Source of the DNA: Acidobacteria bacterium UBA7540
Lineage (GTDB): Bacteria > Acidobacteriota > Terriglobia > UBA7540
Assembly: GCA_002478145.1 (NCBI GenBank)
Contig: DLMI01000109.1
Span: 1-36,191 of the forward strand
Direction: 5' to 3'
DNA: 36,191 nt
Shown here: positions 1-36,191 of the stretch, piece by piece
Numbering within the stretch: position 1 is the stretch's first letter
How the letters are laid out: each line of letters starts with the position of its first letter
Notes under the pieces: model-generated
Databases searched by the model: none
What the model was told of the DNA's origin: nothing
The model's input: only the letters and a program-made list of their open reading frames with translations
Position numbers and translations under genes: made by a program

Positions 1-132
1 ACGATGTACCCCGACTTCCCTAGGCGAGTTTGGAGGGCGGTGAACTCCAGCCGCGGGGTGGGCCACGAAGCGCTCTGTGACCAATCAATGTGCGCCGCAT
101 GGGAAGATGCGTGATAGAATCGAGGCGTCAAC

Positions 133-861
133 ATGAGCCTTCGGGAACGCATTCGGAGTCTTTTCCGCCTCTTTCTGTTGTTTACGGTCCTGGTGACCGT
201 GGCGCTGGTCAGCGCCATCATGACCATCCGGTTCACCATCCGGGGCCACCAGGAGACCATGCCGAACATGGTCGGATTATCTTTCGACTATGCTCAACGC
301 ATGGCCACCGGATTAGGTCTTGAAATGAAAGTCGAAGATAAGCTCTTCAACACCCAATACCCTCCCCAGACGATAGTGTCCCAGATGCCTCCCCCAGGGA
401 CCCGCATCAAGATCGGCCAGCATGTGCACGTCCTGGTGAGCCTGGGCCCCCCCCAGGTCGTCATCCCCAACTTTTTGGGGACCAGCATTCGCGCCGCAAG
501 GATCACAGCTATTCAGCGCACCCTCACGCTGGGCGATATCGTGGGAGTTCATTGGCCCCAGTCTGAACCCGATCTAGTCGTGGCACAGGATCCGCCACCG
601 GAAAGCGCCGAGGTGAGGAGCCCCGCCGTGGATATTCTGGTTTCTGTCGGGGAAGCGCCTGAAGCATACCTGTGCCCGAGATTCGTCGGCCAACCCATTG
701 CGGAAGTCCGTCGCGGTCTCGAGAAGGCAGGCTTCAAAGTGGCAGGTGTTACTTCCATTACAACCGAAAGTGGCCCTCGAGGCATCATCTTCACGCAATC
801 GCCTGCCGCTGGAAGCAAGATCGGCTCGGACGCCGCGTTCAGCTTCCAAGTCTCGCAATAA
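133..861 (+). CDS. Membrane-anchored protein with three PASTA domains
   Basis: A 242-residue protein with a short basic N-terminus (RERIRSLFRL), one hydrophobic segment at about residues 13-34, and then three consecutive PASTA repeats (about 40-108, 109-175 and 176-242). The repeats show the usual pattern: a start like MPNMVGLS or IPNFLGTS, a central QxPPPG or QDPPPES, and a closing VLVSLG or ILVSVG. PASTA domains in Ser/Thr kinases and penicillin-binding proteins bind muropeptides or act as envelope spacers. There is no kinase or transpeptidase domain here, so this is a stand-alone PASTA protein anchored in the inner membrane and facing the periplasm. The ATG at 133 gives a complete N-terminal anchor. 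A role in peptidoglycan sensing is inferred from the domain only. Confidence 0.85.
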   Translation: MSLRERIRSLFRLFLLFTVLVTVALVSAIMTIRFTIRGHQETMPNMVGLSFDYAQRMATGLGLEMKVEDKLFNTQYPPQTIVSQMPPPGTRIKIGQHVHVLVSLGPPQVVIPNFLGTSIRAARITAIQRTLTLGDIVGVHWPQSEPDLVVAQDPPPESAEVRSPAVDILVSVGEAPEAYLCPRFVGQPIAEVRRGLEKAGFKVAGVTSITTESGPRGIIFTQSPAAGSKIGSDAAFSFQVSQ

Positions 862-898
862 TGGAGCAAGGCGCATTGCGCGCCCTCGAATTTCAGGA

Positions 899-930
899 TG
901 ACATGTCACTGACACGTGACACTGTGTCAG
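899..930. promoter_or_regulatory. Cluster of five TGTCA/TGACA half-sites (candidate activator site)
   Basis: Five copies of the pentamer TGTCA or its complement lie in 31 bases: TGACA 899-903, TGTCA 904-908, TGACA 910-914, TGACA 917-921 and TGTCA 925-929. They form overlapping dyads, including the perfect palindrome TGACATGTCA (899-908) and CTGACAC/GTGTCAG (909-915 with 924-930). The cluster sits just upstream of a sigma-54-like element and of the 13-heme cytochrome gene. Binding by an enhancer-binding protein is inferred. Confidence 0.5.
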
Positions 931-960
931 TTCTGCGGTATTGAAAAACTCCTCGTCCAC

Positions 961-976
961 GGCATGATAACTGCAA
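961..976 (+). promoter_or_regulatory. Candidate sigma-54 (-24/-12) promoter
   Basis: The sequence GGCATGATAACTGCAA has GG at 961-962 and GC at 973-974 with exactly ten bases between, the spacing required for RpoN promoters. It agrees with the TGGCACG-N4-TTGCA consensus at most positions. It precedes the cytochrome start at 1145 by about 170 nt, leaving a long untranslated leader. The half-site cluster at 899-930 is closer than a typical enhancer, so the call is tentative. Confidence 0.4.
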
Positions 977-1144
977 CACTATGTCCGTAAGTATCTGGAA
1001 GAGGTGTGCGAAGTTCCAAAGTGTCCCATGTAGGTCGCCTTTATGGGTGGAAATTCGCAGTTTGATATTTCATCACTAGCCGTGGTTGATGTGGAGTCAA
1101 AACATGGCTTGGGGCTGGAATCGTTGCACGGAAAGGCCCTTGAA

Positions 1145-3214
1145 ATGAGTCTGGGCAGGTTGATCATTCTCAGTTCGGTCATTCTACTCCTTGGAGGCAG
1201 CACATGCCTTCGGGCTTCAGACGATTGTCTTTCCTGCCACGGACCCTCCACTGGTTTGACGAACTCGCAAGGCAAGCCCATCACGGCGAAGGCGGAGGCG
1301 CTGGCGCATAGCGTCCACAAAGACGTTCGCTGCGTGGATTGCCACGCAGGGGCAGCCAAGTTCCCGCACACGGCAAAGAGCGCATCGGCCTCTTGCCACG
1401 CCTGCCACGGAGAAGTCTCCGGGGAGTTGGTGGCCAGCGCTCACGCGGCGCTCGGAAAGCCGGATAATTCTGAAACCTGCGTGGCTTGCCATGGCAACGC
1501 CCACGAGATAGTGGATCCCGCCACTCGCGGCACGGCCTTCTGCGCCACATGCCACGCAGATGAAGTCAAACAATTCGCGTCCAGCATTCATGGCCGCGCG
1601 CACGCTCACCTGAACGGGGATGCTCCGACCTGCCAGAGCTGCCACGGGCCCGCGCACCAAGTGGTGGCCGCCAGCGCCCCAAACTCGCCGGTCAGCAAGC
1701 TGAACCTGCCTCGGACCTGCGGACAATGCCACTCGAACCCCGCGTTGGCAGCCAGATACATGTTCGCGGTGGCCAAGCCCGTGGAAGCCTACGAGTCGAG
1801 CGTGCATGGGCGCGCCATCCGGGCCGGCAAGATGAATGCCGCGGTGTGTAATGACTGCCACGGCGTCCACGACATCCTTCCGGCGAATGACCCGCGCTCG
1901 CCGATTTTCAAATTCCGGGTAGCCTCGACGTGCGGGAAGTGCCACACGCAGGTTTTTGGTCAATACAAGGAAAGCATTCACGGCCGCGCCGTGGCGGCGG
2001 GCGTTGATTCTGCTCCCACCTGTACCGACTGCCACGGTGAGCATCGAATCCTGGCTCCGAACGACCCCAACTCTCCGGTTTATGTGGCCAACATTTCCCG
2101 CGTAACCTGCTCGCACTGCCACGCGGACCAGCGGCTGAATGCGCGCTTTGCCCTCCCCGCGGGCCGCGTGTCAAGCTATGAAAACAGCTACCATGGCTTG
2201 GCGGCGCAGGCCGGTTCCCAGACGGTTGCCAATTGCGCGTCCTGCCACGGTGTGCACAACATTCTGCCCTCCGCCGATCCTCGTTCCACCATTGCCAAGG
2301 CCAATCTGTCCCAGACCTGCGGGAAGTGTCACCCGGACGCGGGCAAAGAGTTTGCGCTCGGGCCGGTCCACGTGCTGCCGGCCTCGGCGGCCGAAAGTCG
2401 CTGGCTTTATTACGTGCGGCTGTTCTATCTCTTTACCATTCCCACCGTCGTAGGGTTCATGCTGCTGCACAATCTTCTGGACTGGCTGCGAAAGGTGCGC
2501 CGCCACGTCGCCCGGTACCGCCTGCTCCAAACACCTCTCCGCTTAACCCTGAGCGAGCGGGTTCAGCATGCGCTGCTGCTGATCAGCTTCATGACGTTAG
2601 TGATTACGGGCTTCATGTTGAAGTTCCCGGAAAGCTTCTGGGCGGCGCCGCTGGTGAGGTGGGAGAAGGGCCTCCCGTTACGCGGCCTTGTGCATCGCAT
2701 CGCGGGGGTAGTGTTGATCGGCGCAGGCTTCTATCACCTTCTCTATCTCGTCTTCACTCGGGAGGGGCGGCGAGACCTGCGTGCCATGTTGCCCAAGGTC
2801 CGAGATGTGCGCGAGGCAGTCCAGACCGTGGGCTACGACTTGGGGTACCGCCGGGAGGCTCCGCTTTACGCCAAGTTTAATTACGCGGAGAAGCTCGAGT
2901 ACTGGGCGCTGGTCTGGGGGACCATGGTCATGGCGGTCACGGGCATTTTCCTTTGGGCGCACAACTTCGTGCTCGAATACCTCTCCAAGGTCTGGCTCGA
3001 CATCGCCACGGCCGTCCACTACTACGAGGCCATCCTGGCCACTCTCGCCATTGTCATCTGGCACTTCTACACCGTCATCTTTGATCCGGATGTCTACCCC
3101 GTAAAGTGGACCTTCGTGAGCGGCCGCGCGCCTGAACACGAGGTGAGAGAAGAAGAGGAAGAAGCCGCGCCCCAAGCTGCTCCGGAGTCAAAGGCCGGTA
3201 GTGGGTCAGTTTGA
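1145..3214 (+). CDS. 13-heme cytochrome c fused to a cytochrome b561-like membrane module
   Basis: This 689-residue protein has a signal peptide (MSLGRLIILSSVILLLGGS), then thirteen CxxCH c-heme motifs from DDCLSCH to QTCGKCH, most in CxxCHG form and spaced like cytochrome c3/NrfB-type domains with repeated SxHGRA segments. The C-terminal third has about five membrane helices containing the histidines expected of a diheme cytochrome b561/formate dehydrogenase gamma-type subunit (VQHALLL, LVHRIAG, FYHLLYL, VHYYEA, WHFYTV). It ends in an acidic tail. The architecture suggests electron transfer between the membrane quinone pool and periplasmic or extracellular partners. The direction and partners are unknown. 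An upstream in-frame ATG at 1043 would bury the signal peptide. The ATG at 1145 has GGAAAGG eight bases before it and is preferred. The last codons overlap a MITE-like repeat (3199-3304). Confidence 0.9.
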   Translation: MSLGRLIILSSVILLLGGSTCLRASDDCLSCHGPSTGLTNSQGKPITAKAEALAHSVHKDVRCVDCHAGAAKFPHTAKSASASCHACHGEVSGELVASAHAALGKPDNSETCVACHGNAHEIVDPATRGTAFCATCHADEVKQFASSIHGRAHAHLNGDAPTCQSCHGPAHQVVAASAPNSPVSKLNLPRTCGQCHSNPALAARYMFAVAKPVEAYESSVHGRAIRAGKMNAAVCNDCHGVHDILPANDPRSPIFKFRVASTCGKCHTQVFGQYKESIHGRAVAAGVDSAPTCTDCHGEHRILAPNDPNSPVYVANISRVTCSHCHADQRLNARFALPAGRVSSYENSYHGLAAQAGSQTVANCASCHGVHNILPSADPRSTIAKANLSQTCGKCHPDAGKEFALGPVHVLPASAAESRWLYYVRLFYLFTIPTVVGFMLLHNLLDWLRKVRRHVARYRLLQTPLRLTLSERVQHALLLISFMTLVITGFMLKFPESFWAAPLVRWEKGLPLRGLVHRIAGVVLIGAGFYHLLYLVFTREGRRDLRAMLPKVRDVREAVQTVGYDLGYRREAPLYAKFNYAEKLEYWALVWGTMVMAVTGIFLWAHNFVLEYLSKVWLDIATAVHYYEAILATLAIVIWHFYTVIFDPDVYPVKWTFVSGRAPEHEVREEEEEAAPQAAPESKAGSGSV

Positions 3215-3304
3215 TGTAGAGGCGGCGGAACCAGTCCCGATCTGATCGGGACGCCGCCATTTGGCGACGTAAACTCGCCGCTACGCCATCAAATCGACCT
3301 ACTA
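3199..3304. repeat. 106-bp MITE-like element with imperfect 18-bp terminal inverted repeats
   Basis: The ends 3199-3216 and 3287-3304 are inverted copies matching at 15 of 18 positions. Inside is a perfect dyad GTCCCGATC-T-GATCGGGAC (3234-3252), flanked by GGCGGCGG and CGCCGCC tracts, so the whole element folds back on itself. It overlaps the last codons and the stop of the cytochrome gene. No coding capacity was seen. Mobility is inferred from the shape only. Confidence 0.5.
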
Positions 3305-3762
3305 TCCAAAGGCCGCGAGCAAGAACCCGCCTTCGCCCACAGCCCCTTAGGGCCAATCCCGCCATGCGGGATTGGCCGGGGCCAGTGCACCTCCCCATAA
3401 GCGTTAACCTAAGGAATAAGGTGCTTCCGAGCTCGCTGTCGCCCGGCCAGAACTTCGCATTGCCCCTGCGGATTCGTTGATAAACACAAGGCGACAAGGC
3501 AGGACTTACTTCACCGAATGCCATTTCGGGACAACGATCCGCCCAACGGACCACTCAAAGTTACTCAAAGCTTACTTTCCGAGTCGCCGACATAACCGGG
3601 AGCTATCGCGTGGTGGCTCAGTCCGCGATGATGGATCTCCTCCAAGTCACTTCACGGTGTGACCTCCGTCACTGCTGTGTCGTCGCTAGTGATGTTTGAC
3701 TCCCTATGGGATAATGGTTGCCGTTTTGTTCGAGGGGGGACCGCAGCCGGGCAATGATGGAC
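3305..3762. other. Intergenic stretch with no recognised gene
   Basis: No convincing gene lies between the cytochrome and the OPT transporter. The stretch holds a perfect 12-bp hairpin GGCCAATCCCGC/GCGGGATTGGCC (3351-3362 with 3366-3377, 3-nt loop). It also holds the sequence CCCCATAAGCGTTAACCTAAGG (3393-3414), whose near-complement recurs at 9317-9337. The hairpin has no following T-run, so it is not called a terminator. Short reading frames here have no recognisable start or domain. Confidence 0.6.
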
Positions 3763-3821
3763 TGGGAGCGCGGGCTTCCAGCCCGCATCGCAGGGCGGCG
3801 GCCAGGATGGCCGCGCTCCCA
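3763..3821. repeat. Nested palindromic repeat upstream of the OPT gene
   Basis: The outer arms TGGGAGCGC (3763-3771) and GCGCTCCCA (3813-3821) enclose an inner hairpin GCGGGCT-TCC-AGCCCGC (3770-3786). A second GGCC-rich palindrome lies between the inner hairpin and the right arm. This is a REP-like element placed 26 nt before the start of the OPT transporter, so it could be transcribed as part of its leader. Confidence 0.6.
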
Positions 3822-3847
3822 CAGCCGGTCAGGAGGCTCGTTTACGC

Positions 3848-5849
3848 ATGGCCGATGTCGAAACCAAGTCGCTTTCGGAAAACGCGTACCAGCCGTTGAA
3901 GGACGGCGAAATCTATATGCCGCTGGTGCCCACCAGCATGGCGCCACCGGAGGTGACCTGGCGCGCGGTGCTGTGGGGCACGTTGCTGTGTATCGTCTTC
4001 AGCGTCGCGTCGGCCTATTCCGCCCTCAAGGTCGGCCAGGGAATGGAGGCGGCGATTCCCATCTCCATCCTCGCCATCGGCTTGGCGCGCGTCTACCGGC
4101 GGCGCTCCAGCGTGCTGGAGAACATGATCATCACCGGCATGGGCGGCGCCTCTGGCAGCGTGGTGGCCGGCGCCGTCTTCACCGTGCCGGCACTCTACAT
4201 TCTCCACCTCGACCCGCATCCGGTGCAGACCATCTTCATCTGCCTGACCGGCGGCTGCCTTGGCATCCTCTTCCTCATTCCGCTGCGGCGCTACTTTGTG
4301 CGCGAAATGCACGGCAAGCTGCCCTTTCCGGAGGCCACGGCGATCACCGAAGTCCTGGTCACCGGCGAGAAGGGCGGCTCTCAGGCCAGACTGCTGATTC
4401 AGGCCACCGTCATCGCCGCGGTTTACGACTTCTTGGTCACCACGTTCCACGTCTGGAAGGAGTACCTGAACTTCCAGTTCGTACCCGTGGTCCGGTCACT
4501 GGCCGAGCGCGGGCGCATGGTCTTCAATTTCGACGCGATCAGCTTCATCCTCGGCCTGGGCTACGTGATGGGCCTGCGCATTTCCATGATCTTTTGCGCC
4601 GGCGGCATTCTGGTGAACTTCGTGCTCGTCCCAATGATCTGGTTCATCGGCAGCCACATGGGCGACGTCACGGTGTATCCTGCTACCATCCCCATTTCGC
4701 ACATGGCGGCCTCCGACATCTACCGCAATTATGTGCGCTTCATCGGCGTGGGCGCCATCGCGAGCGCCGGCCTCGTCGGCATCCTCAAGTCGCTGCGCGT
4801 GGTTGCCGGATCGTTCGGCATCGCTTTGCACGCTTTCCGCCACGGCGAAGCGCCACACATGGAACGCACCGACCGTGACATTCCCATCATCACCATCCTC
4901 CTCGGCGTGGTGCTGGGGGCAATCGCAGTGGCCGCGCTCTTCAGACACCTTCATGTTTCGTGGACCGTGGTCGCCGTGGGCCTGGCGCTGACGCTGCTCT
5001 TCTCATTCTTCTTCACCACGGTGGCTGCCAACGCCATTGCCACCACGGCCAACAACCCGGCCAGCGGCATGACGTTACTGACCATCATCGTCTCCGCGAT
5101 CGTGTTGCTGAAGTTCGGGCTCTCCGGGACCACCGGCATGTTCTTCGTGATGGTCCTCGCCGGCATGGTCTGTGTAGCCCTCTGCGCCTCGGGACAGTTC
5201 ATTACCGACCTGAAAGCTGGCTACTGGCTCGGTTCCACGCCTTCGGCGCAGGAGAAAGGTGAAGTTTATCGGGGTCGTCGCATCGGCAATCACCGCGGGC
5301 TTAACCATCATCCTGCTGGCCAAGGCCTTCCAATTCGGAGAGGCCGTGCCCGGCGACCTGCGGCAGGTCCTGGTCGCGCCCCAGGCCTCCGCACTGAAAG
5401 CCGTGGTGTCGGGATTCATGAGCGGCCAGCCGGTCGCCTATATGTTGTTCGGCATCGGCGCCATGATCACCGTGGTGTTGGAGATGCTCGGCCTCTCTTC
5501 CATGGTCTTCGCGCTGGGAGTTTATTTGCCGCTGCAGTTGACCACGCCGATCTTAGTCGGCGGATTTCTCTCGCACCTGGTGAACAAGCGCGGGGAGAAG
5601 GTCGGCGGCCAGCACGGCAAAACCATCCGCGAGCGCGGCATCATCATTGCGGGCGGCTTGATGGCAGGCGGCGCACTCGGCGGAGTGATTGGGGCGGCGC
5701 TACGCGTGTTGCCGCACTTCAAGGAAGAGTGGATTCAGACGCCTTTCTACGCGAAGGATGGGGTGTCGCAAAGCGTTTCCGCCCTGGTGTTTGTTGGTCT
5801 GTGTCTGTACGTATGGTTCGGCTCGCTGAGCCCCAAGGGGGCGAACTAA
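3848..5849 (+). CDS. OPT-family oligopeptide transporter, split by a one-base frameshift
   Basis: The two reading frames together give about 666 residues of an OPT-family (oligopeptide/metal-chelate) multi-pass inner-membrane transporter. Frame one (3848-5257) carries the N-terminal 470 residues, including VLWGTLLCIVFSVAS, NMIITGMGGASGS and the conserved NNPASGMTLLT. It breaks after QFITDLKAGYWLGSTP-SAQEK. The remaining helices continue in another frame from 5259 (VKFIGVVASAITAGLTIILL) to the stop at 5847-5849. Removing one G from the AAAGG at 5255-5259 restores a normal EK-VKFIG junction. Both halves are otherwise well conserved, so this is either a very recent mutation or a sequencing/assembly error. 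AGGAGG at 3830-3835 precedes the ATG at 3848. The last seven codons (LSPKGAN, stop) lie in a 100-bp repeat that continues downstream. Confidence 0.85.
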
Positions 5850-6026
5850 CAAAGCCCAGGCCAACGGCCTGCGACGAGATAGCATCCCAAATTTAAGCCC
5901 CCAGCCCTGAAAGGGCGATATCGCTTTGAGCCCCAAAGGGGCGATCTAACAAAGCCCAGGCCAACGGCCTGGGACAAGATAGCATCCCAAATTTCAGCCG
6001 TTAGCCCTGAAAGGGCGGTACAGGTG
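5827..6026 (+). repeat. Two tandem copies of a 100-bp hairpin repeat
   Basis: The unit starting TGAGCCCCAAAGGGGCGA is present twice with a period of exactly 100 bases (5827 and 5927). Each copy contains an AGCCCAGGCCAACGGCCT hairpin and an AGCCCTGAAAGGGCG hairpin. In the second copy CCCAGGCC-AAC-GGCCTGGG (5955-5973) pairs perfectly. The first copy supplies the final codons of the OPT transporter. An inverted relative lies at 6254-6350, on the far side of a transposase remnant. Confidence 0.85.
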
Positions 6027-6033
6027 TTTCGCC

Positions 6034-6249
6034 ATGTCGCAATCCCTATCCCAACTCTACGTGCACCCAATCTTCCATTGGCAGAGCGGGTATGGCGGGT
6101 TTTCGGTGAGCGCGGCGGACGTGGAAGAGGTCGTGGAATACATCGCGCAACAGGAAACCCATCACCGTGGGGTCAGCTTCCAAGACGAATTCCGAAAGTT
6201 GCTGGAAGCCCACGGGATCGCCTACGACGAGCGGTATGTGTGGGATTGA
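6034..6249 (+). pseudogene. Internally deleted IS200/IS605-type Y1 transposase remnant
   Basis: The 71-residue frame begins MSQSLSQLYVH, the typical N-terminus of small Y1 (HUH) transposases. It then jumps directly to what is normally the C-terminal third: WQSGYGGFSVS, VEYIAQQETHHR, SFQDEFRKLL and the ending DERYVWD. Roughly 75-80 central residues, including the metal-binding HUH motif, are missing, whereas the Tyr of the C-terminal helix (VVEYIAQQE) remains. The family is recalled from well-known sequences of this type; no alignment was run. With no HUH motif it cannot be an active nuclease. It is flanked by hairpin repeats in direct (5827-6026) and inverted (6254-6350) orientation, the arrangement expected of a REP/transposase element. 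Confidence 0.8.
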
Positions 6250-6253
6250 AGGG

Positions 6254-6350
6254 GGTTGTGCCGCCCCTTCAGGGCTTGCGAAGAAGATTGGTGGGGATTC
6301 GCTGACCCAGGGCGTTGCCCTGGGCTTTGCTGGCGCGCCCCCTTGGGGCT
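6254..6350 (-). repeat. Inverted copy of the 5827-6026 hairpin repeat
   Basis: Read on the minus strand this begins AGCCCCAAGGGGGCG, includes CCCAGGGC-AAC-GCCCTGGG (6305-6323) and ends near AAGCCCTGAAGGGGCGGC. It is the same repeat family as 5827-6026 but in opposite orientation. The stem differs (CCCAGGGC here, CCCAGGCC there) yet stays perfectly paired. Confidence 0.75.
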
Positions 6351-6467
6351 GCGACTGCTCTCACCGCCTGGGCCTGCGCACGGCCATAAAGAAATACCGA
6401 TCGGAAAGAAAAGCACGCCGGAGTTTCGACGCCGCGATAGAATACGGCACGGCGGCGACGATGGCTA

Positions 6468-6510
6468 CGGAAAAGACGCGGACCGCAAAACCGGCGGTCC
6501 GCGCTACCTG
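6468..6510 (-). repeat. REP-like hairpin of the GGTAGCGC family
   Basis: On the minus strand the element reads GGTAGCGCGGACCGC, loop, GCGGTCCGCG, then TCTTTTCCG. The stem GCGGACCGC/GCGGTCCGC occupies 6478-6486 and 6494-6502. The same head (GGTAGCGC) and tail (GGCTCTTCCGG-like) occur at 7528-7573, 7624-7663 and 9024-9066 with different stem sequences. Confidence 0.65.
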
Positions 6511-6571
6511 CTTTTCGGATATAATGTGCGGTCGCTAGAGCGACGAAGCGAGGTGAGTGTTGCCCGGTTGG

Positions 6572-7423
6572 ATGGAAACATTGCCGCTTTTGGCCAGCCT
6601 CTTTCTTGCAGTCCCGTCGTGCCTCGGCGAAACCTTCTTTTGGCATTCTCCGTCCCCGACCCCGGCGGAGGCGGCGGCGTTGTTGCGGGCTGTCTGTCCC
6701 GGCGCCGTGCAACCGGGCGGCACTGCGCCAGATTCCCTTGCTGGCTGTAAACCCTGCCCAAAGTACACCAGCGTCGGAACTCTGGAGCCTCGCCGGGCGA
6801 TGGGCTTTTTGTTTGAACTTCACACGGTGATCTATGGCAGCTTTACCCGGCCTGGCGCCCGCGAGGCCGTGGCAGGCTTCGAAGGTTGCGAGTCTCACGC
6901 GACCGGGGGCGGTGGCACTGTTCTGTTGCGCAAGAGTCACGGCTCTTGGGCTATGATCGATTACCAGATGGCGCTGATCACCTCAGCCTGTCAGACCTAT
7001 CACCTCAAGACCGGCCGCGACCTTTTGCTGTGCGAAGACGTCGACCACTTCCAGGGAGAGATGGTTCAGTGGGTCTACCTGTGTGACTTTTCCAAGGAAG
7101 CACAGTCGCGGTCCGAAACCATCTTCGAAGTACACGATACGCGAGGCATGCGCAGCCACGGTGCCATCTGCGGTTCCATCGATAAAGTGCTCCTGCACGA
7201 CTTGAATGGTGACGGTATGCCGGACGTGACGGTATGGTTCAGCTCGGGCCGGGGCGCCTTTCCAAATGCAGACGGACCTTGCAGCTCGGACGGCATGCAC
7301 GCGTCGGCCCAGAAGCACCGGTTGGACTTCCTGTTTCAGCCAAATACAGAGAGCTTTGGCCCCGCACCATGGAGCGAGTCGCTCGCCGAGACTTACCGTG
7401 AATTCTTCCGCGTCGGCCAGTGA
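6572..7423 (+). CDS. Secreted protein of unknown function with a DxNGDGxxD calcium-like loop
   Basis: The 283-residue product starting at the ATG at 6572 opens with a signal peptide (METLPLLASLFLAVPSCLG, cleavage likely near residues 18-20). No known family was recognised. Visible features are several cysteines (about ten after the signal, possibly disulfide-bonded) and the segment HDLNGDGMPDVTVWF at about residues 213-227. The latter matches the EF-hand-like calcium loop found in FG-GAP, dockerin and thrombospondin-type repeats. An in-frame GTG at 6557 is an alternative start. AGGTGAG at 6551-6557 is the nearest purine-rich stretch, rather far from 6572. It stands alone between REP-like repeats. 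A periplasmic or exported location is inferred; the function is not. Confidence 0.65.
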   Translation: METLPLLASLFLAVPSCLGETFFWHSPSPTPAEAAALLRAVCPGAVQPGGTAPDSLAGCKPCPKYTSVGTLEPRRAMGFLFELHTVIYGSFTRPGAREAVAGFEGCESHATGGGGTVLLRKSHGSWAMIDYQMALITSACQTYHLKTGRDLLLCEDVDHFQGEMVQWVYLCDFSKEAQSRSETIFEVHDTRGMRSHGAICGSIDKVLLHDLNGDGMPDVTVWFSSGRGAFPNADGPCSSDGMHASAQKHRLDFLFQPNTESFGPAPWSESLAETYREFFRVGQ

Positions 7424-7449
7424 AAGGAGGGAGAAACGGCGGGGTGGCA

Positions 7450-7471
7450 CAGACATTGGTTTGTATGTCTG
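7450..7471. repeat. Hairpin CAGACAT/ATGTCTG
   Basis: A perfect 7-bp stem (7450-7456 with 7465-7471) has an 8-nt loop and GGC/GCC continuing after one mismatch. It begins 27 nt after the stop of the upstream gene with no T-run following. It looks like another small REP-type hairpin rather than a terminator. Confidence 0.4.
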
Positions 7472-7493
7472 CGCCCCGGTTGGAGGAGGAACA

Positions 7494-7527
7494 ATGGACG
7501 CGATAGGACGATTTGTGGCAGATGCAG
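7494..7527 (+). repeat. 34-bp direct repeat copying the start of the DUF885 gene
   Basis: The bases 7494-7527 match 7681-7714, the first eleven codons of the DUF885-like gene, at 33 of 34 positions. The purine-rich ribosome binding site in front is also similar (GAGGAGGAACA here, GAGGAGGGATCA there). Reading from this ATG gives MDAIGRFVADA and then runs into the hairpin repeat, stopping at 7589. It is therefore a decoy or relic start. Confidence 0.7.
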
Positions 7528-7663
7528 CAGGTAGCGCAGAGTCTCGCTTTCCAGAGACTCTGCGGCTTTTCCGGATGGCATGTTCGTAGTCAGCAATAAC
7601 AGACACGCGATTATCCAAGATTAGAAGCCGCAGATTTTGAAAAGCACAAACTCTGCGCTACCT
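7528..7663. repeat. Inverted pair of GGTAGCGC-family hairpins between the direct repeats
   Basis: The left unit (7528-7573) has the perfect 11-bp stem CGCAGAGTCTC/GAGACTCTGCG (7535-7545 with 7554-7564), followed by GCTTTTCCGG. The right unit (7624-7663) is inverted, with an imperfect stem around CGCAGA and TCTGCG, and ends GCGCTACC. Together they form a BIME-like module of about 136 bp. It lies exactly between two copies of the beginning of the DUF885 gene. Confidence 0.7.
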
Positions 7664-7680
7664 GCTGTGAGGAGGGATCA

Positions 7681-9024
7681 ATGGACGCGATAGGACGATT
7701 TGTTGCAGATGCAGTTCTCGGTATCGACACGCTTTGGGGTGGCGATGTCATGTGTCCCTCGGGCACGGGACGATTTATTGCTGACTCGTGGTTCTCGGAT
7801 GAGCCACTGCCTGCGGCCTACAAGGTTCCAGCGGCAGCGCGGCTGCGGGACAGCGGTGGGGTTGCAGGCAAGAAGGTGGATCGACAGGCGGTGGAGGAGT
7901 ATCTCGGTGAGGTGGATCTCCCGCAAGCCATCGCGGGTGTTCGAGATGAGGCACGGAAGATGGGCGGCATGCGCGCTCAGTATCTGCTTGGCCTGTCGCT
8001 TTGCCTGGAGACCATGTGGGACCTTGCCATGGAAGTGCTGGGGAAAGGCAAACCGGTTCCATACGTCCGATGTGTTGAGGCCTCGACCGGCCGTCCACCG
8101 GAAGCCTCCAACCCGGAAGCCAAGCGGGAGCGTGTGGCTGAGCTGTTGGGGCGGGCAGGTTACGCGACCTCTGGTTCTGCCGGCCTTCTTGGGGCGGTCG
8201 ATGCGTGGCGACGGGATCGCTTGGTTCCGATGGCTTCTGTCCGCGCCCTCGGCGCTGCCATGATTGCCCACTTTGACCGCCTCAGCGCGGTCAACTTGCT
8301 TCCCTATCTTCCCAAGGATCTCGTGTCGGTACCTCGGGCCAATATTGAATTCTTGCCCATTAAGGACGCATGGTTTTCGGGCTCGATGAACTACCTTGGG
8401 CGAGCGCGCAAGGCGGATGGCAGGCCGCTGTACGAAGCCACCTATGAGATTAACGCTTCGCTAATGATCTCTGTGCCGGAGTTCGAGCAACTGGTGAGCC
8501 ATGAAGTCGTGCCCGGGCACGTCACCACGTTTGCCTACTTGCAGGATCTCTATATCCGCGGGAAGGCCAACTTCGAAGCCACGGTATTGACCATGAACAC
8601 CCGCTCCGCCACCCTGTTCGAGGGAATCGCGAACAATGCGATTCTCATCGCCCATGGCGTAACCGAGATCGAGCAACTACCCGACGAGGATTTGCAGATC
8701 GGCGTGTTGCTGGCGTTGCTGCAGGACGATGCCAAGAATCAATCTTCATACCTAACGTGGGGAGAAGGAGTGCAGCGCGAGAAAGTGGCTGCCAATCTTC
8801 GAAGGGATTTCCTGGTCACCGAAGAGCGCGCGGACAAGCTCTCCGGTGCATGGGGTCAACATCCGTTACTGGGCCGAATGTATCTTCCGGCCTATCGGGC
8901 GGGAACGGAGAGAGTCGCGCAATTGCGACGCATTCACCCGGCGGATCACATTCTACCGGCAATCTATGGCTGTTCTGGGCTGGTTGATATCGTGACCATC
9001 GACGAGTTGTTAAGGCAAGAGTAG
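7681..9024 (+). CDS. DUF885-family putative zinc-dependent peptidase
   Basis: This 447-residue protein carries the DUF885 signature. SHEVVPGHVT at about residues 274-283 is the HExxPGH metal-binding motif, and LFEGIANNAI at about residues 315-324 corresponds to the conserved EG helix that supplies the third ligand in this family. DUF885 proteins are usually secreted metal-dependent peptidases of 550-600 residues. This one is shorter, has no signal peptide and lacks part of the usual N-terminal helical domain. The start at 7681 has GGAGG eight bases upstream. The first 34 bp are duplicated at 7494, with a hairpin pair between the copies. The stop codon at 9022-9024 runs into another hairpin repeat. 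A cytoplasmic location is inferred from the missing signal; the substrate is unknown. Confidence 0.75.
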   Translation: MDAIGRFVADAVLGIDTLWGGDVMCPSGTGRFIADSWFSDEPLPAAYKVPAAARLRDSGGVAGKKVDRQAVEEYLGEVDLPQAIAGVRDEARKMGGMRAQYLLGLSLCLETMWDLAMEVLGKGKPVPYVRCVEASTGRPPEASNPEAKRERVAELLGRAGYATSGSAGLLGAVDAWRRDRLVPMASVRALGAAMIAHFDRLSAVNLLPYLPKDLVSVPRANIEFLPIKDAWFSGSMNYLGRARKADGRPLYEATYEINASLMISVPEFEQLVSHEVVPGHVTTFAYLQDLYIRGKANFEATVLTMNTRSATLFEGIANNAILIAHGVTEIEQLPDEDLQIGVLLALLQDDAKNQSSYLTWGEGVQREKVAANLRRDFLVTEERADKLSGAWGQHPLLGRMYLPAYRAGTERVAQLRRIHPADHILPAIYGCSGLVDIVTIDELLRQE

Positions 9025-9066
9025 GTAGCGCAGACCTCATGCTCTCCGAGGTCTGCGGCTCTTCCG
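9024..9066 (+). repeat. REP-like hairpin of the GGTAGCGC family
   Basis: GGTAGCGCAGACCTC, loop ATGCTCTCC, GAGGTCTGCGGCTCTTCCGG: a perfect 10-bp stem at 9029-9038 and 9048-9057. Its first G is the last base of the DUF885 stop codon. It has no T-run, so it probably stabilises the mRNA 3' end rather than terminating transcription. Confidence 0.7.
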
Positions 9067-9463
9067 GTTTCGTCGGTGGAGTCAGAGATCTCCACGCATT
9101 GTATCCTGATGACGGGGCACTCGGAAACAATTCCGGTCCAGAAGTCCCCTGTGGGAAGTGTGGAATTCCTAGGTTCCGGACCGATAGATCCCCCCTAACG
9201 GCGTAGTGTTGACCGTACCGATCAAGTCCCGAATGGTCGCCTATTCGTAAGCAACTGTCTGTGATCCCGTCTCAAACCGGCGACGTTTCTTCGATGTCGA
9301 CCTCCAGCCCAGAGAGCTTAAGTTAACGCTTATGGGGCAAGCCCCGGCCCTACGATCCCCCGCACGCCGGTCGCGGGCGGCAAGGGTGTAAATTAGGTTG
9401 CCGATTTGCTGTGCGGTTGTAGGGCGAGCGAGTAAGTCCCTTCAGGCAATCGCAGAGTGGACC
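9067..9463. other. Intergenic stretch between convergent genes
   Basis: No gene was seen. It contains CTTAAGTTAACGCTTATGGGG at 9317-9337, the near reverse complement of 3393-3414, and G/C-rich degenerate hairpins. No clear terminator with a T-run was found for either converging gene. Confidence 0.6.
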
Positions 9464-12274
9464 TTACTTGTAAGCAAAGATCTCGGCATAGAGGATGAGG
9501 GCGATGATGCCGAGCCCGATCGTCAGGGCGGTGAAGCCGAAACGACGCCAAAACTGAACGACGACCGGCGGCGGGGCGGGCATCAGACGTTTTTCCAGTT
9601 CACCCTGCTCGAGCAGTTCCCGGTACTCGCGCGGCCGGTCGAGCTTGAACTTTTCCAGCGGCTCGCCGCCTGTAAACACGACCGTATCGATGGGAAATCT
9701 CTCCGGTCGGAAATGCGTGTTGAAGAAGTGCACGGTGAAGATGAATCCCACCGCCAGCAGCGCCTCGTCACTGTGGATGATGGTGGCCACGTTGATCAAC
9801 CGACCGGGCAGCAGCCGCGTGAAGAATTCCGGGAACCAAAGGAATAACCCCGTGGCGCCGATGACCGCCACGCCCCAAAGCACCGCGAAGTAATCAAATT
9901 TCTCCCAGTAGGTCCAGCGGCCGTATTCGGGGCGCGGCCCTCTGCCCACGAACCATTTGAGCGAAGCGACGAACTCCCGCCAGTCGTTGCGAGTGAACAC
10001 CGTACTCTCGCGATTGAAGATGAACTGCCGCCAGCTTTTGCCGCTCGCCCGGCGCTGGCGGGCCACGTCCCAGAGGTGCAAGCCGAAATAGGTGAAGGTG
10101 AGCACAGCGCAGAACCGGTGGATGACCCCGGCGGCCTCGAACCCTCCCAGCAAGTGTGACAACACCTGCGCCCAGCGCGTGTAGGAGAACTTCAGCATCA
10201 TGCCCGTCAGGGCCAAGCCCAAGAAACTGGCGATGACCATGAGATGCAGGTTGCGCTCGAACGGCCGGAAGCGGCGCACGTAGGCCGCGCCCTTCGCATT
10301 GCCGTTCGCCTTCAATTCCCGGCTGTACTTCAGCGAGCGCGGCAGCCAAGCCACCGTATGCATACCGGCCACCACCAGTGTGCCCATCAACAGCGAGGTC
10401 ATTCCCCAGAAGGTGAGGAACAAGATGGGATACTTTTTGGGATCGTGGTGAGTGGCGTGCGTCAGATATCCCGCAAAGCGGCGGTTGGAGCCGGGATGGC
10501 ACTGGCCGCAAGTCTTCACGACATTCGCTCGGCTGAGCCGGGAGGCGGGGTCGGTAACCGCGCGGACGTCATGAGCTCCGTGACAGTCGTAGCACCTGGC
10601 GGTTTTTACGTAACCCAGCTTGGAGACCTTGCCGTGGTAGGTCTCGAAGTAGGTCTTGGCGATGGCCTCATGACAACGACCGCATTGCTCCATGATGTGG
10701 AGGCGGAAGTCCGAGAGGTCGGTCCGCTTGATGGTGTGCGCGGAGTGGCAGTCGCTGCACACCGGCAGGGGCTTGGCCGTTTTGGTCACCGCTGCCGAGT
10801 GGACGCTGGCGGTGAAGGCCTCGTAGATCCCCTGGTGGCACCGACCGCAGGTCGTGGCCACATTCTTGGGATTCACGCTGGAGCGTGGATCGCGACTGGG
10901 CAACTCATCATGAGGCGTATGGCAGTCGGCACAGTTCGCCGTCACGGTCAGACCACTTTGGAGCAGACCCTTGCCGTGGATGCTCTCCTCGTAATTTTCC
11001 ACCACGTTGGTTTGCGTGCCTTTATAACGGACCGCCGCCCGCTGCCCCGTGCGATGGCACTTGCCGCACAGAGCGGGAACATTGCGGGAATAGGTCGGCG
11101 AGCGGGAATTGTTCCTGCTCAGGACTGCATGAGTGCCGTGACAGTCCGCACAGGTGGGCCCATCCGGGCTGCCCTTGGCCAACAACTGCCCATGAATGCT
11201 CTGCTGAAACTGTTCGACTTCATTGGCGTGGCAAATCGAGCAATCGACCCGGGCTGTTATAGTGGCGCAAGGCCGGAGCAGGGACGGGTCACCGCCCGTA
11301 TGGCATTGCACGCAAGCTACCCGGGCATGCCGTGAGGCGGAGAGTTCCTGCTCGTTGACGAACATGGAGCGCATGTGGCCACCACCAGCGGTTTTCAACT
11401 CCGGGTTGCCATGGCAGCGCTGGCAGTCGTAGTCCGACATCCCCTGCGCATAAAAGACTCGCCGGATCTTGTGCGGCTCGTGGCAGTCCACGCAGGCGGG
11501 GATCAGGCCCGGCCGCTTCTCCCACAACTCGCCTCGGATGACTTTGCGGTGCACCGTCGCAATCAGCGCATGGCACTTCGTGCAGGTACGGGCGATGTTC
11601 TGCTTGGAGATCGAAGACCGGGGATCGGTGTGCGGCAAAACGAAGTGCGCAGTATGGCAACTGGTACAAACCGCCGTGACGATCAGGCCACGGCGCAACA
11701 AGCCCTCGCCGTGGATGCTTTCGGTATAGTTTTCCAGGATCTTGTCCTGAGGGATGTTGTGAGTAAGCTGGACGGGAGTGCCTTCATGGTGACAGCGGCC
11801 GCACAAAAAGGGGATCTGGGTGGTCGCGGTGGGAGAACCCGGATCGGAAGGCCGCAGGATGTTGTGAGTTCCGTGACAATCCGTGCAACGAGGGGCCAGC
11901 GCGTCACCACGCCTCGCCGCCTTCCCGTGCAAGCTTTCCCCATACTGCTTTGTTTCATCGGGGTGGCACGCGCCGCAATCAACCGGCTGGAGCTTTTCGG
12001 GATGGGGGAACTCCTTTCCAGCCAGATCAGCGTGGCAACTTGTGCACTCGAGTGTAGCGTGCGGCGAGGCCCGCAGGGTGGCCTCGTTGAAGGGGGGTGG
12101 CATTCCCGGCTGCCGCTTGCCTGTGCGGGGGCCGGTTTCGTGGCAACCCTTGCACGGCTCGCTTCCCGGCAAGGGCTTGGCCTGCTGGGCTTCCAGGGAC
12201 ACAGCAAGGAGGACAGCAGCGAGGCCAGCAGCGCCGATAGATACCAAAAGACGCTCTTGCCCTCTGAGGCTCAT
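9464..12274 (-). CDS. 19-heme cytochrome c fused to a cytochrome b561-like membrane module
   Basis: The 936-residue product has a signal peptide (RLLVSIGAAGLAAVLLAVSLEAQ) followed by nineteen CxxCH motifs, from EPCKGCH to KTCGQCH. Many lie in repeated ESIHGxxLxxxG and CxxCHTPH/GTH blocks that resemble multiheme nitrite-reductase-like or octaheme domains in series. The last 300 residues form a membrane module: ILFLTFWGMTSLLMGTLVV, LMVIASFLGLALTGM, VIHRFCAVLTF, VLWGVAVIGATGLFL, IIHSDEALLAVGF and a final C-terminal helix near FTALTIGLGIIALILY. It contains the histidines expected to ligate b hemes. It is a longer paralogue of the 13-heme fusion at 1145-3214. The likely role is quinone-linked electron transfer to or from the periplasm. 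ATG at 12274 gives a compact signal peptide; an in-frame GTG at 12316 would add 14 residues. Confidence 0.9.
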   Translation of the reverse strand: MSLRGQERLLVSIGAAGLAAVLLAVSLEAQQAKPLPGSEPCKGCHETGPRTGKRQPGMPPPFNEATLRASPHATLECTSCHADLAGKEFPHPEKLQPVDCGACHPDETKQYGESLHGKAARRGDALAPRCTDCHGTHNILRPSDPGSPTATTQIPFLCGRCHHEGTPVQLTHNIPQDKILENYTESIHGEGLLRRGLIVTAVCTSCHTAHFVLPHTDPRSSISKQNIARTCTKCHALIATVHRKVIRGELWEKRPGLIPACVDCHEPHKIRRVFYAQGMSDYDCQRCHGNPELKTAGGGHMRSMFVNEQELSASRHARVACVQCHTGGDPSLLRPCATITARVDCSICHANEVEQFQQSIHGQLLAKGSPDGPTCADCHGTHAVLSRNNSRSPTYSRNVPALCGKCHRTGQRAAVRYKGTQTNVVENYEESIHGKGLLQSGLTVTANCADCHTPHDELPSRDPRSSVNPKNVATTCGRCHQGIYEAFTASVHSAAVTKTAKPLPVCSDCHSAHTIKRTDLSDFRLHIMEQCGRCHEAIAKTYFETYHGKVSKLGYVKTARCYDCHGAHDVRAVTDPASRLSRANVVKTCGQCHPGSNRRFAGYLTHATHHDPKKYPILFLTFWGMTSLLMGTLVVAGMHTVAWLPRSLKYSRELKANGNAKGAAYVRRFRPFERNLHLMVIASFLGLALTGMMLKFSYTRWAQVLSHLLGGFEAAGVIHRFCAVLTFTYFGLHLWDVARQRRASGKSWRQFIFNRESTVFTRNDWREFVASLKWFVGRGPRPEYGRWTYWEKFDYFAVLWGVAVIGATGLFLWFPEFFTRLLPGRLINVATIIHSDEALLAVGFIFTVHFFNTHFRPERFPIDTVVFTGGEPLEKFKLDRPREYRELLEQGELEKRLMPAPPPVVVQFWRRFGFTALTIGLGIIALILYAEIFAYK

Positions 12275-12428
12275 CACATTTGTCCGAGGCCCCGCGCAAT
12301 CATGGCGGAATTTCACAGCACCTCATACTTCCAACAGTGCCGACAGTGACCAAAAGACGCTCTTGCCCTCTGAGACTCATCCCATTTGTCCGAGTCCCGC
12401 CCAATCATGGTGGAATTTCACAGCACGC
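12243..12428. repeat. Tandem duplication of the cytochrome 5' end and leader
   Basis: A block of about 80 bp (12243-12322) is repeated at 12349-12428 with a 106-base period. The block includes the first codons of the 19-heme cytochrome (MSLRGQERLL) and its upstream region. The second copy therefore also encodes a start codon and those ten residues on the minus strand. Because 106 is not a multiple of three it does not join the gene in frame. The 5' leader of the cytochrome mRNA may contain this decoy start. Confidence 0.7.
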
Positions 12429-12642
12429 TATGCGTCGTGCAATTCGGTTGCCAGCCGAATTCGCGCCGCGCATCGGAGACGCCTTTCTGACGCAACTTCC
12501 TGCACTACCCTCGTTGCGAATGGCCTTGACGCTCTTTTCATTTGTGAGCTAAGGTCTAGCGGAGGTGCTATTTGCGGGCGCCTCCTGACAAACTTGAGAC
12601 CTGGAGTGGCGTCCCGCATCAAACAAGCGGAAGACAAATGTG

Positions 12643-13680
12643 ATGGAGATTTTTGAGCTCGCTAAGGCCTTAATCAACATCGAATCCGTGACGGGCCACG
12701 AGCGCGCCTGCGCCGAGTTCCTGCGTGGTTATCTTGTGGCGAGAAACTTCCAAGTGGAGTTCCAGCCGGTCTCACGAGAGCGCTCCAACGTGTTCGCAAA
12801 GACAGGAAAGCCGGATGTCGTTTTGAGCACGCACATCGACACCGTCCCTCCTTTCCTTCTTGCCCGCGAGGACGAGGAGCTCATTTATGGGCGCGGAGCA
12901 TGTGACGCCAAGGGGATCCTGGCCGCGCAGATCGTAGCGGCGGAACGGCTGGTGAGCGAAGGGGTGACTGACTTCGGCCTGCTCTGCCTGGTCGGAGAGG
13001 AAACCACGAGCGACGGCGCGCGAGAGGCGAACCTGCATCCACCCGGCTCCCGCTACATTATTAATGGTGAGCCCACGCAAAATAAACTGGTGGTGGGGTC
13101 GAAAGGTAACCTGCGGCTGGACATTCGATTCAAAGGTAAGATGGCGCACTCGGCATACCCGCACCTCGGTGAATCCGCAATTGATAAGTTGCTCGATGTG
13201 CTCGTTGATTTGCGGAAGGTTCCGCTGCCCCATGATCCCTTGCTGGGCCCTGCCACGCTGAACATCGGGGTCATCTCCGGCGGCAGGGCTGCAAATGTTG
13301 TGCCTGACCAGGCCGCGGCCCAGATCCTGATTCGGACCGTCAACGGCTCGGAGGAGCTGCGGCGCAAGATTTCGGAGTTGCTCGGAGGGCGGTGTGAGTT
13401 TGAGTTCGTCCGCGATACGCCGCCCCTGCGCATGGAGAAACTGGACGGCTACGAGACCGACGTGGTGTCCTTCACTACCGACCTGCCGGCCTTGACCCGA
13501 TGGGGCCGGCCCGTGTTGCTGGGGCCGGGTTCGATCCTGGTAGCCCACACCGAGCATGAGTGTGTTCCAAAGGCTGAGTTGGTCAAGGCCGTCGACCTTT
13601 ATTGCCGGCTTGTCCATGAGCTGAAAAAGACAGTTTACAGTCCACAGTCGACAGTCGACAGTGAGATAGCGCCAAGCTGA
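12643..13680 (+). CDS. M20-family metallohydrolase (DapE/ArgE-like deacylase)
   Basis: The 345-residue protein has the M20 dinuclear zinc ligands in order: STHIDTVPP (His-x-Asp), GRGACDAKG (bridging Asp), GEETTSDG (general-base Glu and ligand Glu), NGEPTQN (ligand) and AHTEHECVP (C-terminal His). A lid/dimerisation domain lies at about residues 165-285 ([22 protein letters not shown]). The family removes N-acyl groups in arginine and lysine synthesis or cleaves small peptides. The downstream asd, dapB and dapA make N-succinyl- or N-acetyl-diaminopimelate deacylation the most attractive role, but acetylornithine deacetylase cannot be excluded. GTG at 12640 abuts the ATG at 12643. The C-terminal tail after HELKK is written by a short CAGTCGACAGT repeat and is probably not functional. 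Confidence 0.8.
13638..13667. repeat. Short CAGTCGACAGT-type tandem repeat
   Basis: Units of the form CAGTCGA/CAGTCCA recur here with a period of about seven bases and cover the last codons of the M20 gene. A related pyrimidine-rich version (CTCGACCTTCGACTCTCGAC) appears near 13772-13792. These look like degenerate dispersed repeats. Confidence 0.4.
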
Positions 13681-13819
13681 TTTGTAGGTTCGCAATTCGT
13701 TCGAGATGGGCCGGTGAGGAGCCGCCGAGTTGGCCCGACAGGTCCCGGCGGAACGATTCACTTTTGTCCCTCGACCTTCGACTCTCGACTCGTTGGCAGA
13801 AAGGCAGTCGAATTTAGCT

Positions 13820-14869
13820 ATGAAGAAGATTGAAGTCGGCATCCTGGGCGCGACGGGAATGGTCGGCCAGCGCTTCGTGAGCTTGCTCGAACACCATCCC
13901 TGGTTTGAAGCCCGATGGCTTGCAGCCTCGGACCGGTCGGCAGGGAGAACTTATGCGGAGGCTTGCAACTGGCGCTTGCGCGAACCCCTGCCCAAAGCCG
14001 CAGGCGAGCTTCCCGTGCATGAATGCAAACCGGGCCACGCGCCGCAGTTGCTGTTCTCCTCGCTTGATTCCAAGGTTGCGGGTGAAGTCGAAAGGGAATT
14101 TGCGCAGGCGGGCCACCTAGTGGTCTCGAATTCCAGCAATCACCGCATGGAACCGGACGTCCCCTTGTTGATTCCGGAAGTGAACCCCGACCATCTGGCC
14201 CTGGTGCGAATCCAGAGAAAACGGCGCGGGTGGAAGGGCATGATCGTCACCAACCCGAACTGCACGGCGGTCGGTCTGGTGATGTCGTTGGCTCCGTTAG
14301 AGAAGGCTTTCGGCCTCGAGAAGGTGCTGATGACCAGCATGCAGGCGGTTTCCGGCGCCGGTTACCCAGGCGTGCCCACGCTGGATATTCTCGGCAACGT
14401 GATCCCTCATATTTTGGGGGAAGAGGAAAAGGTGGAGCGCGAGACGCGCAAGCTGCTGGGGAAATTCGTGGATGAAACGGTCAAGCCCGGCGACTTCGTA
14501 GTGAGCGCCCACTGCAACCGCGTGCCAGTCGAGGACGGCCACACCGAGTCGATATCGATTTCTCTGAAGTCCAAGGCGTCAGTGGAGGAATTAATTGGGG
14601 TGTGGCGGAAATTTCGTTCGCTGCCTCAGGAGCGAGGTTTACCGTTTGCCCCCAAGCATCCCATTATCGTTCGCGAAGAGCGGGACCGCCCGCAGCCCAA
14701 GTTCGACCTCGCGGTCGAGCACGGGATGGCCACCGTGGTGGGTCGCGTGCGGCTGTGCCCAGTGCTTCAGTTCAAGTACACCGCCCTCAGCCACAACACC
14801 ATACGCGGCGCTGCCGGCGCGGCGCTACTGAATGCGGAATTGATGAAGTCCGAGGGCTATTTGGATTAG
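13820..14869 (+). CDS. asd: Aspartate-semialdehyde dehydrogenase, archaeal/eukaryal type
   Basis: The 349-residue enzyme catalyses NADPH-dependent conversion of aspartyl phosphate to aspartate semialdehyde, the branch point to lysine/diaminopimelate, threonine and methionine. The N-terminal dinucleotide fold starts [14 protein letters not shown]. The catalytic cysteine lies in TNPNCTAVG, and the substrate loop [21 protein letters not shown] and catalytic His in [15 protein letters not shown] are present. These motifs, especially PGVPTLDIL and EEEKVERET, are those of the archaeal/fungal subfamily rather than the short proteobacterial Asd. An in-frame start at 13730 would add 30 residues of low-quality sequence over a repeat. 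The ATG at 13820 begins exactly at the Rossmann strand and is preferred. It lies 140 nt after the M20 gene, on the same strand as the later dap genes. Confidence 0.92.
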
Positions 14870-14982
14870 GCCCCGCAGGGTTGCAGAGGCGAGTCTCGTG
14901 AGTGAGCGGTGAGTTGTGGGTCAACCCCCTCACCTTGAAGCTTATTTACTGCCGAAGTGGAGAAAATAGGAGGACGAAGCGA

Positions 14983-15207
14983 ATGAAGTTTGAACGCATA
15001 ACGATTGACCCCAATGTATGCACCGGGAAACCCTGTATCCGCGGACTTCGTTTTCCCCTCTCCCGCCTCCTCGGGCTACTCGCTTCCGGTGAGAGCAAAG
15101 AATCGATCCTTAAGGCCTATCCTTACCTGGAGGCTGGGGACATCGACGAGGCTTTGCGGTACGCTGCGTATCTTGCTGAGGAAGAAACCGTGGAATTCTC
15201 GCGATGA
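14983..15207 (+). CDS. DUF433 antitoxin-like protein
   Basis: A 74-residue DUF433 protein with the typical opening ITIDPNVCTGKPCIRGLRFPLSRLL and a helix-turn-helix-like body ending YLEAGDIDEALRYAAYLAEEE. DUF433 proteins are proposed antitoxins usually paired with a DUF5615 PIN-like partner, as here. A strong AGGAGG at 14968-14973 sits nine bases before the ATG. The stop overlaps the start of the partner (ATGA at 15204-15207). It probably binds its own promoter in the 110-nt gap after asd and neutralises the partner. Confidence 0.88.
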   Translation: MKFERITIDPNVCTGKPCIRGLRFPLSRLLGLLASGESKESILKAYPYLEAGDIDEALRYAAYLAEEETVEFSR

Positions 15208-15569
15208 GATTCCTTATCGATATGCCTCTATCGCCTGCGTTGGCCGCTTGGCTAAGGCAACAAGGGCATGACGCCCTGCATGCCACGGAGGTAGGATTAC
15301 ATCGAGCTTCTGACGGCGAGGTTCTCGAACGCGCCCGTATTGAAGGTCGAGTGGTGCTCACGGCAGACTTGGATTATCCCAGGCTCTTAACCCTGACCGG
15401 GGCTCAGGGACCCGGGCTGATACTCTTTAGGGGTGGCGATTTTAGCGAGCGAGAGTGCATCGAACGCTTAGCCCAAGTCTTTGAAAAGGTCCTGCCGCAG
15501 GTACTCGAGAATTCGATTGTGGTTGTTGAAAGGAACCGCATCCGTCTCAGGCCCCTCTGCGGTGAATGA
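15204..15569 (+). CDS. DUF5615 PIN-like toxin candidate
   Basis: The 121-residue protein begins MRFLIDMPLSPALAAWLRQQGHD, the DUF5615 signature in which the first acidic residue of a PIN-like nuclease site is Asp6. It continues with HATEVGLHRASDGEVLERA and VVLTADLDYPRLL, which provide the later acidic residues. It forms a translationally coupled pair with the DUF433 gene. Its own stop (15567-15569) overlaps the ATG of dapB by four bases. Ribosomes finishing the toxin can therefore re-initiate on dapB. Ribonuclease activity is inferred from the fold. Confidence 0.85.
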   Translation: MRFLIDMPLSPALAAWLRQQGHDALHATEVGLHRASDGEVLERARIEGRVVLTADLDYPRLLTLTGAQGPGLILFRGGDFSERECIERLAQVFEKVLPQVLENSIVVVERNRIRLRPLCGE

Positions 15570-16264
15570 TGATCAACCTCGCACTGCTCGGCTACGGCAA
15601 AATGGGCAAGACGCTGGCGCAGCTTGCGCCGCAGCGCGGCTTCGAAGTGCGCCTGGTGATGGATGTTGACGTCAACGCGCAAGGCCGGGGCATCACGCGC
15701 GAGAAATTCCAGGGTATCGACGTCTGCGTGGACTTCACCACGCCGGATGCGGCTTTCGAGAACATCTGTCGTGTCGCGGAGCTGGGTGTGAATCTCGTGG
15801 TGGGGACTACGGGTTGGCATAACCGGCTGGAGGAAGTCCGTAAGATCATCGAAAGCGCCGGCGTCGGCATGGTTTACGCCGCGAATTTTTCCATCGGCGT
15901 GAATCTGTTCTACCGGCTGGCCCGCGCGGCGGCGGAAATCTTTGCCCCCTTCGCGATGTACGACCCTTGCCTCACCGAGGCTCATCACAAGTTCAAGAAG
16001 GACGCGCCCTCCGGCACGGCGCTCGAAATCAAACGCAAGATTCAACCCGAATTCAAAAGCCGCGAGATTCCCGTGACCAGCGTGCGCGCGGGTTACATTC
16101 CCGGCACGCACGAGTTGGGCTTCGACTCCGAGGCGGATACAATTATCCTCCGGCACACGGCCCGCGGCCGCCAGGGGTTTGCTGAAGGCGCACTGTACGC
16201 GGCACACTGGGTGCTGGGCAAGAAGGGCTTTTTCAGCTTCGCGGAGGTGTTGAAGCCCAGTTAA
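15566..16264 (+). CDS. dapB: 4-hydroxy-tetrahydrodipicolinate reductase
   Basis: The 232-residue enzyme reduces 4-hydroxy-tetrahydrodipicolinate in the diaminopimelate pathway that feeds lysine and peptidoglycan. The cofactor loop is LLGYGKMGK, close to the usual GxxGxMG. DFTTPDAA and VVGTTGW are the standard DapB segments. The catalytic/substrate region is TEAHHKFKKDAPSGTAL, with the His pair, Lys and PSGT motif intact. It is a little shorter than the usual 240-270 residues. Two consecutive ATG codons (15566, 15569) are available. The first overlaps the stop of the DUF5615 gene, implying translational coupling to a toxin gene. No separate ribosome binding site is obvious. Confidence 0.92.
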   Translation: MMINLALLGYGKMGKTLAQLAPQRGFEVRLVMDVDVNAQGRGITREKFQGIDVCVDFTTPDAAFENICRVAELGVNLVVGTTGWHNRLEEVRKIIESAGVGMVYAANFSIGVNLFYRLARAAAEIFAPFAMYDPCLTEAHHKFKKDAPSGTALEIKRKIQPEFKSREIPVTSVRAGYIPGTHELGFDSEADTIILRHTARGRQGFAEGALYAAHWVLGKKGFFSFAEVLKPS

Positions 16265-16352
16265 AGGCTGAGCCTTTTCATGGAGGATTTCCATTTTGCG
16301 ATCCTGACGGAGTTTGAATTCACCCTCAAGGCTAGGAGGAAGAAGGCGGTTT

Positions 16353-16571
16353 ATGAAGACGTTTTCAGCGTATGTCGAATGGGACCCTGAATCGGCGCTG
16401 TATGTTGGGATCGTGCCCGGCATTCCTGGGGCGCATACTCAGGCTGCTACGCTCGACGAGTTGCAGAAGAATTTGAAAGAGGTCCTGGAATTGTGCCTCC
16501 AGGAATACAAAGGCTCACTCGACGAGCTCCCTCACTTCGTGGGGCTGCAGCAGATTGAGGTCCTGGCGTGA
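16353..16571 (+). CDS. hicB: HicB-type antitoxin
   Basis: This 72-residue protein is a partial-RNase-H-fold HicB domain: FSAYVEWDPESALYVGIVPGIPGAHTQ, then TLDELQKNLKEVLELCLQEY. It lacks the extra DNA-binding C-terminal domain of longer HicB proteins. The start at 16353 has AGGAGGA at 16335-16341. Its TGA overlaps the GTG start of the HicA partner. It lies 88 nt after dapB. The usual role is to sequester HicA. Confidence 0.85.
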   Translation: MKTFSAYVEWDPESALYVGIVPGIPGAHTQAATLDELQKNLKEVLELCLQEYKGSLDELPHFVGLQQIEVLA

Positions 16572-16801
16572 GCCGCTTGCCAACGGTCGGCTTCCGGCAG
16601 ATGGAGAGGGTTCTTTTCCGTCTGGGCTTTGAGGCCGTTCGCCAGAAAGGCAGCCACGTCTTTTGCCGCCAGCCCGACGGGAGGACAATGATAGTTCCCA
16701 ACTACCCCGGAAGAAACCTGGCGCGTTCGTTGCCTCGGGAGATCCTGCGCGAGATCGAACTGACGCCGGAGCAGTTTCAGGAGGAGTTGCGGCGGGCCTA
16801 G
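16568..16801 (+). CDS. hicA: HicA-type mRNA interferase toxin
   Basis: A 77-residue double-stranded-RNA-binding-fold protein. The HicA hallmarks are FRLGFEAVRQKGSHVFCR, with the catalytic His in GSH, and TMIVPNYPGRNLARSLPREILREI. The usual action is ribosome-independent mRNA cleavage. The start is GTG at 16568, overlapping the hicB stop by four bases. Gene order is antitoxin first, the reverse of E. coli hicAB. The dapA ribosome binding site follows 45 nt later. Confidence 0.87.
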   Translation: MSRLPTVGFRQMERVLFRLGFEAVRQKGSHVFCRQPDGRTMIVPNYPGRNLARSLPREILREIELTPEQFQEELRRA

Positions 16802-16857
16802 GTTGAACTACTATAAGGTGCAGAAGCCGCCGCTTTCGGTTGTGGCAAGGAGGTTTT

Positions 16858-17757
16858 ATGAGCCTGGAACTTCGTGGTTGCGGCACGGCGCTGGTGACCC
16901 CCTTCAGGAGGGATGGCTCCCTGGACCTTGATGCCCTGCGGCGTTTGGTTCAGTTCCAACTCCGCGCCGGCATCGACTTCCTTGTCCCCTGCGGTACAAC
17001 GGGAGAAACCCCCACGCTCGAGCACGCTGAGTACCTCGCCGTCGTCCGCGCCGTGGTCCAGGAAGTGGCGGGGAGGGTTCCGGTGATTGCGGGAGTCGGC
17101 GGAAATAACACCCGCAAAGTGATCGATCTTGCCGCCGAGGTGCGCGGGCTGGGCGTGCAGGGAATTCTTTCCGTAGCCCCTTACTACAACAAGCCTACCC
17201 AGGAAGGCCTTTACCAGCACTTCCAGGCCATGGCGGAATCTACCGACCTTCCGATCATTGTTTACAACGTTCCGGCACGCACCTCGTCGAATATCGAGCC
17301 CCCCACCGTGGCCCGCCTCGCGAAAATCCCAAACATCATCGGCATCAAGGAGGCCTCCGGGAGTATCGTGCAACAAATGGAGGTCCTTGCCGCCGTACCG
17401 CCGGGCTTCCGCGTGCTTTCCGGCGACGACTCGTTCACCTTCCCGCTCATGGCGCTGGGTGGCGTGGGTATCATCTCCGTCATCTCCAACGAAATCCCGG
17501 CCCAGATGACCAGACTCGCGCACCTGCTTCTGGAGGGAAAACTCGAGGCAGCGCGCCAACTCCACTTCAGCCTGTTGCCCCTGATGCAAGTGAACTTCAT
17601 CGAGACCAATCCCATTCCCGTCAAGGCCGCACTCGCCATGATGGGCATGATCGAGGAAGTTTACCGCCTGCCCATGGTTCCCATGAAAACCGAAAACCGT
17701 GCCAAGCTTGAAAAGGTGCTGGCCGCGCAGGGGTTGCTGCCGCCGCAGAAGCTCTAA
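16858..17757 (+). CDS. dapA: 4-hydroxy-tetrahydrodipicolinate synthase
   Basis: A 299-residue TIM-barrel aldolase that condenses pyruvate and aspartate semialdehyde, the product of asd in the same cluster. GTALVTPF, PCGTTGETPTL, the Tyr of IVYNVPARTSSN and the Schiff-base Lys of IIGIKEASGS are all present, as is GDDSFTFPLMALGGVGIISV. Length is normal for DapA. AAGGAGG at 16847-16853 precedes the ATG at 16858. A start further upstream would begin inside this ribosome binding site. The gene ends the plus-strand lysine cluster and converges with the VapBC-like pair. Confidence 0.95.
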   Translation: MSLELRGCGTALVTPFRRDGSLDLDALRRLVQFQLRAGIDFLVPCGTTGETPTLEHAEYLAVVRAVVQEVAGRVPVIAGVGGNNTRKVIDLAAEVRGLGVQGILSVAPYYNKPTQEGLYQHFQAMAESTDLPIIVYNVPARTSSNIEPPTVARLAKIPNIIGIKEASGSIVQQMEVLAAVPPGFRVLSGDDSFTFPLMALGGVGIISVISNEIPAQMTRLAHLLLEGKLEAARQLHFSLLPLMQVNFIETNPIPVKAALAMMGMIEEVYRLPMVPMKTENRAKLEKVLAAQGLLPPQKL

Positions 17758-17805
17758 GCACCCGGACGGAGGAAACGGTAAGAAGCGCACTCTTCCGATG
17801 TTGAG

Positions 17806-18219
17806 CTAGACTCGGCGGCTGGGAGGGCACAGCAGAGGGATGACCTCGCGCTTGTTCCTCCGGTAAACGCGGAAGTCGCTTTCATCAACGGTGATGACGA
17901 GGTGGCGGGGATAAAGCTCGCTCATCCTGATGACACACAGGTCCGCGAAGTCCGGCCCGCGATTCAGGTAACGGCGGGCAAGGTCCGCCAGGGGCTCGAG
18001 ATTGCGCGAGCAGTCGAAAGCCACACGAAGCATCTTGTTCCGGACGAGGTCTAAAACGTAGCCACTGGAACCCAGGTGAAACGCGGCTTCGGCCAGAACG
18101 GCTTCGCAAGTCAGCAGCGGCTCAGAAATCCTTTTTGCAACGTCCAGCGCCCAGGCGTGGTGGAAGTCGTTGCGATTCCCAAACGCCACGATGAATCCTG
18201 TGTCCGCGATTCCCTTCAT
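17806..18219 (-). CDS. PIN-domain toxin (VapC-like)
   Basis: The 137-residue PIN nuclease shows the acidic residues in order: IADTGFIVAF (Asp5), TCEAVLAEAAFHL (Glu), GPDFADLCVIRMSE (Asp pair) and ITVDESDFRVYR (final Asp). VapC toxins are magnesium-dependent RNases that often cut tRNA or rRNA. The start overlaps the stop of the upstream antitoxin gene at 18216-18219. It converges on dapA with only 48 nt between stops. Confidence 0.87.
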   Translation of the reverse strand: MKGIADTGFIVAFGNRNDFHHAWALDVAKRISEPLLTCEAVLAEAAFHLGSSGYVLDLVRNKMLRVAFDCSRNLEPLADLARRYLNRGPDFADLCVIRMSELYPRHLVITVDESDFRVYRRNKREVIPLLCPPSRRV

Positions 18220-18428
18220 CGTCGGGAGAAGCCTTTCCGCGAAGAAAGACTGGCAGGTCCGCTGATTTTTCCGGCTAGCCTGAGGAATCCCTGATCCCCC
18301 GCCTCGGCTTTCGCCCTCTCCAATTGCTCGCGAATAATCCTTCCGGCCGGTATGCCCGTGCGGCGCGTCGTCTCAGCCAGCCAAGCGGCCAGGTCCTCGG
18401 GAAGACGTACGGTGATCGTATCACTCAT
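18216..18428 (-). CDS. Ribbon-helix-helix antitoxin (VapB-like)
   Basis: A 70-residue protein whose N-terminus TITVRLPEDLAAWLAETTRRTG fits a MetJ/Arc/CopG ribbon-helix-helix, followed by IPAGRIIREQLERAKAE and a flexible basic tail for toxin binding. It is translationally coupled to the PIN toxin. It likely autoregulates the operon by binding AT-rich palindromic sequence just upstream (18429-18466). Confidence 0.83.
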   Translation of the reverse strand: MSDTITVRLPEDLAAWLAETTRRTGIPAGRIIREQLERAKAEAGDQGFLRLAGKISGPASLSSRKGFSRR

Positions 18429-18437
18429 ATGTCATAA

Positions 18438-18466
18438 ACGTAATACACTTACCTTGAGCACGTCAA
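18438..18466 (-). promoter_or_regulatory. Candidate promoter/operator of the VapBC-like pair
   Basis: On the minus strand TTGACG (18466-18461) is followed at about 17-18 bases by TTACGT/TACGTT, a weak -10. Between them is GTAAGTGTATTAC, with GTAA/TTAC arms that an RHH dimer could bind. The region is markedly more AT-rich than its surroundings. Confidence 0.35.
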
Positions 18467-18475
18467 CATGGTCGC

Positions 18476-19510
18476 TCACCATTCGTAGAGCCAGACATAG
18501 CTCGTGGCCCGGCTCTGCTGCGGCATTCCATAAGCTTTCCCGTCTTTTTCTTCGCCGTTTCGCCAAGCCAGACGAAGTCCCTTTTGAAAGAGAATCGGAT
18601 CCTCCTCATGAAAACGATAGGCAGAAAAACGGCAAGTGCCGTCGGCGTCTTGCTCTTTGTGTGTTAGGCCGGCGATAGGGAAGTGGTACATGCCGCGGTT
18701 GAAGTAATAGGTGCCAAGGAAGTAGTCCTCGGTTCCCGAGGAGAGCAAAAGGGGCTCTTTTGCGCCATCCAAATAGGCCCTGAGGACGGCTTCGAGAAAG
18801 TTGAAATTCTTGCTGGCGACTGCCAGGGTCACTTGGTAAAGGGCGCCGGCGCGCGATGATTGGCAGATGTCGAAAAACTGGAGAGGCTCTAACTCAACAT
18901 TGTCGCGTATTTGGAGCCGCAACCGTGCATTATCCGGCAGGCGGATATTCCCGAGGAAAACCGGGAGGTCCTCGACTCCCCGGATGATCCACCAGAACAC
19001 TTGCGGTTTCTCGACGCCCGCGCCGAGTTGCCCGGTAACCCGGATGCTCTTACCAAAGGGGATTCGGTAAGTATTATAGAGACCGCTGGGATGGCCGGTC
19101 TTTCCCAGGCGCTCGGAACCCCAGGGGGCGGAGGGATCGCCCCAGCCGATTCCGTGGCCAAGAAAAAGCTCCATATCAATCGAGGGTTTGGTTTCTCCAT
19201 CGACATAGAAGCGAATTCGGGTGCGGTCATATCCCGGCCAGTCGCCGCCAAACCACATATGCGTCAAACATCCGGCGCCTTCATGCTGGAAGAGCGCTAC
19301 CTCGCGGTCAGGGTAAAGCAGTCCTTCCTTACCGGCGGTCCCGAAGGTTTTGTGGATGGCGGCGGGCAAGGTGCTCTCCCCTTTTTGCAAAGGTCCTCCT
19401 GAACCTCTCGAAATCCAAATGAGGATAGGAACAGCGGCTACGAATGCTGTTCCCCAGCAGATGGCAAACCGCAAGTTAGTCTTCGCCCCTGCAAGAGTTG
19501 GACTCTTCAT
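18476..19510 (-). CDS. DUF2961 / GH172-family glycoside hydrolase-like protein
   Basis: A 344-residue protein with an N-terminal membrane anchor (FAICWGTAFVAAVPILIWISRG) and then the DUF2961 fold. WFGGDWPGYDRTRIRFYVDGE, MELFLGHGIGWGD, LLLSSGTEDYFLGTYYFN, IAGLTHKEQDADG and YRFHEEDPILF are characteristic blocks. DUF2961 is now grouped as GH172, with alpha-arabinofuranosidase and difructose-anhydride-forming members; catalytic glutamates lie in blocks like SSGTEDYF and its neighbours. The exact substrate here is unknown. A longer frame opens at 19678, but the ATG at 19510 has AAAGGAG directly upstream and begins right before the anchor. Confidence 0.8.
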   Translation of the reverse strand: MKSPTLAGAKTNLRFAICWGTAFVAAVPILIWISRGSGGPLQKGESTLPAAIHKTFGTAGKEGLLYPDREVALFQHEGAGCLTHMWFGGDWPGYDRTRIRFYVDGETKPSIDMELFLGHGIGWGDPSAPWGSERLGKTGHPSGLYNTYRIPFGKSIRVTGQLGAGVEKPQVFWWIIRGVEDLPVFLGNIRLPDNARLRLQIRDNVELEPLQFFDICQSSRAGALYQVTLAVASKNFNFLEAVLRAYLDGAKEPLLLSSGTEDYFLGTYYFNRGMYHFPIAGLTHKEQDADGTCRFSAYRFHEEDPILFQKGLRLAWRNGEEKDGKAYGMPQQSRATSYVWLYEW

Positions 19511-19684
19511 TGTAGACTCCTTTGCCGCACGGGAAGCGCACCGCACATCGATGCCGAGCGGGTTCTGGTGATGCTCGCAGCGCAAATTCACTGGTCGTAA
19601 AAGCTCCTCCTCCGCGTGGGCGGAAAGACAAGAAACTGTGGCCATCAAGAAGGTCAGCGGAAGACAGCGTCTGGACACTCAAGG

Positions 19685-19978
19685 ATGCTCCCCTTACTTG
19701 CTGTTGTCTCATTGATTGTCGCCGTCGTCCCATTCCTCGAGGCGATGAGTACGACGAACATGGGTTTGCGAGGTCCTTTCAGCCTGACTTTCTGCGCCCT
19801 CACCTGGCTCTTCGCGATCTTTTCGATCTGGGGTCTGGTGGCGGGGCTGCGCTCGTATTCACTCGAGATGAAACCGGCCGTCCGCCTGCATTCGCTGCTG
19901 GTGGCACTCGCCTGCTGCGGGGTGACTGCCTACCTCGCTTGCCGGCACATCATCGGCCTGCGCCTCTGGGCATGGTAA
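19685..19978 (+). CDS. Small three-helix membrane protein, function unknown
   Basis: The 97-residue frame encodes three hydrophobic stretches: LPLLAVVSLIVAVVPFLEA, FCALTWLFAIFSIWGLVAG and LHSLLVALACCGVTAYLAC. The loops between are short. No family was recognised. Only a weak AGG directly precedes the ATG at 19685. An in-frame GTG at 19616 would add 23 hydrophilic residues. It lies between the divergent DUF2961 gene and the convergent HtrA gene, so it is probably monocistronic. Confidence 0.5.
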   Translation: MLPLLAVVSLIVAVVPFLEAMSTTNMGLRGPFSLTFCALTWLFAIFSIWGLVAGLRSYSLEMKPAVRLHSLLVALACCGVTAYLACRHIIGLRLWAW

Positions 19979-20068
19979 ACACGAGAGCCGTCGAGGGCCG
20001 GTGATTCTGGCCCTGCGCATTGGGTTACGCTGGCTGTGTTATCTTCTCCCCGTCGGATCAGCGGATCC

Positions 20069-21526
20069 TCATTCCATATCGACCGCCAGGTACATTAATT
20101 CACCCTGGCGTTCGATCTGCAGGACGACGGAGTCGCCGGTTTTCAGCTTGTCCAGGGCCTGGCGAAGGCCTTCGAGACTGATAATATCGACGCGGTTCAG
20201 CGCGTGGATGATATCTCCCGATTGAAGACCGGTCTCCACGGTGGCGGCGTAGGCGGCTCGGGCGGCCACGATGACCCCAGAGGCTATGCGAAGTCCCGGC
20301 AGCGCTTCGGAAATATTCTTGTTGATTGCGACCCCCAGGATTCCCAGCTTGGCTATCAAATTCCCTTCCGGATCCAGGTCCGCCACGCGGTGGACTTCGT
20401 CTCGGCGCTCAGCGACCTGGATTTCCAAGATAAGTCTTTGCGAGCCTCGGATGACGTCGAACTTCACGGCTTCGCCACCCTTGCGCAGATACATGATGGC
20501 GCCAAACTGAGCCAGACTTTCCACCGATCTGCCGTCTACAGCCCCGATCACGTCCTGGATTTTCAGGCCGGCTGAGTCCGCCGGGCCTCCGGGGGCGATG
20601 TCTGATACGATGACACCATGATCCTGCGCGAGTCCCAGCCCCGCAGCCAGTGCAGGGGTGACGGTCTGAACATTGATGCCGATCTCGCCGCGATGCACGT
20701 GCCCATACTTGCGCAGTTGTGGGTAGGCGAACTTCACCACGGAGCTCGGAATGGCAAAGCCCAAGCCTTCACTTCCACCACCCTTCGTCAGAATGAATGT
20801 GTTGATCCCCACGATGTTTCCTTCCACGTCCACGAGCGGGCCGCCGCTGTTGCCCGGGTTGATGGGAGCGTCCGTCTGAATATACACCATCGGGCGGTCG
20901 GGATCGGGTTGGCGGGCGACGGAGCTGACCACCCCCATAGTCACGGAGTTCTCTAGCCCCTCGGGGCTGCCAAAAGCCAGAACCAACTGACCCTTCCGGA
21001 GCGCGGCATAGTTACCCATTGGGAGCGCCCGTAATCCCTCAGCCTCAACTTTCAGAAGTGCGAGGTCGATGTCTTTATCCAAACCGATGATGCGCGCATC
21101 AATAGCGGGGGCGGGAGGCCTGGTCGTCGAGCGAGGTGACCCGGTGGCCGTTTGCGAGGGTATGATCACCCGAACCCGTTGCGCCGCTTCCACCACATGA
21201 GCATTGGTGATGATGTAGCCACTCGCGTCAACGATCACGCCGGAGCCGGTGATGTGCTGCTTGGCGATCAACGCGGTAGCGGTTGCCCCATCCTCTTCCA
21301 CAGGTCCGAAACCCGTCACAAGTATTTGCACCACCGAGGGGGAAACTCGCCTGGCCAGCGCCTCGAAGGAGTCGCTCAATTGGCGGAGAATATCCGGGGC
21401 TTCCTTTTCTGGGGGTGCTTGGGCCTGAAGCCCGGTTGTCAGCAGCAGACACGCGGCGGCCAGAATCCAGTTCACCAACCTTCGCCTTCGGCGCGGATTT
21501 GAATTGGACATGAGTTGATTGTTCAT
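20069..21526 (-). CDS. HtrA/Deg-type periplasmic serine protease with two PDZ domains
   Basis: The 485-residue protein has an Arg-rich N-terminus, a signal/anchor helix (LVNWILAAACLLLTTGLQAQ), a trypsin-like domain and two C-terminal PDZ domains. The catalytic triad is His110 in ITNAHVVE, Asp154 in DKDIDLALLKV and Ser227 in NPGNSGGPL. PDZ1 starts around GEIGINVQTVTP and PDZ2 around LGILGVAINKN; both retain GxVIV-type carboxylate-binding strands. Such proteases degrade or refold misfolded envelope proteins. A Pro/Thr/Ser-rich insertion (TATGSPRSTTRPPAPA) sits between His and Asp. GGGAGGAG lies before the ATG at 21526; a second ATG at 21511 is possible. The frame continues upstream to 21634 without a better start. 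Confidence 0.9.
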   Translation of the reverse strand: MNNQLMSNSNPRRRRRLVNWILAAACLLLTTGLQAQAPPEKEAPDILRQLSDSFEALARRVSPSVVQILVTGFGPVEEDGATATALIAKQHITGSGVIVDASGYIITNAHVVEAAQRVRVIIPSQTATGSPRSTTRPPAPAIDARIIGLDKDIDLALLKVEAEGLRALPMGNYAALRKGQLVLAFGSPEGLENSVTMGVVSSVARQPDPDRPMVYIQTDAPINPGNSGGPLVDVEGNIVGINTFILTKGGGSEGLGFAIPSSVVKFAYPQLRKYGHVHRGEIGINVQTVTPALAAGLGLAQDHGVIVSDIAPGGPADSAGLKIQDVIGAVDGRSVESLAQFGAIMYLRKGGEAVKFDVIRGSQRLILEIQVAERRDEVHRVADLDPEGNLIAKLGILGVAINKNISEALPGLRIASGVIVAARAAYAATVETGLQSGDIIHALNRVDIISLEGLRQALDKLKTGDSVVLQIERQGELMYLAVDME

Positions 21527-21714
21527 CTGGACGTGATACTCCTCCCAAAGCTCAACAGCTTGATCTTGCCCATCGTCTTTTTGATGGCGATAGTCCCTGT
21601 GTAGGTACGCAGAAGAGCGCGGCATTCTTTCCATAGGCGCAAAGCAACCCCTTCGACAACTCGGGGCTGGCCGAATCTAACCGGGCGGGGCAGGCTCCCG
21701 GACAATTGCAATGT

Positions 21715-22032
21715 TCAGGATGGCACTCCAATGGCTTTTTTCAGCAAGCTGCCGACGCGCCTTTCGCACCGCTCTCGTCGCAGCGAACGCTTGTCCCGTC
21801 GCATTTCGTCCACCCAAGTGTTAATCGCACGAACGCCATGCGAAAAAGCTCCTCTTAGCACTCCGGCATAGGCCTCAAAGGGATTCTCCGCGGCGCGGAC
21901 GGGCCGGATGATGATGTTTACTCCCTCGACAACAAACTCGACCCTGTCGCCTTTCTTCAGTCCCAACCGGATGCGAATCTCCTGCGGCACCGTCACCTGG
22001 CCTTTGCTGCTGATAACACTGGAATGCGCCAT
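21715..22032 (-). CDS. AbrB/SpoVT-type transcription regulator, possible orphan antitoxin
   Basis: The N-terminal 45 residues form a swapped-hairpin AbrB domain: SSVISSKGQVTVPQEIRIRLGLKKGDRVEFVVEG. The 105-residue protein then has a longer basic C-terminal part (MRRDKRSLRRERCERR). Such proteins are usually antitoxins of PIN toxins, binding their own promoter. No toxin gene lies on either side, so it is either an orphan or a stand-alone regulator. AAGGAGG precedes the ATG. That ribosome binding site sits in the loop of a perfect 10-bp inverted repeat (22031-22060). Confidence 0.8.
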   Translation of the reverse strand: MAHSSVISSKGQVTVPQEIRIRLGLKKGDRVEFVVEGVNIIIRPVRAAENPFEAYAGVLRGAFSHGVRAINTWVDEMRRDKRSLRRERCERRVGSLLKKAIGVPS

Positions 22033-22060
22033 CTTTACTGATCCTCCTTACAGTAAAGAT
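22031..22060 (-). promoter_or_regulatory. Perfect 10-bp inverted repeat enclosing the ribosome binding site of the AbrB gene
   Basis: On the minus strand ATCTTTACTG-TAAGGAGGAT-CAGTAAAGAT. The arms (22060-22051 and 22040-22031) pair perfectly, the loop presents AAGGAGG, and the AT of the start codon lies in the 3' arm. It could be the DNA operator of the AbrB dimer or an RNA hairpin that controls its translation. Confidence 0.65.
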
Positions 22061-22160
22061 AATACTGCAATCAAACGAAAGCGATTCCCTGTTGGGAAGA
22101 GCAAGAGAGAAAGACGCCCTTATGAGCAGAAGAAATCCGGCAGCGATCTCGGTAAGGCCT

Positions 22161-23177
22161 TTACTGGGCAGCCGGCTTATAGGCTTTCGTCATTCCGTTT
22201 CGGCCATTGGTCACGGTGAACTGGCCGTCCGGTTCCGCAGAAAGCCTGATCCAATTCCCCTGGCAATGTTCTTCCAGGTTGGCGATGAAGGCCTCGGGCG
22301 CGTTGTTCGCCTTGCCCGCTTCAAGCGCATAATGCAGTTGCCAGATGTCTTCCAGGCCGGGCGAAGTGCGCATGGTTTGCCACGCTTCGGGTGAGCCACC
22401 CTTCCTCGCGCCGTTGTTTATGATGGCTACGAGGGGATGCAAAGCTTGTACTAAAGCAGGTGCGCCGGAGAGATCCATGCCGTGATGCGTGCTCAGGTAC
22501 ACATCGACTGTTCCGATCACATTATACGGACAAGCCAGTCCAAGTTCCTTGTTCCACGTCAAATCCCCCAGATCAACCATGCGGAACTTGCCATAGGTGA
22601 TGAGCATCCCAATCGACTGGGCATTCTCTGAAGGGTCTATGGCCTTTCGTTTCACTCCGGCACATAGCGGGTTGAGCGCATCCACTCCCGCCAAGGGCTC
22701 TGAAATCTCATTGCCGGCGGCGGTTAGGACCTGAACGTTGATCCCCTGGATTGGAATCCAGTCACCGGGTTTCGCCAGAAGATGTTTGGCTTTGTCGCGC
22801 ACTGTCAAATACGCCGAAAAAAGCATATCAGCTTCCACACCGATTTCGACACCCGGCCCGTGGTCCACGAAGGTGCGGATGGGGATCCGGGCTGCGAGTT
22901 GCGGCACGCCTCCCACGTGGTCGGCGTGGTAGTGCGTCACGACCAGGTAATCGATCTGTTTCACTCCCGCCAGTTTGGCGGCGGAGACGATGCGGTCGGC
23001 GTCGCGGCCACCGGCATCCGGCCAGCCGGCGTCCACCAGCATCGTTTCCCCCCCGGGTGGGACGAAGAGCGTGGCCTGGCCGCCCTCCACATCGATGAAA
23101 TACACTTGCAAAGTCTGGGCGGCGCGCGCCGAAGCGCAAAGAAGAAAAACGAGAACAGTGGTGATGGTTGTTCGCAT
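22161..23177 (-). CDS. Secreted metallo-beta-lactamase-fold hydrolase (ComEC-like domain)
   Basis: A 338-residue protein with a clear signal peptide (TTITTVLVFLLCASARAAQ) and an MBL fold. QVYFIDVEGGQATLF opens the domain, VTHYHADHVGG is the HxHxDH zinc motif, MVDLGDLTW supplies the bridging Asp and LSTHHG the final His. The sequence order resembles the C-terminal hydrolase domain of ComEC/Rec2 and related stand-alone secreted proteins. The substrate is unknown. The ATG at 23177 is chosen because it starts the signal peptide; a start at 23291 would add 38 hydrophilic residues. Confidence 0.82.
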   Translation of the reverse strand: MRTTITTVLVFLLCASARAAQTLQVYFIDVEGGQATLFVPPGGETMLVDAGWPDAGGRDADRIVSAAKLAGVKQIDYLVVTHYHADHVGGVPQLAARIPIRTFVDHGPGVEIGVEADMLFSAYLTVRDKAKHLLAKPGDWIPIQGINVQVLTAAGNEISEPLAGVDALNPLCAGVKRKAIDPSENAQSIGMLITYGKFRMVDLGDLTWNKELGLACPYNVIGTVDVYLSTHHGMDLSGAPALVQALHPLVAIINNGARKGGSPEAWQTMRTSPGLEDIWQLHYALEAGKANNAPEAFIANLEEHCQGNWIRLSAEPDGQFTVTNGRNGMTKAYKPAAQ

Positions 23178-23486
23178 GGTGGAATCCTGATGAAACGTAT
23201 TTAAAATTCTGGCTGCGGCTCGACACGAGTCAAGAATCGACGGTCCAAGGTCAAAAGTGGACCGACTGGAAATGTGTGCGACAAGTTGCACAGACTCCAG
23301 CGGCTAGAATCCTACCAGAAAAAAGGCTCCTGGGATTCGGGTTTCGTGCAGCGGCGCCGTCAAGAAACCATCGACGGCCTTCAGGTTTGCACATCCTGAA
23401 GTTGCCACAAGGGAACTGGACACCTGGAAAGAGCGAAGAAGGAGGGCATTCCTAAACAGGCTGGATAGCACAAGCGGAAATTAACC
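23178..23486. other. Divergent intergenic stretch
   Basis: No gene was seen between the MBL hydrolase and the attenuator region. It holds a small dyad TTCAGG...CCTGAA near 23380-23400 and no recognisable promoter for the minus-strand gene. Confidence 0.5.
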
Positions 23487-23515
23487 TTGCGGGTGTTCTC
23501 AACCTGCGGTATACT
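23487..23515 (+). promoter_or_regulatory. Candidate sigma-70 promoter of the DAHP synthase operon
   Basis: TTGCGG (23487-23492) and TATACT (23510-23515) are separated by exactly 17 bases; the -10 matches consensus at five of six positions. Transcription should begin about 23521-23524, right at the ATG of the leader peptide, making it a leaderless or nearly leaderless reading frame. Confidence 0.6.
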
Positions 23516-23523
23516 CCTGGCCG

Positions 23524-23586
23524 ATGTTCAGCGCTTACGCCAACTGGTTTAGCTACCGCTTTTGGGGCTTTAGCCCCAGTGGGTAG
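23524..23586 (+). CDS. Aromatic-rich leader peptide of the DAHP synthase attenuator
   Basis: Twenty codons from the ATG at 23524 to the TAG at 23584-23586 encode MFSAYANW-FSYRFWGF-SPSG. Eight of twenty residues are aromatic (Phe at 2, 9, 13 and 16; Tyr at 5 and 11; Trp at 8 and 14), the exact end products of the pathway begun by the downstream enzyme. The frame is followed by mutually exclusive antiterminator and terminator hairpins. The last base of its stop codon is the first base of the antiterminator arm. There is no clear ribosome binding site, and the predicted transcription start falls within a few bases of the ATG. Starvation for any one aromatic amino acid should stall a ribosome within codons 2-16. 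The alternative is a chance frame over a dispersed GGGGCTTTAGCCCC repeat, but the composition and position make that unlikely. Confidence 0.8.
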   Translation: MFSAYANWFSYRFWGFSPSG

Positions 23587-23636
23587 AGTGGTGTTGGCCT
23601 GAACCCGGAAACAAGTCGTAATAAGCCAACCCACTC
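23586..23636 (+). promoter_or_regulatory. Antiterminator helix of the DAHP synthase attenuator
   Basis: GAGTGG-T-GTTGGC (23586-23598) pairs with GCCAAC-CCACTC (23625-23636): twelve base pairs with one bulged T. The right arm contains the whole left arm of the terminator core, so the two cannot coexist. A copy of GCCAAC inside the leader peptide (23539-23544, codons Ala6-Asn7) can pair with GTTGGC at 23593-23598, giving the classical 1:2, 2:3 and 3:4 set. Confidence 0.8.
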
Positions 23637-23653
23637 GAAGGAGTGGGTTTTTC
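23628..23653 (+). terminator. Intrinsic terminator (attenuator) before the DAHP synthase gene
   Basis: AACCCACTC-GAAG-GAGTGGGTT (23628-23636, loop 23637-23640, 23641-23649) runs into TTTTTC. The compact stem with tetraloop and T-run is a textbook Rho-independent terminator. It is placed 19 nt before the GTG start and just before the AAGGAGG at 23659-23665. It can only serve to regulate the gene that follows. Confidence 0.85.
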
Positions 23654-23671
23654 ATTTTAAGGAGGCTGGCG

Positions 23672-24709
23672 GTGATTATTTCCATGAGACTTCATGCCAC
23701 CAAAGAGGAGATTGAGCACGTTTGTGAGCGCATCGGGGAGTTTGGCTACAAAGTTCACTCCATCCAGGGCGAGGAGCGCGTGGTGATCGGCGCCGTGGGG
23801 GTCGGAGACGTCACCGCCTGCCTCGAGTCCCTGGAGGCCGCGCCCGGAGTCGAGAGCGCCGTCCGCATATCCGCGCCTTACAAGTTCGTGAGCCGGGAAT
23901 TCAAGAAGGAGCGTACCACCATCCCTGTGAATGGCGTGGAAGTGGGCGGCAGCGAATTCGCCATCATGGCCGGTCCGTGTTCGGTGGAAAGCGAAAAGCA
24001 GATCATGGAAACAGCCGAGGCCGTGGCGGCTACCGGGGCCAAGATTCTCCGGGGCGGCGCCTTCAAGCCCCGAACCTCTCCTTACGACTTCCAGGGCCTG
24101 GAGCTCGAGGGATTGAAACTCCTGGCCAAGGCGCGGCAGGCTACCGGCTTGGCCATCGTCACCGAGGTGATGAGCGAGCAGGACGTGGAGGTGGTTGCCG
24201 AGCATGCGAACATCATGCAGGTCGGCGCCCGCAACATGCAGAATTTCATGTTGCTCAAAGCGCTGGGTGAATGTCCCCGGCCGGTTCTCCTGAAGCGCGG
24301 CATGAGCTCGACCATCATGGAACTCCTCATGTCCGCCGAGTACATTACCGCCCACGGGAACCCCAACATCATGCTCTGCGAGCGCGGCATCCGGACCTTC
24401 GAGACCGCCACGCGCAATACCATGGATATCGCCGCCGTGCCACTGCTCAACGAGCTAACCCATTTGCCCGTCATCGTCGATCCCAGCCACGCCACCGGCA
24501 AGCGCAGCTTGGTGCCGGCGCTGGCGCGCGCGGCCGTGGCCGTGGGCGCGGACGGCCTGCTCATCGAAGTGCATCCTTTTCCCGAAAAAGCCTTCAGCGA
24601 CGGCGCGCAATCTCTTACCCTCGACCAGTTCCGGGCCTTGACCAACGACCTCAGGCCTTATCTGGAGTTGTGGAAGGCATCGCGCGCCTGCGCCGCCGCT
24701 GCGGTGTGA
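23672..24709 (+). CDS. aroF: 3-deoxy-7-phosphoheptulonate (DAHP) synthase, type I-beta with regulatory ferredoxin-like domain
   Basis: A 345-residue DAHP synthase that condenses phosphoenolpyruvate and erythrose 4-phosphate, the first step to Phe, Tyr, Trp and chorismate. Residues 1-70 form the N-terminal ferredoxin-like regulatory domain ([25 protein letters not shown]) known to mediate Tyr/Phe feedback in Thermotoga-type enzymes. The TIM barrel carries [45 protein letters not shown] and [15 protein letters not shown], with metal and PEP ligands intact. The start is GTG at 23672, seven bases after AAGGAGG. The gene appears to be controlled twice: allosterically by its own domain and transcriptionally by the upstream aromatic leader peptide and terminator. 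Confidence 0.95.
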
Positions 24710-24717
24710 AGCATGAA

Positions 24718-24746
24718 TTGAAATCACATCTTTGTCGCGGTACCAT
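24718..24746 (+). promoter_or_regulatory. Candidate sigma-70 promoter of the sugar-nucleotide cassette
   Basis: TTGAAA (24718-24723) and TACCAT (24741-24746) are separated by 17 bases. The -35 matches five of six consensus bases, the -10 four. It begins 9 nt after the DAHP synthase stop and would give a leader of about 330-350 nt. Confidence 0.35.
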
Positions 24747-25102
24747 CTACAGTTGAATGGCAAGGTCGCACTGGCACATCGGCGACGCTCCCTTCGCTCC
24801 GCAACGAAATGCCTCTGCAAACAACATCCAATGGGTGGCAAAGTGGTGGGCAGAGTTTTCCCGTTTAGGTCCGAAACAACACCTGAGGCGCGAAGTGGTA
24901 AAGGTGAATGGGCTTGGCGCCACTCCTATTTCGTCAGGGGTACCGCAGCGAGATTTTGAAGGCGGCAACCGGTCGCTCCTGGCCGGGGGAACAATTCGGC
25001 AAATCTTCTTGCAAAGAACGTGGTGTTCGGAATACCGTGGGGCCTGACCTGGTCGAGCCGGCCGAGGTTAGGGAATATCCGATGCCCGAAAGGGGGATGG
25101 AA
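24747..25102. other. Long leader/intergenic stretch before the epimerase
   Basis: No recognisable gene was found. The epimerase frame stays open upstream to 24908, but the added sequence has no family resemblance. A 96-codon frame at 24757-25047 also shows no known motif. No clear riboswitch or terminator was identified. Confidence 0.45.
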
Positions 25103-26146
25103 ATGAGTGCGCAACAGACCACGAAGAAAGACGATTCGATCGTAATCGGCGGAGCGGGCGGCTTTATCGGCGGCTCGCTCACCCGATACTTCCACGACCG
25201 CGGTTTCACCAGGATCCGCGCCATTGACAAGAAACCTTTGCCGGACTGGTACCAGAGAGTGCCGCGTGTTGAAAGCCTCTGCATGGACTTGAGTGAGAGG
25301 GAGAATTGTGTAAAGGCGTGCGAGGACGCCGTCGAGGTTTACAATATGGCTGCTGACATGGGGGGCATGGGCTTCATCGAGAAGTTCAGGATCGAATGCC
25401 TGCGCAGCATCCTGATCAACACCAACCTGATCGAAGCGGCCTATCAGGCGGGCGTGCAAAGGTATTTCTTCTCCTCCTCCGCCTGCGCCTACAACACCGA
25501 GCTACAGAAAGATCCGCACTGCCGGGCACTGAAAGAGTCGGACGCCTACCCCGCCATGGCGGAGAGGGGCTACGGCTGGGAAAAACTCATCTCCGAGATG
25601 TTCTGCCAGGAATACTGGGCGGAGCGCGGCTTGAAGACCTTCATCGCCCGCTTCCACAACGTCTACGGTCCCAACGGCACTTGGGACGGCGGGCGAGAAA
25701 AGGCTCCTGCGGCCATTTGCCGGAAGGTCATCGAAGCCAAGGATACCGGCAAGAACGAAATCGTAGTCTGGGGTGATGGCACGCGGACCCGCAGCTTCAT
25801 GTACATCGATGACTGCACCAAGGGCATTCACATGATCACACACTGCGAGGATCTGATCGCAACACCCATCAACCTCGGTTCCAATGAGCTCATTTCGGTC
25901 AACGACCTGGTCAGCATCGCGGAAGAAATTGGCGGGATAAAGCTCCAGCGCAAATACGACCTTGCTGCGCCCAAGGGAGTCACCGGCCGAAACAGTGACA
26001 ACACCATGATTAAGAACATCCTGAACTGGGAGCCCAGGACCCCATTTCGTGAGGGACTGGCGAAGACCTACGCCTGGATCGAACAGCAGTATCAGGACCG
26101 AAAGGCCGGCAAAGTCACGGTGCGAGAAAACTATCAAGCGGCGTAA
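25103..26146 (+). CDS. NAD-dependent epimerase similar to GDP-mannose 3,5-epimerase
   Basis: A 347-residue extended-SDR protein. IVIGGAGGFIGGSL is the NAD-binding glycine loop, AADMGGMGFI and SSSACAYNTELQ match the GDP-mannose 3,5-epimerase subfamily, and the catalytic pair is in ERGYGWEKL (Tyr-x-x-x-Lys). RFHNVYGPNGTWDGGREKAPAA and WGDGTRTRSFMYIDDC are typical later blocks. The usual reaction epimerises GDP-mannose at C3 and C5. With a kinase-like and a nucleotidyltransferase-like gene directly downstream, the substrate could be another NDP-sugar. Possible starts are 25082, 25097 and 25103. The last has AGGGGG at a good distance and is taken here. Confidence 0.85.
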   Translation: MSAQQTTKKDDSIVIGGAGGFIGGSLTRYFHDRGFTRIRAIDKKPLPDWYQRVPRVESLCMDLSERENCVKACEDAVEVYNMAADMGGMGFIEKFRIECLRSILINTNLIEAAYQAGVQRYFFSSSACAYNTELQKDPHCRALKESDAYPAMAERGYGWEKLISEMFCQEYWAERGLKTFIARFHNVYGPNGTWDGGREKAPAAICRKVIEAKDTGKNEIVVWGDGTRTRSFMYIDDCTKGIHMITHCEDLIATPINLGSNELISVNDLVSIAEEIGGIKLQRKYDLAAPKGVTGRNSDNTMIKNILNWEPRTPFREGLAKTYAWIEQQYQDRKAGKVTVRENYQAA

Positions 26147-26150
26147 GTCC

Positions 26151-26960
26151 ATGCGCACACAACAGGTGATTGAAATCACTTCGATCATCAGCGAAATTCC
26201 CTACCGAATGGCATTTGCCGGCGGTTGGATCGATCAACCCTTCGTTTCGAAACTGAACCCCACTCCACCGGGTTCCATGGTGGTGGTCGGTTTGGAGCCC
26301 ACTTTCCGGTACATGGATCGCTGCGGAATGGCAACCAGTACGCGCGAGGTTGCGCGCAAGCTGTGGAACGGCAAACTGCCGAATGGAGATCCCAGGGAGC
26401 TTACCCGCGAGCTGTATGAGGCAGAAAACAAGGGCAAGCCGGAGCCCTCCGGTTCGCAGGACATGGCGGGCTTGATTTACCCCGGAGTGAACAGGCTGGA
26501 CTATGACTACAGCTACGAGGGCGGCCACTTCCCCGTGCACGTCGAATCCAACAATGATCCGGACGTCGCCCACTGGTTGGAGGACGTGGTGCACATGGTG
26601 CCGGTCGCGCAGCGTCCTGCCGACTACAATCCCCTCGGGAAAAGGAACCTCGACCCGAAGTGGATCCAGAGGCTGGGCGCGACGGGAAAGCAGTGCTTTG
26701 ATGCCATCGTGACGAAAGACTGCAAGGCGCTGGGCGCCTCCATGAATGAGTGCATGGAGTGCTGGGAGACGATTCTGCCCCACACCGTAAGGCACCCGAC
26801 CGTCACCGTGGACTTGGCGGGAATCCTGGGTTACTACCAGTCCCGGTATGCCGGAGCCATGTACTCCGGGTGTGGTGGCGGATATCTCTACGTTGTGTCG
26901 GACGAGCCGGTGCCTGGGGGAATCCGCGTGAAGGTCAGGTACTCAAAGAAGAATGGCTGA
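26151..26960 (+). CDS. GHMP-kinase-like sugar kinase, divergent
   Basis: The 269-residue protein resembles GHMP kinases of the heptose-7-phosphate-kinase type. IPYRMAFAGGWIDQPFVSKLNP matches the N-terminal substrate strand, SGSQDMAGLIYPGVNRLDYDY matches the QDQ...GGxNxIxF segment, and MYSGCGGGYLYVVSDEP matches the C-terminal glycine-rich motif. The ATP-binding motif (normally PxGxGLGSSAA) is reduced to something like CGMATSTREVARKLW, so kinase activity is uncertain. It starts four bases after the epimerase stop and overlaps the following gene by eight bases, so the three genes are surely one operon. A role in phosphorylating a sugar before nucleotide transfer is inferred. Confidence 0.65.
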   Translation: MRTQQVIEITSIISEIPYRMAFAGGWIDQPFVSKLNPTPPGSMVVVGLEPTFRYMDRCGMATSTREVARKLWNGKLPNGDPRELTRELYEAENKGKPEPSGSQDMAGLIYPGVNRLDYDYSYEGGHFPVHVESNNDPDVAHWLEDVVHMVPVAQRPADYNPLGKRNLDPKWIQRLGATGKQCFDAIVTKDCKALGASMNECMECWETILPHTVRHPTVTVDLAGILGYYQSRYAGAMYSGCGGGYLYVVSDEPVPGGIRVKVRYSKKNG

Positions 26961-27783
26961 CGCGAAGACAGTTGTGGTGACCGGTGGTTTTGACGATTTC
27001 AAGTCCCAGCACGTTCGCTTTCTCGAGGAGGCTTCGAAGCTCGGGGGCGTGCGCGTTCTCCTTTGGTCGGACGAGACAGTGCGCGCCCTAGAAGGCCACC
27101 CCCCGCAGTTTCCTCAAGAGGAGCGGTTATATCTTCTCCAGGCTAACAGGTATGTCAAAGATGTAAGGCTGGTGACGGGGCAGGTGGACCAAGACTCCAT
27201 ACCACAGGTCGGCGGAATCAATCCTGAAATCTGGGTTGTGGAGGAGGCGAGCGACAATCCTCGGAAGCGGGCCTACGGCGAGTCACACGGTGTTGAATAT
27301 CGTGTTTTCAAGAAGACAGACCTGGGAGGCTTCCCGGCGTTGCCGTTCGATCCTAAGGGTGAGCGGTCGTCAACAAAGCGCGTGGTTGTGACCGGTTGCT
27401 ACGATTGGTTTCACTCGGGCCACGTAAAGTTTTTCGAGGAGGTCTCCGGGTTGGGCGACCTCTACGTCGTGGTGGGGCATGACGCCAACATCAAGCTGCT
27501 GAAGGGCGAAGGTCACCCGATGTTTCCACAGGACGAGCGGCGCTATATGATTCAGTCCGTGCGTTTCGTCAAGGTTGCCCTGGTATCTTCAGGACGTGGC
27601 TGGATGGATGCCGAACCGGAGGTCGCCCTCATCAAGCCGGACATATACGCGGTGAACGAAGATGGTGATGTGCCGGAAAAGCGCGCCTTTTGCAAAGAGC
27701 ACGGCATTGAATACGTCGTTTTGAAACGGACCCCCAAAGAAGGCCTGCCCAAACGGCAGAGCACCAACCTGCGGGGATTCTGA
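26953..27783 (+). CDS. Tandem nucleotidyltransferase (cytidylyltransferase-like) protein
   Basis: The 276 residues hold two consecutive copies of the cytidylyltransferase-like fold. The first (about 1-130) begins VVVTGGFDDFKSQHVRFLEEASKLG, where the usual HxGH is degenerate (SQHV). The second (about 140-276) begins VVVTGCYDWFHSGHVKFFEEVSGLG with an intact HSGH, and ends PKRQSTNLRG, like the ISSTxLR motif that binds nucleotide. This suggests one catalytic and one regulatory or structural half. Such enzymes load CTP or ATP onto sugar phosphates, alcohol phosphates or cofactors. With the preceding epimerase and kinase-like genes it could make an NDP-activated sugar. The product is unknown. Confidence 0.78.
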   Translation: MADAKTVVVTGGFDDFKSQHVRFLEEASKLGGVRVLLWSDETVRALEGHPPQFPQEERLYLLQANRYVKDVRLVTGQVDQDSIPQVGGINPEIWVVEEASDNPRKRAYGESHGVEYRVFKKTDLGGFPALPFDPKGERSSTKRVVVTGCYDWFHSGHVKFFEEVSGLGDLYVVVGHDANIKLLKGEGHPMFPQDERRYMIQSVRFVKVALVSSGRGWMDAEPEVALIKPDIYAVNEDGDVPEKRAFCKEHGIEYVVLKRTPKEGLPKRQSTNLRGF

Positions 27784-27850
27784 AGGTCCGTGTGAGTGAG
27801 CGGAAGGCGCCCCACCGGAGCGCGGGCAGCAGCCCTGGAGGAGGAACTCG

Positions 27851-28660
27851 ATGCGAAGCAAGGTTCTTATCGGTGCGTGTTTTGTTGCCACAGCAGCGAG
27901 CGTGATTCTAGCTCTGATGAGTATGAGCGGATGTTCTCGCCAGGCTTCCCCTGGCGTGGTTCAACAGTGGGTGCAACATAATCGAAACGCGCCACAACCC
28001 CCCGTTATCACCCCTGGAGTGGAAAGTACACAAGAGCAACCGGGAAAGCCTCCGTCAGACGCCGTTATTCTTTTCAACGGCAAAGATCTGGCCGGCTGGG
28101 AATCGGTCAAAGGCGGGCCTGCCCTATGGAAAGTTGAGAAGGGTTATTTCGAGGTAGCTCCGCACACGGGAGACATCAAAACCAAGCAGGTCTTTGGCGA
28201 CTGCCAACTGCACGTGGAATGGGCAGCGCCTAACCCGCCTCACGGCCAAGATCAGGATCGCGGAAATAGTGGGGTCTACCTGATGAGCCTTTATGAAGTC
28301 CAGGTCCTTGATTCCTATGAAAGCAAAACCTACCCGGACGGACAGGCAGCGGCAATCTACGGCCAGTATGCGCCCTTGGTCAATGCGTGCCGGCCTCCCG
28401 GCCAGTGGCAGAGCTACGACATTATTTTCCATGGTCCGCGGTTTGACACGGCAGGGAAAATCGTCCGGCCCGCGACTTTCACGGTGCTGCATAACGGCGT
28501 GCTGGTCCAGGACCACGTCACCGTCCTCGGTCTGACAGATGGTGAGCATGAGCCCTACAGGCAAACCCCAACCAAATTGCCTGTGAAACTGCAAGACCAC
28601 AACCACCCGGTCCGCTTCCGAAATATCTGGATTCGGGAGCTTGTTGAGGCCCAAAAATAA
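27851..28660 (+). CDS. DUF1080 (3-keto-disaccharide hydrolase family) lipoprotein
   Basis: A 269-residue protein with a lipoprotein signal (MRSKVLIGACFVATAASVIL and lipobox MSMSGC, acylated Cys near residue 28) and a Pro/Gln-rich linker. The DUF1080 concanavalin-like domain follows: VILFNGKDLAGWESVKG, LHVEWAAPNP, GNSGVYLMSLYEVQVLDSY, and the closing HPVRFRNIWIREL. Members include hydrolases of 3-keto-glycosides and are common in Acidobacteriota and Planctomycetes. GGAGGAGG lies just before the ATG at 27851. It follows the sugar-nucleotide cassette by 67 nt on the same strand and may be co-transcribed, but a functional link is uncertain. Confidence 0.85.
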   Translation: MRSKVLIGACFVATAASVILALMSMSGCSRQASPGVVQQWVQHNRNAPQPPVITPGVESTQEQPGKPPSDAVILFNGKDLAGWESVKGGPALWKVEKGYFEVAPHTGDIKTKQVFGDCQLHVEWAAPNPPHGQDQDRGNSGVYLMSLYEVQVLDSYESKTYPDGQAAAIYGQYAPLVNACRPPGQWQSYDIIFHGPRFDTAGKIVRPATFTVLHNGVLVQDHVTVLGLTDGEHEPYRQTPTKLPVKLQDHNHPVRFRNIWIRELVEAQK

Positions 28661-28701
28661 GCGCGCGCCGGCTGACCAAAGAGGGAAGGGGCCAATACCG
28701 A

Positions 28702-29364
28702 CGCCGGCTGGCGCAGAGCGAAGCTCTGCGACTGGAGTCCAGAAGGAACTCAAATCAGCTTATCCATGCTCAAGAGGGATGAATCATTAAGTTAGTAGAA
28801 CCTGAAGCTCGACCAGGGCCATTCCTCCGGCGAATGCACCAAGCCCCTCTTCACCGGATTGTTGTGCATATAGCTCAGCTTTTCCAGGCGTTTCTTCTCG
28901 CTATAAACACCATAGGGATAGAAACGGCGCTGCCAGACACGATAGCGCGAGTCGCTGTGAACGGTGGGCGGCAGCCGCACGCCGGTCAACATCTTGCGGC
29001 ACCAGGAAAGCGTTTGATTCTCAGTCAAGACCGAGACAATCCCTTGCGCGGTTCGTTTCTTCAGCTCTTGCATGAGGCGGCTGGTGCTCTCAGCCGGTTC
29101 GGGCTTGATCAGTAGGTGAAAGTGCTCTGGCATCAGAACCCAGCCGACGAGTAGAAAGCCCGCCTCCCGCCGAAATTGCCGCAGAACCTCAACGAAGTCG
29201 CAGCGGAAGCGGTGACTATCAAAGAGCTTCGTGCGACGATAGGTGCTAGAAGTGATAAACTGCAACTGGCCGGGTGCGAAATGGCGTCTGGAGACAGGCA
29301 TAGCAAGGGCAGTATACCGTATTGGAAGCTGAAACGCCCCGATCTATCGGGGCGCCAGCCGGCG
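28702..29364 (-). mobile_element. RAYT element: Y1 transposase bounded by inverted REP hairpins
   Basis: The ends share the perfect inverted 12-mer CGCCGGCTGGCG (28702-28713 and 29353-29364), each joined to a hairpin. The left stem is CGCAGAGC-GAA-GCTCTGCG (28712-28730); the right stem is CGCCCCGA-TCTA-TCGGGGCG (29335-29354). The stems differ in sequence but not in pairing. The transposase gene lies between. A shortened copy is present at 30241-30633. Confidence 0.8.
28792..29301 (-). CDS. REP-associated tyrosine transposase (RAYT, Y1 family)
   Basis: A 169-residue Y1_Tnp-domain protein. The HUH metal motif is in LMPEHFHLLIKPE (His-Phe-His) at about residues 57-69. The catalytic Tyr is likely that of KLSYMHNNPVKRGLV, a block diagnostic of RAYT transposases. 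The C-terminus EEWPWSSFRFY is also typical. These enzymes cut single-stranded REP DNA and are thought to spread REP hairpins, which flank this gene on both sides. All catalytic residues appear intact, so it may be active. The ATG at 29301 is used; only GCCCTTGCTATG lies immediately before it, with no strong ribosome binding site, which fits low expression. Confidence 0.9.
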   Translation of the reverse strand: MPVSRRHFAPGQLQFITSSTYRRTKLFDSHRFRCDFVEVLRQFRREAGFLLVGWVLMPEHFHLLIKPEPAESTSRLMQELKKRTAQGIVSVLTENQTLSWCRKMLTGVRLPPTVHSDSRYRVWQRRFYPYGVYSEKKRLEKLSYMHNNPVKRGLVHSPEEWPWSSFRFY

Positions 29365-29497
29365 GTCCCTCCATTTCGGGACCCGGGGTCGCCCTCAGCC
29401 GCAGCCGGGGAGCATGTGGTCCGGCCCCGTGGTAAGACAGCGCGCAGGAACTGCAAATCGACCCGGGCTGTGGTGGAAGAGGGAGGTCAAACTGTAA

Positions 29498-30037
29498 ATG
29501 AGCACTTGGCTTGCGGTTGCCGGAATGTTCGTTTTAGGCGCGTTGGCTGCGGTATATGGAATGTTGATGTTGATCTCACCGACCAAGTGGCAGAACCTAA
29601 CGGACCGCGCTAGCTTGGCAGGCACGTGGTCGTCCCCGCGGCGTTCGCTGAAACGCGGGGAAAGCATCGAAATTCGGGTGGCCGGCCTGCTCATGGGAGC
29701 GGTCGGAGTCTTTTTTGTTGTAACAGTCTTGCACGGGCTGCTAACCCCTAACGCTCGGCGACACAAGGCGGCAACACCTCTGCCCAACAATGAGGCGGCT
29801 GCGCAATCCCACTCCTGGTTTGGGTTGACCGTGCCCGCCGTTGTAACTTTGCTGGGCCTCTATCTGCTCTTACTCCCCGAGTCATTTCTACGGTGGTCGG
29901 CCGGAAGAATGTACCCTCCGCGTGAGATTAAGGCCTCGGCATTGCCGTTGTTGAAACTCTTCATCCGCGCAATGGGCGCGTTTGCCATCCTCGGGGGGGC
30001 ATCAGGCGTCTACAATTGGCTTCGTGCTGTTTGGTAG
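29498..30037 (+). CDS. Multi-pass membrane protein, function unknown
   Basis: A 179-residue protein with about four hydrophobic helices: WLAVAGMFVLGALAAVYGM, VAGLLMGAVGVFFVVTVLH, FGLTVPAVVTLLGLYLLLL and AMGAFAILGGASGVYNWL. Loops carry short basic stretches (SSPRRSLKRGE). The halves look alike (each with a helix, a phrase near SPTKWQ or PESFLRW, and a second helix), suggesting an internal duplication. No named family was recognised. GGGAGGTCA 10 nt upstream supports the ATG at 29498. It is enclosed by the intact RAYT element and its deletion derivative, so it could be cargo or simply a neighbour. Confidence 0.65.
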   Translation: MSTWLAVAGMFVLGALAAVYGMLMLISPTKWQNLTDRASLAGTWSSPRRSLKRGESIEIRVAGLLMGAVGVFFVVTVLHGLLTPNARRHKAATPLPNNEAAAQSHSWFGLTVPAVVTLLGLYLLLLPESFLRWSAGRMYPPREIKASALPLLKLFIRAMGAFAILGGASGVYNWLRAVW

Positions 30038-30240
30038 CAGCAGCTAGCGCATCTATCTAAGGTTGTCGGCCCCGTCAGGGAGAATTCTCTTCTCGGGCTT
30101 GGTTGATGGCTCGCGTCGGTTGGGCGCACCGCGGCCATCGGCCCAATCACGGCTGCCAAGATGTGGAGTGGTAGCCCGCCATTCCCCAGCGGTATCAGTA
30201 GGGTACTGAGCGGGTGGTCAGCCAATGGCGGAATCAACAC

Positions 30241-30633
30241 CGCCGGCTGGCGCAGAGCGAAGCTCTGCGACTGGAGTCTCGAAGGAACTCAAGCGAGCTT
30301 GTCCATGCTCAAGAGGGATGAATCATTAAGGTAGTAGAACCTGAAGCTCGACCAGGGCCATTCCTCCGGCGAATGCACCAAGCCTCTGAAAGTGCTCTGG
30401 CATCAGAACCCAACCGACCAGCAGAAAGCCCGTCTCCCGCCGAAATTGCCGTAGAACCTCAACGAAGTCGCAGCGGAAGCGGTGACTATCAAAGAGCATC
30501 GTGCGACGATAGGTGCTAGAGGTGATAAACTGCAACTGGCCGGGGGCGAAATGGCGTCTGGAGACAGGCACAGCAGGGGGACTATGCCGTATTGCAAGCG
30601 GAAACACAGAGCTACGCTCTGCGCCAGCCAGCG
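30241..30633 (-). mobile_element. Non-autonomous deletion derivative of the RAYT element
   Basis: It matches 28702-29364 at both ends. The first 144 bases align to the junction AAGCC (30380-30384, corresponding to 28841-28845), after which sequence resumes at 30387, corresponding to 29117. About 269 bp are missing, removing the C-terminal part with the catalytic Tyr and the second half of the HUH motif. Both terminal REP hairpins remain (30251-30269 and 30607-30621). The remaining frame still encodes the first ~60 residues of the transposase, then shifts. Confidence 0.82.
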
Positions 30634-30640
30634 TTTCCCG

Positions 30641-30764
30641 GTGTCATTCCGAGCGAAGCGAGGAATCTCGCCCTGGGCCAAGGCGGATCGGGAGCTCGAG
30701 CCGGACTAAAGGTTATGCGGAAGAAAGATCAGAGCAAGATTCCTCGCTGCGCTCGGAATGACAC
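30641..30764. repeat. Inverted pair of GTGTCATTCCGAGCG repeats (BIME-like)
   Basis: The 28-base unit GTGTCATTCCGAGCG...GAGGAATCT at 30641-30668 recurs in inverted orientation at 30737-30764 with 27 of 28 identical bases. Each unit has its own CATTCC...GGAATC fold and GCG...CGC core. It starts seven bases after the RAYT derivative. Confidence 0.8.
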
Positions 30765-30843
30765 CGTCGCGTGAACTTTTTGGAGAGAAGGCAATCGCCC
30801 CACAAGAGCACCGGATCACGCAGGCGCGGGACGGAGGTCCGCG

Positions 30844-31815
30844 CTACCCCAGCAAGCGGGCGACCTCTTTGGCATAGTAGGTCAGGATGATATCCGCGCC
30901 GGCCCTTCGGATTGAGGTGAGGGTTTCTATCATCGTGCGTTCGCGGTCGATCCATCCCATCCTGGCCGCGGCCTCGATGAGGGAGAATTCGCCGCTCACC
31001 TGGTAGGCGGCGATGGGGACATCGAACTCGCGGCGGGCGAGTGCGATAATATCGAGGTAAGGAAGCGCGGGTTTCACCATGATGATGTCCGCGCCTTCCT
31101 CCACATCCAGGGCAATCTCGCGCATGGCTTCGCGTTGGTTGGCGGGATCCATTTGGTAGGCCTTGCGGTCCCCAAACTTCGGCGCCGAGTCTGCGGCCTC
31201 ACGAAAGGGTCCGTAGAACGCCGAAGCGTATTTGGCTGAATAAGCCAAAATAGGTGTCTGGGTAAAGCCGCGGGCGTCCAACTCCCGGCGAATGCGCCCC
31301 ACGCGCCCGTCCATCATATCGGAGGGTGCCACGATGTCGGCGCCGGCCTCGACCTGGGTCAAGGCTGTCTTTGCCAGAAGTGGAAGCGTGGAATCGTTGT
31401 CAACTTCACCGTTCTTGATCAGGCCGCAGTGACCGTGGCTCGTATATTCGTCCAGGCACACGTCGCATATCACCAGCAAATCCGGCAATTCTCTCTTGAT
31501 CGCCCGCACGGCCCGTTGCACGATGCCATTGGGGTCGTAGGCGCCTGAGCCCACTTCGTCCTTGCTTTCCGGGATGCCGAACAGGATTACGGCAGGAACG
31601 CCCAGGTCATGTGCCGACTTGCATTCGCCCACCAGCCCATCGACCGACCAGCGGTAGTTTCCTGGCATGGACTTGATTTCGTCCTTAACCTTCGATCCGG
31701 GACAAACAAAGAGCGGATAGACAAGAGAGCGAGCGTTGAGCTGGTTCTCGCGCACCAGGCTGCGCAGGGTCTCGGTGCGCCGCAACCTGCGGGGTCGATG
31801 GATTGGGAAAGACAT
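30844..31815 (-). CDS. hemB: Delta-aminolevulinic acid dehydratase (porphobilinogen synthase)
   Basis: A 323-residue HemB that condenses two 5-aminolevulinate molecules to porphobilinogen in heme synthesis. The three-cysteine zinc site is present in [17 protein letters not shown]. The active-site lysines lie in [16 protein letters not shown] and [12 protein letters not shown], and the conserved YQVSGEF is intact. It is thus a zinc-type rather than magnesium-only enzyme. AAGGAG precedes the ATG at 31815. The longer open frame to 32007 runs through a REP-like pair and is not coding. The two multiheme cytochromes in this window imply a high heme demand, but nothing shows co-regulation. Confidence 0.95.
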
Positions 31816-31880
31816 GGCATGCTCCTTCGTCCGTGGCCTGGAATTCGTTGCCGTGAGTTTTTCACGGAACTTGAAATCCA

Positions 31881-31996
31881 TGTCATCCTGAGCCCCGACT
31901 TGTCGGGGCGAAGGACCTCTGCAGTTGCTTTTTGGGGTCAGCAGCCTACGACGAACTGCAGAGATGCTTCTCCCGCAGGGCGGGATCAGCATGACA
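31881..31996. repeat. Inverted pair of TGTCATCCTGA repeats upstream of hemB
   Basis: The left unit (31881-31926) is TGTCATCCTGA, stem GCCCCGAC-TT-GTCGGGGC (31892-31909), then GAAGGACCTCTGCAGTT. The right unit (31954-31996), inverted, shares the ends AACTGCAGAG and ATGACA but has a different stem TCCCGC-AGG-GCGGGA. It lies 66 nt before the hemB start, inside the hemB-lptD gap, and would be transcribed from a promoter beyond it. Confidence 0.75.
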
Positions 31997-32092
31997 GCGT
32001 GGCGCATTCGCGCCGATCTTCTGACATCGCGGATAGCGGTCTTCGGCTATACGTGCTCCGGGTGACAGGCAGCTCCAACTTCGGAATTCGGG

Positions 32093-34531
32093 CTAATACA
32101 GTCTGTCACGCGGTTTAAAGTCTCCAAACGTCCCGATGTTGGCTAACGAGATTGCCACCCGGAAGACGTTTTCTTTCCTAATGGTTACGGTCGTCGTTCC
32201 TAATGAAAACCGCTGATACTCAACATTTATCCCGAAGCATCCAAAATTATAGCTGAGTTGGCCGACTCCGCCAGCCGCAATCTTCTGAACAAGATTGTAG
32301 TTCACGCCAAACGCGCCACTCAACCCTTTGCGGTTGAAGTCCCCATAGGTTGCGAGGAGGTTCAAAAGGTGGTAGGAGGAAGTGGAAGTCGTTGTTGTTG
32401 AGGGGGAGCTTGTGGACCCGCTCAGAAGGTTAGGATACGAATTCTTATTGATGAAGAAGTCGGTGAAGGCCAGCCCATAAACGCCGCGCCTGACATGAGA
32501 GGTAATGCCAGCGTCAAGGATACCTCCACCGTTCGGGCTTAAATCAAGTTTCAGCTCGGTGTCGTAAAACGAGAAGGGAGCGATCTTCAGGTCAGAAACG
32601 ACCGGCGACAAACGTTTGCCGGGAATGAAGTGAAATCCCGTGAGCGAGAGCGTCGGCTCCCAAACAATGGGGTTGTTTGGTCCCCGGACACCGCCGAACG
32701 TGGGGTCAAAATAATACTTCTCCGAGATGCGCCAGGAAACCAACTCCTGAGCCTGCGGCGTATCCGCTGTTCCCGCAGGAACGTCTTTGCGGGCCAGGAT
32801 AGTGTTGGTCAGCGAATACTCAACTTCATTGGTTTGGGAGAGGATGTCCAGATCATCGTACCGAACAACGTTGGCAAGCTCTTCCGGATCCCTGGCTTTG
32901 ACCAGACGATAGACTATGTCCGGCTCAATAACATGCTTAAGGCGCCGGCCCCACAAGGACCGTGCGAGGACTTTTTCGAGGGAAGGCGGCCGGAGATCGA
33001 GCGCGAAGTCGCCCAGCAGCCTGGTGAGGGGGTCGTGGTTCGGGTCCAGGCTGGTGCCGTACCGGGCCGCATCGACTCCCGCCGAAGGGGTGAGGTGAAA
33101 GCCCCAGAATTCCTTGAGGCGGAGTGTGACCTCCGGGTGAAAGTCCAGTCGCTCCGAGAGTGAGGGAAGGTCAAGTCCTGGTTCCGTGCGCCCGAGGGCG
33201 CCAGCAGAGGTCCCGAACGAAAAGTAGAAGGGGCTCTCACCCACCTGCTTGTCCGTTCCGTAAAACGAGAATTCGGGCGTTTGCCGGATGACAATGGAGG
33301 GTGCCGGCACCAAATGGCACTCGCTTCCTTGGCACTGATACGGCAGTTGTGCGGAGAGAAAGTCCTGATAGCGGGATGCGTAGATGTTGAAGCTGTAAGC
33401 GCCGAAATCCTTGGTTGCGAAACCGATTTGGTGGGCTTCGGAATTGACCGCTTCGGTGAAAGTTGGCGAATAAACTTCGCGGAAAGCCAGCGAGGAAACG
33501 TAGTCCACGTCCGCGACGCCGCGAAATCCGTCGAAAAAATCCTCAGCGTCCCCGACCGCCTTGAGGCTCTGGCCGGGAGCGCGATTTGCCTTAACCGTGT
33601 CCTTGTCATTTACCCCGAAATAGTCCACCCTGAGCTTGGTGCTATCGCTGGGTGTCGCCCGGAACTGTGCCCTTCGGGCAACCCCTCGGAGGCTGTAATC
33701 CTCCAGACCCAGCAACAGGTCCATGCTGGGACTGATAGCCCAGAAAAACCCTGCGCCGACGACGGTCCCCTTCTGCGAAGAAGTCCCAACGTGTGGAAGC
33801 AAGAAGCCGGTATGGCGAGGCTTGCGGGCGATGGAGGTACCCATGAAGGGGAGGTAGAAAAGAGGGACACCCAGGAAACGGATGACCGAACCACGCGCTA
33901 TGACCTTGTCGTCCAACTCCACCTTGGCGTCGCTGGCGGAAAAGGACCAACCCTTGGCTTCGCAATCGCAAGTCGTAAACCTGCCATGTTTCACCGTGTA
34001 CGTATTCTCATCCAGGCGCTCAATTTCCTCACCCTGGATGTAAAAGGGATTCTCCGAATAAAGCACCTTAGACCGGTCAGTCTGGATGTAATAGGGATTC
34101 TCCGTGTTAGGCGCCTTAGGCCGGGCGCGCGTGGTGTGGATGTAGCCGCGGCCGTTTGAAAACCATCCCTTCTGTGTTCGGGTATTGTAGTGGACCTCGT
34201 CGGCCGCAATATGGCTACGAGGATCGATGAAAAGCACATGCCCCGTGCCCACGACTTCTCCTGACACTCCGTCGTAGGTAACCTCGTCTGCCGTGAGCTT
34301 CATGCCACGGTAAGTCACCTCCACATGCCCGCGAAAACGGTCAATATCCTTGTCTTTCTCCTGGGAATCGGCGCGGAGGGTGATGATTTTGTCGGGATTC
34401 CCTAATTCCAGCGGCACGGAGGGTTGCTGTTGCGCCGATGAGATCAAGGCCATGCCCAGTGCAACGAACAACCCCAAAGGAACAGGCGCGCTACTTTTCC
34501 GGCGGGAGAAGGAAACGTTCACAGAGTTCAT
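32093..34531 (-). CDS. lptD: LPS-assembly protein LptD (OstA)
   Basis: The 812-residue outer-membrane beta-barrel protein inserts lipopolysaccharide into the outer leaflet with LptE. Signal/anchor: PVPLGLFVALGMALISSAQQ. The OstA/LptA-like beta-jellyroll follows (IITLRADSQEKDKDIDRFRGHVEV, LTADEVTYDGVSGEVVGTGHVL, HIAADEVHYNTRT). The barrel then starts after VPLFYLPFM with KPRHTGFLLPHVG and runs to the C-terminus. Two near-identical 16-residue units (TENPYYIQ and SENPFYIQ) are inserted in the jellyroll. Cysteines occur as FTTCDCEAK, YQCQGSECH and FGCFG, so disulfides are possible. Alternative starts exist: the ATG at 34531 (used) and a TTG at 34585; neither has a strong ribosome binding site. 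Confidence 0.9.
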   Translation of the reverse strand: MNSVNVSFSRRKSSAPVPLGLFVALGMALISSAQQQPSVPLELGNPDKIITLRADSQEKDKDIDRFRGHVEVTYRGMKLTADEVTYDGVSGEVVGTGHVLFIDPRSHIAADEVHYNTRTQKGWFSNGRGYIHTTRARPKAPNTENPYYIQTDRSKVLYSENPFYIQGEEIERLDENTYTVKHGRFTTCDCEAKGWSFSASDAKVELDDKVIARGSVIRFLGVPLFYLPFMGTSIARKPRHTGFLLPHVGTSSQKGTVVGAGFFWAISPSMDLLLGLEDYSLRGVARRAQFRATPSDSTKLRVDYFGVNDKDTVKANRAPGQSLKAVGDAEDFFDGFRGVADVDYVSSLAFREVYSPTFTEAVNSEAHQIGFATKDFGAYSFNIYASRYQDFLSAQLPYQCQGSECHLVPAPSIVIRQTPEFSFYGTDKQVGESPFYFSFGTSAGALGRTEPGLDLPSLSERLDFHPEVTLRLKEFWGFHLTPSAGVDAARYGTSLDPNHDPLTRLLGDFALDLRPPSLEKVLARSLWGRRLKHVIEPDIVYRLVKARDPEELANVVRYDDLDILSQTNEVEYSLTNTILARKDVPAGTADTPQAQELVSWRISEKYYFDPTFGGVRGPNNPIVWEPTLSLTGFHFIPGKRLSPVVSDLKIAPFSFYDTELKLDLSPNGGGILDAGITSHVRRGVYGLAFTDFFINKNSYPNLLSGSTSSPSTTTTSTSSYHLLNLLATYGDFNRKGLSGAFGVNYNLVQKIAAGGVGQLSYNFGCFGINVEYQRFSLGTTTVTIRKENVFRVAISLANIGTFGDFKPRDRLY
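34034..34129 (-). repeat. 48-bp tandem duplication inside lptD
   Basis: CTGGATGTAA.AGGGATTCTCCG occurs at 34034 and again at 34082, a period of 48 bases or 16 codons. It encodes two copies of a unit containing xENPxYIQ. The copies have diverged, so the duplication is not very recent. Confidence 0.7.
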
Positions 34532-34641
34532 GAGCAAGCACAGACGCCTTATTTTACCCGAAGCAGCTTTGCTCGAACGAATCAATTTGCTAAGATGCGT
34601 TAGAGAGCGTATAACGCTGCCCGGAGGATTTTAAGCACCCG

Positions 34642-35826
34642 GTGAAGTGCCCTAAGTGCGGCTTTGTCAGTTACCACGGACTCGCACAATGTAAGAAGTG
34701 CGGCGCCAGTTTTGTGCCCGCGCCGCAGCCGCCATCTGTCGCCACTAAAACGACCATCATCGCCCAGGCTGGGCCTGCGCCGCAACTCGAGGAAGAAGCT
34801 ACAGGTGCGCCGCCCGCCAATATGGACCCAGCTCAGAGCGGAGCCACCAAAGAACCCCCGCAAGACAAGGGACCTCGGACCATGCCAGATAACACCGAAC
34901 TTGAATTCGTGAGGAATCTTCGCGAACCCTTGGCAGAGAAAGCAACCTCCCCCGTAGCGGAAGAAGCTGCGCCCTGGAGGCAAGAGCTTTCAGAGCGTGT
35001 CCAGAGCTTTCGCCAGCGTCGCGCCCGTCTACGAAACGAACCTGGCCGGGAGGAGTCCCTCGACTTTGAATTCGAGCCGAGAGAAGCGAGCCCGCCTCCG
35101 GAGCCGGGCGTGGAAGAGATCTTGGAATTCCCGCAGAACGTTCTTGCCGTTGACGCGGAAATTACCCCCCCTGCGGCGCTTGAGGATGACGTGAAACACT
35201 CGGACGCGGAAAACCTGGAAAAAGGTGACGAGGGATTGGAGATTCTCGATTCTGCGCTGGCTCAAGCAGACGAATTCGCCATCGAACCGGCATCGCCGGC
35301 AGGCAATCGTTTGGAGATCGTTGTCGGGCCGCCGGAAGTTGACGCTCCAGCGGCTGCCTCACAACTAGAACTCCAAGCCCTTCCCGTGGCGCCCCTGGGC
35401 CGCAGGTTCCTGGCGGGCTTGGTGGATGGACTGGTTCTCCTGCTTGGGGCGGCACTTTTCGCGCTCATTTTTTGGAGGGCCGGCGGCCATCTGACTCCGG
35501 TCCCTCTGAACCTTGCCATCGTCGCGCTTATCGCGGTCATTTTCGTTTGGGCATATTTTGGGTTGTTCACGGCCCTCACCTTCTCTACGCCCGGCCTGAT
35601 CTGGATGGGTATTGAAGTTCGGAACATGGAAGGTTGGCCACCCGGACCCCGGGAATCCCTCTTGCGCGCTTTTGGTTACTTAGTGTCGATCTCGGCCTTG
35701 ATGATAGGATTCCTCTGGGCACTAGTAGATGGTGAGGGCCTTACCTGGCATGATTGGATATCTGGGACTTTCTTAACTCCCGTGAATCAGGAGGCGCCGA
35801 GCGAAGGTGTGGAATCGAAAGCCTAG
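34642..35826 (+). CDS. Zinc-ribbon and RDD-domain membrane protein
   Basis: The 394-residue protein starts with a zinc ribbon (MKCPKCGFVSYHGLAQCKKCG, two CxxC pairs). A long acidic, Pro/Glu/Ala-rich disordered stretch follows (about residues 25-250), then an RDD domain with three to four helices: LGRRFLAGLVDGLVLLLGAALF (with the Arg-Asp signature), LNLAIVALIAVIFVWAYFGL, and YLVSISALMIGFLWALVDGEGLTWHDWISGT. RDD proteins are small membrane proteins linked to transport or ion homeostasis; this zinc-ribbon/linker combination is common in Acidobacteriota. Function unknown. The start is GTG at 34642, with GGAGG at 34623-34627, rather far upstream. It is divergent from lptD. Confidence 0.78.
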   Translation: MKCPKCGFVSYHGLAQCKKCGASFVPAPQPPSVATKTTIIAQAGPAPQLEEEATGAPPANMDPAQSGATKEPPQDKGPRTMPDNTELEFVRNLREPLAEKATSPVAEEAAPWRQELSERVQSFRQRRARLRNEPGREESLDFEFEPREASPPPEPGVEEILEFPQNVLAVDAEITPPAALEDDVKHSDAENLEKGDEGLEILDSALAQADEFAIEPASPAGNRLEIVVGPPEVDAPAAASQLELQALPVAPLGRRFLAGLVDGLVLLLGAALFALIFWRAGGHLTPVPLNLAIVALIAVIFVWAYFGLFTALTFSTPGLIWMGIEVRNMEGWPPGPRESLLRAFGYLVSISALMIGFLWALVDGEGLTWHDWISGTFLTPVNQEAPSEGVESKA

Positions 35827-35869
35827 CGATTCTGTCGATTCTGCCTTCCCGACTTTCACTCGTCATTCC

Positions 35870-36049
35870 ATGAACAAAGGACGCTTCTTGAACCAGAAAC
35901 TCGGCAAGCGGGCCAGCCGCAAGATTGCCCTTCTCAAATCAAGCCTTTCGGCTATTCGCCAGCCTCTCCGACCGGAAGCCTCGGCCCCACGCTTCCCCAA
36001 AAAGGGAGCCTCCCGCGAAAAAGGGCCTGAATCCGAAGTTAGGTCGTAG
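35870..36049 (+). CDS. Small basic protein, hypothetical
   Basis: A 59-codon frame from the ATG at 35870 encodes a very basic peptide (MNKGRFLNQKLGKRASRKIALLK and a Lys/Arg-rich tail). No motif was recognised. It follows the RDD gene by 43 nt on the same strand. No strong ribosome binding site was seen. It may be a small nucleic-acid-binding protein or a chance frame. Confidence 0.3.
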   Translation: MNKGRFLNQKLGKRASRKIALLKSSLSAIRQPLRPEASAPRFPKKGASREKGPESEVRS

Positions 36050-36078
36050 ATAGTAGGTGCTAGTACTACTACGTTAAG

Positions 36079-36191
36079 TTAGGGCGGACGGTTTCGTTTG
36101 CGAATTACGCTGCCACAATACGCGCACTCTCCGGTCCAGGTAAACAACAGGCGTTGGATCTCACGACGCGTCTGTGGCAGGGTCCACCCAG
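36079..36191 (-). CDS. Possible 3' end of a gene entering from the right edge
   Basis: On the minus strand a frame is open from the window edge to the TAA at 36079-36081, encoding 36 residues. They end LLFTWTGECAYCGSVIRKRN and RPP. The CxxC pair (CAYC) is suggestive of a zinc-binding tail. Too little is visible to name a family; it may be chance. Confidence 0.3.
   Translation of the reverse strand, partial: GWTLPQTRREIQRLLFTWTGECAYCGSVIRKRNRPP

Follow-up and report, generated by a model that had tools for sequence, protein, structure and literature searches.

A predicted ribosome-mediated attenuator with a Phe-, Tyr- and Trp-rich leader peptide upstream of the DAHP synthase gene in Acidobacteriota

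Is the transcription of the DAHP synthase gene in Acidobacteriota decided by a ribosome that translates a short, aromatic-rich leader peptide? The question is raised by a 36,191-nucleotide stretch of DNA from Acidobacteria bacterium UBA7540 (contig DLMI01000109.1), referred to below as the window. We compared this locus with its relatives and modelled the folding of its leader RNA. We conclude that in soil acidobacteria the speed of the ribosome on Phe, Tyr and Trp codons probably decides whether the DAHP synthase gene is transcribed, and we consider it very likely, from this comparison and modelling, that the gene is under ribosome-mediated transcription attenuation on a leaderless transcript. 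The original prediction had proposed a promoter-like element with a 17-nt spacer, a 20-codon frame with four Phe, two Tyr and two Trp codons, a 12-bp helix, an overlapping terminator, AAGGAGG and the start of aroF; all of these were found where it had placed them or within one base. The features, all on the + strand, are as follows.

23487..23492, +, -35-like element TTGCGG (sequence; TTG at this spacing in relatives)
23510..23515, +, -10 element TATACT, 8 nt before the leader ATG (sequence; TANNNT in relatives)
23524..23586, +, putative leader peptide gene, MFSAYANWFSYRFWGFSPSG, stop TAG (sequence; aromatic leader in 72/81 loci)
23539..23544, +, candidate segment 1, GCCAAC, able to pair with 23593-23598 (GTTGGC) (leader:arm-2 pairing over 50 loci; weak in the window)
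23554..23571, +, predicted stall region, codons Y-R-F-W-G-F (core [FY]R[FY]W in relatives; aromatic codons clustered 12 to 5 codons before arm 2)
23586..23598, +, segment 2, antiterminator left arm GAGTGGTGTTGGC, overlapping the last base of the stop codon (arms of relatives)
23625..23636, +, segment 3, GCCAACCCACTC, antiterminator right arm and terminator left arm (alignment and pair counts)
23628..23653, +, predicted intrinsic terminator: stem 23628-23649, loop GAAG, T tract; segment 4 is the right arm, 23641-23649 (conservation)
23659..23665, +, Shine-Dalgarno (SD) sequence AAGGAGG of the DAHP synthase gene (sequence)
23672..24709, +, type-I DAHP synthase gene, here called aroF, GTG start, N-terminal ferredoxin-like domain (NF006421, TIGR01361, PF00793, PF18152)

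The aroF product matched NF006421 with 489 bits and TIGR01361 with 397 bits, as well as PF00793 and, at its ferredoxin-like N-terminus, PF18152. The nearest gene-like long frame upstream of the leader is on the opposite strand. Downstream of aroF, at 24908-27783, we noted by eye sugar-nucleotide epimerase-, kinase- and nucleotidyltransferase-like genes, none of the aromatic pathway, and aroF may be transcribed alone.

The leader frame runs from the ATG at 23524 to the TAG at 23584-23586. It is short, rich in codons for the products of the pathway and predicted to be translated. Among 1028 frames of 10-35 amino acids in the window (both strands, nested starts included), it is the sole one of at most 22 residues with eight or more F, Y or W, and no comparable aromatic frame occurred in 40 dinucleotide shuffles of the window. 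The peptide has Trp codons and no F-Y-F run, and no SD sequence precedes its ATG. The 163-nt leader folded better than 198 of 200 shuffles (z -2.63). No Rfam family, amino-acid leaders and T-boxes included, reached the gathering score in or near the leader, and the weak matches in 23450-23720 were all below it; the only match at gathering level in the window was Acido-Lenti-1 RNA (RF01687) at 5929-5973 on the - strand (38.1 bits against a gathering score of 37). The promoter (TTGCGG, 17-nt spacer, TATACT, 8 nt, ATG) was not listed by a promoter scan of the window, its -35 element matching TTGACA at 3/6 positions, and one terminator-like site was found against a mean of 1.7 in shuffles, which is not above chance. 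Taken alone, the promoter and terminator do not exceed chance; they and the arms become convincing because of the relatives.

The comparison set consisted of the best 80 of 256 relatives plus the window, giving 81 acidobacterial-type loci; the DAHP synthases of the 80 fetched loci showed 70-84% identity in the best segment. The original prediction had named homologous loci without the frame or the arms as evidence against it, and on this count the comparison did not refute it. A short ATG frame with aromatic codons was present in the DAHP synthase leader of 72 of these 81 loci, and the arms were conserved with some compensatory changes. All three of F, Y and W occurred in 66 of the 72 leaders, W being absent from those of L011, L020, L021 and L072 and Y from those of L022 and L040; L009 was counted as a leader despite having just three aromatics in 19 residues. 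A core [FYW]-R-[FY]-W, or a close variant, recurred among the leaders. Their composition was 14.7% F, 9.9% Y and 7.5% W (73 candidates, including the spurious leader of L027, which stands outside the 72 and inside the leader codon counts), compared with 3.7, 2.2 and 1.1% in a reference set of 30 long window frames, some of which may not be genes.

Codon choice in the 73 candidates was also distinctive. CGA made up 45 of 61 core Arg codons, compared with 13 of 127 other leader Arg codons and 6% in aroF; the core Arg codon of the window is CGC. TTT accounted for 76% of the leader Phe codons (25% in aroF) and TAT for 41% of the leader Tyr codons (21% in aroF).

The position of the promoter points to a leaderless transcript. 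TANNNT ended 7-9 nt before the leader ATG in 65/72 loci, compared with 29/1008 control offsets, and TTG lay 16-19 nt upstream of the -10 box in 58 of the 65 leader loci having that box. An SD-like word preceded the leader in 4/72 loci and aroF in 53/72; in the window row only, the aroF start used lay 9 nt downstream of the real one (in frame), a shift that affects its aroF distances and SD count. We infer that the RNA starts at or near the leader ATG, and the probably leaderless transcript of the original prediction is supported by the -10 box in these 65 loci.

In the window, the predicted antiterminator pairs GAGTGG-T-GTTGGC with GCCAACCCACTC, forming 12 bp with a single bulged T at 23592, and the terminator alone folds with -15.4 kcal/mol. 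A predicted intrinsic terminator that shares an arm with the antiterminator lies before the structural gene. The script placed arm 2 in 69 of 73 candidate loci; alignment A1 contained 47 of the 69 and the folding set 50, including a few (e.g. L042, L056) whose arms are doubtful. The remaining loci were omitted because arm 2 could not be placed, mostly where it apparently lies inside the frame (e.g. L007, L033). The arm consensus of the 47 sequences is GAGTGG-C-GTTGG ... CCAACCCACTC-loop-GAGTGGGTTTTT. In these sequences, 89.5% of the cells of the 12 antiterminator pairs and 97.6% of those of the nine terminator pairs were paired, compared with 28.5-45.7% and 18.3-56.0%, respectively, in slid versions. 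Two-sided changes were found at four pairs in each helix, the four of the antiterminator being matched by 79 of 500 within-column shuffles. In L015, all three arms are altered together (GAGCGG, CCCGCTC, GAGCGGG). RNAalifold unaided recovered the terminator and not the antiterminator, as one would expect of two helices that are mutually exclusive; the antiterminator was then counted as a named structure. A gapless search for the antiterminator helix was uninformative (14/69 loci above shuffled arms), because the real helix carries a one-base bulge, and the alignment and pair counts were used instead.

The original prediction had also proposed that GCCAAC in the leader can pair with the left arm of the antiterminator. 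This pairing is possible and is supported over 50 loci: the duplex of leader and arm 2 averaged -16.8 kcal/mol, compared with -14.3 kcal/mol for synonymous re-draws (Wilcoxon 2.7e-7; the loci are mutually related, so that p-values overstate independence). The base bulged in helix 2:3 was paired in the best 1:2 duplex in 46/50 loci with five pair types, a figure that leans to pairing because the duplexes were chosen per sequence. The putative protector helix 1:2 was clear in the ensemble of about half of the loci; in the window it is the weakest element, because P(2:3) is still 0.94 without a ribosome. The leader was also examined for pairing with the loop of the antiterminator, and none was found (p 0.13).

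The position of the ribosome was then modelled in the 50 loci, with a footprint reaching from -15 to +12 relative to the A site and with RNA that extended as far as arm 3. When the ribosome stalled at aromatic codons, the mean P(2:3) was 0.73; it was 0.61 for stalls at other codons, 0.06 with the ribosome at the stop codon and 0.42 without a ribosome. Sorted by the distance of the stall upstream of arm 2, it was 0.7-0.9 for 21 to 8 codons, 0.5-0.6 for 7 to 4, 0.35 for 3 and below 0.1 for 2 to 0. Aromatic stalls exceeded the stop state by more than 0.2 in 44/50 loci, and the state without a ribosome by that amount in just 25/50. In the model of the window, stalls up to codon 17 gave P(2:3) of about 0.9 or more and the stop gave 0; a ribosome stalled at F16 left the 2:3 fold, and one at the stop left 3:4. 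Thus, according to the model, the stall codons are set so that a halted ribosome would free segment 2 and a finishing one would cover it.

The spacing of the codons agrees with this geometry. Aromatic codons at least 9 nt from arm 2 were counted; 59 loci had such a codon, and in 46 of them the last one lay 13-18 nt before arm 2. Aromatic residues occupied slots 12, 10, 8, 7 and 5 before arm 2 in 62, 78, 82, 70 and 62% of the loci, and slots 3 to 0 in at most 4%. Among loci with well-placed arms, the stop codon ranged from 20 nt downstream to 11 nt upstream of the point where arm 2 begins. In this natural series of loci, the position of the stop relative to segment 2 varies and the distance of the stall codons is kept, and the series could be useful for tests of ribosome geometry.

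We propose the following mechanism. RNA polymerase would start at the leader ATG or at most a base or two from it, and a ribosome would load on the leaderless 5' end. When charged Phe-, Tyr- and Trp-tRNAs are plentiful, the ribosome should reach the stop codon, which abuts segment 2, and cover this segment; the 3:4 terminator would then form and the DAHP synthase gene would remain untranscribed. When any of these tRNAs is scarce, the ribosome would halt over Y-R-F-W-G-F with its downstream edge just short of segment 2, which would be free to pair with segment 3, and transcription would go on. If no ribosome is on the leader, segment 1 could sequester segment 2 and favour the terminator; in the model, this effect is evident for roughly half of the relatives and is not seen for the window.

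We also searched genomes with a model of the arms. A match at E <= 0.1 was found in 15/15 genomes holding fetched loci, and in the ten of these 15 whose matches were laid out, 10/10 adjoined DAHP synthase. Lower-scoring matches occurred in G006, G011, G012 and G015, and weak ones in G005, the home of L020 (best E 0.002); no further match in a genome was as strong as E 0.003. Within the order to which G001 belongs, this model, R1, matched 24 of 40 genomes once each, four of the 24 being sources of the model. Twenty other matched places were fetched, and a DAHP synthase start lay downstream in 19 (in L267 it was not found via the pattern used). One of the 20 places was a duplicate of L006; the other 19 loci were new, and the script found an aromatic-rich ATG leader in 17. 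These 17 held-out leaders contained F, Y and W in 16 cases and had a -10 box at 7-9 nt in 13. As exceptions, the leader of L265 is weak, L254 has by eye an aromatic frame with a GTG start, and the frame of L268 ends before the core. Comparison shows the frame, its codon content, the arms, their geometry, the position of the promoter and the tie to DAHP synthase to be conserved features. The attenuator logic and the mixed aromatic leader at DAHP synthase, as originally predicted, gain support from this conservation, the compensatory changes, the folding with positioned ribosomes and the held-out genomes.

Across the phylum, the exact element is rare. With strict filters, 13 of 396 genomes matched, with DAHP synthase beside the match in six and a trpE-like gene in one. 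The other six matches were rejected as this element, having by eye no convincing aromatic leader; in one of them, L101, the match is a bare terminator preceded by a frame in which six of 20 residues are aromatic. Upstream of 110 DAHP synthase genes, taken from the better AroF matches listed (one region ends at a contig end), an aromatic-rich ATG frame was present in 11, compared with a shuffle expectation of 0.6; two of the 11 were of the leaderless type, one being G001.

Several other leaders were observed. In L093, L095 and L096 (G058, G083 and G045), where DAHP synthase is just 55% identical to that of the window, L095 and L096 have a Trp/Phe leader MRNQLADIRVTSCANWFWWPWHFTDAAWVSHRPL and L093 a close variant, with similar arms and a TACAAT box immediately upstream of the ATG. 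Other DAHP synthase genes (L125, L136, L156, L158 and L164) are preceded by a second type of leader, which has an SD-like stretch and Phe and Tyr without Trp; its final Pro codon and TGA lie within CCCTGAGGG, and a hairpin of the GGCCC type comes next. Before trpE-type genes (20 loci, 16/17 genomes matched), no leader was convincing by eye except in G020 (L098/L221), where a Trp- and Tyr-rich frame, listed with a GTG start and carrying GTGGCGTTGG, is followed by arms AACCCACTTC...GAAGTGGGTT, much like those of the aroF attenuator. Before pheA (14 loci, 14/16 genomes), none was convincing by frame content and by eye.

By target, the closest known system is the aroR leader of Corynebacterium glutamicum aroF, reportedly described by Neshat et al. 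in 2014. It resembles the present leaders in its aromatic codons upstream of DAHP synthase; unlike aroR, with Phe-Tyr-Phe, they carry Phe, Tyr and Trp in 66/72 cases, belong to another phylum and have conserved GAGTGG/CCCACTC arms. In E. coli, the pheL and trpL attenuators follow the same 1:2, 2:3, 3:4 logic, and their leaders are SD-led, unlike here. The ilvGMEDA leader has codons for several products of one pathway; it and the ilvB leaders are multivalent as here, but for branched-chain rather than aromatic amino acids.

The available parts of the published accounts give further detail. They describe the Phe-Tyr-Phe leader peptide of aroR before the DAHP synthase gene aroF (PMC4046766; PMC11802643), in which stalling raises transcription, and which responds to Phe limitation, with Tyr availability having no effect despite its codon (PMC11802643). 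In E. coli trpL, Trp codons are followed by an Arg codon, as here (PMC1183508); unlike here, pheL and trpL each serve one amino acid and genes of a branch pathway (PMC11802643). The ilvB-type leaders are rich in branched-chain residues and Thr (PMC10272879). Leaderless leader peptides, with transcripts starting at the leader ATG, are trpL in S. meliloti and trpL, leuL and ilvL in S. lividans (PMC7298713, PMC8079986); compared with the present ones, they have Trp or other targets and belong to other phyla. The suggestion in the original prediction of a new attenuator class was too strong, as the aromatic leader aroR already precedes a DAHP synthase gene in a non-proteobacterium and leaderless leader peptides have been described. 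What appears new is the occurrence in Acidobacteriota, the combination of Phe, Tyr and Trp, the core [FY]-R-[FY]-W with Arg mostly CGA, and leader losses that coincide with an operator-like repeat. No description of an aromatic leader in Acidobacteria was found in the open-access literature searched, which does not prove absence. For Acidobacteriota, this locus would supply an attenuator of the leader-peptide kind whose target is named, together with a model that can be used for searches and a prediction that is clear.

The idea of the original prediction that one leader would sense all three aromatic amino acids may not hold for each of them, since Tyr availability has no effect in aroR. We tentatively propose, at clearly less than an even chance, a three-input sensor at the entry of the pathway in Acidobacteriota that would read the charging of Phe-, Tyr- and Trp-tRNAs together, most of the branch genes examined having no convincing attenuator of this type. 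CGA is probably read slowly, and the CGA of the core would then set a pause that synchronizes the ribosome with RNA polymerase. If all three count, it would be the aromatic counterpart of the multivalent ilv leaders, in that a single RNA would add up the products of three branches at the entry enzyme. It is quite possible, falling a little short of even, that the same attenuator is regulated by just one or two of the amino acids (for example, Phe or Trp nearest arm 2) and that the rest are passengers. The preferred slots agree with such a restriction, W being found 7 codons before arm 2 in 27/50 loci and F or Y at 12, 10 and 8 in 31, 39 and 39, and so does the response of aroR to Phe and not to Tyr in the available account (PMC11802643); against it, all three residues are kept in 66/72 leaders, and in the model a ribosome stalled at any slot from 12 to 5 leaves a mean P(2:3) of 0.5 or more.

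Readings without ribosome-mediated attenuation fit the data poorly. The recurrent Arg between aromatic codons (27/50 loci at one slot) might recall an arrest of the TnaC type, where the nascent peptide, here [FY]-R-[FY]-W, would detect free aromatic amino acids from within the exit tunnel; the peptides differ widely, however, in length and in the order and spacing of their residues, the Arg slot is Trp, Gly or Tyr in 14/50 loci, and stalling by abundant product would presumably induce a biosynthetic enzyme, which is the wrong sign, so that we consider this very unlikely. Structured leaders with terminators before biosynthetic genes can also be metabolite or tRNA riboswitches (T-box-like) with an incidental frame. 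This is most improbable here, as no Rfam family reached the gathering score in the leader region and conservation falls on codons and a pair of short arms rather than on an aptamer. Finally, since short frames are as frequent in the window as counted above and the terminator alone is at chance level, the frame could be due to chance or encode a small functional protein, with hairpins that merely terminate something upstream. We give almost no credence to this reading; the nearest gene-like long upstream frame is on the other strand, terminator, arms and frame are jointly kept upstream of DAHP synthase, and the 40 shuffles held no comparable frame.

The leader frame was absent from L003, L013, L027, L045, L071, L074 and L075 (7/78 assessable loci); L030 and L031 are cut by contig ends and retain the terminator. 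In a tree of AroF with 80 rows, the leader-less loci fell in separate places: L003/L013/L045, L071/L075, L027 and L074 on a long branch. With L074 set apart, TACACC-N7-[AG]GTGGT occurred at most 200 nt upstream of aroF in 5/6 of them, with a variant in L003 by eye, and in none of the other 74 loci. By eye, all six except L027 have a -10-like box 6-9 nt before the aroF ATG itself; L027 has kept the terminator without a leader. To judge from these sequences, it looks as if the attenuator was repeatedly replaced by an inverted-repeat-like site for a DNA-binding repressor, and the system would also offer lineages with an operator-like repeat in place of a lost attenuator.

One locus, L020 (3001-4035), has an acidobacterial-type AroF on a contig labelled Patescibacteria. 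By eye, a ribosome-hibernation-factor-like gene is near its aroF and a secA-like gene follows. Upstream, it has its own Phe/Tyr leader, MVNFSQNFSFFFYFTQSAETGNFELM, with a different terminator, and its AroF was likely acquired by gene transfer.
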